Part shown: piece by piece, positions 1 through 64,000 of the stretch
Position numbering within the stretch: the stretch's first letter is position 1
Layout: every line of letters begins with the position of its first letter
Assembly: GCF_000600335.2 (NCBI RefSeq)
Contig: NZ_KK088555.1
Span: 1-64,000, forward strand
Length of the DNA: 64,000 nucleotides
Direction of reading: 5' to 3'
From: Rubellimicrobium mesophilum DSM 19309
Lineage (GTDB): Bacteria; Pseudomonadota; Alphaproteobacteria; Rhodobacterales; Rhodobacteraceae
Program-made: the position numbers and the translations under genes
The notes under the pieces: model-generated
What the model was told of the DNA's origin: nothing
Seen by the model: the letters and a program-made list of their open reading frames with translations, nothing else
Databases searched by the model: none

Positions 1-189
1 CTTCAACATCAGGCACGCCTGGATGGCAGCATCCGAGAAGGTGGTCGGACGCCCGCGCCGGCCACTCGGGGCGGCGATCCACTCCATCTCGGGATCAAAC
101 CAGACCAAAAGCGAGCCGCGCTGCTTCAGGGCTTCACTGTAGGCGCGCCAGTTGGTCGTGCGGTAGGTCGGAGGGTCAGGCTTGGGCAT
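1..189 (-). CDS. IS5-family transposase, N-terminal part
   Basis: This is the first 63 codons of a transposase that continues past the left edge. The protein starts MPKPDPPTYRTTNWRAYSEA and includes GRRGRPTTFSDAAIQACL, which matches the N-terminal DUF4096/IS5 transposase region. The catalytic DDE residues would lie in the missing part. The start is the ATG at 187-189, inside the inverted-repeat end and about 60 bp from the element border, as usual for this group. It cannot be judged intact from this fragment. Confidence 0.8.
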   Translation of the reverse strand, partial: MPKPDPPTYRTTNWRAYSEALKQRGSLLVWFDPEMEWIAAPSGRRGRPTTFSDAAIQACLMLK

Positions 190-250
190 CCTCATCCACT
201 AACCCACTCAGCCTCCAAGAGGAATCCCGCAGGATTTGCGCAACAGAGCC
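1..250 (-). mobile_element. IS5-family insertion sequence, one end only
   Basis: The element's transposase gene points out of the left edge of the window. Its outer end is a terminal inverted repeat at about 221-250, which on the minus strand begins GGCTCTGTTGCGCAAATC, typical of the IS427 group of the IS5 family. The sequence beyond 250 changes abruptly to a low-GC reading frame, so 250/251 is taken as the insertion junction. The other end and any target duplication lie outside the window. Confidence 0.8.
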
Positions 251-322
251 GTGGAACTTAATGTTGACCTTCTTTGTGCCCCAGAAGCCTTCAATCTCAA
301 GTGAGTCGACGAAGTTAATCAT
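251..322 (-). pseudogene. AAA-family ATPase, 5' fragment cut by the IS element
   Basis: Reading from an ATG at 320-322 gives 24 codons, MINFVDSLEIEGFWGTKKVN followed by IKFH, and then the frame runs straight into the IS end. The pattern I-x-S-L-x-I-E-G-F-W-G resembles the extreme N-terminus of SMC/RecF-like AAA ATPases often found in mobile and defence islands, just before the strand leading to their Walker A motif. GC content is about 43 percent, far below the neighbouring genes, which suggests recent transfer. A weak AAGGA lies upstream. The family call rests on 24 residues only. Confidence 0.5.
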
Positions 323-365
323 TCACACATGCTTTCCTTGCTCAATGAATTGGATTGCGGCCTGG

Positions 366-1658
366 TCACACCCTCACCTCCCGTCCCACCTGCTCCCCCA
401 CCCCGAACACCCGCTTGTACCGCTCCACCTCCCCTTTCGGCCCCATCGCCTTCTCCGGGTTGTCCGATAGCTTGACGGTGGGGCGGCCGTTGGCCTCGAC
501 GGCCTTGCAGACGAGGCTGAAGGGGGCCAGCGCGTCGCCCTCCACGAGGCCGCCGAAGTCGTTCGTCAGCAGCGTCCCCCAGCCGAAGGTGATCTTCACC
601 CGGCCCGCGAAGCGCGCCTGGAGCTGGGCCATCTCCTCCACGTCGAGCCCGTCCGAGAAGATCAGGAGCTTCTCGCGCGGGTCCTGGCCGTGGGCCTTCC
701 ACCAGCGAATCGCGGCCTCGGCGTTCTCAATGGGGTCGCCCGAGTCGATGCGGATGCCGGTCCACTGCGTCAGCCAGTCGGGCGCGCGCTGCAGGAACTC
801 CTTGGTGCCGAATGTGTCGGGGAGGATGACGCGGAGGTTGCCCTCGTGCTCCTCCTGCCACTCCTCCAGCACCTGATAGGGCGCGCGGGCGAGCTCCTCG
901 TCGCTGTCGGCGAGGGCCGCGTAGACCATGGGCAGCTCGTGGGCGTTGGTGCCGATGGCCTCGAGGTCGCGCTTCTTGGCGATCAGGCAGTTGGAGGTGC
1001 CGGTGAACTTGTCGCCCAGCGCCTCGATCATCGCCTGCACGCACCAGTCCTGCCAGAGATAGCCGTGCCGCCGCCGCGTGCCGAAGTCGGCGAGGCGCAG
1101 GCCCTCGATCCTGCGCAGGCGCTCGCCCTTCTCCCAGACGCGGGTCATGGCGCGGGCGTAGAGGACCTGCAGCTCGAAGCGGCCCATGCCCTTGAGGACG
1201 GCACGGGAGCGCAGCTCCATGATGACGGCGAGGGCCGGGATCTCCCAGAGCATGACCTCGGGCCAGAGGCCCTCGAAGGTGAGCTGGAACTGGCCGTCGC
1301 GCTTTTCGAGGTGGTAGGGGGGCAGTGTCAGGTTCTCGAACCACTCCATGAAGGCGGGCGAGAACATCTGGCGCTTGCCATAGAAGGTGTTGCCGCGGAG
1401 CCAGGTGGATTCGCCGCGCGAGAGGCGGAGGGTGCGGATATGGTCGAGCTGCTCGCGCAGCTCCCCCTCGTCGATGAGCTCGGCGAGACGGATGTGCTTG
1501 GCGCGGTTGATGAGCTGGAAGGTGACGCGCACGTCGGGCTTGTTGCGGTAGACCGACTGGCACATCAGGAGCTTGTAGAAGTCGGTGTCGAGGAGCGACC
1601 GGACGATCGGGTCGATCTTCCAGGTGTGGTTCCAGACGCGGGTGGCGATGTCGATCAT
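366..1658 (-). CDS. pncB: nicotinate phosphoribosyltransferase
   Basis: This 430-residue enzyme joins nicotinate to PRPP to give nicotinate mononucleotide, the entry step of NAD salvage (Preiss-Handler route), in the cytosol. Visible signatures are DTDFYKLLM near residue 24, [10 protein letters not shown] at 191-200, [10 protein letters not shown] near 220, the [10 protein letters not shown] block whose His240 matches the autophosphorylated histidine of this family, and the phosphate-binding IRIDSGDP at 302-309. Length is normal. It lies downstream of pncA on the same strand with a 34-bp gap, so nicotinamide released by NAD turnover can pass through both enzymes. Confidence 0.97.
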
Positions 1659-1692
1659 GCGGGGCTCCTTGCGGGGCGGGCGCGGGTGGCGA

Positions 1693-2298
1693 TCATTTCG
1701 TCACCGTCACGCCGGCCCGGGCCCAGTCTGCGTGGGCGGCGGCGAGGCTGCCCGAGAGGTCGATGGCGCGGGTCAGGTCCTCGCGCACGGTGACGCGGAG
1801 GCCCAGGCGAGCGCCGTCCCGCGCCGAGTAGTTGACGCAGAAGTCGGTGGCGAGGCCGACGAGGGTGATCGCGTCGATCCCCCGCTCGCGCAGGTAGCCT
1901 CCGAGGCCCGTGGGCGTGCGGTGGTCGTTCTCGAAGAAAGCGGAGTAGCTGTCGACGTCGCGCCGGAAGCCCTTGCGGAGGATCAGGTCGGCGTCGGTGC
2001 GCAGGGCGGGGTGGAAGTCGGCGCCGGGGGTGCCTTGGACGCAGTGGTCGGGCCAGAGCACCTGCGGGCCGTAGGGCATCTCCACCTCCTCGTAGGGCCG
2101 ACGGCCCCAGTGGGAGGTGACGAAGGAGGAATGGCCCGCCGGGTGCCAGTCCTGCGTCAGGATGACGGCCCGGAACTCGTCCATCAGGGCGTTGATGCCA
2201 GGGACGATCTCGTCGCCCCGTGACACGGCCAGCGCGCCGCCGGGGCAGAAGTCGTTCTGGACGTCGATGACGACGAGGGCTTCGTTCGCGGGGCGCAT
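1693..2298 (-). CDS. pncA: nicotinamidase
   Basis: This 201-residue isochorismatase-fold amidohydrolase converts nicotinamide to nicotinate and ammonia, feeding PncB just downstream. The catalytic triad can be read as Asp12 (VIDVQNDF), Lys109 (ILRKG) and Cys154 (ATDFCVNY). The metal site residues are Asp50, His52 (TQDWHPAGH) and His85 (WPDHCVQGT). Length and motif spacing match the family. The start ATG at 2298 follows a purine-rich GGAGGGAGG ribosome binding site. pncA and pncB probably form one transcript read after gyrB or from a local promoter. Confidence 0.97.
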
Positions 2299-2313
2299 TG
2301 GCGGGCCTCCCTC

Positions 2314-2336
2314 CCCATGAAATTGTCCCTCATGGG
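2314..2336 (-). terminator. hairpin between gyrB and pncA
   Basis: CCCATGA at 2314-2320 pairs with TCATGGG at 2330-2336 around a 9-nt loop, directly downstream of the gyrB stop. No T-run follows, so it is either a weak terminator or an mRNA end-stabilising hairpin ahead of pncA. Confidence 0.4.
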
Positions 2337-2350
2337 TAAGGAGGGGGCCG

Positions 2351-4846
<2,496 letters not shown>

Positions 4847-4902
4847 CCCTTGGCCCTTGCAGATATGGGGTTTTCGCGCCGAATTGCTACCCCTGGAGGG
4901 GG

Positions 4903-5523
4903 TCACAGGAAGGGGATCACGAGCCCCACGGCCATCAGCAGGCTTCCCGCAGTGACGTTGGTTCGCCGCACTGCGCCGGGCGAGGACAGGAAGGCCCGCG
5001 CGCGCCCCACGAGGAGCGCGAGGAGCAGGTTGCCCATGAGCGGGATGGTCACGGAGACGGCGAGGATCGCCGCGATGTCGGGCCAGCCGAGCCGCGTCAC
5101 GTCGAAGAAGCCAGGGAGCATCCCCATGTAGAACAGGATCGCCTTGGGATTGGCGAGGACCGCCGCCACGCCGGTCAGGAACCCCGCCCACATCCCGGGC
5201 CGTGTGAGCCGCGAATCCGCCCCGATGGGCTTGCCCGCGCTGCGGACCACCAGCGCGCCCATGACGAGGAAGGTCAGCGCCGCGACCCATTTCAGCGCGT
5301 GGAGGAAACCGCCCCAGACCGACAGGATCCAGCTCACGCCCAGGATCGCGCAGAGCGGCCAGAGCAGGTCGCCGAGCGTCACCCCGACCGCGAGCGGCCA
5401 GGCGGCGCGGAAGCCGCCAGACAGGGCCCGTGCGGTCACCGCGACCCAGACGGGCCCGGGCGTGAGCCACAGGAGAAGGATGCCCAGGGCGTAGAGGCCC
5501 AGGTCGGACGCCGAGATGGTCAT
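4903..5523 (-). CDS. LysE/RhtB-family amino acid exporter
   Basis: This is a 206-residue inner-membrane protein with about six hydrophobic segments. The N-terminus LGLYALGILLLWLTPGPVWV carries the TPGP signature of the LysE/RhtB (RhtB/ThrE-type) family, and DLLWPLCAILGVSWIL and NPKAILFYMGMLPGFFD match other family blocks. Members export amino acids or their analogues by proton exchange. The substrate cannot be read from sequence. It starts 4 bp after the VOC gene stop on the same strand and is probably co-transcribed with it. Confidence 0.85.
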   Translation of the reverse strand: MTISASDLGLYALGILLLWLTPGPVWVAVTARALSGGFRAAWPLAVGVTLGDLLWPLCAILGVSWILSVWGGFLHALKWVAALTFLVMGALVVRSAGKPIGADSRLTRPGMWAGFLTGVAAVLANPKAILFYMGMLPGFFDVTRLGWPDIAAILAVSVTIPLMGNLLLALLVGRARAFLSSPGAVRRTNVTAGSLLMAVGLVIPFL

Positions 5524-5527
5524 GGGT

Positions 5528-5974
5528 TCAGCGCGGGGGCAGCGTCAGGCTTCCGTCGGCCGCCAGCGGCCAGAACGGGTTCATCGCCAGTTCCCAGACA
5601 TGGCCGTCCGGGTCCGCGAAATAGCCCGAGTAGCCGCCCCAGGAGGTCGCCTGCGGCACCTTGATCGCCTTGGCGCCCGCCTGCATGGCGCGGTGCCAGG
5701 CCTCGTCCACGTCCTCCTCGGACGCGAAGTTCTGCGCGAGCGTCACCGCGCCGGTCCGAAGCTCCCCCACCGGGCGGTCCATATCGTCGGCGAGGTCGTC
5801 GAGCCCGAACAGCGCCAGCGCCGCCCCGTGCATCTGGTAGAAGGACACCCCCTCCTGCTCCTGCGCCGGGCGCCAGCCCAGGGCGCGGTAGAAGGCGCGC
5901 GAGGCCTGCAGGTCGCGCACGCCCAGGGTGATGAGGGTCACGCGCTGCTCGGGCAGGCGGTGGTGGGGGCTCAT
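5528..5974 (-). CDS. VOC-family (glyoxalase-like) protein
   Basis: This 148-residue protein has the paired beta-alpha-beta-beta-beta units of the vicinal oxygen chelate fold: LITLGVRDLQASRAFYRALG at the N-terminus and GGYSGYFADPDGHVWELAMN near the C-terminus. The DPDGHVWEL strand ends in the glutamate that usually binds metal. The exact reaction is unknown; family members include glyoxalases, dioxygenases and resistance proteins. Its ATG overlaps the recF stop (ATGA at 5971-5974), so it is translationally coupled to recF. Confidence 0.85.
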   Translation of the reverse strand: MSPHHRLPEQRVTLITLGVRDLQASRAFYRALGWRPAQEQEGVSFYQMHGAALALFGLDDLADDMDRPVGELRTGAVTLAQNFASEEDVDEAWHRAMQAGAKAIKVPQATSWGGYSGYFADPDGHVWELAMNPFWPLAADGSLTLPPR

Positions 5975-7080
5975 GCGGGACTCCGTTCGGTGAGATGCGA
6001 GACGCCGCCCTCCTCGGCGGCCTCCCAGTATTGCGCCCGATTCCCCAGTTCCGCAAAGAGGCCCGGCTCGGTTCCCGTCATGAAGGCCTGCAGGCCCAGC
6101 CCGCAGACCTCGTCGTAGAGCGCCGCGCGGCGGCCGGGATCGAGATGCGCCGCCACCTCGTCGAGGAGGAGGAGCGGCGCGGTCCCGTCCTCCTCAATCG
6201 CCCGGGCATTGGCGAGGATCAGCGAGACGAGGAGCGCCTTCTGCTCCCCGGTGGAGCAGTCGCGGGCGGCGACGCCCTTGGCGGCCCAGACGGCCTCGAG
6301 GTCGGCGCGGTGGGGGCCGAGGAGGCTACGCCCCGCCGCCATGTCGCGCCAGCGGACCCGCTCCAGCCCTTGCGCGTAGAGCTCCTCCGTCGGCGGCAGC
6401 GGGTCCTCGGGATAGGTAATGGCCAGGGCGGCGGCCGGGAACGCGGTCTCGGCCTGCCCCTGCGCGGCCATGAGGCGGGCGATGGTCGCCTCCCGGTTCC
6501 GCGCAACCTGCGTCCCGGCCTGCGCCATTTGCGACTCGAGGGCGGCGTACCAGTGCGCGTCGCGCGAGCCGTCCTTGAGCAGCCGGTTCCGCTCCCGCAT
6601 CGCCTTCTCGTAGGCGAGCGAGGCCTCGCCGTGGTCGGGGAAGAGGCTCATGGTGGCGCGGTCGAGGAAGCGCCGTCGCCCTTCGGCCCCCTCGGTCCAG
6701 AGCCGGTCCATGGCGGGCACCAGCCAGAGGACGGGAATGAGCCTGGCTAGGTCGAGCTGCGAGGCGGCCTTGCCGTCGATCCGCACCGTGCGCGCCTCGC
6801 CCGGCAGCGCCTGGGTCTCGACCTCGTGGTCCGTGGGCCCAAGCGCGACGTTCGCCGCGACCTTCCAGCCCACCCCCTCGGCCCGACGCCCGACCTCCTC
6901 CGACGCCGCGCGCCGCAGGCCTCGCCCCGGGGACAGGAAGGAGACAGCCTCCAGCAGGTTCGTCTTGCCCGACCCGTTCGGCCCCCAGAGAGCGACGGGG
7001 CGCCCGTCGAACAGCAGCCGCGCGCGGGCGTGGCTGCGGAACTGCGACAGCGCGAGGTGCCTGAGGTGCGGCTGGCTCAC
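5971..7080 (-). CDS. recF: DNA replication and repair protein RecF
   Basis: This 369-residue SMC-like ATPase loads RecA at single-strand gaps together with RecO and RecR. The N-terminus has LALSQFRSHARARL and the Walker A GPNGSGKT at 33-40. The signature region STGEQKALLVSLILANA and the Walker B LLLLDEVAAHLD lie near the C-terminus. The start is GTG, overlapping the dnaN stop as GTGA (7077-7080), which indicates translational coupling in the dnaN-recF unit. Confidence 0.96.
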   Translation of the reverse strand: MSQPHLRHLALSQFRSHARARLLFDGRPVALWGPNGSGKTNLLEAVSFLSPGRGLRRAASEEVGRRAEGVGWKVAANVALGPTDHEVETQALPGEARTVRIDGKAASQLDLARLIPVLWLVPAMDRLWTEGAEGRRRFLDRATMSLFPDHGEASLAYEKAMRERNRLLKDGSRDAHWYAALESQMAQAGTQVARNREATIARLMAAQGQAETAFPAAALAITYPEDPLPPTEELYAQGLERVRWRDMAAGRSLLGPHRADLEAVWAAKGVAARDCSTGEQKALLVSLILANARAIEEDGTAPLLLLDEVAAHLDPGRRAALYDEVCGLGLQAFMTGTEPGLFAELGNRAQYWEAAEEGGVSHLTERSPA

Positions 7081-8195
7081 ACCCGCATCGGCATCACGAC
7101 ATAGAGCGCGGACTGGTCATCGCCCTCGCGCATCACCGTGGGATCGCCCGAGGAGTTGAACAGGAACACCGCGTTCTCGCGGTCCACCTGATGCGCGATC
7201 TCGAGGAGATACTTGGCGTTGAACCCGATCTCGAGCCGGTCGTCGCCGTAGGCCACGGCGAGTTCCTCCTCGGCGGTCCCCTGGTCGGGGGCGTTGACCG
7301 AGAGGATCAGCCGGTCCTCGTCGAGGTTCATCTTCACGGCGCGCGAGCGCTCCGACGACACCGTCGCCACCCGGTCCACGGCCTGCGCGAATTCCTTGGC
7401 GTCCACCTCCAGCCGGCGCGCGTTGGCCTGCGGGATCACGCGCGTATAGTCGGGGAAGGTCCCGTCGATCACCTTGGAGGTGAGGGTGATGTCCGGCGTC
7501 TCGAACCGGATCTTGGTGTCCGAGACCGAGACCTTGATGACCGCCTCGTCGCTGTCGAGGAGCTTGCGCAGCTCTGCCACGGTCTTGCGGGGCACGATCA
7601 CGCCGGGCATCCCGGCCGCGCCTTCGGGCAGGGCGGCGTCGATCCGGGCGAGGCGGTGGCCGTCGGTCGCGACGGCGCGCAGCATCGGGCCGTCCGACCC
7701 CTGGGCCACGTGGAAGTAGACGCCGTTCAGGTAGTAGCGCGTCTCCTCGGTCGAGATCGCGAACTTCGACTTGTCGAAGAGCCGGCGCAGCAAGGGCGCG
7801 GGAGCTTCGAAGGTGGTCGTGTAGTCGGGCGAGGCCATCTGCGGAAAGTCCTCGACCGGCAGCGTCGAGAGCTGGAACGTCGAGCGCCCTGCGTCGATGG
7901 TCAGCCGCCCGGGGGCGCCCTGGGTGGAGAGCGTCACCAGCGCGCCGTCGCCCAGCTTGCGGACGATCTCGTTCAGCATCAGCGCCGCGACCGTCGTCGC
8001 GCCCTTCTGGTCCACGCGGGCGGGCGCGCGGTCCACGACCTCCACGTCGAGGTCGGTCGCGCGGAAGCGGACACCGTCGCCCTCGGCCTCAATCAGGACG
8101 TTGGCGAGGATCGGGATCGTGTTGCGCCGCTCCACGACGGACTGCGCCTGCGCCACGGCCTTGGAGAGGGTCGCCTTCTCGATGCTGAACTTCAT
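7077..8195 (-). CDS. dnaN: DNA polymerase III beta subunit (sliding clamp)
   Basis: This 372-residue clamp encircles DNA and tethers polymerase III. The three clamp domains are present: MKFSIEKATLSKAVAQAQSV at the start, a middle domain with TRYYLNGVYFH and VATDGHRLA, and the C-terminal YLLEIAHQVDRENAVFLF and ending YVVMPMRV, matching the conserved M-P-[MV]-R-[VL] clamp terminus. It follows dnaA by about 80 bp and overlaps recF by 4 bp. Length and ends are typical. Confidence 0.98.
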   Translation of the reverse strand: MKFSIEKATLSKAVAQAQSVVERRNTIPILANVLIEAEGDGVRFRATDLDVEVVDRAPARVDQKGATTVAALMLNEIVRKLGDGALVTLSTQGAPGRLTIDAGRSTFQLSTLPVEDFPQMASPDYTTTFEAPAPLLRRLFDKSKFAISTEETRYYLNGVYFHVAQGSDGPMLRAVATDGHRLARIDAALPEGAAGMPGVIVPRKTVAELRKLLDSDEAVIKVSVSDTKIRFETPDITLTSKVIDGTFPDYTRVIPQANARRLEVDAKEFAQAVDRVATVSSERSRAVKMNLDEDRLILSVNAPDQGTAEEELAVAYGDDRLEIGFNAKYLLEIAHQVDRENAVFLFNSSGDPTVMREGDDQSALYVVMPMRV

Positions 8196-8274
8196 GGTCT
8201 CGTCCCTCTCGTGCCAGCGCCCCTGTCCGGGACGCGGACCCTGCCAGCCTTTCAGTTTTCCCTCAAGAGGCTTC

Positions 8275-9656
8275 TCAGGCCTCCAAGGCTCGGCGCAGCA
8301 GATCCAGGTCGTCGGCGATCTGCGCGTCCGAGACCTTCAGCTCCTCGATCTTGCGGACGCCGTGGATGACGGTCGTGTGGTCGCGCCCGCCGAAGCGCCG
8401 CCCGATATCGGGGAGCGACCGGCTCGTCATGGTCTTGGCGAGGTACATGGCGACCTGCCGGGGCCGCGCGAAGCTCCGCAGGCGCTTGGGGCCCACGAGG
8501 TCAGCGAGGCGGATGTGGTAGTGCTCGGCCACCTTGCGCTGGATCTCCTCGATGGAGACCTTGCGGTCCGAATGGCGCAGCACGTCGCCCAGGCAGTCGC
8601 GGGCGAGGTCCAGCGTGATCTCGCGCCCGACGAGGTTGCCTTGCGCGCAGAGCCGGGTCAGCGCCCCCTCGAGGACGCGGAGGTTCGAGGTGATCCGCGC
8701 GGCCAGGAACTCCAGCACCCCATCGGCGATCTTCAGCGACGGATCGGCGGCGCGGGCCGAGGCGAGCTTGGACTGCAGCACGCCGAGGCGCAGCTCGTAG
8801 TCCGCCGGGTTCACCTGCACCACGAGGCCCGACTGGAGCCGCGAGGTCACGCGCTCCTCCAGGGAGGTGATCTCCACGGGCGAGCGGTCGGCGGTCAGCA
8901 CGATCTGCTTGCCCTGATCCACCAGCGCGTTGAATGTATGGAAGAACTCCTCCTGCGTGGAGTCCTTGCCGGCGATGAACTGGATGTCGTCCACCATCAG
9001 CACGTCCACGGCGCGGAACGCCTGCTTGAAGTCCATCATCCGCCGGTCGCGCAGCGCGCTCACGAAGCGGATCATGAACTGCTCGGCCGAGAGGTAGAGG
9101 ACGCGCGCCTGGGGTTGGCGCGCCCGCATCTCCTGGGCGATGGCCTGCATGAGGTGGGTCTTGCCGAGCCCCACGCCGCCATGGAGGAACAGCGGGTTGA
9201 AGCCCGTGTGCCCCTCGGCCACGCGGCGGGCGGCGGCATGGGCCAGCTCGTTCGACTTGCCCACCACGAAGCGGTCGAAGGTCAGGCGGGGATCGAGCCG
9301 GGTGCTCTCGCCCTCGGGCGCCTCGGGCGGCAGCGCGGGGGCCGGAGCAGCGGTCACGGGGGCCGCGGCGACCGCGCGGGCCTGGGGCGCGAAGATCAGG
9401 CGGCTGACCGGGGCGCCGGCCTGCGCCAGGGCCGCAAGGATGTCGTCCTCGAAGTTGCGGGCCACGTAGGAGCCGAGGAAGGCCGTCGGCACGACCAGGG
9501 TCGCCACGCCCCCTCCAGCGAGCCCAGGCTCAGCGGCGCGATCCAGCTCTGGAAGCTGCCCGCGCCCACCCGGTCCCGCAGCGCCGAGCGGCATTGCGCC
9601 CAGACCGAGTCCACGCCTGCGTCCAGGATCGTTCCGAAGCCAGCACCATCCGCCAT
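8275..9656 (-). CDS. dnaA: chromosomal replication initiator DnaA (one frame break in the assembly)
   Basis: DnaA binds DnaA boxes and melts the origin. The start is ATG at 9654-9656 (MADGAGFGTILDAGVDSVWA). The frame reads SLGSLEG and then breaks at a run of five C at 9509-9513; adding one C restores SLGSLEG-GVATLVVPTAFLGSYVA and a 460-residue protein. Domain III has GGVGLGKT at about 160-167 of the repaired protein and Walker B VLMVDDIQF. Domain IV carries the DnaA-box signature GGRDHTTVIHGVRKIEEL. Because the gene is essential, the missing base is probably a sequencing or assembly error. Regulation by GANTC methylation is suggested by the upstream cluster. Confidence 0.95.
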
Positions 9657-9839
9657 GTCATCGTCCTCGCGTCGAGCGGACAGGTTCGTCCGCCGGTCCC
9701 CCCAGAGGACCTTGCCCAGTTCCACGCCCGGGACGCTCGTCGGGGGATGACGCAAGGAACCGTGCCCCATCCAACCGGACGGCGCGCAGCGACAGGGACC
9801 GCGTGGCAGCGCAGCCCCAACCTCTGACCAGCGCGACAT

Positions 9840-10103
9840 GAATCCCACGGCCAGACCTGGCAGGGTCCGGGGTCGCAGGTGCCCCGACACCCTGGCAGGG
9901 GCGCCGGAACGGCCGCGCCGATCCCTTCATTCCCCCAGGAACGACCGGAATCGCAGGAGTGAAGCTAGCAAGACCGTGAGGTCCCGCAACGGAACAACGC
10001 GCTTGACTCGGGACTCGGCGATTCCGAGTCGAAGCGGGCCGTGGGGGACTCGCGCGACTCCTCAGGATTCACACGAGTCGCGTAACGGGCTTGTGACGGA
10101 GTC
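9840..10103. promoter_or_regulatory. GANTC (CcrM-type) site cluster upstream of dnaA
   Basis: The roughly 560-bp gap between dnaA and rpsT has no credible gene. Nine GANTC motifs lie within 99 bp, starting at 10005, 10012, 10020, 10026, 10047, 10056, 10066, 10075 and 10099; two more start at 9840 and 9948. Random expectation is about one per 256 bp. GANTC is the methylation target of the alphaproteobacterial cell-cycle methyltransferase CcrM. The cluster sits where dnaA transcription should start or where an origin could lie. Confidence 0.75.
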
Positions 10104-10110
10104 GCCAAAG

Positions 10111-10133
10111 CCTGTGAATATTTCGTCCACAGG
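10111..10133. promoter_or_regulatory. inverted pair of degenerate DnaA-box-like sites
   Basis: CCTGTG at 10111-10116 and CACAGG at 10128-10133 form inverted arms. The right arm contains TCGTCCACA and the left arm, read in reverse, ATATTCACA; each matches TTATCCACA at 7 of 9 positions. They lie next to the GANTC cluster and are candidates for DnaA autoregulation or origin function. They are weak matches. Confidence 0.35.
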
Positions 10134-10169
10134 CGGGAACTGGCTCTTCGGGCTCTGGACAAGCGAAGA

Positions 10170-10193
10170 GGGCGCGCCCTTTCGGACGCGCCC
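10170..10193 (-). terminator. hairpin after rpsT
   Basis: GGGCGCG at 10170-10176 pairs with CGCGCCC at 10187-10193 around a 10-nt loop, about 30 bp past the rpsT stop. Downstream on the minus strand is CTCTTCGCTT, only modestly T-rich. It probably ends or attenuates the rpsT transcript ahead of dnaA. Confidence 0.5.
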
Positions 10194-10221
10194 CCTAATC
10201 ATGCCGCGAGTTAGAATCGGA

Positions 10222-10512
10222 TCAGGCGTTGGCCGCCGGGGCCACGGCAGCGCCGGTGGCCTTCACGCGGGCCGCGAGGCGCGAGATCTTGCGCGAGGCG
10301 GTGTTCTTCTTGACGACGCCCTTGCTGACGCCGCGCATCAGCTCCGGCTGGGCCTGACGCAGTGCCTCGCGGGCGGCCGCGTTGTCGCCGGAGGCGATCG
10401 CCTCCTCGACACGGCGGAGGAAGGTGCGGATGCGCGAGCGGCGCATCTTGTTGATCTTGAAGCGGGCCTCGCTCTGGCGGGCGCGCTTTTCGGACTGGGG
10501 CGTATTGGCCAT
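10222..10512 (-). CDS. rpsT: 30S ribosomal protein S20
   Basis: This 96-residue basic, helical protein binds 16S rRNA in the small subunit. It begins [20 protein letters not shown] and continues with an Arg/Lys-rich helix ([17 protein letters not shown]) and the conserved [20 protein letters not shown]. The C-terminal AAVAPAANA tail is a slight extension. Its placement just upstream of dnaA is usual in Rhizobiales and Rhodobacterales. Confidence 0.97.
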
Positions 10513-10569
10513 GTGATGTCGTCCCGCGGCAGGGGGTTGGAATTCTTGAAGCCGCGTCCCTAGACGGGA

Positions 10570-10578
10570 AGTGGATAA
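10570..10578 (-). promoter_or_regulatory. DnaA box (8 of 9) between rpsT and mutM
   Basis: The minus strand reads TTATCCACT, differing from the TTATCCACA consensus only at the last base. It lies in the short gap upstream of rpsT. A single box may regulate rpsT/dnaA read-through or be incidental. Confidence 0.35.
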
Positions 10579-10590
10579 GTGTCAACCGGC

Positions 10591-11448
10591 CTACCGCTGG
10601 CAATCCGGGCAATAGTAGGTGGAGCGCCCCGACTGCACGATGCGCCGGATCGTGCCCCCGCAGCCCTCGGTGCGGCAGGGCTTCCCCTCCTGATCGTAGA
10701 CCCGGAAGGAGTGCTGGAAATAGCCCAGCTCCCCGTCCGCCCGCCGGTGGTCGCGCAGCGTCGAGCCCCCCGCCTCGATGGCCTCCTCCAGCACCTGCCG
10801 GATCGCGGGCACCAGCCGCTCCAGCCGCTCGCGCCCGATGCGCCCCGCCGCCCGCGTCGGATGGATGCCCGCCCGCGCCAGCGCCTCGGACACGTAGATG
10901 TTGCCCAGGCCCGCCACGATCCCCTGGTCGAGGAGCGCCGTCTTCACCGGCGCGGCCTTGTCCTTGAACGCTTGCGCCAGAGTCTCGGCCGAGAAGCCGT
11001 TGCCCAGCGGCTCGGGTCCGATGCTCCGCAGCAGGCGGTGGTTGGCGATGTCCTGCGTAGGCCAGAGATCCATGACCCCGAACCGCCGCGCGTCGTTGAA
11101 GGTCACACGCCCCCCGTCCTCCATGTGGAAGACGACGTGGTCGTGCGGGCTTCCTTCCTCGGCCCCTGTGTCGTGAACATACTCGCCCAGCACCTGCCCA
11201 CCGACCAGCATCCGTCCCGACATCCCCAGATGCACGATCAGCGTCTCGCCGGTGTCGAGGCCGACCAGGAGATACTTCGACCGCCGCCCGATCCCCTCGA
11301 CCCGGGCGCCGGTCAGCCGCTCCGCCATCCGCTCCGGGAACGGCCAGCGCAGGTCCGGGCGGCGGACCTCCGCGCGCGCGATCCGGCGGCCCTCCATCAC
11401 GGGCAGGAGACCGCGCCGGACGGTCTCGACCTCGGGCAGCTCGGGCAT
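10591..11448 (-). CDS. mutM: formamidopyrimidine-DNA glycosylase
   Basis: MutM removes 8-oxoguanine and ring-opened purines and nicks the abasic site. The start is the ATG at 11448 because the protein must begin [10 protein letters not shown]: after Met removal, Pro2 is the catalytic nucleophile, followed by Glu3. Other signatures are LGMSGRM, the central [15 protein letters not shown] helix block, and a C-terminal zinc finger with CRTEGCGG and YYCPDCQR. The 285-residue length is standard. It is divergent from ubiE, as in many alphaproteobacteria. Confidence 0.97.
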
Positions 11449-11569
11449 CAAGGGTCCTTTCCTGAGGGGGCTGTCCCCTATAAGGAGCCCGGCGCGGGGG
11501 GCCCCGCAAGGCTTGGCGCGTCACGTTCGCGCGCCATCCTCCCCTGCCTGCAATCCGCGAGGGGACCCC

Positions 11570-12325
11570 GTGCCCGAGACGCCCGACGACAAGACCACCC
11601 ATTTCGGCTTCGAGACCATCCGGGAGGCCGAGAAGGCCGGGCGCGTCCAGGGCATCTTCACCTCGGTCGCCTCGCGCTACGACCTGATGAACGACCTGAT
11701 GTCGGGGGGCCTCCACCGCGTCTGGAAGGACGCCATGATCGACTGGCTCGCGCCCCGTCCCGGGATGCGGGCGCTCGACGTCGCGGGCGGGACGGGCGAC
11801 ATCGCCTTCCGTATCCTGCGGCGCGCCCCCTCGGCCCAGGTCACCGTGCTCGACCTCACCGAATCCATGCTGGTCGAGGGCCGCCGCCGGGCCGAGGCGC
11901 TGGCCTTCCGCGACCGCCTGTCCTGGGTCACCGCGGACGCCATGGCCCTGCCCTTCCCGGACGCGAGCTTCGACAGCTACACGATCTCCTTCGGCATCCG
12001 GAACGTGACCCGCCCCGAGGTCGCGCTGTCCGAGGCCTTCCGGGTCCTCAAGCGCGGCGGGCGCCTCGTCGTGCTCGAGTTCTCCAAGGTCCCCGTGCCC
12101 CTCCTCGAGAAGGCTTACGACGCCTACTCCTTCAACGTGATCCCCCGGATGGGCCAGGCCGTGGCCGGGGACCGCGCCTCCTACCAGTACCTCGTCGAAT
12201 CGATCCGCCGCTTCCCGGACCAGGAGACCTTCCTCCGCATGATCCGCGACGCGGGGTTCTCGAACGCGGGCTACCGCAACCTGTCCCTGGGCGTGGCCTG
12301 CCTCCACTCCGCCTGGAAGATCTGA
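11570..12325 (+). CDS. ubiE: ubiquinone/menaquinone C-methyltransferase
   Basis: This SAM-dependent enzyme methylates the quinone ring in ubiquinone biosynthesis. A GTG at 11570 gives [20 protein letters not shown] and 251 residues, the normal length; longer upstream frames have no homology. Motif I is [13 protein letters not shown], and the family signatures [17 protein letters not shown] and [20 protein letters not shown] are present. Its stop overlaps the ubiB start (TGATG at 12323-12327), so the two are coupled. Confidence 0.95.
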
Positions 12326-13851
12326 TGCGGGGTCCGATAAACATCCTGCGCCTCCTGCGCACGGGTGCGACCTTCGAGCGCACGGGCGCCATGGAGGTCG
12401 CGCTCGACGCCTTTCGCGCGCCCCGGCCGCTGCGCCTCGTCCTGCGCGGGCTGGTCTGGCCCTTCCGCTGGCTGGGCTACGCGGGCGACCCCTCCACGCC
12501 ACCGGTGCCGCGGGCGCTCACCGCGCTCGGCCCCGCCTACATCAAGTTCGGCCAGACCCTCGCCACCCGGCCCGACGTGGTGGGGGACGAGCTCGCCCTC
12601 CAGCTCCGCGTCCTGCAGGACCGCCTGCCGCCCTTTCCCACGGCCCTGGCCCGTGCCGAGGTCGCGCGCGAGCTCGACCAGCCCGTCGAGGCGCTCTTCG
12701 GCGAGTTCTCCGAGCCCGTCGCCGCCGCCTCCATCGCCCAGGTCCACCGCGCGCGCCTGCGCACCACGGGCGAGGAGGTGGCGGTCAAGGTCCTCCGCCC
12801 CGGCATCGAGAGGGCGTTCCGCCGCGACGTGGATGCCTTCCGCTTCGCCGCGCGCCTCCTCGACCTCTTCGTGCCCGCCACGCGGCGCCTGCGCCCTCTC
12901 GACGTCATCGCCCATTTCGAGAGCGTCGTGCGGGGCGAGCTCGACCTGCGCCTCGAATCCTCCGCCGCCTCCGAGTTCGCCGACAACACCGCCGATGACG
13001 AGGGCTTCCGCGTTCCTGCCGTCCGCTGGGGCTATTCGGGACGCCGCGTGATGACGCTCGACTGGGTCGAGGGGATCAACGCGGCGGACGTGGAGGCGAT
13101 CCGCGCCGCCGGCCACGACACGAGCCTCCTGTCCCGTCGCGTGCTCCAGCTCTTCCTGCGCCATGCCCTGCGGGACGGCTATTTCCATGGCGACATGCAC
13201 CAGGGCAACCTCAAGGTGGACGCCGCCGGGAACCTCGTGGCCTACGATTTCGGCATCATGGGGCGCATCGACGAGTACACCCGCCGCATCTACGCCGAGA
13301 TCCTGATCGGCTTCATCCGTCGCGACTACCTCCGCGTGGCCGAGGTCCATTTCGAGGCGGGCTACGTCCCCGCCGACCGCGACGTCTACGCCTTCGCGCA
13401 GGCGCTGCGGGCGGTGGGCGAGCCCATCTTCGGCATGGACGCCTCGCGCATCTCCATGGGTCGGCTCCTCGCCCACCTCTTCGAGGTGACCGAGCGCTTC
13501 GGGATGCAGACGCGGACCGAGCTCATCCTCCTCCAGCGCACGATGGTCGTGGTCGAGGGCGTGGCCCGCACGCTCGATTCGCGGATGAACATCTGGGACG
13601 CGGCCCGCCCGGTGGTCGAGGGCTACATTCGCGACAGCCTCGGCCCCAAGGCCTTCGCCCGCGACCTCGCCAAGTCGGCCTGGATCCTCGCCCGCTTCTC
13701 CCCCCGCCTGCCCGAGCTCGCCCGGACGGCCCTGGTCCGCAGCGCTACGCCCACGCCCGCCTGGCGCCCGGGCCTGCTGCTGGCAGCCCTCTACATGGCG
13801 GCGGGCGCGGCCCTCGGCCTCCTCGGCGTCCTGATCGCGACGGTCTTCTGA
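12325..13851 (+). CDS. ubiB: ubiquinone biosynthesis protein UbiB (ABC1/ADCK-type kinase-like)
   Basis: UbiB is an atypical kinase-fold ATPase tied to the membrane that supports the Coq/Ubi synthesis complex. From the coupled ATG at 12325 the protein has 508 residues. It shows the KxGQ motif in IKFGQTLATRPD, EVAVKVLRPGIERAFRRDVD, YFHGDMHQGN and DFGIMGRID. Two C-terminal hydrophobic helices (LLLAALYMAAGAALGLLGVL) anchor it to the membrane. It forms an operon with ubiE. Confidence 0.95.
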   Translation: MRGPINILRLLRTGATFERTGAMEVALDAFRAPRPLRLVLRGLVWPFRWLGYAGDPSTPPVPRALTALGPAYIKFGQTLATRPDVVGDELALQLRVLQDRLPPFPTALARAEVARELDQPVEALFGEFSEPVAAASIAQVHRARLRTTGEEVAVKVLRPGIERAFRRDVDAFRFAARLLDLFVPATRRLRPLDVIAHFESVVRGELDLRLESSAASEFADNTADDEGFRVPAVRWGYSGRRVMTLDWVEGINAADVEAIRAAGHDTSLLSRRVLQLFLRHALRDGYFHGDMHQGNLKVDAAGNLVAYDFGIMGRIDEYTRRIYAEILIGFIRRDYLRVAEVHFEAGYVPADRDVYAFAQALRAVGEPIFGMDASRISMGRLLAHLFEVTERFGMQTRTELILLQRTMVVVEGVARTLDSRMNIWDAARPVVEGYIRDSLGPKAFARDLAKSAWILARFSPRLPELARTALVRSATPTPAWRPGLLLAALYMAAGAALGLLGVLIATVF

Positions 13852-13873
13852 AGCCCACCCCACCCGGCGCGCC

Positions 13874-13898
13874 ACGGGTTCCGGCACGCCGGACCCGT
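13874..13898. terminator. hairpin in the convergent ubiB/flgD gap
   Basis: ACGGGT(T)CCGG at 13874-13884 pairs with CCGGACCCGT at 13889-13898, a 10-bp stem with one bulged T. It sits 22 bp past the ubiB stop and can serve both converging transcripts. No clear T-run follows. Confidence 0.5.
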
Positions 13899-13981
13899 CC
13901 CCTTCCGCTCATGCCGAAAGCCCACCGTGGCCCAGGCCGGAGCACGCCTGGCGGGACCTCGACCCCTGCGCGGGCCGGACC

Positions 13982-14653
13982 TCAGCTCCCCATCCGCAGC
14001 GCCGTCACCGAATCGGCGGCCACCATGCTTCCGCCCTGGGTCACGAGGACGGCCTTGCCATCCACGGCGCGCACCTCGGTCACCGTCCCGTAGACCTCCG
14101 CCGGATCGGTGCTGACCTCCTCCCCGCCCGACGTGCTGACCACCTCGAAGCTGTAGAGGCCCGAAGCCATCGGGCTCCCGTCGGCCCCGACCCCCGCCCA
14201 CTCGATGGGGTCCGAGGAGACAGGGATCGCCTGGCGGTCGACCTCCTTGCCCTGGGCATCCCGGACCACCAGCTCCGCCCCATCGGCCAGGGCGAGCGGG
14301 TTGGGCGAGACGGTGACGGGCGCGCCGTCGAACCAGGCGGGCATGGCGGCCCGCACCTGCCGACCCACCCAGCCCGCCATGTCCGACAGGCCCGACAGCG
14401 TGAGCTGCCCCGAGATCGAGCCGAGCAGGTCGTTCGTCTTCACCTGCTGCTCCACGCCGGAGAAGGTGGCGAGCTGCACCGCATAATCGGCAGAATCGAC
14501 CGGGTCGAGCGGATCCTGGTTCTGCATCTGCACCGTCAGCATCTTCAGGAAGGTCGTGAAGTCGCTCGACAGGGCCTTCTGGGAGGAGGCGGACGTCGTG
14601 GCGGTGGTGGTCGCGGTGGAGCCCGTCGAGGGGGCCAGGGTCGTGGTGTCCAA
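13982..14653 (-). CDS. flgD: flagellar hook capping protein FlgD
   Basis: FlgD caps the growing hook and guides FlgE assembly. This 223-residue protein has a Ser/Thr-rich N-terminus and the signature DFTTFLKMLTVQMQNQDPLD followed by VDSADYAVQLATFSGVEQQ. The C-terminal part has the FlgD Ig-like/tudor pattern (SGLYSFEVVSTSGGEEVST). The start is a TTG at 14653, seven bases after AGGAG. It follows fliK by 9 bp on the same strand. A FlgE gene, its partner, is not present in the window. Confidence 0.93.
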   Translation of the reverse strand: MDTTTLAPSTGSTATTTATTSASSQKALSSDFTTFLKMLTVQMQNQDPLDPVDSADYAVQLATFSGVEQQVKTNDLLGSISGQLTLSGLSDMAGWVGRQVRAAMPAWFDGAPVTVSPNPLALADGAELVVRDAQGKEVDRQAIPVSSDPIEWAGVGADGSPMASGLYSFEVVSTSGGEEVSTDPAEVYGTVTEVRAVDGKAVLVTQGGSMVAADSVTALRMGS

Positions 14654-14662
14654 GGGATTCTC

Positions 14663-16282
14663 CTAGAAGCGCAGGTCGATGCGGCCGGACGAGCCGGTCG
14701 CCCGGGCGGTGGCAGATGAGGCCGGAGAGAGCGCCGCAGCCGATTCCGGGCCCGCCATCCAGGCGGATGGGGCGGACCAGCCCCTGCCCGGTCCGCGCTC
14801 CGGAGCCGATTCGCCGCGCTGCCCATCTCCGCCGCCGATGGACACGCTGACGGAACCCAGCCCTTCTTGGCGAAGCTCGTGACGCAGGGCCTCCACGTGG
14901 CGGCGCATGAGGTCGGCCGTCTCGGGTCGGGCCGCCTCGATGACGACGCGCAGGCCGGCGTCGCTGGTCTCGACGCTGAGACGCAGGTGTCCCAGCTCCT
15001 CGGGCGCGAGGCTCATCTCGGCCGATCCGCCGGCCCGCAGGACCGGATGCGCCGCGACCTGCCGGGCGATCCGGTGGGCTTCCACCGGTGGGTCGGCCGA
15101 TGCCGGAAGCGACGGCCCTGCCACCCCAGGGGAGGACGCGAGGACGGCCGGCGCCTCCGGCTCCCCTCCGACGGGGCCGCCACGGGGCACCCCACGCCGG
15201 TGCGACGGAGCCACGGTGGCGCGGCTCGCCTCCTTCCAGCCTGACGTGGTCGGGGCCGGACGGCTCGGCTGACCCGCTTCCTGCGACTCACCTTGCCGTT
15301 CCCGCCCTGTCCCGAGAGGCCCCGGCTTCGCAAGGCCCGGATCCGGGTCCTGCCTCCTCCTCGTCGTGACCGCTTCCTTGATGCTGCCCTCCTGGGCCCG
15401 GGATGCTGGTCCGACCGCTCCTGCGGCAGCCTCGGCTCCCAGCCGCGCTTCCGCGGGGCTCGCGTCCCTCCCCACGCCCCGCCCGGTCCCAGCGCGGAGA
15501 GCGACTCGACCATCGAAACGGGGCTTGGCCTCGGCAGCAGGGGGCGCGATCGACGTCCGGCCGGCCTCTTCGCCGTCGGGCGGCTTGGAGCCCCCGGCCC
15601 GGGAGCCTCCGAGGTCTCCCGACTGGTCGGCAAGGATCCTGCTGGCTTCCACGGGACCCCTTCCCCCTGGCGGCAGCCCCTCGCCCTCTCCGGCCCCGTC
15701 GGCCTCGGCCAAGGACGGCCCGGCGGAAGGCATCTCCCCGGAGGCCACCGGGCGTCCGGGCCCCTGACCGGCGGGCCTCTCCTCGTCAGCGGCCCCTGCG
15801 AGCGGGCTCCCACCGGCGAGCGTCCCGGCCTGACCGACAGGCCCGCCCTCCGGCGACCGGGGAGCCGAAGCCAGATCCTCCCCCAGCGGTCCGCTTCCGC
15901 CCGCCGCCCAGGTCGCCGCCCGCTGGTCGTCCCCCGGCGCGGAGACCTCCGCCTCGTCCTCCATGTCGGCGGCCGGGTGCCCGACCTCCGGCAGCGGCAG
16001 CCCCGGGCCGGCTGGGGGCAGCCCGGGCCCCACCTCGTCGTCGTCCAGACCGTCCTCCTCGACCTCGTTCCGATCCTCCCCAGCCTCGGAGGCCGGACCG
16101 TCCTCCGGCACGGCCCAGACCTTGGACCCGGTCGGCGCCATCTCGCCCGGGTCGTCCACGAGCGCCGCGAAGTCCTGGCCAGCCGGCGAGGCGCGGGACT
16201 CCATCGCCCGCCCCGACGGGACCAGCCCACCCGGGCGGGGTATCTCGGGGGCCATCCTGGCCCAGACGACGCTGCTCGGCAT
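14663..16282 (-). CDS. fliK: flagellar hook-length control protein FliK
   Basis: FliK is a secreted ruler that switches export specificity when the hook is complete. The 539-residue protein has a long low-complexity, Pro/Gly/Glu-rich central region and a conserved C-terminal domain from about residue 430, with LAPEELGHLRLSVETSDAGL and LRHELRQEGLGSVSVSIGGG. That domain is the FliK_C export-switch region. It is divergent from the flgJ-like gene with a gap of 104 bp that should carry promoters for both directions. Confidence 0.85.
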   Translation of the reverse strand: MPSSVVWARMAPEIPRPGGLVPSGRAMESRASPAGQDFAALVDDPGEMAPTGSKVWAVPEDGPASEAGEDRNEVEEDGLDDDEVGPGLPPAGPGLPLPEVGHPAADMEDEAEVSAPGDDQRAATWAAGGSGPLGEDLASAPRSPEGGPVGQAGTLAGGSPLAGAADEERPAGQGPGRPVASGEMPSAGPSLAEADGAGEGEGLPPGGRGPVEASRILADQSGDLGGSRAGGSKPPDGEEAGRTSIAPPAAEAKPRFDGRVALRAGTGRGVGRDASPAEARLGAEAAAGAVGPASRAQEGSIKEAVTTRRRQDPDPGLAKPGPLGTGRERQGESQEAGQPSRPAPTTSGWKEASRATVAPSHRRGVPRGGPVGGEPEAPAVLASSPGVAGPSLPASADPPVEAHRIARQVAAHPVLRAGGSAEMSLAPEELGHLRLSVETSDAGLRVVIEAARPETADLMRRHVEALRHELRQEGLGSVSVSIGGGDGQRGESAPERGPGRGWSAPSAWMAGPESAAALSPASSATARATGSSGRIDLRF

Positions 16283-16386
16283 CCGCTTCGCCTCTTCGCT
16301 TTCGAGGCCCAGCTTTCCACAGGAAGATTACGAATCCTTTACCGCTGGCCTGTATTCTTGCCGGGACCACGAAGCCGAGGCCCCCG

Positions 16387-16662
16387 ATGATCCCCCCCGC
16401 CCTCCCGTCCCAGCCCGCCGCCGACCCGTCCCGCGACGCCCGCCTCCGCGACGCGGCCCAGCGGCTCGAGGCCGGCTTCCTCAAGGAGATGCTCTCGGCC
16501 GCAGGCCTGGGCCACGCGCCCTCGAGCTTCGGCGGGGAGGAGGGGGAGGACCAGTTCTCCTCCTTCCTCCTCGACGAGCAGGCGCTCCGCCTCGCCAGGT
16601 CCGGCGGCATCGGCCTCGCCGAATCGATCTACGAATCGCTGAAGGCCCGCGATGCCGGCTGA
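16387..16662 (+). CDS. FlgJ-like rod-binding protein
   Basis: This 91-residue protein matches the N-terminal rod-binding domain of FlgJ without the muramidase domain, the form usual in alphaproteobacteria. The core is AQRLEAGFLKEMLSAAGLGH, followed by QFSSFLLDEQALRLARSGGI and GLAESIYESL. It probably helps rod assembly in the periplasm. The start ATG at 16387 follows the divergent fliK promoter region. It overlaps the next gene by 11 bp. Confidence 0.85.
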   Translation: MIPPALPSQPAADPSRDARLRDAAQRLEAGFLKEMLSAAGLGHAPSSFGGEEGEDQFSSFLLDEQALRLARSGGIGLAESIYESLKARDAG

Positions 16663-16984
16663 TCCCCACGACGACCTCTCCCACCTCCTCGAGGAGGAGC
16701 GGGCGCTGATCCTCTCCGGCGGCTGGGCCGGCCTCCGGGCCCTCGCTCCCCGCAAGGAGCGCTGCCTGCGCTCCCTGGAGGCCGACCCGGAGCGGCTGGG
16801 CCCTCTCGCGGCCGGGCTCGCCCGCAACCAGGCCCTGCTGCGCGCCGCCCTCGACGGGCTGCGCGACGCCACCCGCCGCCGCGCCGCGCTGGCCTCGGCG
16901 CGCCGGGGCCTCGTCACCTACACCGCCAGCGGCACCCGCGCCGAGCTGCCCACCGCCCCGCCCCGGTTCGAGCGCAAGGCCTGA
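16652..16984 (+). CDS. FlgN-like flagellar export chaperone
   Basis: This is a 110-residue, mainly helical protein with Leu-rich heptads (LEEERALILSGGWAGLRALA, RNQALLRAALDGLRDATRRR). Size, helix content and coupling to a flgJ-like gene fit the FlgN/FliT class that escorts hook-filament junction proteins FlgK and FlgL. Sequence conservation in this class is low, so the name rests partly on context. No flgK or flgL is in the window. Confidence 0.6.
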   Translation: MPADPHDDLSHLLEEERALILSGGWAGLRALAPRKERCLRSLEADPERLGPLAAGLARNQALLRAALDGLRDATRRRAALASARRGLVTYTASGTRAELPTAPPRFERKA

Positions 16985-17008
16985 GCCTTCCGCCCCTCGC
17001 ACGACGGC

Positions 17009-17025
17009 CGCCCGACCCCCGGGCG
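17009..17025 (+). terminator. hairpin after the flgN-like gene
   Basis: CGCCCG at 17009-17014 pairs with CGGGCG at 17020-17025 around a 5-nt loop, 25 bp past the stop; TTTCC lies about 10 bp further. It is a weak intrinsic terminator candidate. Confidence 0.35.
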
Positions 17026-17257
17026 ACCGTTGACGTTTCCAGGGGCGCCTATCCCCAGGTTGCTTGAGTCAAACTGCGCGCATCTCCTCCAGCGCCGTTA
17101 AGCCCGCGTTCACGACTCGGACGGCAATGTGTCCCTGCATCCGATGGATGGCGCAGGCGGATCAAACCGCCGGCAGATGTCAGAAGGACCCCACCATGCC
17201 GGCCCGGCCCTCTGGGCTTCGGCGTCTCGAAACTCCGGCGCAAAACGCGCCATCCCT

Positions 17258-17362
17258 TCACAGGAACATCATGGCCACCTTCCAGGCGCCGCCGTGGTGG
17301 CCTTCGCCCCCCGTGACCTTCTTGCGCTTGAGAATGATGGGCGTCCCGGGCTCCCTGGCCAT
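17258..17362 (-). pseudogene. motB: motB remnant (N-terminal stub)
   Basis: A 34-codon frame reads MAREPGTPIILKRKKVTGGE, then GHHGGAWKVAMMFL and a stop. The pattern IIxKRKKVxGGxGHHGGAWKVA is the cytoplasmic N-terminus of the flagellar stator protein MotB, which should continue YADFVTAMMAFFLLMWLL. Here codons for YADFVTA and one further Ala are missing and a stop follows MMFL. No peptidoglycan-binding OmpA domain follows down to 17000, so the gene is broken. The 502-bp stretch 16985-17486 holds nothing else recognisable apart from the hairpin at 17009. Confidence 0.75.
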
Positions 17363-17486
17363 GGCGCGCTTCCCCCTTGCCTCACAGGGAGGGGCTAGCG
17401 CGGCAAGGCTTTGGATTCCCTTAACGGATCGAATGCGAGGGAAAGGTCACGGCGGCGCCATCTTCGGGCGCCGCCGCCCGCGCCCC

Positions 17487-18644
17487 TCAGACGGCCATGT
17501 CGAGCGAGCGCGCCTCGTCCGAGGCGACGGCCTGGTCCAGCACCTTCTGGAGCGCCGCGCCCCGCGCGAAGTCGGGCAGCACCGGCGTGCCGGCGCGGAT
17601 CGCGGCGATGAAGCGCTGGTAGTTGGTCGGAACGGCGGGCGCCGGCAGGTCCTTCCAGACGCCGGCCAGCATGTCCTCGCCCAAGGATCCGCGCAGGATG
17701 CTCTTCTCGTTGTTGCCCAGGACCTCGAGGCCGCCCTTGGTGCCGAAGAGCTTGAGCGACAGGTCGTTGAGGTGGCCCGAGGCGAAGCGCGAGGCATGGA
17801 CGACGCCGGTCGCGCCGTTGGCGAGCCTGAGGTGCATCACCGCCGAGTCGTTGGCGTCGAGCACGTATTCCCCGATCCGGCCCCCCGGCGCCTTGTCGAA
17901 GGTGGCGAGGCGGCAGGACACGTTGGTCGGGATCGAGCCCGCCGCGAAGGTGGCGAAGTCGAGGATGTGGACGCCCACGTCGCCCAGCACGCCCATGGAC
18001 CCGTGCGACTTCGAGAGCCGCCAGAGCCAGGTGGAGGAGGTGCTCCACTCGCCCCAGGCGGGCTGCGTCAGCCAGGACTGGAGGTAGGAGGCCTCGAAGT
18101 GCCGCACCTCGCCGATGGCCCCCTCGGCCACGAGGCGCGCGGCCTCGTTGATCGCGGGGACGTTGCGGTAGGTGAGGTTCACCATGTTGACCACGCCGGC
18201 GAGCGAGGCGGCCTGCGCCATCTCGGCCGCGTGGGCGTAGTTGGCGGCGAGCGGCTTCTCGCACATGACGTGCTTGCCGGCGGACAGGAAGGGCAGCGTG
18301 GTGACGTAGTGCACCGCGTCGGGCGTCACGTTGGTGACGGCGTCGAACCCGCCCCAGTCGAGCGCCTCCTGCACCGAGGCGAAGCCCTTCGGGATGTCGT
18401 GCGCCTCCTGGAAGGCCGTGAGCCTTTCGGGGTTGGTGTCGATGCCGGCCACCACGGTCACGCCGGGGATGTCGCCGAAGTGGGTGGCGTGGTGGCGGGC
18501 CATGCCGCCGGTGCCGACGATCAGCAGACGGACCGGCGTCTCGGGCGCGGCGGGAGAAGGCGCGGCCTCCTCCTGCGGGGCCATGACGGCGCTGTCGGCC
18601 GGCCGGGTGGCGGCACTCGTGGCGGTCGCGTCCTCGGTGGTCAC
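17487..18644 (-). CDS. Gfo/Idh/MocA-family oxidoreductase
   Basis: This is a 385-residue NAD(P)-dependent sugar or polyol dehydrogenase-like protein. After an Ala/Pro-rich tail of about 35 residues comes the Rossmann core [17 protein letters not shown], then the family's catalytic-lysine motif CEKPLAAN. The C-terminal beta-sheet substrate domain follows ([20 protein letters not shown]). A GTG at 18644 is chosen as start because it overlaps the ThuA stop as GTGA. With its ThuA-like partner it probably acts on a sugar derivative; the substrate is unknown. Confidence 0.9.
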
Positions 18645-19432
18645 CGGTAGCCCTCCTCGCCGGCGTGGTGGAGCTTCGGGCCGCGCTCCTCGATGGGCTC
18701 GAGCGCCTTGCCCACGGGGACGTTCGGGGCCGCGGTCACGTCGCCCGGAATGCGGGCCGCCGGGTTGTGGGCCCACTTCACGGCGTTCTTCAGCACGAGC
18801 TGGACGTTGGCGTCGTGGTAGGTCGGATAGGTCTCGTGGCCCGGGCGGAAGTAGAAGACGTTGCCCGCGCCGCGCTTGTAGGTGAGGCCCGAGCGGAAGA
18901 CCTCGCCGCCCTGGAACCAGCTCACGAACACGGTCTCGAGCGGCTCGGGGACGCCGAAGGGCTCGCCGTACATCTCCTCCTGCTCCAGCTCGAAGTGGTC
19001 GGGCAGGCCCGCCGCGATGGGGTGGTTGCGGGAGGTGACCCAGAGGCGCTCGCGCTCCCCGGCCTCGCGCCAGGTGAGGTTGCAGGGCGCGCCCATCAGG
19101 CGCTTGAAGATCTTGGAGAAGTGGCCCGAGTGCAGGACGAGGAGGCCCATGCCGGACCAGACGGCCTCGGCCACGCGCTCAACGACCTCGTCCGAGACCT
19201 CCTTGTGCGCGGCGTGGCCCCACCAGAGGAGGACGTCGGTCTCCCGAAGCCGCGCCTCGGGGAGCCCGTGCTCGGGCTCCTGCAGGGTGGCGGTGGTGGC
19301 CTGGATGGCGGGGTCCTGGTTCAGGGCGTCGGCGATGGCCTGGTGCATCCCCTTGGGGTAGACCCCGGCGACGATGCGGTTCTTCTGCTCGTGGACGTTC
19401 TCGCCCCAGACGACGGCGCGGATGGGCATCAT
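18641..19432 (-). CDS. ThuA-like trehalose utilisation domain protein
   Basis: This 263-residue protein has a ThuA fold (class I glutamine amidotransferase-like). It begins [20 protein letters not shown] and includes [39 protein letters not shown] and [16 protein letters not shown]. In rhizobia ThuA works with a Gfo/Idh/MocA dehydrogenase (ThuB) in oxidising disaccharides to 3-keto forms, and this pair is arranged the same way with overlapping genes. The role in disaccharide use here is inference. Confidence 0.88.
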
Positions 19433-19498
19433 GGGCTCCCTTGGGTGTCGAGGATCGGGCCGGCTATGGCACGGCGGACACAGTTAGCGCAACCGGCC

Positions 19499-20266
19499 TC
19501 AGAGGCCCGCGATCCCGTCCCAGACGAGCTTGAGCCCCACGAGCGCGGTGAGGGCATAGGTGATCGGATAGAAGACCTCGGCCCGCATCCGCCGGATGAT
19601 CCAGGCGCCGACGAAGGTGAAGGCGACGGCGAGCGGCGCCAGGGCGGCGGAGGTGCCGAGGTTCTGGGTGTCGAACTCGCCCAGCGCGGCGTAGGGGATG
19701 AGCTTGACGTAGTTGACGATGGCGAAGAAGGCGACCGAGGTTCCCGTCAGGATGCGGGGATCGAGGCCCAGGGGCAGCGTGTAGACCTGGAAGGGCGGGC
19801 CACCGGCATGGGCCACGAAGCTCGTGTAGCCGGCGAGGCCGCCCCAGAACGAGGCCTTGGCCGGGGCCTCGGGCCGGGGCGCCTGCGGGCGGCGGTGCAG
19901 CACCTGCCAGAGCCACCGGCCGACGAAGGCCAGCGCCACCACGCCCACGATCAGGAGGACCGCGGCGTCCGGGACCACCGCCGCCGTGAGCCAGCCCACG
20001 CCGATGCCGAGGAGCGCGCCGGGCAGCATCTGCAGCAGCGTCCGGCGGTTCCAGGTGCCCCACCAGTTCCAGGTGGCCACGAGGTCGGTGAGGCAGAGGA
20101 TCGGCAGGAGGATCGCCGCCGCCTGCACGGGCGGCAGGACCAGCGCCAGGACCGGCACGGCCATGACTCCCAGCCCCGCGAGGCCGCCCTTGGACAGGCC
20201 GACGATGACCGCCGCCAGCGCGAGGACGAGGATCGTCCCGGGATCGTGGAATGCGATGGTGTCCAT
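19499..20266 (-). CDS. TauE/SafE-family sulfite/organic anion exporter
   Basis: This 255-residue inner-membrane protein has about seven or eight hydrophobic segments and two copies of the family's GLSKGGLAGLG / GGLAGYTSFVAHAGGPPFQ motif, one in each half. TauE/SafE proteins move sulfoacetate, sulfite or related anions across the inner membrane. No sulfur metabolism genes adjoin it, so the substrate is open. It is transcribed alone, upstream of thuA on the same strand with a 66-bp gap. Confidence 0.9.
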   Translation of the reverse strand: MDTIAFHDPGTILVLALAAVIVGLSKGGLAGLGVMAVPVLALVLPPVQAAAILLPILCLTDLVATWNWWGTWNRRTLLQMLPGALLGIGVGWLTAAVVPDAAVLLIVGVVALAFVGRWLWQVLHRRPQAPRPEAPAKASFWGGLAGYTSFVAHAGGPPFQVYTLPLGLDPRILTGTSVAFFAIVNYVKLIPYAALGEFDTQNLGTSAALAPLAVAFTFVGAWIIRRMRAEVFYPITYALTALVGLKLVWDGIAGL

Positions 20267-20400
20267 GGGTCGCCCGTTCTCCCTGCCCGGCCCGGGGTTT
20301 GTTCACCCTTCCCCGGGGAGGGTCAACGGGCCGCGGCGGGTTTGCACCGGGCGCGCGGATGACCTAGATGGAAGAGGTCGACAGCAGGGAGGACAACGCC

Positions 20401-21366
20401 ATGGCCAGCAAGCTCGAGCAGCTCCGCGAGATGACGGTGGTGGTGGCCGACACCGGCGACCTCGACGCGGTGCGGCGGCTCCAGCCGCAGGACTGCACCA
20501 CGAACCCCTCGCTGGTGCTCAAGGCCATCCAGAACCCGGCGATGGGCGAGCACGTCGCCCGCGCCGTGGAGCAGGGCCGCCAGGCCGAGAACCCGCTCGC
20601 CACCATCGCCGAGGCGCTGACGGTGGGCCTGGGCGTGGAGCTGTCGAAGATCGTCCCCGGGCGGGTCTCGACCGAGGTCGATTCGAACCTGTCCTTCGAC
20701 GAGGAGGCCTCCGTCGCCAAGGCGCGGGACCTGATCGCGGCCTACGACAGGCTGGGCGTGGGCCGGGAGCGCATCCTCATCAAGCTCGCCTCTACCTGGG
20801 AGGGCATCCGCGCGGCGGAGCGGCTCCAGAAGGAGGGGATCGACTGCAACCTGACGCTGCTGTTCTCGATGGCCCAAGCCAAGGCCTGCGCCGATGCGGG
20901 CGTGTTCCTGATCTCGCCCTTCGTCGGCCGGATCACCGACTGGTTCGCCAAGAGCACGGGCCAGACCTACACGCCCGAGACCGATCCGGGCGTCCAGTCC
21001 GTGAAGCGCATCTACGACCACTACAAGTCGCACGGCATCCCGACCGTGGTGATGGGCGCCTCCTTCCGCAACACCGGGCAGATCGAGGCGCTGGCGGGCT
21101 GCGACCGGCTGACCATCTCGCCGGACCTGATGCAGAAACTCTCGGAGGACCAGGGGGAGCTCAAGCGCCAGCTCACGCCCGGTCAGGCGCAAGGCAAGGC
21201 CGAGCCCATCTCCGAGGCGGAGTTCCGCTGGGAGCACAACGAGGATGCGATGGCGACCGAGAAGCTCGCCGAGGGCATCCGCAACTTCCACGCCGACGCC
21301 CTGAAGCTGGAGAAGCTGATCGGCGAGCGGCTGGCGAGCGGGGCCGTGGCGCCGGCGGCGGAGTGA
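20401..21366 (+). CDS. tal: transaldolase (type I)
   Basis: This pentose phosphate enzyme transfers a dihydroxyacetone unit from sedoheptulose-7-P to glyceraldehyde-3-P. The start is ATG at 20401 ([20 protein letters not shown]), after AGGGAGGA. The protein has 321 residues, like E. coli TalB rather than the short fructose-6-P aldolase-like forms. Key blocks are [17 protein letters not shown], the Schiff-base lysine in [33 protein letters not shown] and FISPFVGR-like [12 protein letters not shown]. Confidence 0.96.
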
Positions 21367-21412
21367 GGCGACGTCTCCGGCTGCGGAAGGTCGCGCCGGA
21401 TCGGACGGGCCC

Positions 21413-21483
21413 GTAGGGTGCGCTTCAGCGCACCAGGCCACCGAGCCAGCCGGCGCGGCACGGTGCGCTGAAGCGCACCCTCC
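21413..21483. repeat. REP-like pair of inverted palindromes
   Basis: GGTGCGCTTCAGCGCACC at 21417-21434 and its exact reverse complement GGTGCGCTGAAGCGCACC at 21462-21479 lie 27 bp apart. Each is itself a near-perfect 18-bp palindrome. The pair lies between the convergent tal and phoB genes and can fold as two hairpins or one long one, so it may also terminate both transcripts. Confidence 0.7.
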
Positions 21484-21544
21484 GGCATCGCGCCGCCGCC
21501 GCGACCCGATCCGGGAGCGCTCCGGGTGCGAGATTTCTCGACCC

Positions 21545-21622
21545 GTTAACGGTTTCTCAACCTTTCTGGGCCATGGTGAGCCTGTCCCTGGGTCGCCGCC
21601 CGGCGGGGTAGGGGAAGCTGCG
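21545..21622 (+). repeat. 78-bp intergenic repeat, copy 1
   Basis: A 78-bp stretch starting GTTAACGGTTTCTCAAC and ending GGGGTAGGGGAAGCTGCG matches 48395-48472, read on the opposite strand, at 65 of 78 positions with no gaps. Each copy lies beside a REP-like pair. It occupies the rest of the tal/phoB gap and holds no gene. Confidence 0.65.
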
Positions 21623-21653
21623 TCCTCGGCCCGCGCTGCGAGGGGGGCCCGTC

Positions 21654-22355
21654 CTAGCCGAGCGAATACCCCGCGCCGCGCACCGTCCGCAGGGGGTCCT
21701 CGCCGCCCTCGGCCATGAGCGCCTTGCGGAGGCGACCGACATGGACGTCCACCGTGCGGGTGTCCACGTAGATGTCGCGGCCCCAGACGCGGTCGAGGAG
21801 CTGCTCGCGCGACCAGACGCGGCCGGGGCGCTCCATCAGCGTGGCGAGGAGCCGGAACTCGGTGGGGCCGAGCTTCAGGGGCTGGCCGCCGCGCGTGACG
21901 CGGTGGGTCTCGGGGTCGAGGTGGATGTCCTGCCATTCCAGCACCTGCCCGGCCGCCGAGGCGCGCACGCGGCGGAGCTGGGCGCGCACGCGGGCGAGGA
22001 GCTCGGCCACGGCGTAGGGCTTGGTCACGTAGTCGTCCGCCCCGATCTCCAGCCCCCGCACGCGGTCCACCTCCTCGGAGCGGGCCGAGAGCATGATGAC
22101 GGGGAGGCCCCGCGTCTCGGGCCGGGCGCGCAGGCGGCGGCAGACCTCGATGCCCGAGACGCCGGGCAGCATCCAGTCGAGCACCAGCACGTCGGGCGGG
22201 TCGTCCTGCACGGCCGCGAGCCCCTCGTCGCCGCTCGCGGCCTGCGTCACGCGGAAGCCCTCGGCCTCGAGGTTGTAGGCCAGCATCTCGCGCTGGGCGG
22301 GCTCGTCCTCCACCAGCAGCACATGGGGCGCGAGGGGGGCGCGGGCAGAGGCCAT
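21654..22355 (-). CDS. phoB: phosphate regulon response regulator PhoB
   Basis: This 233-residue OmpR-family regulator has an N-terminal receiver domain with VLLVEDEP, the phospho-acceptor Asp in DVLVLDWMLPG, and KPY near residue 110. The C-terminal winged-helix domain has LKLGPTEFRLLATLMERPGR and RTVDVHVGRLRKAL. When phosphorylated it binds PHO boxes such as the one before pstS. It is the last gene of the pst operon, 14 bp after phoU. Confidence 0.95.
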   Translation of the reverse strand: MASARAPLAPHVLLVEDEPAQREMLAYNLEAEGFRVTQAASGDEGLAAVQDDPPDVLVLDWMLPGVSGIEVCRRLRARPETRGLPVIMLSARSEEVDRVRGLEIGADDYVTKPYAVAELLARVRAQLRRVRASAAGQVLEWQDIHLDPETHRVTRGGQPLKLGPTEFRLLATLMERPGRVWSREQLLDRVWGRDIYVDTRTVDVHVGRLRKALMAEGGEDPLRTVRGAGYSLG

Positions 22356-22369
22356 GGCGTCCCCGCCGC

Positions 22370-23092
22370 TCAGGCGCCGTTCGCGCCGGGGCTGCCCATG
22401 AAGGCGGTGCGGTCGCCCTTGGGCCTCTCGTCCTGGGGCTTCTCGCCGGTGACGAGGTAGATCACCTGCTCGGCCATGTTGGTCACGAGGTCGCCCATCC
22501 GCTCCAGGTTCTTGGCGATGAAGTGGAGGTGCATGGACGGCGTGATGGTGCGCGGGTCCTCGAGCATGAAGGTCAGGATCTCGCGGAAGAGCGCGTTGTA
22601 CATCTGGTCCACGCCCTCGTCGCGGGTGAGCACGTCCCGCGCCAGCTCGGCGTCGCGACGCACGAAGGCGTCGAGCGTGTCGCGCAGCATTCCCTGCACC
22701 TCGCGCGCCATGCGCTTGAGGCTCGCGTCGGCGCCGCCGAGGCCGGGGCTCTCGGCCAGGACGGTGACGCGCTTGGCGATGTTCTTGGCGTAGTCGCCCA
22801 CCCGCTCCAGCGAGGCCGAGAGGCGCAGCACCGACAGCAGCACGCGGAGGTCGCGGGCCATGGGCGCGCGGAGCGCGATGATGCGGGCGACCTCGTCGTT
22901 GAGGCTCTCCTCCAGGGCGTCGATCACCTTGTCGCCCTGGCGCACCCGCTCGGCCGCCTCGACGTCGCGGGCGGTCAGCGCGTCGGTCCCCTTGAGGATT
23001 GCGTCCTCCACGAGGCCACCCATCTTGAGGACATGGGCCTGGATCGCCTCGAGGTCGCGGTCGTAGGCGCGCAGGATGTGCTGGTCGTTCAT
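22370..23092 (-). CDS. phoU: phosphate signalling protein PhoU
   Basis: This 240-residue, all-helical protein links the Pst transporter to the PhoR kinase and keeps PhoB off when phosphate is plentiful. It has two repeated three-helix PhoU bundles with VLKMGGLVEDAILKGTDALT and MARDLRVLLSVLRLSASLER, VGDYAKNIAKRVT, and the second RMGDLVTNMAEQVIYLVTGE copy. The paired E/D-x-x-x-D metal sites are present. It lies 10 bp after pstB. Confidence 0.96.
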   Translation of the reverse strand: MNDQHILRAYDRDLEAIQAHVLKMGGLVEDAILKGTDALTARDVEAAERVRQGDKVIDALEESLNDEVARIIALRAPMARDLRVLLSVLRLSASLERVGDYAKNIAKRVTVLAESPGLGGADASLKRMAREVQGMLRDTLDAFVRRDAELARDVLTRDEGVDQMYNALFREILTFMLEDPRTITPSMHLHFIAKNLERMGDLVTNMAEQVIYLVTGEKPQDERPKGDRTAFMGSPGANGA

Positions 23093-23102
23093 GGGGCGCT
23101 CC

Positions 23103-23900
23103 TCAGCCGATCCGGCCGGAGATGTAGGACTCGGTCCGCGGGTCCCGGGGGTTGGTGAAGATCTGGCCGGTCTCGCCGTATTCGACGAGGTGGCCCAGGT
23201 GGAAGAAGGCGGTGCGCTGGCTCACCCGCGCGGCCTGCTGCATGGAGTGGGTGACGATCACCACCGAGTAGTTCTGCCGCAGCTCGTCGATCAGCTCCTC
23301 GACCTGCGCCGTGGCGATGGGGTCGAGCGCCGAGCAGGGCTCGTCCATCAGCAGGACCTCGGGCTCGGTGGCGACGGCGCGGGCGATGCAGAGCCGCTGC
23401 TGCTGGCCCCCCGAGAGGCCGGTGCCGGGGGCGTTGAGGCGGTCCTTGGCCTCGTTCCAGAGCGCGGCGCGGCGGAGCGCCTTCTCGACGATGGCGTCCA
23501 TGTCGGCGCGGGAGCGGGCGAGGCCGTGGATGCGGGGGCCGTAGGCCACGTTCTCGTAGATGGACTTCGGGAAGGGGTTCGGCTTCTGGAACACCATGCC
23601 GACCTTGGCGCGGAGCTGCACCGGGTCCACGCGCGGGTCGTATATGTCCTGGCCGTCGAGCTCGATCCGGCCCGTGACGCGGGCCGAGGGGATCGTGTCG
23701 TTCATCCGGTTCAGGCAGCGCAGGAAGGTGGACTTGCCGCAGCCCGAGGGGCCGATGAAGGCCGTCACGCGCCGGTCGCCGATCTCCACCGACACGTCCT
23801 TGAGCGCATGGGCCGCGCCGTAGTGGACGTTCACGCCCTTCGCCGAAATCTTGGTCTCGTCCACGGCTTGGGCCCTTTCGAACAGTCGCAGGTCGTTCAT
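23103..23900 (-). CDS. pstB: phosphate ABC transporter ATPase PstB
   Basis: This 265-residue cytoplasmic ATPase drives PstCA. It has Walker A GPSGCGKS, the PstB-specific [17 protein letters not shown], the signature [16 protein letters not shown], Walker [14 protein letters not shown] and the H-loop [14 protein letters not shown]. The family end SYISGRIG is intact. It lies 13 bp downstream of pstA and just before phoU. Confidence 0.97.
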
Positions 23901-23913
23901 GGGATATATCCTT

Positions 23914-25278
23914 TCACCAGCGCCGTTCGAAGCGGCGGCGCACCAGCACGGCCGCGAGGTTCATCAGGAGCAGGAACACGAGGAGCACGATGATTCCCCC
24001 CCAGGCGCGCTCGTAGAAGGCGGGATCGGCGCGCTTGGCCCATTCGTAGATCTGGGCGGGCATGGCCGAGTTGGGGGAGACGAAGCCGTCCAGCACCCCG
24101 TCCGGCGGGTTCGAGGCGACGAAGCCCACCATGCCGATGAGGAGGAGCGGCGCCGTCTCGCCGAGCGCGCGGGCCATGCCGATGATAGTGCCGGTCATGA
24201 TCCCCGGGATCGCGAGCGGCAGGACGTGGTGGAACACCGCCTGCATCCGCGAGGCGCCCACGCCCAGCGCCGCGTCGCGGATCGAGGGGGGCACGGCCTT
24301 GAGGCTCGCGCGCGTCACGATGATGATCGTGGGCAGCGTCATCAGCGTGAGGACGAGGCCCCCCACCAGCGGAGCCGAGGTCGGCAGGCCCGCGAACTGG
24401 ATGAAGGCCACGAGGCCCAGGATGCCGAAGACGATGGACGGCACGGCCGCGAGGTTGGCGATGTTGACCTCGATGAAGTCGGTGAAGCGGTTCTTGGGCG
24501 CGAACTCCTCGAGGTAGATCGAGGCGGCGACCCCGATGGGGAGCGAGAGCCCCAGCACCACCAGCATCATGTAGAGCGAGCCCAGCATGGCGATGCCGAT
24601 GCCCGCCGCCTCGGGCCGCTTCTCCGAGGCGTCGGCGCCGAGGACGAAGGCGGGATTGAACCCCCGCGTCAGGTCGCCGTCGGCGATCAGCGCGTCGGCC
24701 ACGTCGAGATGCGCGGGCGAGAGATTCCTGTCGTCCGCGAGGCTCTCGCGCGTGACGCGGCCCTTGACGTAGCCGTCCACCCGCGAGGCGGCGAGGACGT
24801 CGAAGGTGACCGTCCGGCCGATCAGCGAAGGATCCGCGAGCACCGCGTCCCGGACCTGGGCGGCGGCCCCGGAGGACAGCAGGTCCGCGAGGTCGCCGGG
24901 CTCGAGCTCGGTCGCGATGCCCTCCTCGGCGACGAGGCGGGCCATCGCCGCCTCGAGGAGGTCCTCGTAGCCGAAGGTCGACACCTTGGCCAAGGCGGCG
25001 GGGTCGCGGGTGCCCTCGGGGTCGAGCTCGGATTCGGTGAGCTCCACGGGCAACGCGAGGCGCGTCTGCGTGAAGGCGCCGAGGCCGTTCCAGAGGATCG
25101 AGGCGAGGAGGATCGCGAGGAAGGCGAGGCCCGCGAGGAGCGCGCCCAGCCCGTAGGCCCGGAAGCGGGCCTCGGCGCGGTTGCGGGCGCGCGTGCGGGC
25201 GTCGGTCTCGAGGATCGAGCGGGCGGGGCGGTGGACGGGGATGGACCCGGCGGGCCCGTTCGCGGGGAGGTCGGTCAT
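23914..25278 (-). CDS. pstA: phosphate ABC transporter permease PstA
   Basis: This 454-residue permease is longer than E. coli PstA because of a roughly 180-residue N-terminal extension. One transmembrane helix near residue 55 is followed by a large periplasmic region, as usual in alphaproteobacteria. The C-terminal MetI-type domain contains the EAA-loop region [20 protein letters not shown] with [17 protein letters not shown]. Its start overlaps the pstC stop (ATGA at 25275-25278). Confidence 0.94.
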
Positions 25279-26699
25279 TCGTACTGCTCCCGGTAGCGGC
25301 GCACGATCCAGAGCGCGAGGACGTTGAGCGCCAGCGTCACCACGAAGAGCGTCATGCCCAGCGCGAAGGCGACGAGCGCTTCGGGCGAGTTGAAGTCGGA
25401 GTCGCCGGTGAGCTGGCTCACGATCTTGGCGGTGATCGTGGTCATCGCGTCGAAGGGGTTGAGCGAGAGCCGCGCCGCCGCCCCGGCCCCCAGGACCACG
25501 ATCATCGTCTCGCCGATGGCACGCGAGGCCGCGAGGAGGATCGCGCCCATGATGCCGGGCAGCGCGGCGGGGATGACCACCTGCCTGATGGTCTCGGACG
25601 GCGTGGCACCGAGGCCCAGGGAGCCGTCCCGTATCGCCTGGGGCACGGCGTTGATGATGTCGTCCGAGAGCGAGGAGACGAAGGGGATCAGCATGATCCC
25701 CATCACGAGCCCCGCCGTGATGACCGCCGTGCCGCCCTGCATGATGCCGAGGCCCCCGTCGCCGAAGACGACGAGGAGCGCCGGCCCCACGGTCAGGAGC
25801 GCGAAGAGGCCGTAGACGATGGAGGGGATCCCCGCGAGGACCTCGAGCATCGGCTTGGCCCAGGCGCGGACGCGCGGGCTCGCGTATTCGGAGAGGTAGA
25901 TCGCGGACAGCAGCCCGAGCGGCACGGCCACGAGGAGCGAGATGGCCGAGATGTAGAGCGTGCCCCAGACCAGCGGCAGGATGCCGAGCTCGGAGCCGCC
26001 GCCGAACGAGGGGCTCCAGGTCGTGCCGAAGAAGAAGTCCGTGGCGGGGTAGAGCCCGAAGAACTTGATGGTGTTGGAGATGAGCGCGAGGACGATGCCG
26101 ACCGTGGTGGCGATGGCCACCAGCGCGGCGGCGACGAGGAGCCCGAGGACGCCCCGCTCGACCTCGTTGCGGGCGCGCAGGGCCGAGGTGGTACGCCGGA
26201 TCGTCCAGGCGGCGGCGCCCAGCGCAATGGCGAGCACGAGGACGGTCATGAGCCAGTCGGACCGGGCGGCGAGCACGTCGTAGCGGGCGGCGGCGGCGAG
26301 GGTGGCGGGCGAGACGTCCTGCCCCAGCGCGATGCCGACCTCGCCCAGCCGCTCGCGCAGGCCCTCGGGCGCGACGGTCGAGACATCCACGCCCAGGCGG
26401 ACGAGGCCTTCGGCGACCCGGCGCACGTCGCCCATCAGGAGCGAGACCTCGCCCTCCCCGGCGCCGAGGAGCGGCACCACCATGGCGCCGATGACCCGGG
26501 GCGCGGCGAAGGACCAGAGCGCGAGGACCAGGAGGGAGGGGATCAGCACCGCCATGGCCACGTTCCAGCCGTAGGCGGCCGGAAGGGAGTGCAGGACGCG
26601 GATGTTGCCGCCGGCCGAGACGAGGGCGCGGCGGCGCCCGAGGCCGTAGCCCAGCGCGGCGATCAGGAGGACGAGGAGGAGGAGCCAGCCAGCGGGCAT
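25275..26699 (-). CDS. pstC: phosphate ABC transporter permease PstC
   Basis: This 474-residue permease partners PstA. The N-terminus has two hydrophobic segments and a periplasmic insert. The C-terminal domain carries FGTTWSPSFGGGSELGILPL, IYLSEYASPRVRAWAKPMLE, GLGATPSETIRQVVIPAALP and ASRAIGETMIVVLGAGAAAR, all typical of PstC. It is preceded by a strong hairpin after pstS and coupled to pstA. Confidence 0.95.
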   Translation of the reverse strand: MPAGWLLLLVLLIAALGYGLGRRRALVSAGGNIRVLHSLPAAYGWNVAMAVLIPSLLVLALWSFAAPRVIGAMVVPLLGAGEGEVSLLMGDVRRVAEGLVRLGVDVSTVAPEGLRERLGEVGIALGQDVSPATLAAAARYDVLAARSDWLMTVLVLAIALGAAAWTIRRTTSALRARNEVERGVLGLLVAAALVAIATTVGIVLALISNTIKFFGLYPATDFFFGTTWSPSFGGGSELGILPLVWGTLYISAISLLVAVPLGLLSAIYLSEYASPRVRAWAKPMLEVLAGIPSIVYGLFALLTVGPALLVVFGDGGLGIMQGGTAVITAGLVMGIMLIPFVSSLSDDIINAVPQAIRDGSLGLGATPSETIRQVVIPAALPGIMGAILLAASRAIGETMIVVLGAGAAARLSLNPFDAMTTITAKIVSQLTGDSDFNSPEALVAFALGMTLFVVTLALNVLALWIVRRYREQYE

Positions 26700-26721
26700 G
26701 GGATCGGTCCGGAAGGAGGAC

Positions 26722-26749
26722 GGGCCGGCGCGTGGTGGCGCGCCGGCCC
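26722..26749 (-). other. intercistronic hairpin between pstS and pstC
   Basis: GGGCCGGCGCG at 26722-26732 and CGCGCCGGCCC at 26739-26749 make a perfect 11-bp stem with a 6-nt loop. It lies 13 bp after the pstS stop and lacks a T-run. Such hairpins commonly protect the upstream mRNA so that the binding protein is made in excess of the permease; partial termination is the alternative. Confidence 0.6.
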
Positions 26750-26762
26750 CGGGAGGGTCAGG

Positions 26763-27800
26763 TCAGTTGGTCGGGGCCGCCATCACGGCCTCGTCGGCGA
26801 CGGCCGCCTGCGTCGCGGCGAGCTCGGGGTCCGAGACCAGGCCGTATTCTGCGAGCGGGCCGCCCTCGCCGGCGACGTCGTCGGAGACGAAGAACTCGAC
26901 GAACTCCTGCAGGCCGGGGATGACGCCGACATGGGCCTTCTTCACGTAGAAGAAGAGCGGGCGCGAGACCGGGTACTCGCCCGAGGAGACGGTCTCGGTC
27001 GAGGGGGTCACGCCCGACATGGTCGCGACCTGCAGCTTGTCGGTGTTGTTCTCGTAGAAGGCGAGGCCGAAGACGCCGATGGCATCGGGGTTCGCCTCGA
27101 GGCGGGCCAGCGTCTCGTTGTAGTCGCCGTCGATGTCGTTCGACAGGCCGTCGGTGCGGAGAGCCGCGCAGGACTCGGTCACCGCGTCCTCGTCCTGGCC
27201 GGTGGCCGCGAAGGCCTCCTTGGCACCCGACGCCTCGCAGCCCGCATCGATCACCTTCTGCTCGAAGACCTCGCGGGTGCCGTGCTTGGTGCCCGGGATG
27301 AAGGCCAGGATCTCCTGATCGGGCAGGCTGGGGTCGATCTGCGACCAGTTGGTGTAGGGATTGGCGACGAGCTGGCCATCCTGCACGACCTCGGCGGCCA
27401 GCGCGTCGTACCACTGCTCGGGCGTGAAGGCGAAGGCGGGACCGTCCTTCCGGCTCGCGAAGACGATGCCGTCGTAGCCGATGCGGACCTCCTCGATGTC
27501 GGTCACGCCGTTCCGCTGGCAGGACTCGAACTCGGAGGCCTTCATCGGGCGCGAGGCGTTGGCGATGTCGATCTGGTCCTCGCCCACGCCCCCGCAGAAG
27601 CGGGCGATCCCCGCCCCCGTGCCGCCGCCCTCGACCACCGGGGTCGGGAAGTCGAAGTTGTCGCCGAAGGCCTCGGCCACGATGGTGGCGTAGGGCAGCA
27701 CCGTCGAGGACCCGGCGACCTGGATGTTGTCCCGCGCAAGCGCCGGCGTGGCGGCGATCATCAGCGCGAGGGCGGTGGCCGGATGTTTCACATGAAACAT
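26763..27800 (-). CDS. pstS: periplasmic phosphate-binding protein PstS
   Basis: PstS delivers phosphate to PstCAB. The start is ATG at 27800 (MFHVKHPATALALMIAATPA), giving a signal peptide with cleavage expected after PALA and a mature N-terminus RDNIQVAGSSTVLPYATIVA. The phosphate site motifs VAGSST, GGGTGAGIARFC and ANASRPMK are present. The protein has 345 residues. The codons for MFHVKH form a parS-like palindrome. A PHO box lies 83 bp upstream. Confidence 0.95.
   Translation of the reverse strand: MFHVKHPATALALMIAATPALARDNIQVAGSSTVLPYATIVAEAFGDNFDFPTPVVEGGGTGAGIARFCGGVGEDQIDIANASRPMKASEFESCQRNGVTDIEEVRIGYDGIVFASRKDGPAFAFTPEQWYDALAAEVVQDGQLVANPYTNWSQIDPSLPDQEILAFIPGTKHGTREVFEQKVIDAGCEASGAKEAFAATGQDEDAVTESCAALRTDGLSNDIDGDYNETLARLEANPDAIGVFGLAFYENNTDKLQVATMSGVTPSTETVSSGEYPVSRPLFFYVKKAHVGVIPGLQEFVEFFVSDDVAGEGGPLAEYGLVSDPELAATQAAVADEAVMAAPTN
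27784..27799. promoter_or_regulatory. parS-like palindrome at the pstS start codon
   Basis: The sequence TGTTTCACATGAAACA matches the ParB centromere consensus TGTTTCACGTGAAACA at 15 of 16 positions; one central base differs. It lies about 18 kb from dnaA, within the range where chromosomal parS sites are found. It overlaps the pstS start codon and encodes FHVKH. Confidence 0.6.
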
Positions 27801-27882
27801 GGAGAAGCTCCTGGGTTGGTCCTGTGGGCCGACGCGCCGCCGGCCCTCGGTGCCCCCGCTAAGGGCGGTCGGCAATGCTTCT

Positions 27883-27911
27883 GTGACGGTTGTGTAATAG
27901 TTTGATGACAG
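27883..27911 (-). promoter_or_regulatory. PHO box upstream of pstS
   Basis: On the minus strand three 7-bp units, CTGTCAT, CTATTAC and CCGTCAC, are separated by 4-bp A-rich spacers CAAA and ACAA. This is the 11-bp-phased direct repeat bound by PhoB dimers. Consensus matches are 7, 5 and 6 of 7. It should switch on pstSCAB-phoU-phoB when phosphate is scarce. Confidence 0.75.
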
Positions 27912-28037
27912 TCCTCGGCCAGAGCGCGGACCCTCGTCGCCGTGACGCCGCGTCCGCAGCCTGGGCTCTGGCGGAAAACCCGACTGCTGCGGCCCGCCCC
28001 GGCGATGCTATGCCCCGGGCCGAGAGGATCCGAGGGG

Positions 28038-29513
28038 ATGACGGTCATGGGGTGGACGCGACGGGCCTTCCTGCTGGGCGCGGGCGGGGTCGTGGGGGCG
28101 GTGGGGACGCGGGCGCTGACGGCGCCGTCGCTGCAGGGCGCAGGCCTGATCGTGCCGCGCGAGGGCGAGGGGTTGCTCAACGACGCCTCGCTCCTCTCCG
28201 AGACCCCCGTCGCGCGGCACGTCACCCTGCGCGAGGACCCGGGCGAGGCCTTGGTCGCCGCGCTCCGGGCCGAGCTGCGGGCGGCCCAGGCAGAGAGGCG
28301 CCCCGTCAACGTCGGCGCGGCGCGACATTCGATGGGCGGCCACGCGATCCCGCGCGGCGGCCACGCCATCACCTACGAGTCCGGCTGGATCGAGCCCGAC
28401 CGCGAGACCCGCGCGATGCGCGTCCATGCGGGCGCGCGCTGGCGCGAGGTGATCGCGGCGCTCGACCCGCTTGGGCTCTCGCCCAAGGTCATGCAGTCCA
28501 ACAACGACTTCGGCGTCGCGGCGACCTTCTCGGTGAACGCCCATGGCTGGCCCACCGCCTTCGGACCCATGGGGTCCACGGTGCGGAGCCTCCGCCTGGT
28601 CCTCGCCGATGGCAGCCTGGTGACCGCCTCGCGCAGGGAGAACCCGGACCTCTTCGCCGCCGCGATGGGAGGCTACGGGCTGATCGGCCTCGTCACCGAG
28701 ATGGAGGTGGAGGTCGAGCCGAACCTGCTCCTCGAGCCCCGCTTCCGCGAGTTGCCGGCCGCCGACTTCGCGGCCGCCTTCGCCGAGGCGGCGCGCGCGG
28801 TGCCGATGGCTTACGGACGGCTCAGCGTGGACCGGGAAAGGTTCTTCGAGGACGCGCTCCTCGTGACCTATGCCCCCGTCGAGGGCGAGCTCCCGGCCGC
28901 CGAGGGGTCGGGCCTCGTGAGCCGCGCCTCGCGGCCGATCTTCCGCGCGCAGGTCGGCTCGGACTGGGTCAAGCGGCGGCGCTGGTGGATCGAGACGGAG
29001 CTGGGGCCGCGCCTCGCCGGGACCGCCACGCGCAACTCGCTCCTCAACGAGCCGGTGGCGACGCTCGACGACCGCGACCCCTCGCGCACCGACATCCTGC
29101 ACGAGTACTTCGTGGCGCCCGACCGCTACGGCGACTTCCTGACGGCGGCGCGGCAGATCATCCCGGCGAGCTATCAGGAGCTCCTCAACATCACCCTCCG
29201 CTGGGTCGAGCAGGACCCCGACTCGCTCCTCGCCTACGCGCCCGACGGGCCGCGCATCGCCTCGGTGCTGCTCTTCAGCCAGGAGATGACCGCGCGGGCC
29301 GAGGCCGACATGGCGCGGATCACGCGCGAGATGATCGACGCCGTGACGGCCATCGGCGGGACCTACTACCTGCCCTATCGGCCTCATGCGACCCGCGAGC
29401 AGTTCCGCCGCGCCTACCCCCGCTGGGAGGAGTTCGTGGCGCTCAAGCGCCGGGCGGACCCGGGGCTGCGGCTGCGGAACGGGTTCTGGGACAACTACCT
29501 GGCGGAGGCCTGA
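28038..29513 (+). CDS. Tat-exported FAD-linked oxidase (aldonolactone oxidase-like)
   Basis: This protein of about 491 residues has a Tat signal (MGWTRRAFLLGAGGVVGAVG) and a VAO-type FAD domain: RPVNVGAARHSMGGHAIPRG, QSNNDFGVAATFSVNAHGW and MGGYGLIGLVTEMEVEVEPN. The C-terminal part resembles D-arabinono-1,4-lactone oxidases. It probably oxidises a lactone or sugar alcohol in the periplasm. Either ATG 28038 or ATG 28047 could be the start; each has a ribosome binding site 9 bp upstream. It leads a unit of four plus-strand genes. Confidence 0.8.
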   Translation: MTVMGWTRRAFLLGAGGVVGAVGTRALTAPSLQGAGLIVPREGEGLLNDASLLSETPVARHVTLREDPGEALVAALRAELRAAQAERRPVNVGAARHSMGGHAIPRGGHAITYESGWIEPDRETRAMRVHAGARWREVIAALDPLGLSPKVMQSNNDFGVAATFSVNAHGWPTAFGPMGSTVRSLRLVLADGSLVTASRRENPDLFAAAMGGYGLIGLVTEMEVEVEPNLLLEPRFRELPAADFAAAFAEAARAVPMAYGRLSVDRERFFEDALLVTYAPVEGELPAAEGSGLVSRASRPIFRAQVGSDWVKRRRWWIETELGPRLAGTATRNSLLNEPVATLDDRDPSRTDILHEYFVAPDRYGDFLTAARQIIPASYQELLNITLRWVEQDPDSLLAYAPDGPRIASVLLFSQEMTARAEADMARITREMIDAVTAIGGTYYLPYRPHATREQFRRAYPRWEEFVALKRRADPGLRLRNGFWDNYLAEA

Positions 29514-29514
29514 G

Positions 29515-29955
29515 ATGCAGCCCCTTCCCACCAGCAGACGCTTCGGTCTCCATCGAGCGATGGCGCTGGGCTACTTCCTCGTCCTCGCGGGGGTCGCCGC
29601 GCTCAACTACGTCCCTGGTATCCCGCGCCCGGACGGCGCGGTCTTCGGCATCTTCGCGCTCGACGTCTACGACGACGCGTTGCACCTCGCCTCGGCGCTC
29701 TGGGCGCTGGCGGCGGCGCTGATCTCGGCGCGCGCAGCGCGGCTGTTCCTCCTCCTCTTCGGGGCGGCCTACCTCCTCGACGGGCTCATGGGGCTGACGC
29801 TCGGGTCGGGCTACCTCGACCTCGGCATCCTGAACACCGGCATCCAGGACCTGCCGCTGACCTTCCGCATCCTCGCCAACCTGCCCCACATCGCCCTGGG
29901 CGGCATCGCCCTGGCCACCGGCCTCCGGCGCGGCCGACGCGAGGCGCTACGGTGA
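29515..29955 (+). CDS. small membrane protein, DUF4383-like
   Basis: This 146-residue protein has four hydrophobic segments, among them AMALGYFLVLAGVAALNYV, LHLASALWALAAALISARAA and LFLLLFGAAYLLDGLMGLTL. It starts one base after the oxidase stop (TGAGATG) and overlaps the next gene, so it is coupled on both sides. The arrangement resembles DUF4383-type membrane proteins. No catalytic residues are evident, and its function is unknown. Confidence 0.6.
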   Translation: MQPLPTSRRFGLHRAMALGYFLVLAGVAALNYVPGIPRPDGAVFGIFALDVYDDALHLASALWALAAALISARAARLFLLLFGAAYLLDGLMGLTLGSGYLDLGILNTGIQDLPLTFRILANLPHIALGGIALATGLRRGRREALR

Positions 29956-31001
29956 GCACCCTCCTGCGCTGGGCGGGCCGGCTCCTCCTCGCCCTCCTCC
30001 TCGTCGCGATCGCCCTGCTCTCCCCCGTGGCCTATGTCGAGCTCGCCTGCCGTGGCACGCCCGTCGCCGACGGCTACGAACCGATCCTGCCGCCCGAGCA
30101 CCGGCGGCCCGAGTCGGCCACGCTGCTCACCTACCCCGAATGGCACATCGTCCACGCCTACGAGGACTACGCCGAGGTCATCCGCACCGGCGACCCGCAG
30201 GACTTCGGATACCTCTCCGCCATCGGCGGATTCTGGTCCTCCTATTGCGCGCTGAGCCGCGCCACCGCCGCCCACGGCGGGGCCGACCGCGACTACCGGA
30301 CCATGGTGGACGTGATCGGCGTGAGCTTCACGGCCGAGCTCCTCCTGAAGGCAGGCTACGAGGAGACCCTGGGCCGTATCGCCACCTGGGTTCGCGGCGA
30401 GGGGCGGACCCCGCTGGACGGCCTGTCCGCTCGGCAGGCCGCGGACTACGCCGCGTTCCTCCAGCAGGTGCCCTGGTACCGCTGGGACTTCCTCAGGTCG
30501 GCCACGGAGCTGGACGACGCCGCGACGGCGGCCTTCCGCGACCGCGAGCGGGACCTGGCGCTCGGGCTCGAATACCGCGCCAAGGCAGCCTATGCCCAAG
30601 CCATCGCCGCCGCCGTGGCCGCGACCGGAAACGACGAGCTCACCATGCGCAGCATCGTCGCAGGCCTCTCGCCGGAGGACCTCGGCCGAATCGAGGGCGT
30701 GACCGTCATCGGCGAGCGCCCCGAGGGCATCGAGATCGAGACCCCGCGCTACGCCGCCTTCACCGAGGTCGCCCGGACCCTTGCCACCCAAGGCGCCGAC
30801 TTCGTGGAGATCGCCGGCAACGACGACATCCTCGTCACCTCCATCGCCGCCTCGCCGCCCCCGGACGGTCCGACAGTGATCGCCGCCCTGCCCCGACAGG
30901 GGAGTCCCGGCGTCCGCCTCCTGCGGCTCGTCGAGGTCACCGATCTCGCCCAGGTCCTTCGCGACGACGGCCCCATCGTCGAGCACATCCATGACTATTA
31001 G
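29952..31001 (+). CDS. conserved membrane-anchored protein of unknown function
   Basis: This is a 349-residue protein starting at a GTG that overlaps the previous stop. An N-terminal hydrophobic helix (LLLALLLVAIALLSPVAYVE) anchors a soluble, presumably periplasmic domain. That domain begins CRGTPVADGYEPILPPEHRR and includes LTYPEWHIVHAYEDYAEVIR and FGYLSAIGGFWSSYCALSRA. These blocks look conserved, but no family can be named. Context ties it to the flavin oxidase and the two flanking small membrane proteins. Confidence 0.6.
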   Translation: MSTLLRWAGRLLLALLLVAIALLSPVAYVELACRGTPVADGYEPILPPEHRRPESATLLTYPEWHIVHAYEDYAEVIRTGDPQDFGYLSAIGGFWSSYCALSRATAAHGGADRDYRTMVDVIGVSFTAELLLKAGYEETLGRIATWVRGEGRTPLDGLSARQAADYAAFLQQVPWYRWDFLRSATELDDAATAAFRDRERDLALGLEYRAKAAYAQAIAAAVAATGNDELTMRSIVAGLSPEDLGRIEGVTVIGERPEGIEIETPRYAAFTEVARTLATQGADFVEIAGNDDILVTSIAASPPPDGPTVIAALPRQGSPGVRLLRLVEVTDLAQVLRDDGPIVEHIHDY

Positions 31002-31275
31002 GGCCCGCCACCTGCTGATCGGCGTGCCGCTGCTGCTCCTCGGCTGGATCGCCGTCCTCGCGCTGACGATGCGGCTCGGCGGCCCCGCGCCGGCCGCCCT
31101 CGTGGTGCTCCCGCCCGAAGGGTTCCTGCGCGCGCTGCCACCGGAGGTCAGCGTCACTTCCCGCAACATCCTGGGCCTCACGGCCACGGGTGGCCCGGGC
31201 CTCGTGGCCGAGCTCTATGCCGCCGGCGCGCCGCTGGTGCTGCCGGCGGGGCTCGCCTCCTGCCTCCGGCTCTGA
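30991..31275 (+). CDS. small hypothetical membrane protein
   Basis: This 94-residue protein has one N-terminal hydrophobic helix (HLLIGVPLLLLGWIAVLALT) and a short exported tail. It overlaps the preceding gene by 11 bp, and its last 60 bp overlap the convergent LLM gene on the other strand, so the true 3' end could be shorter in evolution than drawn. The tail ends in a hydrophobic stretch (AAGAPLVLPAGLASCLRL). Function is unknown. Confidence 0.5.
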   Translation: MTIRARHLLIGVPLLLLGWIAVLALTMRLGGPAPAALVVLPPEGFLRALPPEVSVTSRNILGLTATGGPGLVAELYAAGAPLVLPAGLASCLRL

Positions 31276-32237
31276 ACGTCGCGAAGCTGCGGCAGGACCT
31301 TCCCACCAAAGGCCTCGATGAAGTCCTCCTGGTTGCGCCCGACATTGTGCAGGTAGAATTCCTCGAACCCCAGCTCGCGATAGCGGCCGATCCATTCGAC
31401 GTGCCGGTCGAGGCTCGACGAGACGAGGAGCGACTCCGCCATGTCCTCGGGCCGGACGTGCTTCGTGGCCGTATCGAACTGCTCCGGGCTCCGGAGCTCC
31501 CAGTTCACCTCGCCGCCGAGCACGTTGTAGCGCCACTGCTCATGTGCGCCCCGGAGCGCCGCGTCCTCGCTCTCGGCCCAGCTCAGGCCCACTTGCATCA
31601 CGAGCTTCTTGCCCTCGCCTCCCCCGCGCCGGAAGGCCTCGACCACCTTGCGGACCTGCCCGGGCTCGCCGCTCGTGGTCAGGAGCCCGTCGGCCCAGCC
31701 GCCCACGAACCCGGCTGTCTCCTCGGTCACGGCGGCGCCGAGGATCGGGGGCGGTGTCGCGGGGCGGGAGTAGAGCTTCGCGTCGACCACCGTCACGCGA
31801 CCATGGTGGGACACCGCGTCGCCGTTCAGCAGCGCCCGGATGATCCCGGCGCACTCCTCCAGGCGCGCGTTCCGCTCCGATTTCTCGGGCCAGGGCAGGC
31901 CCGTGATGTCCTCGTTGAGCCGCTGTCCGCTCCCTAGCGCCAGCCAGAAGCGGCCGGGGAACATCTCGGCCAGCGTCGCCGCCGCCTGGGCCGCGACGGC
32001 GGGATGGTAGCGGTAGCCCGGCGCGGTGATCGAGCCCACGGGGAAGCTCGTCCGTGCCAGCGCCGCGCCCAGCCAGGACCAGGCGAAGCCCGACTGCCCC
32101 TGCGACGGCCCCCAGGGGCGGAAATGGTCCGAGCACTTCGCCGCGTCGAACCCCGCCTCCTCCGCGATCCGGACGAGGCCCAGGAGCTCGGAGGGCGGGA
32201 ACTGCTCGTGCGAGGCGTGGTAGCCGAAGCGGGGCAT
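31215..32237 (-). CDS. LLM-class flavin-dependent oxidoreductase
   Basis: This is a 340-residue TIM-barrel protein of the luciferase-like monooxygenase class. It begins MPRFGYHASHEQFPPSELLG and contains FDAAKCSDHFRPW, YRYHPAVAAQAAATLAEMFP and GRFWLALGSGQRLNEDITG, a pattern seen in the TIGR03885/TIGR03557 group. Some members use F420 and others FMN; the cofactor here is not certain. The ATG at 32237 follows AGGAGG. It lies downstream of the gmaS terminator and converges on the oxidase unit. Confidence 0.88.
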   Translation of the reverse strand: MPRFGYHASHEQFPPSELLGLVRIAEEAGFDAAKCSDHFRPWGPSQGQSGFAWSWLGAALARTSFPVGSITAPGYRYHPAVAAQAAATLAEMFPGRFWLALGSGQRLNEDITGLPWPEKSERNARLEECAGIIRALLNGDAVSHHGRVTVVDAKLYSRPATPPPILGAAVTEETAGFVGGWADGLLTTSGEPGQVRKVVEAFRRGGGEGKKLVMQVGLSWAESEDAALRGAHEQWRYNVLGGEVNWELRSPEQFDTATKHVRPEDMAESLLVSSSLDRHVEWIGRYRELGFEEFYLHNVGRNQEDFIEAFGGKVLPQLRDVQSRRQEASPAGSTSGAPAA

Positions 32238-32316
32238 GGCGGTCCTCCTGTGGAGCGGAGAAACCGGCCTACATAGCGGAGGTTCCTTGGCCGCGCCGGA
32301 GCCCACGAACGGCAAC

Positions 32317-32338
32317 GGCCAGACCCGGGGGTCTGGCC
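32317..32338 (-). terminator. terminator of the mgs-gmaS operon
   Basis: GGCCAGACCC at 32317-32326 and GGGTCTGGCC at 32329-32338 form a perfect 10-bp inverted repeat with a minimal loop, 26 bp past the gmaS stop. The following GTTGCCGTT is only weakly T-rich. Confidence 0.6.
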
Positions 32339-32363
32339 GCCTCCGAAGGTCCCGAGGCCCCCC

Positions 32364-33713
32364 TCACACGTCGAGGGTATTGTCGCGTTCCCATTGGGTG
32401 AAGTGGGAGCAGTAGCGGTTCCACTCGTCGGTCTTGAGCTTGAGGTAGGCGGAGGAGAAGGCCTCGCCCATCATGGCCTTGAGGGTGGGGTCCTGGTCGT
32501 AGGCGCGCAGGGCGTCGAGGAGGTTGAGGGGGAGCTTGGGCGCCCCCTGGACGGTGTGGCCGTCCTTGTACATGTCGATGTCGTGGCGCGGGCCCGGGTC
32601 GGCCTTGGTGCGCACGCCGTCGAGGCCGGCGGCGAGGATGACGGCCTGCATGAGGTAGGGGTTGGCGGCGCCGTCGGGGAGGCGGAGCTCGAAGCGGCCC
32701 GGGCCGGGGACGCGCACCATGTGGGTGCGGTTGTTGCCGGTCCAGGTCACCGAGTTGGGGGCCCAGGTGGCGCCCGAGGTGGTGCGGGGCGCGTTGATGC
32801 GCTTGTAGCTGTTCACCGTGGGGTTGGTGATCGCGGCCAAGGCCGAGGCGTGGGTCATGATGCCGCCCAGGAAGTGCCGGCCCGGCTCGGAGAGGCCGAG
32901 CTCGCGGGCGGGGTCGGCGAAGGCGTTGCGCTTGCCGTCGAGGTCCCAGACCGAGATGTGGGCGTGGCAGCCCGAGCCGGTGAGGCCGGGGAAGGGCTTG
33001 GGCATGAAGGTGGCGCGCAGGCCGTGCTTCTCGGCGATGCTGCGCATCATGAACTTGAAGAAGCTGTGCTTGTCGGCGGTCTTGAGGACGTCGTCGTACT
33101 TCCAGTTCATCTCGAACTGGCCCACCGCGTCCTCGTGGTCGTTCTGGTAGGCCTCCCAGCCCAGCTGGAGCATGTAGTCGCAGACCTCGGCGATGACGTC
33201 GTAGCGCCGCATCACCGCGTTCTGGTCGTAGCAGGGCTTCACCGCGGTATCAAAGGGGTCGGAGATCTGCTGGCCGTCGGCGGTGAGCAGGAAGAACTCG
33301 GGCTCCACCCCGGTCTTGACCCGCAGCCCCTCGCGGGCGGCCTCGTCGATGAGCCGGCGCAGGACGTTGCGGGGCGCCTGCTCCACCAGCTCGCCCTCCA
33401 TGGTGGCGGTGGCGGCGACCCAGGCCACCTCGGGCTTCCAGGGGAGCTGGATCACCGAGGACGGGTCGGGGATCGCCATCAGGTCGGCGTGCGCCGGGGT
33501 GAGGTCGAGCCAGGTGGCGAAGCCGGCGAAGCCCGCCCCCTCGACCGCCATGTCGGCGATGGCCTGCGCCGGGACCAGCTTGGCGCGCTGGCCCCCGAAC
33601 AGGTCGGTGTAGGAGATCATGAAGTACTTGACGCCGTGGGCGCGGGCGAACTCGGCGAGGTCGATGACGGCCTCCTCGGCCTCCCACGGCCCCTTGTGCA
33701 GATCCTGGAACAC
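32364..33713 (-). CDS. gmaS: gamma-glutamylmethylamide synthetase (glutamine synthetase III-like)
   Basis: GmaS ligates methylamine to glutamate with ATP, the first step of the N-methylglutamate pathway. A GTG at 33713 after GGGAG gives 449 residues. Glutamine-synthetase signatures are NDHEDAVGQFEMNWKYDD, GSGCHAHISVWD, SYKRINAPRTTSGATW and FELRLPDGAANPYL. The type III glutamine synthetase-like fold plus linkage to mgsABC and mgdABCD distinguishes it from housekeeping GlnA; alone, the sequence could also read as a glnT paralogue. It is the last gene of the mgsABC-gmaS run. Confidence 0.9.
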   Translation of the reverse strand: MFQDLHKGPWEAEEAVIDLAEFARAHGVKYFMISYTDLFGGQRAKLVPAQAIADMAVEGAGFAGFATWLDLTPAHADLMAIPDPSSVIQLPWKPEVAWVAATATMEGELVEQAPRNVLRRLIDEAAREGLRVKTGVEPEFFLLTADGQQISDPFDTAVKPCYDQNAVMRRYDVIAEVCDYMLQLGWEAYQNDHEDAVGQFEMNWKYDDVLKTADKHSFFKFMMRSIAEKHGLRATFMPKPFPGLTGSGCHAHISVWDLDGKRNAFADPARELGLSEPGRHFLGGIMTHASALAAITNPTVNSYKRINAPRTTSGATWAPNSVTWTGNNRTHMVRVPGPGRFELRLPDGAANPYLMQAVILAAGLDGVRTKADPGPRHDIDMYKDGHTVQGAPKLPLNLLDALRAYDQDPTLKAMMGEAFSSAYLKLKTDEWNRYCSHFTQWERDNTLDV

Positions 33714-33740
33714 GGTGGCTGACTCCCTGTGTGCTTGGCC

Positions 33741-33769
33741 GGGGGCCCCGGTTCGGCCGGGGCTCCCCC
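33741..33769 (-). other. intercistronic hairpin between mgsC and gmaS
   Basis: GGGGG-CCCCGG (33741-33751) and CCGGGG-CT-CCCCC (33757-33769) pair as 11 bp with a 2-nt bulge and a 5-nt loop. No T-run follows. It may tune gmaS expression relative to mgsABC by mRNA protection or partial termination. Confidence 0.5.
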
Positions 33770-33805
33770 TGAAGGTTGGGTCGATGCGGGACGGCCCCGC
33801 GGGCG

Positions 33806-35137
33806 TCAATACGGCGCCGCCCCGCGCCCGGGGATCCAGCTCGTGCCCGCGAGCGGCACCCCGGCCATGGCGGCGGCCTCGATGGTGAGCGCGCAGAGGT
33901 CCTCGGGCTCGAGGTTGTGCAGGTGCGACTTGCCGCAGGCGCGGGCGATGGTCTGCGCCTCCAGCGTCATCACGCGCAGGTAGTTCTTCAGGCGCCGCCC
34001 GCCCAGGACCGGGTCGAAGCGGCCGAAGAGCTCGGGGTCCTGCGTGGTGATGCCCGCCGGGTCGCGGCCCTCGTGCCAGTCGTCGTAGGCGCCCGCCGTG
34101 GTGCCGAGGCGGCGGTACTCGGCCTCGAGCGAGGGGTCGTTGTCGCCCAGCGCGACCAGCGCCGCCGTGCCGATCGCCACCGCGTCGGCGCCCAAGGCCA
34201 GCGCCTTGGCCACGTCCGCCCCCGAGCGGATGCCGCCCGAGACGATGAGCTGCACCTCGCGGTGCAGCCCGAGGTCCTGCAGCGCCTTCACCGCCTGCGG
34301 GATGCAGGCCAGCGTCGGCTGGCCCACGTGCTCGATGAACACGTCCTGCGTGGCCGCGGTGCCGCCCTGCATGCCGTCCACCACGACGACGTCGGCGCCG
34401 GCCTTCACGGCGAGCGCGGTGTCGTAGTAGGGCCGCGCGCCGCCCACCTTGACGTAGATCGGCTTCTGCCAGTCGGTGATCTCGCGGATCTCCAGGATCT
34501 TGATCTCGAGGTCGTCGGGCCCGGTCCAGTCCGGGTGCCGGCAGGCCGAGCGCTGGTCGATGCCCTTGGGGAGGTTGCGCATCTCCGCCACCCGGTCGGA
34601 GATCTTCTGGCCGAGCAGCATGCCGCCGCCGCCGGGCTTGGCGCCCTGCCCCACCACCACCTCGATGGCGTCGGCGCGGCGCAGGTCGTCGGGGTTCATG
34701 CCGTAGCGCGAGGGCAGCACCTGGTACACCAGCGTCCGCGAGTGCCCGCGCTCCTCCTCGGTCATGCCGCCGTCGCCCGTCGTGGTCGAGGTCCCCGCCT
34801 CGCTCGCGCCCCGCCCCAGCGCCTCCTTGGCCGGGCCCGAGAGCGAGCCGAAGCTCATGCCGGCGATGGTGACCGGGATGTCGAGGTGGATCGGCTGCTT
34901 GGCGTGCCGGGTGCCCAGCCAGACGTCGGTCGCGCACTTCTCGCGGTAGCCCTCGAGCGGGTAGCGCGAGATCGAGGCGCCGAGGAACAGGAGGTCGTCG
35001 AAGTGCGGCAGCTTCCGCTTCGAGCCGCCGCCGCGGATGTCGTAGATGCCGGTGGCGGCCGCGCGCCGGATCTCGGCGTTCTGGTCGTTCGAGAAGGTCG
35101 CGGACTGCTTGGGGGGCGTGCGCAGGAACTCGGTCAT
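33806..35137 (-). CDS. mgsC: N-methylglutamate synthase subunit C (GltS FMN-domain protein)
   Basis: This 443-residue protein matches the FMN-binding central domain of glutamate synthase: AGMSFGSLSGPAKEALGRGA, VGQGAKPGGGGMLLGQKI, IYVKVGGARPYYDTALAVKA and LIVSGGIRSGADVAKALALG. Cysteines in RSACRHPD and TLACIPQ are candidates for the iron-sulfur cluster. With MgsA and MgsB it would swap the methylamino group from gamma-glutamylmethylamide onto 2-oxoglutarate, giving N-methylglutamate. It lies 10 bp after mgsB. Confidence 0.9.
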   Translation of the reverse strand: MTEFLRTPPKQSATFSNDQNAEIRRAAATGIYDIRGGGSKRKLPHFDDLLFLGASISRYPLEGYREKCATDVWLGTRHAKQPIHLDIPVTIAGMSFGSLSGPAKEALGRGASEAGTSTTTGDGGMTEEERGHSRTLVYQVLPSRYGMNPDDLRRADAIEVVVGQGAKPGGGGMLLGQKISDRVAEMRNLPKGIDQRSACRHPDWTGPDDLEIKILEIREITDWQKPIYVKVGGARPYYDTALAVKAGADVVVVDGMQGGTAATQDVFIEHVGQPTLACIPQAVKALQDLGLHREVQLIVSGGIRSGADVAKALALGADAVAIGTAALVALGDNDPSLEAEYRRLGTTAGAYDDWHEGRDPAGITTQDPELFGRFDPVLGGRRLKNYLRVMTLEAQTIARACGKSHLHNLEPEDLCALTIEAAAMAGVPLAGTSWIPGRGAAPY

Positions 35138-35147
35138 GGATCAGACC

Positions 35148-35879
35148 TCAGTAGGACGACGCGTTGTCGACGTGGAAGGTGTAGAGCCGCCGGGCCGAGC
35201 CGTAGCGGCGGAACTGCGAGGGGTCGGCCTTGCCCTCGGCGAGGCCGCGCCGCAGCAGGTCCTCGAGGAGCGCGTGGTGCTCGGGCCGCATCTCCTTCTC
35301 GACGCAGTCGGCGCCCAGGGACTTCACCGAGCCGCGCACGAACAGCCGCGCCTCGTAGAGCGAGTCGCCCAGGGAGTCGCCGGCGTCGCCCAGCACCACC
35401 AGGTTGCCGGACTGCGCCATGAAGGCCGACATGTGGCCGATGCTCCCGTGCACCACGATGTCGATGCCCTTCATCGAGATGCCGCAGCGCGAGGAGGCGT
35501 TGCCCTTGATGACCAAAAGCCCGCCGCGGCCCGTGGCGCCGGCGTACTGGCTGGCGTCGCCCTCGACGATGACGGTCCCCGACATCATGTTCTCGGCCAC
35601 CCCCGGCCCGGCCGAGCCGTCGATGCGGATCGTGGCCTGCTTGTTCATGCCCCCGCAGTAGTAGCCGGTGGTGCCGCGCACGGTGACGTCGAGGGGCGCG
35701 TCGAGCCCCACGGCGATGGCGTGCGCCCCCTTGGTGTTGACGATCTCCCAGACCGTCTGGTTGGTGGGCTGGCCCTTGAGCGCGTGCAGCGTCTCGTTGA
35801 GGGCCCTCAGCCCCCGGGCGGCCAGGTCGAAGGTCTGGACGCTCTCGGCGTCGAGGCGGTTGGCGGTGGCGTGCAGCAT
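35148..35879 (-). CDS. mgsB: N-methylglutamate synthase subunit B (GXGXG domain)
   Basis: This 243-residue protein corresponds to the C-terminal GXGXG beta-helix domain of glutamate synthase. Repeats are visible in TGYYCGGMNKQATIRIDGSA, AENMMSGTVIVEGDASQYAG, GRGGLLVIKGNASSRCGISM and GSIGHMSAFMAQSGNLVVLG. It provides a structural, non-catalytic part of the split synthase. It lies between mgsA and mgsC on one strand with short gaps (55 and 10 bp). Confidence 0.9.
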   Translation of the reverse strand: MLHATANRLDAESVQTFDLAARGLRALNETLHALKGQPTNQTVWEIVNTKGAHAIAVGLDAPLDVTVRGTTGYYCGGMNKQATIRIDGSAGPGVAENMMSGTVIVEGDASQYAGATGRGGLLVIKGNASSRCGISMKGIDIVVHGSIGHMSAFMAQSGNLVVLGDAGDSLGDSLYEARLFVRGSVKSLGADCVEKEMRPEHHALLEDLLRRGLAEGKADPSQFRRYGSARRLYTFHVDNASSY

Positions 35880-35934
35880 CGGCGTTCCCTGTTGGCGAGC
35901 CGCGGGCCCTCTCCGAGGAGGCCCGTCGGGAGGT

Positions 35935-36831
35935 TCAGCGTTCCCAGAAGTAGACGGTGGCGGGCTCGGGCTCCCAGACGCGGGCCGCCTCGATCCCCGG
36001 CAGCCCCACCATGGCCCGGTACTCCGAGCCGAAGGCCACGTACTGGTCGGTCTCGGCCATCACCGCGGGCTTGCAGGCGATGGGGTCGCGCACCACCCCG
36101 AAGCCGTTCCTCGTCCCCACCACGAAGGTGAAGAAGCCGTCGAGGTCCCGGAGCGTGCCCTCCATCGCCTCCCCGAGCCCCGCGCCCTCCTCCATCCGGT
36201 GGCTCAGATAGGCCGCCGCCACCTCGGTGTCGTTCTCGGTCTCGAAGCGCATCCCCGCGCGCCTCAGCCCGCGCCGCACCGCGTTGTGGTTCGACAGGCT
36301 CCCGTTGTGCACCAGGCACTGGTCGGCGCCCGTCGAGAACGGGTGCGCCCCCGCCGTCGTCACCGCCGACTCGGTCGCCATCCGCGTGTGGCCGATGCCG
36401 TGCGTCCCCGCCATCCGCGCGATCTCGAAGCGCGCCGCCACGTCACGGGGCAGACCCACCTCCTTGTAGATCTCGATCCCCTCGCCCGCGCTCATCACCT
36501 TGAGCCCCGGGCGCAAGGCCCGCACCGCCTCGCGCGCCGCCGCCAGACGGTCCGCCTCCACCTCGATCACCGCATGCGTGTCCTTGACCTCCAGCCCCAC
36601 ATGGCCGCCGACCTCGGCCCTGAGGTCGCGATCGAGACCCGCGAAGTCCGCCTCCGGATCCGCCGACTGCACCGTCAGCTTGCCCCGCCCCGCCTGCCCC
36701 CGCCCGTAGATCGCGATCCCGGCGCTGTCCGGCCCCCGGTCCGTCATGGTGATCAGCATGTCCGCCAGCATCTCCCCCAGATGCGGCTCCAGACGCGCAT
36801 CCTTCAGGAACAGCCCCACGATCCCGCACAT
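35935..36831 (-). CDS. mgsA: N-methylglutamate synthase subunit A (class II glutamine amidotransferase)
   Basis: This 298-residue Ntn-hydrolase begins MCGIVGLFLKDARLEPHLGE, with Cys2 as nucleophile, and has MTDRGPDSAGIAIY and the amidotransferase blocks GIGHTRMATES and CLVHNGSLSNHNAVRRGLRR. In this locus it would hydrolyse gamma-glutamylmethylamide and channel methylamine to MgsC. It is the first gene of mgsABC-gmaS, divergent from the transport unit with a 223-bp gap. Confidence 0.9.
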   Translation of the reverse strand: MCGIVGLFLKDARLEPHLGEMLADMLITMTDRGPDSAGIAIYGRGQAGRGKLTVQSADPEADFAGLDRDLRAEVGGHVGLEVKDTHAVIEVEADRLAAAREAVRALRPGLKVMSAGEGIEIYKEVGLPRDVAARFEIARMAGTHGIGHTRMATESAVTTAGAHPFSTGADQCLVHNGSLSNHNAVRRGLRRAGMRFETENDTEVAAAYLSHRMEEGAGLGEAMEGTLRDLDGFFTFVVGTRNGFGVVRDPIACKPAVMAETDQYVAFGSEYRAMVGLPGIEAARVWEPEPATVYFWER

Positions 36832-36990
36832 CTCCCCGGACCTCCTCTCCAGCCCGCCGGTCCCAGCCCCGGCCCCCCAGTCTCAACCACTGTGAAACTT
36901 TTTTAACCAGGGGGCAAGAGGAAGATGAAGATCACCGTGACGTGATGCCGCAGCGCGGCAGAGGATTTCCTTGACGTGGGGTTGGGCCGG

Positions 36991-37009
36991 GTTTCTTCTC
37001 AGGCAAAAA
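36991..37009 (+). promoter_or_regulatory. possible XRE-cupin operator in the mgsA/transporter gap
   Basis: GTTTCTTCTCAGGCAAAA shares GTTTCTTC and 14 of 18 positions in all with the palindromic site before the XRE-cupin gene at 40985-41002. The position between divergent mgsA and the transport unit suits a shared operator. The match is suggestive only. Confidence 0.3.
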
Positions 37010-37054
37010 AGTTGACCGGGAGAACCTCGGCTCATCAACAAGGAGGAGGATGGG

Positions 37055-37342
37055 ATGCCGGCATCGGATCCGAGAATCGACACCATGCACCGACGGGACG
37101 TCGGCATCGCATGGGCCTTCGTCATCGGCTTGTGGTTTGCGATCTTGTTCGTGTTCTGGGCGGTCTGGGACATCGCGCCCTCGGGTCCGGCCCGGACGCT
37201 TCTCATGGTCGGGGGCATCGTGGTCCTGGCCTTCAACACCGCCGCCATCATGGCGATGCTGGCCCATTACCGCGAGGACCGGGACTTCATGTACGGCCTG
37301 GACCTCAAGTTCCTCGACGAACTCCGGAACGGGAGGAGGTGA
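37055..37342 (+). CDS. small membrane protein of the methylamine-locus transport unit (1)
   Basis: This 95-residue protein has two hydrophobic helices (VGIAWAFVIGLWFAILFVFW and TLLMVGGIVVLAFNTAAIMA) and a charged C-terminal tail HYREDRDFMYGLDLKFLDEL. AAGGAGGAGG precedes the ATG. It leads a plus-strand run of three mini membrane proteins and an APC permease, divergent from mgsA. I do not recognise a family; position suggests an accessory subunit of the permease. Confidence 0.75.
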   Translation: MPASDPRIDTMHRRDVGIAWAFVIGLWFAILFVFWAVWDIAPSGPARTLLMVGGIVVLAFNTAAIMAMLAHYREDRDFMYGLDLKFLDELRNGRR

Positions 37343-37344
37343 GG

Positions 37345-37725
37345 ATGGCCCGCTACCAACCACCCAAGCAGTCGAAGCTCGGGCAGATCCTCGACGTGAT
37401 CGTGCTCCTCGTGCTGACGGTCGCCGCGCTCTACCTCCCGCTCTACATGGGCCTCGCCGGCAGCGCGGCCGCGCCCCATCCCCAGGACAACCCGACCTGG
37501 GAGAGCCTCGGCCAGAACGCCACCATGGTCGAGCGCTGGAATCTGCTGGGCTACGCCGATCCGGCCTCGGCCCAGGACGTCATCACCTCGCGCTTCGACT
37601 ACTCCTTCAGCGTGGTCAGCCTCGTCGTCATGGTCGTGGTCCTGGTCGGCTACTTCGCGATGATGCTGCGGCTGAGCGAGAAGGAATATCGCGAGGTCAT
37701 CGCCGAGAAGTTCGGAAGGGAGTGA
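37345..37725 (+). CDS. small membrane protein of the methylamine-locus transport unit (2)
   Basis: This 126-residue protein has two helices (IVLLVLTVAALYLPLYMGLA and FSVVSLVVMVVVLVGYFAMM) separated by about 60 polar residues likely on the periplasmic side (HPQDNPTWESLGQNATMVER), with a charged cytoplasmic tail KEYREVIAEKFGRE. It starts 2 bp after the previous stop with a GGAGGAGGTGAGG ribosome site. No known family is recognised. Confidence 0.75.
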   Translation: MARYQPPKQSKLGQILDVIVLLVLTVAALYLPLYMGLAGSAAAPHPQDNPTWESLGQNATMVERWNLLGYADPASAQDVITSRFDYSFSVVSLVVMVVVLVGYFAMMLRLSEKEYREVIAEKFGRE

Positions 37726-37729
37726 GACC

Positions 37730-37897
37730 GTGGATTTCTGGACCTTGCTGGAATACGCGGCCTGGGCGCTCTCGGCGCTCTTCGCCGTGCTGATCGTGAC
37801 GGACTGGATCCGCACCGACTCGACCTACTCCGAGGACGTCCTGATGTCCTCGCGCGAGGGCGAGCTCGAGGCGATGACCGAGGAGCACCGGCTGTGA
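37730..37897 (+). CDS. 55-residue single-helix membrane protein (3)
   Basis: A GTG at 37730 opens a 55-codon frame: MDFWTLLEYAAWALSALFAV, one transmembrane helix, then LIVTDWIRTDSTYSEDVLMS and an acidic tail ending EEHRL. It lies between two coupled genes, 4 bp after the previous stop and overlapping the permease start by 4 bp, which argues that it is translated. Its function is unknown; it is probably a permease-associated peptide. Confidence 0.7.
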   Translation: MDFWTLLEYAAWALSALFAVLIVTDWIRTDSTYSEDVLMSSREGELEAMTEEHRL

Positions 37898-39313
37898 CGC
37901 AGCAGATGACGGACATCACCTCCCCCGTCGCCGATGGGATGGTGCACGCGACCAAGGTGGGCCTCGCGCGCGTCCTCGGCCCCGCCCATGTCTGGGCGCT
38001 GGGCGTCGGCATCGTGCTCGTGGGCGAGTACATGGGCTGGAACTTCGGCGTGGCGAAGGGCGGCGCCTATGCGGCGCTCATCGCCTGCTGGTTCGCGGGG
38101 ATCCTCTACACCTGCGTGGCCATGATCGACTCGGAGGTGACCTCCACGGTCGCCGCCGCCGGAGGCCAGTACACGCAGGCCAAGCACATCATCGGGCCGC
38201 TCATGGCCTTCAACGTGGGGCTCTACCTCGTCTTCGCCTACACGATGCTCGAGGCCGGGGAACGCCATCACCGTGGGCTTCCTCGTCGAGACCGTCGCCG
38301 GGATGACCGGGCACACGGGGCTGGACGTGCGGGCCTTCATCGTGCTGGCGATCATGTTCCTCGCCTGGCTGAACTACCGCGGCGTGCTGGCGACGCTGAA
38401 CTTCAGCCTCGTGATCACGGCGGTGGCCTTCGTGGCCGTCATCACCCTGTTCCTCGGCACCCGTCCCTGGAGCGACGCCTCGCCCCTCGCTCATGGGACG
38501 CTGGCCGCGCCGCTGCCCTACGGCTGGCTCGGCATCCTGGCGGCGATGCATTTCGGGCTCTGGTACTACCTCGGCATCGAGGGCACAACGCAGGCGGCCG
38601 AGGAGGTGCGCTCGCCGGCCCGCTCGCTGCCCTTCGGCACGCTGACGGGCATCATGACGCTCATAATCGCGGCGACGCTGACGTGGTACGTCTGCGTGGG
38701 CCTCATGCCCTGGGAGTACCTCGGCCAGTCGGGCGTGCCGCTCTTCGACGCGGCGCGGATGACGGGCTCGACGGCGCTGATGGTGTTCCTCGGGATCGGG
38801 ACGCTCTTCGCGACGCTGGCCTCGGCCAACGGTTGCATCAACGACGCCTCGCGGGCCTGGTTCTCGATGGGCCGCGACCACTACCTGCCGCAGTGGTTCG
38901 GGGCGGTGCACCCGGTCTACCGGACGCCCTACCGCTCGATCGTCTTCCTCGTTCCCATCGCGCTCATCTTCGCGCTGGGGGCGCCGCTCGACCAGGTCAT
39001 CACCTTCTCGATCCTGTCGGGCCTTCTGGGCTACACCTTCATGCCCATCAACATGACCCTGTTCCGGCGCAAGTGGCCGCTGGACACGATCAAGCGGGGC
39101 TACGTGCACCCCTTCCACCCGATCCCGGCCATCGTGCTCATCACGCTCTGCGCGATCACCTACTTCGCGGTGTTCCTGGGCTACGGGACGCAGCTCATCG
39201 CCATGGTGAGCTTCTACATCGTGGCCTCGCTCTGGTTCCACTTCCGGCGCTACAAGTTCGTCAAGCGCTCCGACCAGTTCACGATGCCCTGGCCCAAGCC
39301 GCGCGGCTACTGA
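37894..39313 (+). CDS. APC-family amine/amino acid permease (one frame break in the assembly)
   Basis: This is a secondary transporter related to ethanolamine permeases. The frame opens MTQQMTDITSPVADGMVHAT with VWALGVGIVLVGEYMGWNFG and GQYTQAKHIIG. It breaks in a run of four G at 38257-38260; removing one G joins FAYTMLEAG to NAITVGFLVETVAGMTG. The rest shows GLWYYLGIEGTTQAAEEVRS and YRTPYRSIVFLVPIAL. About 472 residues with some 12 helices result. The setting inside the methylamine locus suggests import of methylamine or a related amine; this is inference. Confidence 0.85.
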
Positions 39314-39363
39314 ACCCGAAGGGGGCCCCTCCGGGGGCCCTCTCCGCCTGAAGGGGACCACCC

Positions 39364-40038
39364 GTGGACGACATCGCCCTCCTCCTCGTCGCCGCGCTGG
39401 GCCTAGGCATCCTCGGCTGGCAGGCCCGCCGGCTGTCGCGCGCCTCGGCCGCGCGGCGGGCGGCCCGCGCGGGGTTCCTCGACGCCTGCGCCACTCTCCT
39501 CTCCGACACCCGCAAGCGGGTGGAGCCCGACGGCTTCCCGCGCCTCGCCGGCGCCTCGGGGGGCGCCCGCTTCGACCTCCGCGTGGTGCCCGACACCCTG
39601 ACGACCCGCAAGCTCCCCGCCCTCTGGCTGCTCGTCACGCTGACCGAGCCCCTGCCGCTGCCCGCGACCTGGCACCTGATGCTGCGCCCCCGGGGGACCG
39701 AGACCTTCTCCGCCTTCGATCGCCTGCCCCACATCCTGCCCCCGCAGCCCGGCCTGCCGGAGGACAGCCAGATCCGCACGGATTCGGGCGGCACGCCCCC
39801 GCCCGTCCTGGCCGAGATCGTCGCACGCCTGGGCGAGGACCGCCTCAAGGAGGTCGTCCTCTCGCCCAAGGGCCTGCGAATCACCTGGCTCGCCGAGGAG
39901 GCGAATCGCGGCCGCTACCTGATCTTCCGGGACGCTGAGATGGGGCTGGAGCCGCTGCCGCCCGACACCCTGGCGCCGCTCCTCGACGCCCTCCTCGACC
40001 TGCGCGCGGGCCTCCAGCCGGAACGGCGCCGCGCATGA
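39364..40038 (+). CDS. conserved hypothetical protein with an N-terminal helix
   Basis: This 224-residue protein starts at a GTG. One hydrophobic helix (IALLLVAALGLGILGWQARR) is followed by a soluble domain with RFDLRVVPDTLTTRKLPALW and LVTLTEPLPLPATWHLMLRP. No catalytic motif is evident. It lies 50 bp after the permease and overlaps the next gene by 4 bp, so it belongs to the same transcript. Function is unknown. Confidence 0.65.
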   Translation: MDDIALLLVAALGLGILGWQARRLSRASAARRAARAGFLDACATLLSDTRKRVEPDGFPRLAGASGGARFDLRVVPDTLTTRKLPALWLLVTLTEPLPLPATWHLMLRPRGTETFSAFDRLPHILPPQPGLPEDSQIRTDSGGTPPPVLAEIVARLGEDRLKEVVLSPKGLRITWLAEEANRGRYLIFRDAEMGLEPLPPDTLAPLLDALLDLRAGLQPERRRA

Positions 40039-40304
40039 AGCCCCTGCCTCCGCCCCTGGTCCTCGCCGTCGCGCTCGTCCTGCCCGGCATGGGGCAGGTG
40101 CTGAACCGCCAGCCGACGCGCGGCCTGATCTTCGCGTTCTTCACGCTCCTCCTCGGCGCCTTCACGCTGGTCACGGCGGACCCGGGCGTCTCCTGGGTCG
40201 GCAAGCTCTCGGGCGGCCTCTTCGTGCACGCCCTCGCCGTGCTCGACGCCTACAAGCACGCCCGCATCCGCACCGAGCTCCTCAACTCTGCGGGTAGGAG
40301 ATGA
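40035..40304 (+). CDS. small hypothetical membrane protein
   Basis: This 89-residue protein has hydrophobic stretches LVLAVALVLPGMGQVLNRQP and GLIFAFFTLLLGAFTLVTAD plus a third weaker one. The PGMGQ(x)LNR pattern resembles small membrane proteins of the DUF5683/TM2-like type. Its last 23 bp overlap the 3' end of the convergent XRE-cupin gene. Function is unknown. Confidence 0.6.
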   Translation: MKPLPPPLVLAVALVLPGMGQVLNRQPTRGLIFAFFTLLLGAFTLVTADPGVSWVGKLSGGLFVHALAVLDAYKHARIRTELLNSAGRR

Positions 40305-40959
40305 CGGAGAGGTATCGGGCGGGGAGTTGGTTGAGCTCTTCGGGGCCGTGGCGGGCGTCGGCGTCGAAGAGGAGGCTGTCGCCGGGTTTCAGGTGGAAGA
40401 GCTGGTCGCCGTGGCGGTAGGTGACCTCGCCCTCGAGCATGTAGAGGAGCTCGATGCCGTCGTGCTGGAAGGTGGGGAAGGTGTCGGACTGCCCGGTGAG
40501 GGTGATGAGGTAGGGCTCGACGACGACGCCGGAGGTGTTGGAGCCGATGTGGCCCAGCAGGTGGTACTGGTGGCCGGCCCGGGTGCCGCGGCGCTCGATC
40601 TCGAGGTGCTCGCCGGCGCGCACGTGCTGGACCTCGCGGCGCTCCTCGTAGCGGCGGAAGAAGGCGGTGAGGGGGGCGGAGAGCGCGTGGCTCAGGATCT
40701 GCAGGGTGGTGAGCGAGGGCGAGGTGAGGCCGTTCTCGATCTTGGAGAGCATGCCGATGGAAAGGCCGGTGGCCTGGGCGAGGTCGGCCACGGTCATGCC
40801 CTGGCTGCGGCGGAAGGTGCGCACCTCGCGGCCGATGGCGGTCTCGAGGTTGCGCTCCGCGAGTTCGCGGACGCGGTGGGGGTCCTGGGTCAGCCCCGGC
40901 TTCTGGCGCGCGGGGGCCGGGGCGGCGTCCTCGGGCTCGGGCTCGTGGTCCTGGGGCAT
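40282..40959 (-). CDS. XRE-cupin transcriptional regulator of the methylamine locus
   Basis: This 225-residue regulator has a helix-turn-helix domain (GREVRTFRRSQGMTVADLAQ, ATGLSIGMLSKIENGLTSPS) and a C-terminal cupin domain (ELLYMLEGEVTYRHGDQLFH, LKPGDSLLFDADARHGPEEL) that would bind a small effector. This layout is that of PuuR/SutR-type repressors. The ATG at 40959 is chosen because the upstream extension lacks homology. A 7-7-7 palindrome sits 24 bp upstream. It probably senses the amine or a pathway product. Confidence 0.88.
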   Translation of the reverse strand: MPQDHEPEPEDAAPAPARQKPGLTQDPHRVRELAERNLETAIGREVRTFRRSQGMTVADLAQATGLSIGMLSKIENGLTSPSLTTLQILSHALSAPLTAFFRRYEERREVQHVRAGEHLEIERRGTRAGHQYHLLGHIGSNTSGVVVEPYLITLTGQSDTFPTFQHDGIELLYMLEGEVTYRHGDQLFHLKPGDSLLFDADARHGPEELNQLPARYLSVISYPQS

Positions 40960-40982
40960 GGCGCTCGGCGCTCTCCGGCCGT

Positions 40983-41003
40983 ATGTTTCTTCGCATGAAA
41001 CAT
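40983..41003. promoter_or_regulatory. operator candidate upstream of the XRE-cupin gene
   Basis: ATGTTTC at 40983-40989 and GAAACAT at 40997-41003 form inverted 7-bp arms with a 7-bp spacer (TTCGCAT). The site lies just upstream of the regulator's start and would suit autoregulation. A related site is found at 36991-37009. Confidence 0.5.
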
Positions 41004-41026
41004 GTCGCCACTCCGGCCGAGGTGTC

Positions 41027-41206
41027 AAGGCCAGCGGCCCGTCAGCTCGCTTCGCCGACCCGCGCCGCTCGGAGGCGGCGCTGCGGCTCCTCGCGCGCCA
41101 GGGCGTGACGCTGGGCGGCTTCTCGGGCGGGGTCTTCCCGCTCATGCGCGCGCAGGCCATGGGCCGGCATCGCCCCTCGGTGCACTGGTGCTACGAGGGG
41201 CCCTGA
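41027..41206 (+). pseudogene. GlxA/GbdR-type AraC regulator fragment
   Basis: The plus-strand frame ending at 41206 reads FADPRRSEAALRLLARQGVT, then LGGFSGGVFPLMRAQAMGRH and RPSVHWCYEGP. This resembles the middle of the DJ-1/PfpI-like domain of GlxA-family regulators (VTLGG-SGG, then a -VHW- strand). No start, N-terminal part or AraC HTH domain is present, so it is a remnant of about 59 codons. GlxA-type regulators often control quaternary amine and sarcosine genes, which fits the locus. Confidence 0.5.
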
Positions 41207-41218
41207 CCCGAAGCAGCG

Positions 41219-41782
41219 CTAGAACACGCTCCGCGCCGCCGTCACCAGCGCGTGGTGGAGCGAATAGGCCGAGGACCGGCCCCCCAGCAGCGTCATGCGG
41301 TCCGGCGCGCGCCGGATCGCGTAGACGCCCAGGTGCTCCATCATCGTTCGGGTGGCCGAGCCCGGGCCGAATCGCTCGAGGTCGAGGTTGCAGAGCCGCT
41401 CGAACAGCGGCTGCAGCGGGCCCGCGACCTCGAAGCGTGCCCAGGCGTCGGTCTGCTCGGTGATCGAGGCGGACTCGCCGAAGAGGGGCTTCAGATGCGC
41501 GACGATGTCCTCGTGGGTGGCGAAGGGCGCCTCGACCATCCACATCCCGGGGCTGACCCAGAAGGCGCCCCAGTCGCCCTGCGACTCGGCCCGGCCGGGC
41601 TCCGGCAGCGGGAGGCCGGCCTGGGCCGCCCGCTCCATGACCTCGGCCTCGCGGCCCCGGCGGATGGCGAGCGAGGCCAGCGCCGTGTCCGCGTCCTCGG
41701 CGGTGCTGACGGGGCCGATGGTCTCGACCGCCAGGGTCTCCCGGCCCAGCGCCGAGAGGGGCTTCAGGTTATGGCTAGCCAC
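41219..41782 (-). CDS. mgdD: N-methylglutamate dehydrogenase subunit D (SoxG-like)
   Basis: This 187-residue protein is the gamma-type subunit of the heterotetrameric sarcosine oxidase-like enzyme. It has VSTAEDADTALASLAIRRGR, WVSPGMWMVEAPFATHEDIV and TEQTDAWARFEVAGPLQPLF. A GTG at 41782 overlaps the mgdC end by 8 bp. It is the last gene of the mgdABCD operon. Confidence 0.85.
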   Translation of the reverse strand: MASHNLKPLSALGRETLAVETIGPVSTAEDADTALASLAIRRGREAEVMERAAQAGLPLPEPGRAESQGDWGAFWVSPGMWMVEAPFATHEDIVAHLKPLFGESASITEQTDAWARFEVAGPLQPLFERLCNLDLERFGPGSATRTMMEHLGVYAIRRAPDRMTLLGGRSSAYSLHHALVTAARSVF

Positions 41783-44700
41783 GGAGGCGCTCCCCTTCCG
41801 GATCGACGAAATGCGGCGACACGATCTCGACCTCGACCTCGGTCCTGGCCAGTAGGTTCACGGCCCGGAGCCGCTCCCCCAGCCGCGCCGAGCCGTTCTT
41901 GAGGTAGCCCAGAGCGATCTGGGAGCCGACGTGCGGCGAGAACACCAGCGAGGTGATCCAGCCGTCGTCGTTCGCGGCGACCGGCTCCTTGCCCTTGGCG
42001 ATGAAGTGGCTTCCGGCCTTGAGCGTGTCGACCGGGTTGACCGGCTTCACGCCGACGATCCGCAGCCCGTCCCCCGCGCCAGTTCCTCGCGCTGCGAGAG
42101 GACCATGCCGATGGCGTCCTTCTTCTTGGACACCATCTTGCCCAGGCCCATGTTGAGCGCGGTCGTCTGGCCGTTGAGCTCGTTCCCGGCGACGTGGCCC
42201 TTCTCGACCCGCATGACGCCCAGCGCCTCGGTGCCGTAAGGGGTGACGTCGAGGTCCGCGCCCTTCGCCATCATCTCGCGCGCCAGGGCGTCGCCGTAGC
42301 GCGTCGGCACCGCGATCTCGTAGGCCATCTCGCCCGAGAAGCTGATCCGGAAGAGCCGGGCCCGCAGGCCGCCGCAGACGGTGACGTTGCCGCAGGCCAT
42401 GTAGGGGAAGGCCGCGTCCGAGATGTCCTGGTCCACGATCCGCTGCAGCAGAGTCCGCGCGTTCGGCCCCGCGACCGAGAACTGCGCCCAGGCCTCGGTC
42501 GTGGAGATGAGCTGCACGTCGAGGTCGGGCCAGAGGCACTGGCGGCAGAACTCGAGGTGCCGGAAGACCCCAACCGCGTTGGCGGTGGTCGTGGTCATCA
42601 CATACTCGTTCTCGCCCAGCCGCGCGGTGGTGCCGTCGTCCATGACGATCCCGTCCTCGCGCAGCATCAGCCCGTAGCGGACCTTGCCCACGGGGAGCGT
42701 CGAGAAGGTGTTGGCGTAGACGCGGTCGAGGAAGACGCCCGCGTCGGTGCCCTGGATGTCGATCTTGCCCAGCGTGGTCACATCGCAGAAGCCGACGCTC
42801 TTGCGGGTGGCGAGGACCTCGCGGTCGACCGACTCGCGCCAGGTGGTCTCGCCGGGGCGGGGATACCACTGGGCGCGGAGCCACATCCCGACCTCGACGA
42901 AGACGGCGCCCTGCTGTGCCGCCCAGCGGTGCGAGGGGTCAGGCGGGTGGGCTTGAACTCCTCCTCCCGCGACCGGCCGGCCAGCGTGCCCATCGACACG
43001 GGCGTGTAGGGCGGGCGGAAGACGGTGGTGCCGGTCGCGGGGATGCCCTTGCCGGTCAGCTCGGCCATGACGGCGAGGGCCACGACGTTCGAGGTCTTGC
43101 CCTGGTCGGTCGCCATGCCGAGCGTCGTGTAGCGCTTCAGGTGCTCGACGGAGACGAAGTTCTCCTGATGGGCGAGCTTGATGTCCTTGACGGTCACGTC
43201 GTTCTGGAAGTCGACCCAGGCGCGCCCTTGGCCCGGGACGTGCCAGAGCGGCGAGAGGCGCAGCGGCGCGTCCTCGGCCTGCGGGATGTCGGCCGGGGAG
43301 GCGGCGAAGCCGAGGTCCTCCAGCGCCTCGGCGGCCCGGGCGGCACCGGTGGCGAGCGCGCCGTGGGTGGAGAGGGCCCCGGCGGCCGCGCCGGCGACCG
43401 ACAGGCCGGCGGGGCCGCTCGGGCTCGGGACGAAGGCGGCGATGGACTCGTCCCAGACGGGCCGGGCCGAGTGGTGCGAGGTCAGCGCCAGCGTCGGGTT
43501 CCAGCCGCCCGAGACGCCCAGGGCGTCGCAGGCGATCCGCTCCTCGCGCCCGTCGGCGGTCCGCACGGTGATGCCGGTGAGGCCGAGCTTCCCGTGCGCG
43601 GCGGTCACGACGGCGCCCTGCAGGTGGCGGATGCCGGGCAGCCGCTCGCCCACGCGGCGCGAGTCGATGACGGCGACCACGTCGACGCCCCGGGCCTCGA
43701 GGTCGCGCGCGGTCCGAAGGCCGTCGTCGTTGTTGACGAAGAGGGCCACGCGCTTGCCCGCCGCCACGCCCCAGCGGTTGGCATAAGCGCGAACGGCGCC
43801 CGCCAGCATCACGCCGGGCCGGTCGTTGTCGCGGAAGGCGATGGGCCTCTCGATAGCGCCGGCGGCGAGGATCGACCGCCGGGCGTAGATCCGCCAGAGC
43901 ACCTGGCGCGGCTTGCCGGCCGCCGGTGCGGGCAGGTGGTCGGACACCCGCTCGACCGCGCCGAAGACGCCGTGGTCGAAGACGCCCATGACGGTCGTGC
44001 GCGGCATGACCCGGACGTTCGGCATGGAGGCGAGCTCGGCAACGGCGCCGCGGGCCCAGTCGGCCCCGGACTGCGCGCCGATCGCGAGGGTCTCGGCGTT
44101 GAGCCGCCCGCCCAGCAGGAAGTCCTCGTCCGCGAGGATCACCCGAGCGCCCGCGCGGCCCGCCGTCAGCGCCGCCATCAGGCCCGAGGGCCCCGCGCCG
44201 ATGACGAGGAGATCGCAGTGCAGGAAGCCCTTGTCGTAGGCGTCGGGGTCCGCCTCCTTGGACAGGCTCCCCAGGCCCGCGGCGCGGCGGATGATCGGCT
44301 CGTAGAGCTTCTCCCAGAAGGCGGCCGGCCACATGAAGGTCTTGTAGTAGAAGCCCGCCGTGAAGAACGGCGAGAAGAGGTCGTTCACCCCCAGCGCGTC
44401 GAAGGCAAGCGAGGGCCAGCGGTTCTGGCTCTGCGCCTCGAGGCCGTCGTAGAGCTCGGCCACGGTCGCCCGCGTGTTGGGCTCCTGCCGCGCGCCCGAG
44501 CGCAGCTCGACCAGCGCGTTGGGCTCCTCCGGCCCGGCGGACAGGAGACCGCGCGGGCGGTGATACTTGAAGCTCCGCCCGACGAGCCTGACGCCGTTGG
44601 CGAGGAGCGCCGAGGCCAGCGTGTCGCCCGGGTGCCCCTGGTAGGACTTCCCGTCGAAGGTGAAGCCGAGCGTGCGGCTCCGGTCCACGCGGCCCAGGGC

Positions 44701-44784
44701 TACGCGCATCGGCTGCGAGGGGGCCATGGGTGCCCGGACGGGCTCGCCGGCGAGACCGGCGGTATCGCGCAGGACCTCTGTCAT
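41775..44784 (-). CDS. mgdC: N-methylglutamate dehydrogenase subunit C (SoxA-like; two frame breaks in the assembly)
   Basis: This is the large alpha-type subunit. The start is ATG at 44784 (MTEVLRDTAGLAGEPVRAPM), coupled to mgdB. It has the SoxA N-terminal block GDTLASALLANGVRLVGRSF, an NAD-binding motif VIGAGPSGLMAALTAGRAGA, a middle FAD/NAD domain and a C-terminal GcvT-like folate domain (DVTTLGKIDIQGTDAGVFLD). Frame breaks occur in G4 at 42935-42938 and C5 at 42071-42075; adding one base at each gives 1003 residues. The GcvT domain would hand the methyl carbon to tetrahydrofolate. Confidence 0.9.
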
Positions 44785-45062
44785 TTCGACCTCCCCCGTC
44801 CGCGCGCGACATCCCGCGCCAGTTCCGCCCCCAGGATCTCGTGCGTCACGGTGTTCCGCGTCACCACGAGCCAGGAGCGGTCGCCCTGCTCGTGGAACCA
44901 GAGCTCCCGGTGCACCCCCGCCGGGTTGTCGCGGAGGTAGAGGTAGTCGTGGAAGGCCTCGGGCTCCCGCAGGCCGTCGGGCCGGTCGATCAGGGCGGCG
45001 TCGCCCAGGTAGGTGAACTCCTGCGCGTCGCGCGGGCCCAGGAGGGGATGGGGGATCAGCAT
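44781..45062 (-). CDS. mgdB: N-methylglutamate dehydrogenase subunit B (SoxD-like)
   Basis: This 93-residue delta-type subunit begins MLIPHPLLGPRDAQEFTYLG and contains FHDYLYLRDNPAGVHRELWF and RNTVTHEI. In sarcosine oxidase SoxD the N-terminal CPxCG holds zinc; here the corresponding segment is HPLLG, without cysteines. This may mark the N-methylglutamate-specific subfamily. It lies 9 bp after mgdA and overlaps mgdC by 4 bp. Confidence 0.88.
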   Translation of the reverse strand: MLIPHPLLGPRDAQEFTYLGDAALIDRPDGLREPEAFHDYLYLRDNPAGVHRELWFHEQGDRSWLVVTRNTVTHEILGAELARDVARGRGRSK

Positions 45063-45071
45063 GGGTCTGTC

Positions 45072-46322
45072 CTAGTGGAGGTTCGGCTGGGCCCCTTGGC
45101 CCTTCTCGTCGATCATCGCGCCGCGCCGGAAGCGGTCGAGCCGGTAGGCGCTCGCGGTGGGGTGCGGCTCGTCCTTCGCGATCAGGTGCGCGAAGCAGAA
45201 GCCCGAGGCGGGCGTGGCCTTGAAGCCGCCGTAGCACCAGCCGCCGTTGAAGTAGAGGCCGTCGATCCCCGTGCGGTCGATGAAGGGCGAGCCGTCCATG
45301 CTCATGTCCATGATGCCGCCCCAGGTCCGCAGCAGCCGCGCCCGGCCGATCATCGGCATCAGCGCCATGCCGCCCTCGGCCACGTCCTCGATCACCGGCA
45401 GGTTCCCCCGCTGGGCGTAGGAGTTGTAGCCGTCGATGTCGCCGCCAAAGACGAGGCCGCCCTTGTCCGACTGGCTGACGTAGAAGTGCCCCGCCCCGAA
45501 GGTCATCACCCCGTCGATCACCGGCTTCAGCCCCTCGGAGACGAAGGCCTGGAGGACGTGGCTCTCGATGGGGAGACGCATCCCGGCCATGGCCATCACG
45601 CGCGAGGAGTTGCCGGCCACCGCCACGCCCACCTTGAGCGCGCCGATGAAGCCGCGCGTCGTCTCCACCCCCGTCACGCGCCCGTTGACGATGCGGAAGC
45701 CCGTCACCTGGCAGTTCTGGATGATGTCCACGCCGCGCTGGTCGGCGCCGCGCGCGTAGCCCCAGGCCACCGCGTCGTGCCGCGCCGTGCCGCCCCGCCG
45801 CTGCAGGAGGCCGCCCTTGATGGGGAACCGCGCGTGGTCGAAGTTCAGGAAGGGATACATCCTGCGCACCTGCTCCCGGTCGAGGAGCTCCGCGTCCGCC
45901 CCGTGCAGGATCATGGCGTTGCCGCGCCGGGTGTAGGCGTCGCGCTGGGCGTCCGAGTGGAACAGGTTCAGGATGCCGCGCTGGCTGACCATCGCGTTGT
46001 AGTTGAAGTCCTGCTCCATCCCCTCCCAGAGCTTCATCGAGAACTCGTAGAAGGGCTGGTTGCCGTCGAGCAGGTAGTTCGAGCGGATGATCGTGGTGTT
46101 CCGCCCGACGTTGCCGCCGCCGATCCAGCCCTTCTCCAGCACCGCGACGCGGAGCTGCCCGAACTCCTTGGCGAGGTAATAGGCCGCCGCGAGGCCGTGG
46201 CCCCCGCCCCCCACGATCACCACGTCGTAGGACGGCTGCGGATCGGGGTCGCGCCAGGCCGGCGTCCAGCCCTTGTGCCCCGTCATCGCCTCGCGGAAGA
46301 CCCGCAGTCCCGAATAGCGCAT
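45072..46322 (-). CDS. mgdA: N-methylglutamate dehydrogenase subunit A (SoxB-like)
   Basis: This 416-residue flavoprotein of the DAO family is the beta-type catalytic subunit. It begins MRYSGLRVFREAMTGHKGWT and has the dinucleotide motif YDVVIVGGGGHGLAAAYYLA, GWIGGGNVGRNTTIIRSNYL, and a C-terminal FAD-contact motif NGGWCYGGFKATPASGFCFA. With MgdBCD it would oxidise N-methylglutamate to glutamate. Heterotetrameric sarcosine oxidase (soxBDAG) is the alternative name, but the gmaS-mgsABC linkage favours mgd. Confidence 0.88.
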   Translation of the reverse strand: MRYSGLRVFREAMTGHKGWTPAWRDPDPQPSYDVVIVGGGGHGLAAAYYLAKEFGQLRVAVLEKGWIGGGNVGRNTTIIRSNYLLDGNQPFYEFSMKLWEGMEQDFNYNAMVSQRGILNLFHSDAQRDAYTRRGNAMILHGADAELLDREQVRRMYPFLNFDHARFPIKGGLLQRRGGTARHDAVAWGYARGADQRGVDIIQNCQVTGFRIVNGRVTGVETTRGFIGALKVGVAVAGNSSRVMAMAGMRLPIESHVLQAFVSEGLKPVIDGVMTFGAGHFYVSQSDKGGLVFGGDIDGYNSYAQRGNLPVIEDVAEGGMALMPMIGRARLLRTWGGIMDMSMDGSPFIDRTGIDGLYFNGGWCYGGFKATPASGFCFAHLIAKDEPHPTASAYRLDRFRRGAMIDEKGQGAQPNLH

Positions 46323-46499
46323 CCGTGAATCCCCCGGTTTCGCCCCGGGATACCACCGCTGGAAACCGACAGACCCGGGCGTTTCCGACATGAACCCCGC
46401 CGTTTCGGTCACCTCCCCGTCCCGTGAAGGCGCCCATGCCGGGGTGAACCGTTCCCTCCTCCCGGCGTTGGTCGCACCGAGAGCAAAAAGGGGGACCCC

Positions 46500-48287
46500 A
46501 TGGCCCAGACCGTCGGCGACTTCATCTGGCAGCGGCTCCGGGCCTGGGGCGTGCGGCGCGTCTTCGGCTACCCGGGCGACGGGATCGGCGGCCTCGTCGG
46601 CGCGCTGGCGCGGACCGAGGGCGCCATCGACTTCGTCCAGGTCCGGCACGAGGAGATGGCGGCGCTCATGGCCTCCGGCACCGCCAAGTTCACCGGCGAG
46701 GTCGGCGTCTGCATGGCGACCTCCGGGCCGGGGGCGGCGCATCTCCTCAACGGCCTCTACGACGCCCGGCTCGACCACCAGCCGGTGCTGGCGCTCGTGG
46801 GCCAGCAGGCGCGGTCGGCGCTGGGCTCGCATTACCAGCAGGACCTCGACCTCCAGTCGCTCTTCAAGGACGTGGCCGGCGCCTACATCGAGACCGCCTT
46901 CACGGCGACGCAGGTCCCGCACCTGATCGACCGCGCCTACCGGATCGCCAAGGCCGAGCGGCGCGTCACCTGCGTCATCCTCCCCAACGACGTGCAACTG
47001 GCCAGGATGGAGGAGCCCCCGCGCGAGCACGGCATGACCCATTCGGGCGTGGGCCTCGACCTCTCCCCCATCGTGCCGGACGCGAGCGCGCTGATGCACG
47101 CGGCCGAGGTCCTGAACGCCGGCCAGCGCGTCTCGATGCTGGTGGGCGCCGGGGCGCTGAACGCCACCGACGAGGTCATCGCCGTGGCCGACCGGCTGGG
47201 CGCGGGCGTCGCCAAGGCGCTCCCCGGCAAGGCGGTGCTGCCCGACGACCTGCCCTTCTGCACGGGCTCCATCGGGCTTCTGGGCACCAAGGCGAGCTGG
47301 GACCTCATGCAGGGCTGCGACACGCTCCTCATGGTGGGCTCGGGCTTCCCCTACACCGAGTTCCTGCCTCCGGTGGGCCAGGCGAGGGGGGTCCAGATCG
47401 ACATCGACCCCGGGATGCTGGGCCTGCGCTACCCGATGGAGGCGAACCTGATCGGCGATTCGGCCGCCACGCTACGGGCCCTCCTCCGGCTGCTGACGCC
47501 CAAGACGGACCGGAGCTGGCGCCAGAAGATCGAGGCCGCGACCGCCGATTCCTGGGCGGAGGCCAAGGCCACGGCCATGACGGATGCGAACCCCATCAAC
47601 CCGCAGCGCGTCGCCCACGAGTTGTCCGAGCGGCTGCCCGGGAACGCCGTCGTCACCGCCGACAGCGGCACGACGACGGTGTGGTATGCCCGGAACCTGC
47701 GCTTCAGGCGCGGGAACATGGGCTCCGTGTCGGGGACGCTCGCCACCATGGGCTGCGCGGTGCCCTACGCCATCGCCGCGAAGTTCGCCCATCCCGAGCG
47801 CCCGGCCATCGCCCTCGCGGGGGACGGCGCCATGCAGATGAACGGCCTGACCGAGCTCATCACCATCTCGAAATACTGGCGTCGCTGGACGGACCCGCGC
47901 CTGATCGTGATGGTCCTGAACAACCGCGACCTCGCCTACGTGACCTGGGAGGAGCGCATCCAGGCCGGCGACCCCAAGTGGGAGGGGAGCCAGGACCTGC
48001 CCGACGTGCCCTATGCCGAGTTCGCGAAGCTCATCGGTCTGGGTGGGCGGCGGGTCGAGGCGCCGGAGGAGGTCGGCCCCGCCTGGGAGGAGGCGCTGTC
48101 GGCCGACCGGCCCTTCGTGCTCGACATGGTCACGGACCCCGACGTGCCGCCGCTGCCGCCGCACATCACGCTCAAGCAGGCGCGGGGGTTCCTCGGCTCA
48201 ATGGTCGGCGGCGACCCGGAGGCGGGCGGGGTCCTGAGGCAGACCACGCGGCAGTTGCTGGGGAGCCTATGGCCCGAGAAGGGGTAG
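46500..48287 (+). CDS. thiamine diphosphate-dependent enzyme (acetolactate synthase/pyruvate oxidase-like)
   Basis: This 595-residue enzyme has the three ThDP-family domains. The N-terminal pyrimidine domain has the catalytic Glu in VRHEEMAALMASG and VCMATSGPGAAHLLNGLYDA. The middle domain follows. The PP domain has the GDG...N motif as LAGDGAMQMNGLTELITISK with MVLNNRDLAYVTWE. It resembles PoxB-like thiamine-requiring proteins more than biosynthetic IlvB. The substrate, probably a 2-oxo acid, is unknown. It is divergent from mgdA across 177 bp. Confidence 0.85.
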   Translation: MAQTVGDFIWQRLRAWGVRRVFGYPGDGIGGLVGALARTEGAIDFVQVRHEEMAALMASGTAKFTGEVGVCMATSGPGAAHLLNGLYDARLDHQPVLALVGQQARSALGSHYQQDLDLQSLFKDVAGAYIETAFTATQVPHLIDRAYRIAKAERRVTCVILPNDVQLARMEEPPREHGMTHSGVGLDLSPIVPDASALMHAAEVLNAGQRVSMLVGAGALNATDEVIAVADRLGAGVAKALPGKAVLPDDLPFCTGSIGLLGTKASWDLMQGCDTLLMVGSGFPYTEFLPPVGQARGVQIDIDPGMLGLRYPMEANLIGDSAATLRALLRLLTPKTDRSWRQKIEAATADSWAEAKATAMTDANPINPQRVAHELSERLPGNAVVTADSGTTTVWYARNLRFRRGNMGSVSGTLATMGCAVPYAIAAKFAHPERPAIALAGDGAMQMNGLTELITISKYWRRWTDPRLIVMVLNNRDLAYVTWEERIQAGDPKWEGSQDLPDVPYAEFAKLIGLGGRRVEAPEEVGPAWEEALSADRPFVLDMVTDPDVPPLPPHITLKQARGFLGSMVGGDPEAGGVLRQTTRQLLGSLWPEKG

Positions 48288-48295
48288 AAGGTTGT

Positions 48296-48382
48296 CGTGG
48301 GGCAGGCTTCAGCCCGCCACGCGACACATGAGCCAGTTGCGCCGTGGCCGACCGAGCGTGGCGGGCTGAAGCCCGCCCTACG
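48296..48382. repeat. REP-like inverted pair, second family
   Basis: Arms of 27 bp at 48296-48322 and 48356-48382 are inverted repeats matching at 25 of 27 positions, with the palindromic core GGCTTCAGCC / GGCTGAAGCC. The design and the CTTCAG core resemble the pair at 21413-21483. It lies in the convergent gap after the ThDP enzyme gene. Confidence 0.7.
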
Positions 48383-48394
48383 TTGGGCGTTGGA

Positions 48395-48472
48395 CGTAGC
48401 TTCCCCTACCCCGCCGGGTGGCCTCCCAGGGACGGGGCCACCTTGGCAGAGGAATGTTGAGAAACGGTTAAC
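48395..48472 (-). repeat. 78-bp intergenic repeat, copy 2
   Basis: Read on the minus strand this begins GTTAACCGTTTCTCAAC and ends GGGGTAGGGGAAGCTACG, matching copy 1 (21545-21622) at 65 of 78 positions without gaps. It stands 12 bp from a REP-like pair. The 21-bp segment near its end is identical in both copies. Confidence 0.65.
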
Positions 48473-48523
48473 AGGCGGGGGCCGGATCGCAGAAAAGGGT
48501 GTCCTCGGTCCGGTCGCGCCGCC

Positions 48524-50287
48524 CTAGCCCACGGCGACGAGGTGTCCCCCGCCCAGGTCCCTGAGGGTGAGGCGCACCGGCGGGTCGGTCCGCAGGCGCA
48601 CGGGGCTCGGGACCTCGGAGGCCATCCGCTCGCGCGGGGGGCGGACATGGGTGGGGTCGGGGACCGGCACGGCCTCGATCAGGCGGCGGGTGTAGGCGTG
48701 GCGCGGGTCGCCGAAGACCTGCGCGCGCGTGCCCATCTCGACGATCTGACCGAGGAACATCACCGCGACCCGGTCGGCGATGGAGTCCACCACCGCCATG
48801 TCGTGCGAGATGAACAGGAAGGACACGCCCGTCGCCTGCTGGAGGTCCCTGAGCAGCGCCAGCACCCGCGCCTGCACCGACACGTCGAGCGCCGAGACGC
48901 TCTCGTCCGCGACGATCAGCTTGGGGCGCAAGGCCAGCGCCCGGGCGATGCAGATGCGCTGGCGCTGCCCGCCCGAGAACTCGTGCGGGTAGCGGTCCGC
49001 CTGGGCGCGCGACAGGCCCACTTGCTCGAAGAGCCGCTCGACGGTCGCGCGCCGCTCCTCGCGGTGGCCTACGCCGTGGACAACCAGCGGCTCGGCCACG
49101 AGGTCGCCCACCCGCATCCGGGGGTCGAGCGAGGCGGCGGGGTCCTGGAACACGATCTGCGCGTCGCGCCGCACCGCGCGCGTCACGTCCCCCTGGCCGT
49201 GGAGCTTGCGTCCCGCGACCTCGATCTCCCCCTCGAAGGGGACGAGGCCGGCGATGGCCTTGGCGATGGTGGACTTGCCGCAGCCCGATTCGCCCACCAG
49301 CGCGAAGGTCTCGCCCGCGCGGATGTCGAAGGACACGCCCTCGACGGCATGGACCCGGTGGGTCGCGCGCCCCAGGAGGCCCCGGTGCAGGTCGAAGCGC
49401 ACCGTCAGGTCGCGCAGCGCGCAGACCGGCGCGGATCGGGGGCGCGGGGCCTCGGCGGGCCGGCTCCCCATGCGCGGCACGGCGGCGAGGAGCGCCCGGG
49501 TGTAGTCCTCGCGCGGGGCCTCGAAGATCCGGCGGACCGGCCCCTCCTCGACCATGGCGCCGTCCTTCATGACGACGACGCGGTCGGCCATCTCGGCCAC
49601 CACGCCCATGTCGTGGGTGATGAGGACGATGGCCGTCCCCATCTCGCGCCGCAGGTCCCGCAGCAGGTCCAGCACCTCGCGCTGCACCGTCACGTCGAGG
49701 GCGGTCGTGGGCTCGTCCGCGATCAGCACGTCGGGGCGGAGCGCGATGGCCATGGCGATCATCACCCGCTGGCGCATCCCGCCCGATAATTCATGCGGAT
49801 ACTGCCGCAGTCGCTGCTCGGGCTCCGACAGCCGCACGGCCCGAAGCGCCTCCAGCGCCCTCGCCTGCGCCTCGCGCCGGGGGAGCGGCTCGTGCGCCTC
49901 GATGGCCTCGACGAGCTGCGCCCCCACGGTCATCACCGGGTTGAGCGAGGTCATCGGCTCCTGGAAGATCATGGCGATGCGGTCGCCCCGGAGGCCCCGC
50001 AGCCGCCCTTCGGGCAGCCGCAGGAGGTCCGTGCCGCCCAGCCGCACCGCCCCCGCCGTCGCCCGGACGTTGACGGGCAGGAGGCCCATGACGGCGAGCG
50101 AGGTGATCGACTTGCCCGACCCCGACTCGCCCGCGATGGCCAGCGTCTCCCCGCGCCGGAGCGCGAAGGAGGCGTCGCGGACGAGCGGCCGGAGCCCGCC
50201 CTCGGTCGCGACCGAGACGGTGAGCCCCTCGACCGAGAGGACGGTCTCGGCCGCGGCCTCGGCCATGGGCGCCTCGGCCAGCGTCAT
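48524..50287 (-). CDS. fused dipeptide/oligopeptide-type ABC ATPase (DppD-DppF)
   Basis: This 587-residue protein has two complete ABC domains. The first has Walker A GESGSGKS, LSGGMRQRVMIAMAIA and VLIADEPTTALDV; the second has GESGCGKS, FSGGQRQRICIARALA and LIVADESVSALDV. Fusion of the D and F ATPases is common in this importer class. The ATG at 50287 overlaps the amidase stop as ATGA, so it is the last gene of the amide operon. Confidence 0.93.
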   Translation of the reverse strand: MTLAEAPMAEAAAETVLSVEGLTVSVATEGGLRPLVRDASFALRRGETLAIAGESGSGKSITSLAVMGLLPVNVRATAGAVRLGGTDLLRLPEGRLRGLRGDRIAMIFQEPMTSLNPVMTVGAQLVEAIEAHEPLPRREAQARALEALRAVRLSEPEQRLRQYPHELSGGMRQRVMIAMAIALRPDVLIADEPTTALDVTVQREVLDLLRDLRREMGTAIVLITHDMGVVAEMADRVVVMKDGAMVEEGPVRRIFEAPREDYTRALLAAVPRMGSRPAEAPRPRSAPVCALRDLTVRFDLHRGLLGRATHRVHAVEGVSFDIRAGETFALVGESGCGKSTIAKAIAGLVPFEGEIEVAGRKLHGQGDVTRAVRRDAQIVFQDPAASLDPRMRVGDLVAEPLVVHGVGHREERRATVERLFEQVGLSRAQADRYPHEFSGGQRQRICIARALALRPKLIVADESVSALDVSVQARVLALLRDLQQATGVSFLFISHDMAVVDSIADRVAVMFLGQIVEMGTRAQVFGDPRHAYTRRLIEAVPVPDPTHVRPPRERMASEVPSPVRLRTDPPVRLTLRDLGGGHLVAVG

Positions 50288-51243
50288 TCGAACACGGCGC
50301 GGGGGAAGTAGAAGCTCACCACCCAGTTCGGCATGTCCACGATCTCGGACACCCGGAGGTCGCCGCAGACCGAGCAGAGCATGTAGGCCTCCACCGCCGA
50401 CATCCCTCGCGTGGCGCAGAGGAGGTCCACCATGTTCATGACCGCGTCCCGCGCGCCGGCCATGAGGTCCGGGCCGATGCCGGTCGTGACCTCGTAGCCC
50501 TTGGCGTCGAGGTGCCGCGTCACCGGGCCGTCCGTGGTGAAGCGCGGCGTCCGGAGGTTCGCCCCCTTCACGAGGTCGAGCGTCAGGACGACGTCCATCG
50601 GGCTCTCGATGGCGGTGCCGCAGACCTCGCCATCGCCCTGCGCGGCATGGGTGTCGCCCACGGAGAACAGCGCCCCCGCGACCTCCACCGGCAGGTAGAG
50701 CGTCGTCCCCGCCGCGAGGTCGCGGATGTCGAGGTTGCCGCCCACCCGGCGTGGCGGCACGACGGAGTGGTGGCCGGGCTCCGCTGGCGCGTTGCCGATG
50801 GTGCCGCTGAAGGGCTTCAGCGGGATCTTCGCCTGGGAGCCCCACATGGCCGGGGCCATGGTCTGGGCGTCATAGGTCCAGACGATCAGCGCCGGGTCGG
50901 TGAACTGGTCCGCGAGCAGCCCGAAGCCCGGGATGTTCGCCGTCCAGCCCCAGGCCGTCCCCTCGCGCAACTGCGGCGCGAAGCTCTCGATGGTGACCTT
51001 CAGCGCATCGCCGGGCTCGGCCCCCTCGACGAAGATCGGCCCGGAGACCGGGTTGATCTTGCCGAAGTCGAGGTCGATCACGTCCTGCAGGGTGCTCGAC
51101 GGGCCGAGCTGGCCCGCCGAGGAATCGTGGCAGTGGAACAGGATGGTCGATCCGGGGGCCACCCTCTCGGCCGGGGCAAGCGTGTTGTCCCAGCCGAAAT
51201 GGCTCTGGCGGCCGTGGATCGTGTAGTCGCAGGCCTTGCACAT
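50284..51243 (-). CDS. fmdA: acetamidase/formamidase family amidohydrolase
   Basis: This 319-residue enzyme of the FmdA/AmdA family hydrolyses short amides to the acid and ammonia. Family blocks are TILFHCHDSSAGQLGPSST, DFGKINPVSGPIFVEGAEPG, LFSVGDTHAAQGDGEVCGTA and DLLCATRGMSAVEAYMLCSV. Between the importer and its ATPase, under AmiC/AmiR-like genes, it is the only catabolic enzyme of the operon, so it probably defines the substrate as formamide, acetamide or a related amide. Confidence 0.9.
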   Translation of the reverse strand: MCKACDYTIHGRQSHFGWDNTLAPAERVAPGSTILFHCHDSSAGQLGPSSTLQDVIDLDFGKINPVSGPIFVEGAEPGDALKVTIESFAPQLREGTAWGWTANIPGFGLLADQFTDPALIVWTYDAQTMAPAMWGSQAKIPLKPFSGTIGNAPAEPGHHSVVPPRRVGGNLDIRDLAAGTTLYLPVEVAGALFSVGDTHAAQGDGEVCGTAIESPMDVVLTLDLVKGANLRTPRFTTDGPVTRHLDAKGYEVTTGIGPDLMAGARDAVMNMVDLLCATRGMSAVEAYMLCSVCGDLRVSEIVDMPNWVVSFYFPRAVFE

Positions 51244-51288
51244 GATCTCACCTGCAACCGTTAGCGGAGTGGAGCTTGCACATCGCTC

Positions 51289-52920
51289 TTACTCGGTCAC
51301 GTAGACGTAGTCGTAGTTCACGGGGATCGACACCGGATCGACGTAGAGGTTGTCGGCCCCGCCCATGCGCGGCGACTTCATGGTGAAGCGCTCCTCGTTG
51401 AAGACCGGCGCCCAGGGCGCGTCCTCCATCACCTTCATGTAGATGTCGGACCACATCTGGAGCCGCTCGGCCGAGCGCGCCGGGTCGGAGATGCTGTCCG
51501 CCTGCGCGGCCTGGGCGTCGAGCTCCTCGTTGCAGTACTTGGCCCAGTTCCAGCCGCCGGGCTCGGCGCCCGCGCAGCCGAGGATCGGGTAGTAGAAGTT
51601 CGCCGGGTCCGGGAAGTCCGCGATCCAGGCCATGCCGCCCGACCAGATCATCGGCGCGGTGCCCGCCCCGCCCGCCTCGATGACGTTGGCCTGCGCCAGC
51701 GCCTGGATCGAGGCGTCGATGCCGATGGCCGCGAGGTCCTGCTGGATCGCCTGGGCGATGCGCGGGTTCGGGTCGGTGTTCATCACGTAGAGCTCGGTCT
51801 CGAACCCGTCGGCGAACCCGGCCTGCGCGAGCAGCGCCTTGGCCCCCTCGGGGTCGTAGGCATAGCCCTCGTAGTCCTGCGTGTAGCCCGGCATCGACGG
51901 CGGCAGCGGCTGGTTCGCGGGGATCGCGCGGCCGTTGATGATCTGGACGATGCGGTCCTTGTTGATCGCCATGTTGACCGCGTGGCGCACGTCCGCGTTG
52001 TCGAAGGGCGGCTGCGTGACGTTCATCGTGACGTAGCCGGTCTGGAGCTGCCCGCCCTGCACCACGCGCTCGGCCTGGGCGGGGTCGGACATGACCTCCT
52101 GGAACTTGGCGGGCGGGATGCCGTCGCCGGGGATGTCCACCTCGCCGTTCTGGAGCCGCAGCAGCGCCACGACCGGCTCCTGCCCGATCTCGAAGGTGAT
52201 CTGGTCGAGATAGGGCACGCCCGGGGTCCAGTAGTCGGGGTTCTTCTCGAAGACGAGCCGCTGGCCCAGCGTCCATTCGGCCAGCTTGTAGGCCCCGGTC
52301 CCGACCGGGTTGCGGCCGAAGTCGGCGCCGAACTCCTCCACCGCCTCGCGCGGGACGACGTAGGAGAAGTTGAGCGCCATGAGGTGCAGGAAGGTGGCGT
52401 CGGGGCGGCTCAGCTTGATCTGCACCGTCTGCGGGTCCGGCGCGGTCACGCCCGACAGCCCCTCGGCCTCGCCGGCGATCTGGGCGTCGTAGCCCTCGAT
52501 GGCGCCGAAGAAGCCCGCGCCGGGGGACTGCGTCTCGGGGTCCGTCACGCGGTTCAGCGAATAGACCACGTCCTCGGAGGTCATCTCGCGGCCGTTGTGG
52601 AACTTGACGCCGGGCCGCAGGTGGAAAGTGTAGGTGAGGCCGTCCTCGCTGATCTCGTAGCTCTCGGCGAGGCCGGGGCGCAGGTCGGTCGTGCCGGGGA
52701 CGTAGTCCATGAGCCCGTCGAAGATCGACTTGATCATCGACCAGTTCTGCCAGTCGTAGCCGATGGCCGGGTCCAGCGTGGAGACGTCGTCCTTGTAGGT
52801 GATGGTGATGGACCCGCCCTCCCTGGCGTTCGGGTCCGGCGTGTAGGTGTCCGTGGCCTGCGCGAGCGCCGGCCCGGCGAGGGCCAGCAGCAGCGCGGTC
52901 GAGGCGAGGAGGCGTGTCAT
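51289..52920 (-). CDS. ABC transporter substrate-binding protein, family 5
   Basis: This 543-residue periplasmic protein has a signal peptide (MTRLLASTALLLALAGPALA) with cleavage expected near AQA. The family 5 peptide-binding pattern includes DVSTLDPAIGYDWQNWSMIK, YTFHLRPGVKFHNGREMTSE and FGRNPVGTGAYKLAEW. It would bind the imported amide, small peptide or nitrogen compound. It lies between fmdA (45-bp gap) and the DppB-type permease. Confidence 0.93.
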   Translation of the reverse strand: MTRLLASTALLLALAGPALAQATDTYTPDPNAREGGSITITYKDDVSTLDPAIGYDWQNWSMIKSIFDGLMDYVPGTTDLRPGLAESYEISEDGLTYTFHLRPGVKFHNGREMTSEDVVYSLNRVTDPETQSPGAGFFGAIEGYDAQIAGEAEGLSGVTAPDPQTVQIKLSRPDATFLHLMALNFSYVVPREAVEEFGADFGRNPVGTGAYKLAEWTLGQRLVFEKNPDYWTPGVPYLDQITFEIGQEPVVALLRLQNGEVDIPGDGIPPAKFQEVMSDPAQAERVVQGGQLQTGYVTMNVTQPPFDNADVRHAVNMAINKDRIVQIINGRAIPANQPLPPSMPGYTQDYEGYAYDPEGAKALLAQAGFADGFETELYVMNTDPNPRIAQAIQQDLAAIGIDASIQALAQANVIEAGGAGTAPMIWSGGMAWIADFPDPANFYYPILGCAGAEPGGWNWAKYCNEELDAQAAQADSISDPARSAERLQMWSDIYMKVMEDAPWAPVFNEERFTMKSPRMGGADNLYVDPVSIPVNYDYVYVTE

Positions 52921-52942
52921 TGTTCTCTCCCTTGTTGGTCGT

Positions 52943-53863
52943 TCAGCGAAGTCGGATGCGCGGGTCGATGAAGGGCGCCACGAGGTCGGCCAGCAGGTTC
53001 CCCAGCACGATGGCCACGGCGGACACGATGGTGACGCCCATGATGATCGGGATGTCGACGCGCTGGATCGCCTGCCAGGCGAGCTGCCCGATGCCGGGCC
53101 AGCCGAAGACGCTCTCCACCACGACGATGCCGCCCATGAAGACGCCGATGTCGATGCCGATCATGGCGACGATGGGCAGGATCGCGTTCGGGAGCGCGTG
53201 GCGCAGGATCACGCGGCGGCGGGTCAGGCCCTTGGCGCGGGCGGTGCGGATGAAGTCCTGCCGCAGCACCTCCACCATGCTCGACCGCATCATCCGCGAG
53301 TACCAGCCCGCGCCGAGGATGCCCAAGGTGAGCGAGGGCAGGACGAGGTGCGCGAAGGTGCCGTAGCCCGAGATCGGCAGCCAGTGGAGCCTGACCCCGA
53401 AGAGATAGAGGAGCAGCAGCCCCACCACGAATTGCGGGGCCGAGACGCCGACGAAGCTCGCGATCATCAAGCCGTTGTCGGTGGCGGTGCCGGGCCGCAG
53501 CGCGGCGACGATCCCCATGGTCAGGCCCAGGACCAGCTCGCAGAGGATGGCGCCGGCCATCAGGAGGAGCGTCGGCGGCAGCCGCGCCCGGATCAGCTCG
53601 GCCACCTCGCTCCGCTGGAGGTAGCTGCGGCCGAGGTCGAGGTGGAGCAGGTTCCAGAGGTAGCGCCCGTACTGGACCCAGAAGGGCTGGTCCAGGCCGA
53701 GCTGCCTGCGGATGCTCTCCACGGTCTCGGCCGTGGCCGAGCGCCCGGCGATCTGCCGCACCGGATCGGCGGGCAGGACGTAGAGCAGGAAGAAGGTGAC
53801 CAGCGTCACGCCAAGGAGGATCAGCACCGACTGCACGAGCCGCCGCAGGAGGTAGCCCGCCAT
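52943..53863 (-). CDS. ABC transporter permease, DppB type
   Basis: This 306-residue permease starts at ATG 53863 (MAGYLLRRLVQSVLILLGVT) and shows the DppB features FFLLYVLPADPVRQIAGRSA, LLHLDLGRSYLQRSEVAELI and the EAA loop FIRTARAKGLTRRRVILRHA. It has six helices. Its start overlaps the end of the dppC-type gene by one base. Confidence 0.94.
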   Translation of the reverse strand: MAGYLLRRLVQSVLILLGVTLVTFFLLYVLPADPVRQIAGRSATAETVESIRRQLGLDQPFWVQYGRYLWNLLHLDLGRSYLQRSEVAELIRARLPPTLLLMAGAILCELVLGLTMGIVAALRPGTATDNGLMIASFVGVSAPQFVVGLLLLYLFGVRLHWLPISGYGTFAHLVLPSLTLGILGAGWYSRMMRSSMVEVLRQDFIRTARAKGLTRRRVILRHALPNAILPIVAMIGIDIGVFMGGIVVVESVFGWPGIGQLAWQAIQRVDIPIIMGVTIVSAVAIVLGNLLADLVAPFIDPRIRLR

Positions 53864-54742
53864 CAGCCGCGCCCCCTCTGCGTCGGGTCGAGCACGTCGC
53901 GCAGCGCGTCCCCCACGAGGTTGAAGGCGAGCGCCAGGAGCAGGATCGCCACGCCGGGGAAGAACACGAGCCAGGGCGCCGCCTGGAAGTAGGTCTGGTT
54001 CTCGAAGATGATGTTGCCCCAGGACGGCTGCGGCGGCTGCACGCCGATCCCGAGGAAGCTCAGCGTCGCCTCCAGCAGCACCGTCGTCGAGATGCCGAGC
54101 GTGCCGTAGACGATGATCGTCGGCAGCAGGTGCGGCAGGATGTGGAGCCCGAGGATGCGCCCGGTCCCCGCGCCGATGGCCCTCTCGGCCTGCACGAAGT
54201 CGCGCTCCGCGAGCGAGGTCGTCTCGGTGTAGAGGACGCGGGCCACCTGCACCCAGTTCACCAAGGCGATCACCAGCGCCACGATCCAGAGCGAGGGCGA
54301 GAAGATCGCCGCCAGCGCGATGGCGAGGAGCAGCGCCGGGAAGGCCATCATCAGGTCGGTGAAGCGCATGAGGATGCTGCCGAGCCAGCCCCGGAAGTAG
54401 CCCGCCGTCACCCCCACCAGGGTCCCGATCAGCAGCGCGATGCCGTTCGCTACCACCCCGATCACCAGCGAGGTCCGCGCCCCGTAGAGGATGCGCGTGA
54501 GGAGGTCCCGCCCGAGGAGGTCGGTCCCCAGCAGGAACTGCCCCCCGGGCGGCATCGGCGCGCCCTCCAGCGTCAGCCCCTCGAAGAGCTGCTCGTCCCG
54601 CCGAGGGCGCGATCCAGGGCGCCGCGACGGCGGCCGCGACGGTCAGCGCGATGATGAGGAGCCCCAGGAGCGCCAGCGGCCGGCGCGCGAGCCGCCCGAG
54701 CGCCCCCCGCCGGCGCGGCTCAGGAACCGTGGCGTCGGCCAT
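53863..54742 (-). CDS. ABC transporter permease, DppC type (one frame break in the assembly)
   Basis: The N-terminus MADATVPEPRRRGALGRLAR with a first helix LALLGLLIIALTVAAAVAAP breaks at GGG 54597-54599; removing one base joins APWIAPSA to DEQLFEGLTLEGAPMPPGGQ and gives 292 residues. Later blocks are FLLGTDLLGRDLLTRILYGA, the EAA loop RDFVQAERAIGAGTGRILGL and LEATLSFLGIGVQPPQPSWG. It overlaps amiR by 23 bp. Together with DppB it forms the membrane channel. Confidence 0.9.
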
Positions 54743-55319
54743 GCTTGCCCTCCCCTCCGGCGAGCAGCCGCGCCGCCGCCTCCTCGATGGTCACGCGCCA
54801 ATCCATCGCCCGCTGCCTGAGGCAGGCATAGGCCGAGTCCTCGTCCCGTCCTTCGGCCGCCAGCATCGTCACCGCGCGGATCACCGTCTGCCGCTCCGCG
54901 AGCCGCGATCGCAGCCCCGCGATCTCGGCCGCCAGCGCGCGGCGCGCCTCGAAGGACGCCCGCGCGATCAGGAGCGCGCTATAGACGCCGTTGTCGCCCA
55001 CGGGCTTCAGGAGCTGCGCATCGGCCCCCATGCCCAACGCCCATTCGACCCGGCCCGGCGCCTCGGACCCGATCAGCGCGACGGTCGGCATCGGCGCCGC
55101 GCCGGGTGCCCAGGGGAACTGCGCGTCGTGGCCCATGTCGGCGTCGAAGAACGCGTAGTCCGCCCCCAGCGCCGAGGGCCCGAGGTCGGGCCAGTGCGCC
55201 TCGGCCGTGAGGCCGATGGCCGCGAGCTGGCGCGTGAGCGCCTGCACGGTGGCGTGCGGCCGGTGCAGGATCGCCGCCCGCGCGCCGCCCAGATCGGGGA
55301 CCGTGAGCCGCCGCCTCAT
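54720..55319 (-). CDS. amiR: AmiR-like ANTAR-domain antiterminator
   Basis: This 199-residue protein has a pseudo-receiver N-terminal domain (ARAAILHRPHATVQALTRQL, PTVALIGSEAPGRVEWALGM) and a C-terminal ANTAR RNA-binding domain (RAVTMLAAEGRDEDSAYACL, RQRAMDWRVTIEEAAARLLA). It lies directly after an AmiC-like gene with a 4-bp overlap, as in the Pseudomonas amidase operon. When released from AmiC it would prevent termination in the operon leader. Confidence 0.88.
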   Translation of the reverse strand: MRRRLTVPDLGGARAAILHRPHATVQALTRQLAAIGLTAEAHWPDLGPSALGADYAFFDADMGHDAQFPWAPGAAPMPTVALIGSEAPGRVEWALGMGADAQLLKPVGDNGVYSALLIARASFEARRALAAEIAGLRSRLAERQTVIRAVTMLAAEGRDEDSAYACLRQRAMDWRVTIEEAAARLLAGGEGKHGRRHGS

Positions 55320-56389
55320 GGCGTCACCGCCCGGAGGTGGGGGCGCATCGCCAGCCTCTCCCGACGCGCGAGATAGGGATCGGCCGGCACCGCTTCCCAC
55401 CGCTCCCGCACCCGGAAGGCCCCGCCCTCGACCTGGGCGATCACGACGGGCAGCGTGGCATGATGGGTCGCCGGGTCGATCCTCAACTCGCCCCCATCCG
55501 GCAGATCGAGGAGGTCGTCCAGCGACGCCCCCGCATCGCCGGCCCGCGCCAGCCGCGCCGCCAGCGAGCGCACCGACGCGAAGGCCGCCGCCTCGAAGGA
55601 GGAGCCGAACCGCCCCGCCCCGCCCCGGAAGTAGGGCCCGGCCGAGACCAGCCCCTCGGCGGCCCCGCCCAGCGCCGGCAGCTCGCATTCCGTGAGGTTG
55701 CAGGACAGGACGGGGCAGCGCTCGGGCGCGAAGCGCGCGTCCTCCTCGGCCAGCCGCCGCAGCGCCCGCACGAACTCGTAGCTCGACGCGCCGATCAGGT
55801 TGTTCAGCACGAAGTCGGGCCGGGTCGCGCGGATCTCCTCGACCATGCGGCCCACGTCGGTGTCGCCGATGGGCAGGTAGCGCTCGCCCAGCACCTCGCC
55901 GCCGGCTTCCCCGATCAGGCCGCGGGCGACGCGGTTCACCTCCCAGCCCCAGATGTAGTTGGAGCCCGTCAGGTAGCCCCGCCGGCCATGGCGCGCGAAG
56001 GCCCAGCGCAGCAGCGGCACGAGGTGCTGGTTCGGGCAGGCATGGGCGTAGGCGACCTGGCCCGAGGCCTCGAAGCCCTCGTAGGGGCAGGGATACCAGA
56101 GGAACCCGCCCAGGCGCTCCAGGGCCGGGATCACCTCCTTGCGGCTCCAGGAGGTGACGCAGCCCACGACGTGCCGGGCCGTGCTGGTGGAGAGGATCTC
56201 CGCGCAGAGCGGCGCATAGGCGTCCGCCTCGCCGCCCGGGTCCCGCTCCACCGGGACGAGCTCCAGCCCCAGCGCGGGGTCCGCGTTCACCTCCGCGATG
56301 GCCCGCAGCGCCCCCGCGCGGCAGGCCTCCGCGAGCAGCCGGTAGCTGCCGGAGCGGGAGAAGAGGAGGCCGATCTCGACTCTCTGCAT
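55316..56389 (-). CDS. amiC: AmiC-like ligand-sensing protein
   Basis: This 357-residue type I periplasmic-binding fold protein has no signal peptide, as expected for a cytoplasmic sensor. It begins MQRVEIGLLFSRSGSYRLLA and has VVGCVTSWSRKEVIPALERL, FLWYPCPYEGFEASGQVAYA and GSNYIWGWEVNRVARGLIGE, close to AmiC/UrtA-type proteins. AmiC holds AmiR inactive until an amide binds. It is the first gene of the operon. Confidence 0.88.
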   Translation of the reverse strand: MQRVEIGLLFSRSGSYRLLAEACRAGALRAIAEVNADPALGLELVPVERDPGGEADAYAPLCAEILSTSTARHVVGCVTSWSRKEVIPALERLGGFLWYPCPYEGFEASGQVAYAHACPNQHLVPLLRWAFARHGRRGYLTGSNYIWGWEVNRVARGLIGEAGGEVLGERYLPIGDTDVGRMVEEIRATRPDFVLNNLIGASSYEFVRALRRLAEEDARFAPERCPVLSCNLTECELPALGGAAEGLVSAGPYFRGGAGRFGSSFEAAAFASVRSLAARLARAGDAGASLDDLLDLPDGGELRIDPATHHATLPVVIAQVEGGAFRVRERWEAVPADPYLARRERLAMRPHLRAVTP

Positions 56390-56396
56390 GTCGTCC

Positions 56397-56451
56397 CAAA
56401 CAAAAGAGCCCCGCACGCGACCGCCCGGGAGCGGGACGCGATGCGAGGCTC
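56397..56451 (-). terminator. leader terminator before amiC, likely AmiR target
   Basis: On the minus strand GAGCCTCGCA (56442-56451) pairs with TGCGGGGCTC (56406-56415) in a 10-bp stem with one G-U pair, followed at once by TTTTGTTTGGG (56395-56405). The inner 26 nt can fold further. An intrinsic terminator 8-15 bp before the first gene start is a hallmark of leader antitermination. Confidence 0.7.
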
Positions 56452-56499
56452 GGATGCCGTCCGGGCAGGGCCCGATGTTTCCGCCAGTTGATCCGAGAC

Positions 56500-56522
56500 G
56501 GGGCGCCTGCGTCAAGCGCCCC
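56500..56522 (-). promoter_or_regulatory. upstream hairpin / possible promoter element of the amide operon
   Basis: GGGGCGC and GCGCCCC at 56500-56506 and 56516-56522 form a 7-bp stem. Its loop holds TTGACG on the minus strand, which could instead be a -35 box. It is either the first of two leader hairpins or part of the promoter. The rest of the 56390-56672 gap holds nothing recognisable. Confidence 0.35.
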
Positions 56523-56672
56523 GTGCATCTTCCGTGGCGGCAGACCGCAAGGCGGCGGAACGTCCGGGCGTCCCTCGAAGCTCCCGGGGCTCGGGCCGCC
56601 GGTTGCGCGGCCCCGTCGTCGAGGATGCCGGGCCGCCCCTCCTTCGCTCGGCGCGGGTCGGAGGTCCCGGGC

Positions 56673-57821
56673 TCAGAGGCCCTGGCCGAGGACGCGGTCG
56701 GCCACCGCGCGGAAGCGCTCCACGGTGCCGTCCACGTCCTTGAGCTTGTCGAGGCCGAAGAGGCCGATGCGGAAGCTGCGGAAGCTGGCGGGCTCGTCCA
56801 CCTGGAGCGGCACCCCGGCGGCGATCTGCATCCCTTCGGCGGCGAAGGCGCGGCCGGTCTGGACCTCCGGGTCCTCGGTGTAGCTGACGACGACGCTCGG
56901 CGCCTCCCAGCCGGGGGCGGCGACGGATTTCTGGCCCTTCTCGGCCAGGAGGGCGCGGATGCGCTTCCCGAGCTCCCACTGCGCGGCCTTGGCGCGGTCC
57001 CAGCCCAGGGCCTGCGTCTCCTCCATCGCGTCGCGGAGCTGGCGGAGCGAGTCGGTGGGCATGGTGGCGTGGTAGGCGTGGCCGCCGCCCTCGTAGGCCG
57101 CCATGATCGAGGCCCATTTCTTCAGGTCCAGCGCGAAGCTGTCCGAGGTGGTGGCCTCGAGCCGCGCCTTCGCCCGGTCGGACATCATCACGAGGCCCGC
57201 CGCCGGGGTCGAGGACCAGCCCTTCTGCGGGGCGGAGATGAGGACGTCGACGCCGGTCGCCCTCATGTCCACCCAAACGCAGCCCGAGGCGATGCAGTCG
57301 AGGACCATCAGCGCGCCGACCTCGTGGGCCGCGTCGGCCAGCGCGCGGACGTAGTCGTCGGTGAGGATGATGCCGGCCGAGGTCTCGACGTGCGGGGCGA
57401 AGACGGCGTCGGGGCGGGCCTCGCGGATCGCGGCGGTCACCTCCTCGATGGGCGCGGGGGCGTAGGGGGCCGGCGCGGCGTTGCCCTGCGCGCGGGCCTT
57501 GAACACCGTCGTCTTCGCGGTGAAGCCGCCAGCCTCGAAGATCTGCGTCCAGCGGTAGGAGAACCAGCCGTTGCGGACGATCAGGGCATGGGCGTCGCCG
57601 CCGAACTGCCGCGCGACCGCCTCCATGGCGTAGGTCCCGCCGCCGGGCACGATGGCGACCGCGTCGGCGCCGTAGACCTCGCGCAGGCCCGACGAGAGGT
57701 CGCGCATGACCCCTTGGAACGCCTTCGACATATGGTTCAGCGAGCGGTCGGTGAAGACCACCGAGAACTCCATGAGGCCGTCGGGGTCGACGGCGGACCG
57801 GAACGCGTGGGCGTCGTCCAT
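56673..57821 (-). CDS. class V aminotransferase (alanine-glyoxylate/serine-type)
   Basis: This 382-residue PLP enzyme includes GADAVAIVPGGGTYAMEAVA, HVETSAGIILTDDYVRALAD, VLDCIASGCVWVDM and the PLP-lysine motif LISAPQKGWSSTPAAGLVMM. It is most like alanine-glyoxylate or phosphoserine/aminoethylphosphonate aminotransferase-type proteins. The amino donor and acceptor are unknown. It is transcribed on its own between the coxD-like and amiC genes. Confidence 0.85.
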   Translation of the reverse strand: MDDAHAFRSAVDPDGLMEFSVVFTDRSLNHMSKAFQGVMRDLSSGLREVYGADAVAIVPGGGTYAMEAVARQFGGDAHALIVRNGWFSYRWTQIFEAGGFTAKTTVFKARAQGNAAPAPYAPAPIEEVTAAIREARPDAVFAPHVETSAGIILTDDYVRALADAAHEVGALMVLDCIASGCVWVDMRATGVDVLISAPQKGWSSTPAAGLVMMSDRAKARLEATTSDSFALDLKKWASIMAAYEGGGHAYHATMPTDSLRQLRDAMEETQALGWDRAKAAQWELGKRIRALLAEKGQKSVAAPGWEAPSVVVSYTEDPEVQTGRAFAAEGMQIAAGVPLQVDEPASFRSFRIGLFGLDKLKDVDGTVERFRAVADRVLGQGL

Positions 57822-57888
57822 GGCGAGGGCTCCTTCCTTTGCGCGGGGAACACTAGGGCGCCGCCGCGCCGCCGGGAAGCCCGGGCCG

Positions 57889-58149
57889 TCAGTAGCCCAC
57901 TTCCAGCGTGATCCCGAACATCACGGCGAGGAAGAACAGGAGCGTCACCCCCGCGATGCGGGGCAGGTGCCCGCGCTTGAGGACCTCCATGTAGACGCCG
58001 ACGACCAGCGCGGCCTTGGTCGCGGCGATCAGCGCGCCGAGGATCAGGCCCGTTCGGTCGGGAAGGTCGAGTAGCGCCAGCCCCACGGTGAGCGCCAGCA
58101 GCCCGAGGAGCGCCAGCCAGATCAGGATGTTGAGGGCGCGCGAGCTCAT
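57889..58149 (-). CDS. coxD: cytochrome c oxidase subunit IV (caa3 type)
   Basis: This 86-residue protein has three hydrophobic helices (ALNILIWLALLGLLALTVGL, GLILGALIAATKAALVVGVY and IAGVTLLFFLAVMFGITLEV), the layout of the prokaryotic subunit IV family. ATKAALVVGVYMEV corresponds to the conserved K-x-x-L-V-x-x-Y-F/M block. It overlaps coxC (ATGA) and closes the operon. Confidence 0.88.
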   Translation of the reverse strand: MSSRALNILIWLALLGLLALTVGLALLDLPDRTGLILGALIAATKAALVVGVYMEVLKRGHLPRIAGVTLLFFLAVMFGITLEVGY

Positions 58150-58796
58150 CGCTGGATCAGGTAGAGGAAGGGGAAGAGGAAGACCCAGACCACGTCCACG
58201 AAGTGCCAGTAAAGGCCGAGGCCCCGCACCCATCGCTCGCGCCCGGCGGGGTCGCGGCGGGGGAGGATGAGGAAGGTGGCGAGGATGATGCCGATCCCGG
58301 TGATCAGGTGAACGGCGTGGAGCGCGGTCAGGCCGAAGTAGAAGCGGAAGAAGAGCGCGGCCTGGGGGGCGTCCTCGCCGTCCCAGTGGAAAGGGAGGCC
58401 GAGGACGGGGGCGAGGCCCTCGGAGGCCTCCATGAGCCATTCGGTGCCCTTGATGCCGAGGAACACCGTGCCGAGGACCGCCGTGAAGGCCAGGAAGCGG
58501 CGGGTCGTCCGCGCCTCGCCCCTCTCGGCGGCCTTGTGGGCCTCGGCCATCAGCAGGCTGCTGGTGAGGAGGACCGCCGTGTTGAGGGTGCCGAGCGGCA
58601 GGCTCAGGCGGTCGGAGGCGTCGCCGAAGGTCGGGGCGAAGCGCAGCCGCATGGCGAGGAAGGCCAGCACCAGCCCGCCGAAGAGCATCCCCTCGGAGAC
58701 GAGGAACACCCACATCCCGAAGCTCGCGGAGACCTCGCGCTCCTCGTCGGTCTCGGTCTCGATGACCGGGACGTCGGGGTCGGGATGCGTCGTCAC
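58146..58796 (-). CDS. coxC: cytochrome c oxidase subunit III
   Basis: This 216-residue membrane protein has five helices, with [20 protein letters not shown], the conserved region [20 protein letters not shown] and a [19 protein letters not shown]-terminus. The short, five-helix form is typical of caa3 and cbb3-neighbouring types. A GTG at 58796 overlaps the coxA stop (GTGA). It probably stabilises proton uptake into CoxA. Confidence 0.93.
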
Positions 58797-60409
58797 CGCT
58801 TGACCTCCGGGTCGTCGGCCTCGTGCGGGTAGTCGTAGGGCGGTCCCTTGACCACGATCACGCGGTCGAAGTTGTGCTTGGGCGGCGGCGAGGAGGTCTG
58901 CCATTCGAGCCCGGTGGCGAGCCAGGGGTTCGGCGGCGCGGGCGGCCCGTAGAGGAGCGACCAGCCGAAGTAGAACAGGGGCATGGCGTAGGCCAGCGCC
59001 AGCACCACCGCGCCCGCCGAGGAGAGGTCGTGCCAGAACTGGAACTCGGGCGGGTACTGGTGGTAGCGGCGCGGCATCCCGGCCCAGCCCAGCACGTACT
59101 GGGGCAGGAAGGTCAGGTTGAAGCCCACGAACATGGTCCCGGCGGCGATCGTCCCCCAGAGCTGGGAGTACATCCGCCCGGTCATCTTGGGCCACCAGAA
59201 GTGCAGGCCGCCCATGAAGGCCGTCACCATGCCGCCCACCATGATGTAGTGGAAATGCGCCACCACGAAGTAGGTGTCGTGGAGCTGCACGTCGACGGCG
59301 ATGGCCGCCACGAAGAGCCCCGCAAGCCCCCCGAAGGTGAAGAGCCCGACGAAGCCCAGGGCGTAGAGCATCGGCGGCTCGAAGCTGACATGGCCCTTCC
59401 GCAGCGTGAGCGACCAGTTGAAGACCTTGATCGCCGAGGGGATCGCCACGAGGAATGAGAAGAACGAGAACACCACCCCCGCGTAGGGCGACAGGCCCGA
59501 GACGAACATGTGGTGGCCCCAGACGAGGAAGCCGAAGAGCGCGATGGCCATGGTCGAGAGGGCCACCGCCGTGTAGCCGAAGAGCGGGCGGCGCGCGAAG
59601 CAGGGGATGATCTCGGAGACCACGCCCATGCCCGGCAGGATCATGATGTAGACCGCCGGGTGCGAGTAGAACCAGAACAGGTGCTGGAACAGCAGCGGGT
59701 CGCCCCCGAGGTTGGGGTCGAAGACGCCGATGCCGAAGAGGCGCTCCATCACGATCAGGGTCAGCGAGGCCGCGAGGACCGGGGTCGCCAGCACCATGAC
59801 GAGGGCCGTCGCGTAGATCGTCCAGACGAAGATGGGCAGGCGGAACCAGGTGAGGCCCGGCGCCCTCAGGCGGTGCGTGGTGACGATGAAGTTGATCCCC
59901 GTCATGATCGAGGAGAAGCCCACGACGATGACGCCGAAGGCGGCGGCGCTCACGTAGCTGTTGGAGTAGAGGCTCGAAAAAGGCGTGTAGAAGGTCCAGC
60001 CGGTGTCCACGCCGCCCTTGACCACCGAGAACAGCGTGAAGAGCGAGCCCAGCAGGAAGACGTACCACGAGGCGAGGTTGAGCTTGGGGAAGGCGAGGTC
60101 CTTGGCGCCGATCATCAGCGGCAGGAGGAAGTTCCCCAGCGTCGCCGGGATCGACGGCACCAGGAAGAACCAGACCATGATGATGCCGTGGATCGTGAAG
60201 AGCCGGTTGTAGGTGTCGTCCCCCACGAGGTCGCCCGCCGGGGTCGCGAGCTCCAGCCGCATGAGCACGGCCATGAGACCGCCCAGGAAGAAGAAGCCCG
60301 TGAGGCTGACGAGGTAGAGCCAGGCCACGCGCTTGTGGTCGGTGGAGAGGAGCCAGTCGAGCGGGCGCATCCGCCCGCCGATGTAGCCCGAGGCCGCCTG
60401 GTCGGTCAT
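58793..60409 (-). CDS. coxA: cytochrome c oxidase subunit I, subtype A2
   Basis: This 538-residue subunit carries heme a, heme a3 and CuB. The ligands are in [44 protein letters not shown] and [16 protein letters not shown]. The helix VI motif reads YSHPAVY; the usual A1 glutamate (HPEVY) is absent and a Tyr-Ser pair replaces it, defining the A2 class seen in Thermus and Rhodothermus caa3 enzymes. Its start overlaps coxB by 4 bp. Confidence 0.95.
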
Positions 60410-61338
60410 GGCTGGCCTCCGAGGCTCTCGACGTAGGCCTGGATCATCTGGAGCTCCTCCTCGTCGATGAGCCCCGCGAAGCTGGGCATGATGGGACGGT
60501 AGCCGGCGGCGACCTGCCTGTCGGGCATCAGCACCGAGTCGCGGACATAGGCGGCGTCGGCGATCACGGTCTCGCCGGAGGCCAGCGCCACGGGGCGGTT
60601 CCAGATGCCGGCGAGGTCGGGGGCGCGCACCTGCGCGGACTGGCCGTGGCAGCCCGAGCAGCCGAAGGAATGGAAGAGCCGCTCGCCCCCCTCGGCCAGG
60701 GTCTCGCCCTCGCCTTGGGCGGCGAGCCAGCTCGCGTAGTCCTCGGGCTCCATGACCTCGATGGAGCCGATCATCTCGGAATGCTCGGTCCCGCAGTATT
60801 CGGCGCAGAAGAGGTGATAGCGGCCGACCTTGGACGCCGTGAACCAGAGGCGGTTCCCGCGCCCCGGCACCACGTCCTGCTTCACCCGGAAGGCGGGGAC
60901 GAAGAAGGAGTGGATCACGTCCTGCGAGCCCAGCTCAAGCACCACGGGGCGGCCCAGGGGGACGTGCAGCTCGTCGATCTCGCGCTGGCCGCCGGGGTGG
61001 CGGAACTTCCACATCCACTGCTTGGCGAGGCCCGAGATGACGATGGCGCCGGGGGGCGGGTTGACGTGGTCCATGTAGACATGGGCGCTCCAGGCGAAGA
61101 TGGCGAAGGCGGTGAGGAGCGTGGCCGAGGTCCAGCCGATCTCGACCGGCATGGGGCGGAGACGCCCCCCCTCGCGCGGGACGTCGGAGCCCTTGCGGTA
61201 CTTGACCGAGTAGACGACCACGAGGAGCGTGAGGAACGTCCCCAGGGCCAGCGAGAAGGCCAGGAGCGCGTAGAAGAGCGCGTTGACCTGCGGCGCGAGG
61301 GTCGAGGCGTCCCCGGGGCCGAAGGCGATGCCGGTCAT
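60406..61338 (-). CDS. coxB: cytochrome c oxidase subunit II with fused cytochrome c (caa3)
   Basis: This 310-residue protein has two N-terminal helices, a CuA domain with [20 protein letters not shown] and [15 protein letters not shown], and a C-terminal cytochrome c domain with the heme motif CSGCH ([20 protein letters not shown]). The fused heme domain defines caa3 oxidases, which can take electrons straight from alternative complex III. It is coupled to the SCO gene and coxA by 4-bp overlaps. Confidence 0.95.
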
Positions 61339-62051
61339 GTGCGCCTCCCCCGTTCGAGGAGGAGCATCAAGGCGCCCAGGGTCAGCACCGTGACGACGAC
61401 CCCGGCCTGCACCAGACGGTGGATGAGCGGGGTGTAGCGCCCCGTGGCGTCGTCGAAGCCCGAGCAGAGCAGGGTGATGCGGTCGCTGAGCGTGCCGATC
61501 CGGCCCCCGGCGGCCTCCACGAGCGCGAGGCGGAGGTCGCGGGGCTGGACGTCGAGGCCGGGCAGCACGCGCGAGAGGGTCCCCTCAGGAGTCAGCACGA
61601 GGAGGGCGAGCGGATGGGCGTCCTCGTCGGCGACCAACTCCATCCCGGCGGCGCGGGCGAGGCCGGCGCCGTTCGGGCCGGTCAGGAAGGCCCAGGCCGG
61701 GCCGGGATGCAGACGCTCGCGCGCCGCTTGGGCCTCTGGCACCCCCTCGCGGGGGTCGAGCGAGACGAAGAGGGCGCCGGCCTCTCCAGGACCGAGGCCG
61801 GTGGCGTCGAGCGCGGTCGCGGCGGCGTCCTCGCTCAGGTCGCAGAGGTTGTCGCAGTCCATGAGGCCGAAGAGGAGAACGGTGGGGCGCCCGCCCAGCG
61901 CCGCGCGCAGCGTGACCGCCTGCCCGTCCTCGGCGGCGAGCGCGAGGTCGGGGAGCGTCGCGCCGAGGCGAGGCGCGAAGGCGGGCACCGCGCCCTCATG
62001 GGCCGAGACCGGGGCGGCGAGGGCGAGGAGGAGCAGGAGGAGCCGGATCAC
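61335..62051 (-). CDS. SCO1/SenC-family copper chaperone
   Basis: This 238-residue protein has a signal peptide (VIRLLLLLLALAAPVSAHEG) and a thioredoxin fold. Copper residues are visible as the CxxxC in MDCDNLCDLSEDA and a histidine in DEDAHPLALLVLTPEG. A C-terminal helix (AGVVVTVLTLGALMLLLERG) anchors it to the membrane. It would deliver copper to the CuA site of CoxB, encoded next. A GTG at 62051 overlaps the previous stop. Confidence 0.9.
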   Translation of the reverse strand: MIRLLLLLLALAAPVSAHEGAVPAFAPRLGATLPDLALAAEDGQAVTLRAALGGRPTVLLFGLMDCDNLCDLSEDAAATALDATGLGPGEAGALFVSLDPREGVPEAQAARERLHPGPAWAFLTGPNGAGLARAAGMELVADEDAHPLALLVLTPEGTLSRVLPGLDVQPRDLRLALVEAAGGRIGTLSDRITLLCSGFDDATGRYTPLIHRLVQAGVVVTVLTLGALMLLLERGRRT

Positions 62052-62485
62052 GGCGGGTCCTCCCGGCGGCATTCGGCGGCCTGTGGGCTGCGGGGGACGG
62101 CCTGCGCGAGGAGGGCGCATTCGCCGCCGGGGCCTTCCGCGCTCCAGTCCGGCAGGCCGTGCTCGGCGATCAAGTTCATGACGTCCTCGATGGGGATGCG
62201 GGCGAAGCCGGGCTCCTCCGGGAGGGGGCCGGACTCGGCGAGACGCGCCTGCTGCTCGGCGGTGACGGCCGCGAGCTCGGTCTCGGGCTCGGTGCGGAAG
62301 GCGGGGGAGACGGCGTTGTCCTGCGCCGCGCGGCCCGGGGGCGGCCAGCGCTCCCCCCTTCCGCCATAGGCCGTGTAGAGGATCCAGAGCATCGCCGCGA
62401 TGAAGAGGAGCATGGCGAGGGCCGCCAGCGCGAGGTTGCCGGTGTGGATGTCGCGGGTCTCGTGCGGGCGGGGGTCATCCGGCAT
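62048..62485 (-). CDS. unknown single-helix protein in the ACIII-caa3 operon
   Basis: This 145-residue protein has one helix (NLALAALAMLLFIAAMLWIL) followed by a proline- and glutamate-rich soluble part with PIEDVMNLIAEHGLPDW and two late cysteines (ECALLAQ, AECRRED). It overlaps the ActF-like gene by 11 bp and the SCO gene by 4 bp. Such coupling argues for a role in assembling or joining the two respiratory complexes. No family is recognised. Confidence 0.65.
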   Translation of the reverse strand: MPDDPRPHETRDIHTGNLALAALAMLLFIAAMLWILYTAYGGRGERWPPPGRAAQDNAVSPAFRTEPETELAAVTAEQQARLAESGPLPEEPGFARIPIEDVMNLIAEHGLPDWSAEGPGGECALLAQAVPRSPQAAECRREDPP

Positions 62486-63539
62486 GGGCCGCCCTCCGCC
62501 TCGGGAGCCCGCGCCCGGTGAGGAGCGCGCCGCCGAGCGCACCCAGCAGCAGCACCGGCCCCAGCGCCGCCCAGCCCGGCCCCGGCCCGGCGGGGGCGAT
62601 GCGCCAGACCACGTCCACGGCGTGCCCGGCGAGGATCAGCGCCGCGAGGGCGATCAGGCCCGGGCGGGTCTTCTTGAGGCGTGGCCACATGAGCGCCGCG
62701 CCGGGGACGAGGTGCAGCGCCAGCATGAGCCAGACGACGAGTTCCCAGCCGCCGTCGTTGCGCCTCAGATACCAGCCGATCTCGTCCGGGAGGTCCGCCG
62801 CCCAGACGATCAGGTACTGCATGAAGGCCATGTAGCCCCAGGCCATCAGGAAGCCGAAGAGCAGGTTGGCGAGGTCCTCGCCCAGGGGCTCGTCCTTCTC
62901 CCCGCCCGGCATCCGCTCGACCGGGGCCGCGAGGGCGGCGAGGAGGAGCGCGAGGGCTAGGGCGCCGGTGGCCTCGGCCGAGGCCTCGATCATCGGGTAG
63001 ATGGTGGAGACGAAGTCGGGCTCGAGCGACATCATCCAGTCCACTGAGAGGACCGAGACGGCGAGCGTGTGGAGGATCAGCGCGACGGAGACCCCGCCGC
63101 CAGGCGCCCGGACGCCTGGCTGCGTCCAGCGGCGGACGAAGGGGAGGAGGCCCAGCCAGACGACGGCGCAGGCGGCGGCGCGGAGGAGCAGGAACGGGAC
63201 GTTCAGGTAGGCGAGCTTGTGGCGCACCGTCTCGGGGAGCGTCTCCGCCGGGGCGGTCCAGGGGAAGAGCGCCGGCAGGACGAGGAGGAGCGGCAGGAGT
63301 GCGAGGAGGCCGAGCTGCACGAGGAGGAGCATCCCGTGGAGGAGAGGCCGGGCGCCCTCGCCCCAGCGCCCGCCGGTCAGGGCGAAGATCAGGAGGAGCC
63401 AGATCGCGCCGAGCCCGAGCCCCAGGACGAGCAGGGCCCCGGCGAGCCAGCCCCGCGCCAGCGCGCCGGGAGCGACGAGGGCCGCCAGGACCGTCAGGAC
63501 GGCCCCGAGGGCGGCGCAGAGGAGGAGGCCCCGGCTCAT
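62475..63539 (-). CDS. actF: alternative complex III subunit F (ActF-like)
   Basis: This 354-residue integral membrane protein has about ten helices. It contains PFLLLRAAACAVVWLGLLPF, SVLSVDWMMSLEPDFVSTIY, FGFLMAWGYMAFMQYLIVWA and ADLPDEIGWYLRRNDGGWEL, the pattern of ActF, a paralogue of the quinol-binding ActC. It is the last act gene before the oxidase genes and overlaps actE by 4 bp. Confidence 0.85.
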   Translation of the reverse strand: MSRGLLLCAALGAVLTVLAALVAPGALARGWLAGALLVLGLGLGAIWLLLIFALTGGRWGEGARPLLHGMLLLVQLGLLALLPLLLVLPALFPWTAPAETLPETVRHKLAYLNVPFLLLRAAACAVVWLGLLPFVRRWTQPGVRAPGGGVSVALILHTLAVSVLSVDWMMSLEPDFVSTIYPMIEASAEATGALALALLLAALAAPVERMPGGEKDEPLGEDLANLLFGFLMAWGYMAFMQYLIVWAADLPDEIGWYLRRNDGGWELVVWLMLALHLVPGAALMWPRLKKTRPGLIALAALILAGHAVDVVWRIAPAGPGPGWAALGPVLLLGALGGALLTGRGLPRRRAAHAG

Positions 63540-64000
63540 CCCGCGCTCCCCGCCGGCGCTCCGAGGTCCGCGACCGGCGCGTGGCGCGAGAGCTGGAGCG
63601 CGCGGATGTAGGCGACGATGGCCCAGCGGTCGGCGGGCGGCACGCGCGAGCCGTAGGGATACATCACGCCGTAGCCGTCGGTGATGACGTCGAAGAGGTG
63701 CCGGTCGGTCGCGGCGCGGAGCGCGGGGGTGTGGTAGCTCGGGGGATGGGGGAAGCCGTGGCGGACGATCATCCCGTCGCCGTCGCCCGCAAGGCCGTGG
63801 CAGGGCGTGCAGAAGATGCCGAACCGCTCGCGGCCCCGCTCCAGCAGCGCCATGTCCACCGGGACGGGGATGGTGTCGGGGACGGGCGAGAGATCCTCGG
63901 TCCGGTCCACGGTGCCGGGGACCTGAGGCCGGGCCGAGGCGCCGTCCGGGAAGGTGGCCGAGGCCTCCAGGGCCTCGCGATGCGGGCCGTCGGCCATGTC
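63536..64000 (-). CDS. actE: alternative complex III cytochrome c subunit E (ActE-like), 5' end beyond the window
   Basis: At least 154 codons are seen. MADGPHREALEASATFPDGA is followed by RPQVPGTV and the heme motif CTPCH in ERFGIFCTPCHGLAGDGDGM, then HLFDVITDGYGVMYPYGSRV. The preceding in-frame codon at the edge is Asp, and ActE proteins normally have further upstream sequence with a lipoprotein or signal peptide. The true start is therefore probably outside the window. It carries one heme of the quinol:cytochrome c oxidoreductase. Confidence 0.85.
   Translation of the reverse strand, partial: DMADGPHREALEASATFPDGASARPQVPGTVDRTEDLSPVPDTIPVPVDMALLERGRERFGIFCTPCHGLAGDGDGMIVRHGFPHPPSYHTPALRAATDRHLFDVITDGYGVMYPYGSRVPPADRWAIVAYIRALQLSRHAPVADLGAPAGSAG

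Follow-up and report, generated by a model that had tools for sequence, protein, structure and literature searches.

The window, the whole 64,000-nucleotide stretch of Rubellimicrobium mesophilum DSM 19309 DNA that was analysed, contains a module of six genes in the order s1-s2-s3-permease-g5-g6. Genes of the N-methylglutamate pathway (mgsA, mgsB, mgsC and gmaS, the names being taken from relatives) diverge from s1. The features of the locus are as follows.

32364-33668, minus strand: gmaS-like gene (glnT, type III glutamate-ammonia ligase family); an open reading frame named in relatives, its start codon being our choice
33806-35137, minus strand: mgsC-like gene, FMN-binding glutamate synthase domain protein; serves as the pathway marker
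35148-35879, minus strand: mgsB-like gene, GXGXG protein; from comparison with relatives
35935-36831, minus strand: mgsA-like gene, glutamine amidotransferase, divergent from s1; from gene order in relatives
37055-37342, plus strand: s1, 95 residues; from open reading frame and hydropathy
37345-37725, plus strand: s2, 126 residues; from open reading frame and hydropathy
37730-37897, plus strand: s3, 55 residues; from open reading frame and hydropathy
37894-39313, plus strand: permease of the APC superfamily, ethanolamine-permease-like; from open reading frames and Pfam/NCBIfam, with a frame change between 38254 and 38273
39364-40038, plus strand: g5, 224 residues, an N-terminal membrane helix and an alpha/beta domain; kept behind the permease in relatives
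40035-40304, plus strand: g6, a membrane protein of 89 residues with about three hydrophobic stretches and a weak resemblance, under the cut-off, to DUF6677/DUF5683
40282-41160, minus strand: regulator with HTH and cupin domains, behind g6; from Pfam

In the window s1 and s2 are separated by 2 bp and s2 and s3 by 4 bp, s3 overlaps the GTG start codon of the permease (37894) by 4 bp, and g5 and g6 overlap by 4 bp. The open reading frame coordinates match the three small genes of 95, 126 and 55 residues, with their gaps and the 4-bp overlap with the permease, that were described in the original prediction, and hydropathy agrees with its count of two, two and one membrane helices. The strong ribosome binding sites that it claimed for each small gene are present for s1 and s2, which are preceded by AGGAGG (37041-37049 and 37334-37339, respectively), and not for s3, where, as upstream of the permease, a weaker G-rich stretch was read from the sequence. 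A consensus scan, of limited weight in a G+C-rich genome, gave no promoter or terminator within the operon. The original prediction overlooked g5 and g6, both conserved behind the permease.

It also missed that the permease of the window is not a single open frame. One frame covers positions 37894-38253 of the window and a different frame covers 38273-39313. The permease frame is open in two genomes of the same genus (G982, which is the source of locus L016, and G976) and in 76 of the 79 loci found by searching with s2 (the s2-first loci, see below) that hold both halves of the gene. Two of the remaining three (L043 and L084) look broken and the third (L065) is an artefact of the chosen start. 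We reject the idea that this permease is normally broken, since its frame is open in these 76 loci. Given the intact frame in the same-genus relatives, the break in the window permease must be a sequence error or else have arisen recently.

Linkage of the small genes to a permease subfamily

The permease-first search covered 198 genomes of the family, 385 of the class, 398 of the phylum and eight of the genus. Permeases of at least 64% identity were present in 27 distinct testable genomes (eight from the family, five more from the class, 12 more from the phylum and two more from the genus) and s1, s2 and s3 were present in order in all 27, counting G021, in which s1 is cut at a contig edge. 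One further genome having the permease (G979) is interrupted by a contig end and stands outside the 27. In the phylum sample the next permeases had at most 32% identity, and 37 of the 51 matching genomes had only such permeases. When seven loci having permeases of about 30% identity were examined (L173-L178, from six phylum genomes, and L160, from the family search), s1-s3 were found at none of the seven within 1.5 kb on each side. Several plasmid matches of this level of identity are named ethanolamine permease. The linkage in all 27 genomes at 64% identity and above, together with the 0/7 at about 30%, defines a compact permease subfamily that is always accompanied by s1-s3 wherever this can be checked. 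The original prediction had named as an outcome speaking against it that the small genes be missing from most genomes having the same permease; what we found was all three genes in every testable genome.

Among plasmid records, the 22 with a permease of at least 64% identity are also the 22 with s2, the next-best permease having 34% identity, and s1 and s3 were present in all seven of the 22 that were examined (L009-L015). The same gene run is seen on annotated plasmids from Paracoccus, Aminobacter, Sinorhizobium, Pararhizobium and Pseudohalocynthiibacter, where all but the permease are labelled hypothetical protein, s2 and s3 of L014 being unannotated. In the methylotroph Paracoccus aminophilus JCM 7686, which also has a separate methylamine dehydrogenase route (PMC4543880), the module adjoins mgsABC-gmaS. 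In L014 (S. meliloti Ak57) s3 and the permease share one frame, the single such case in 87 loci. This fusion was set aside as proof of contact, since it is a lone case and possibly a sequence error.

In the opposite direction, a genome scan with the s2 alignment gave 190 loci, the best 80 of which make up the s2-first set. The permease was present at all 80 of these best loci and all six genes were in order at 77, the other three being interrupted by contig ends. The spacing was at most 30 nt for s1-s2 in 84 of 87 loci, for s2-s3 in 86 of 87 and for s3-permease in 85 of 87. The g5 and g6 genes lay within 30 nt of one another in 83 of 84 loci and mostly overlapped (median -4), whereas the permease-g5 junction was looser (at most 30 nt in 17 of 84 loci, median 59). 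The s2-first and permease-first sets share genomes (for example L022/G010, L065/G021 and L016/G982) and hence their counts are not independent. Conservation of s1, s2, s3 and g5 spans the Alphaproteobacteria and reaches other Pseudomonadota, the linkage being found outside the class in genome G901 and in Paraburkholderia.

Across 74 loci the distances of the operon genes correlated with those of the permease at 0.84-0.91, a figure to be read with the knowledge that genes of the same operon co-evolve whether or not their proteins touch. Operon sharing by itself proves no contact, and s1-s3 could encode an unrelated membrane activity that merely shares the operon with the permease. We give this explanation a very slim chance, because the linkage is complete from either gene, keeps a fixed order and also extends to plasmids and to genomes outside the class.

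Protein families, predicted folds and known systems

The s1 protein has two membrane helices (about residues 16-34 and 49-67) and a conserved end with the consensus HYREDRDFMYGLD. The two membrane helices of s2 are joined by a conserved loop some 55 residues long, and s3 has a single membrane helix followed by a conserved tail, SSREGELEA. Across 13 hand-picked pairs of relatives dN/dS was 0-0.22 for s1, 0-0.16 for s2, 0-0.25 for s3 and at most 0.10 for the permease; it did not exceed 0.34 for g6 or, leaving aside one value of 0.70 on a dS of 0.01, 0.35 for g5. The genes are under purifying selection and, given the low dN/dS between relatives, s1, s2 and s3 are real genes. In the window s1, s2, s3 and g5 reached the cut-off of no Pfam or NCBIfam model, the best Pfam match of s2 being SP_C-Propep (20.1 bits versus a cut-off of 25). 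The weak Pfam matches among aligned members had best E values of 5.2e-4 for s1 (31 members) and 5.5e-4 for s2. By sequence, no credible relative of s2 was found in the PDB (best E 0.22), and the AF2 model of s2 had a pLDDT of 82.8 and a pTM of 0.39, which is a low global confidence. Kinship of s1 and s2 was ruled out by comparison of the two.

Membership of the permease in the APC superfamily is seen in the C-terminal piece from the window, which matched PF00324 (E 3.4e-24) and PF13520 (E 1.8e-20). The best curated family was the ethanolamine permease TIGR00908, matched over nearly the whole length by four relatives with 173.8-192.6 bits; however, the equivalog cut-off, 381.75 bits, lies far above all four. 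The motif EYMGWNF[AS]VGKGG stands near the permease start in 86 of 87 loci if small changes are allowed (80 of 87 in the exact form). We take this motif to lie in TM1 and presume that it resembles the ethanolamine permeases.

To our knowledge the usual view of APC carriers is that they function without partners or, in animals, together with a single heavy chain. With the relative L009 as query, the closest solved chain by sequence was 5oqt (GkApcT). In its crystal structure GkApcT, a CAT/SLC7 homologue, has the one-helix protein MgtS lying against its TM5 (PMC5803215), a precedent for a single helix bound to an APC carrier. The likeness to the module is an APC-fold carrier with a small single-pass partner. 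The difference is that MgtS of E. coli was found on a carrier that we take to be of Geobacillus origin, whereas the partners of the module are genetically linked to their carrier and number three to five. The SLC7-SLC3 heteromeric transporters, as presented in PMC5803215, likewise combine an APC carrier with a membrane-anchored partner. The module differs in having no large heavy chain, as its partners are of 55-126 residues and g5 is of 224.

Sodium:solute symporters, which have the LeuT fold, are accompanied by small two-helix proteins (DUF4212 and DUF485). Kinship of s1, s2 and g6 with DUF4212 was rejected upon hhalign comparison, which gave probabilities of 0.3%, 1.8% and 0.3%, respectively, with a thin DUF4212 profile of six sequences. 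Neither DUF4212 nor DUF485 was among the Pfam matches of the window s1, s2 and g6 or of the aligned members (the best 25 of 42 for s1 and the best 25 of 28 for s2), and DUF485 was also not among the Pfam families listed for the window s3. One DUF485 locus only was found. Small partners of LeuT-fold carriers are already known, but no description was found of an APC carrier from bacteria that is constantly joined by three small membrane proteins plus two further genes. That search covered listings and passages of open papers and is weak evidence of absence.

The AF2 model of g5 had a pLDDT of 94.4 and a pTM of 0.89. Its best Foldseek match was 7tm3_4 (E 1.5e-3, probability 0.99), all other matches having E values of at least 0.12. 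The 7TM3 structure entry deals with an intramembrane chaperone for multipass proteins, and chain 4 is probably CCDC47, judging by the chain length and the architecture given in PMC7505659. As a speculative lead, the predicted g5 fold may bear a faint likeness to a protein of the eukaryotic multipass translocon. This match favors the main rival explanation for some of the partners, in which the permease would be inserted and folded with the aid of dedicated assembly or quality-control factors that do not stay on as permanent subunits; the small proteins, or at least g5 and g6, would have this role. Foldseek was run with the g5 model alone; among s1-s3, of which s2 was modelled, no such likeness was seen. 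Against it stand the poor superposition (TM-score 0.38/0.28, rmsd 9.2), the indirect assignment of chain 4 and the lack of sequence support for a g5-CCDC47 relationship. No CCDC47 family was among the 11 families listed for 58 g5 members (E at most 10, HMMER filters on), and a profile search of the PDB with g5 gave as its sole match an unrelated chain (E 1.1). We therefore regard a role confined to assembly as unlikely.

The g6 protein carries faint family resemblances. Among 30 members (E up to 1) DUF6677 was matched by 25 and DUF5683 by 17, the window g6 being below both cut-offs. A more elaborate arrangement can be drawn, that of a bacterial LeuT-fold carrier that would function only as a hetero-oligomer of up to six membrane proteins, in which s2, one of three small subunits, would form a periplasmic lid and g5 and g6 would act as a pair, with g5 having the CCDC47 fold. 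We think this detailed version improbable. If it were true, a g5 of CCDC47 fold would tie a dedicated bacterial transporter-assembly factor to the eukaryotic PAT complex.

The N-methylglutamate pathway and the proposed transport role

MgsC was used as the marker of the N-methylglutamate pathway. In the class sample, MgsC of at least 70% identity was present in 52 of the 385 genomes (two of them partial) and no genome had a match between 55% and 70%. Five of the six module genomes in this sample have MgsC; the one-sided Fisher value of 2e-4, uncorrected for kinship, is overstated because four of the five genomes having both are kin within one genus (g236). Among the permease-first genomes, MgsC of at least 68% identity was found in 23 of the 25 tested and in all 22 with a completeness of 90% or above and no more than 5% contamination. 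The misses were G021 (no match, 79% complete) and G268 (a 52% match only, 82% complete).

Within the s2-first set a pathway gene of at least 60% identity was present in 38 of the 80 loci, one of which (L060) counts through a gmaS-like gene alone and comes from a genome in which MgsC was not found. The other 42 loci lack a pathway gene, yet 38 of the 41 tested (L033 was left out) have MgsC elsewhere in the genome. The exceptions, in whose genomes MgsC was not found, were L076, L049 and L065, the last of which derives from G021. Hence the proposal that the small genes are specific to methylamine loci is only in part correct, as it holds for about half of the loci themselves and not for the 42 that have no pathway gene. 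The converse, that the pathway implies the module, fails, since 47 of the 52 pathway genomes of the class sample are without it. The module is thus an option for the pathway and not a required part.

Some of the loci without a pathway gene adjoin tyrosine-degradation genes (L010 and L011), and a distant gene of the glutamine synthetase family lies beside L015, L051, L057, L062 and L089. Tyrosine-derived amines were discarded as the substrate because hmgA was nearby in only six of the 80 loci. The multi-subunit carrier might instead have a different natural substrate, such as ethanolamine, another primary amine, N-methylglutamate or gamma-glutamylmethylamide. The nearest curated family and the 42 loci that lack a pathway gene, some of which lie beside other amine or amino-acid genes, point in this direction, whereas the pathway marker in the genomes of nearly all module carriers tested and the pathway gene inside 38 of the loci point away from it. 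A substrate of this kind is possible, although we lean against it.

The mgsC regions of 20 of the 47 module-less pathway genomes, mostly on long contigs, were compared. Six of the 20 contain Amt (L135, L137, L144, L149, L150 and an edge piece in L138), which adjoins mgsA in L137 and L150, whereas Amt was found in none of the 80 s2-first module loci. The contrast points to a single slot that either Amt or the module may fill, an idea that is no more than suggestive, because the two samples differ in taxonomy. The presence of Amt in the module-less regions agrees with the gmaS-mgsABC-amt operons of PMC8292978, which describes Amt as an inner-membrane methylamine transporter in Pseudomonas sp. 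C5pp, and with the amt genes that recur in Rhodobacteraceae clusters (PMC7574528). The Amt of such operons resembles the module permease in being encoded beside N-methylglutamate genes and differs from it in belonging to another superfamily.

The HTH-cupin regulator accompanies N-methylglutamate genes whether the module is there or not and was present in 15 of the 20 module-less pathway regions. The regulator therefore belongs to the pathway. This weakens a transceptor interpretation, in which the permease and its small partners would sense amines and signal to the cell, and for which one could cite the regulator adjoining the module in the window and in some relatives, the conserved tails of s1 and s3 on what would be the cytoplasmic side and the predicted soluble domain of g5. 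Moreover, Pfam matches of a signalling type were weak: MHYT at E 0.021 in two s2 members and Sensor_TM1 at E 0.14 in one g5 member (the best Pfam match among g5 members had an E of 0.018). The chance of a transceptor seems slim.

Given s1-s3 in all 27 permease-first genomes and the 22 plasmid records shared by permease and s2, a multi-subunit transporter is the best reading. We favor, with a probability of roughly 0.52, the view that a single multi-subunit importer of the APC type is encoded by the six genes, with methylamine or a closely similar small amine as its substrate, s1-s3 as obligate subunits and g5 and g6 having roles in assembly or regulation. The APC-type permease would be the carrier and s1, s2 and s3 would be small membrane subunits arranged around it. 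The conserved loop of s2 is probably periplasmic and near the entry, and the conserved charged tails of s1 and s3 would be in the cytoplasm. The g5 and g6 proteins may assist assembly or regulation of the transport system, and the methylamine or close small amine imported would be passed to GmaS and the N-methylglutamate pathway. Physical assembly, membrane orientation, direction of transport and substrate are what we infer here. Of the multi-subunit amine importer originally proposed, the constant linkage (27/27 and 80/80) and the fixed order are borne out, and the complex and its substrate stay predictions. The points we counted against the importer are the 42 of 80 loci without a pathway gene, the 47 of 52 pathway genomes without the module, the few module genomes (those of L076, L049, L060 and L065, and G268 with its 52% match) that gave no good MgsC, the low pTM of the s2 model and the co-evolution that operon genes show even if their proteins do not touch.

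In Methyloversatilis universalis the genes reported to respond to methylamine include amino-acid-permease homologues (PMC5023235). In the parts of the literature accessible to us on transport in N-methylglutamate methylotrophs, Amt is named in some operons and little else is said. If the importer reading is correct, it would name a methylamine importer for these methylotrophs and, in the unvarying group of tiny subunits, an architecture new to the APC superfamily.

Genes adjoining the module and gmaS

Two genes of the window lie beside the genes discussed here:

40282-41160, HTH-cupin regulator, adjoining the six-gene module s1-s2-s3-permease-g5-g6
31215-32315 (-), luciferase-like monooxygenase (PF00296, E 1e-46), immediately adjoining gmaS

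Relatives of the HTH-cupin regulator were present in 15 of 20 mgs-gene regions that lack the module (surroundings of mgsC, from 20 of the 47 module-less pathway genomes of the class sample), and hence this protein appears to regulate the N-methylglutamate pathway in general. The hexamer AGGAGG occurs 155 times in the whole window, versus a mean of 52 in shuffled sequence.

Variants and neighbors of the module in other genomes

In Sinorhizobium meliloti Ak57 a single frame of 524 codons (L014:14392-15966) spans s3 and the permease gene, which is either a natural fusion or a sequence error. The s2 proteins of loci L097-L100, all from one genus outside the family of R. mesophilum, aligned over 155-157 columns, compared with 121-127 columns for the majority of the other loci, suggesting that they carry an insert of ~30 residues.

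Five rhizobial loci (L015, at 12073-13425, L051, L057, L062 and L089) have a glutamine-synthetase-family gene immediately upstream of s1. The encoded proteins have only 27-28% identity to GmaS and are perhaps ligases for another amine. Tyrosine-degradation genes lie near the module on plasmids of Aminobacter and Pseudohalocynthiibacter (L010:17580-22890; L011:23051-24412), with hmgA near the module in both and hppD in Aminobacter. Among the best 80 of the 190 s2-first loci, hmgA was near the module in six.

Amt proteins in pathway regions

Amt transporters, which belong to another superfamily and are known from gmaS-mgsABC-amt operons, were also found near mgs genes. Those of L135, L137, L144 and L150 scored only 184-215 bits against PF00909; the L149 protein scored 416 bits, and the two kinds barely matched one another. 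The proteins of L135, L137, L144 and L150 may form an Amt subfamily of their own within pathway loci.
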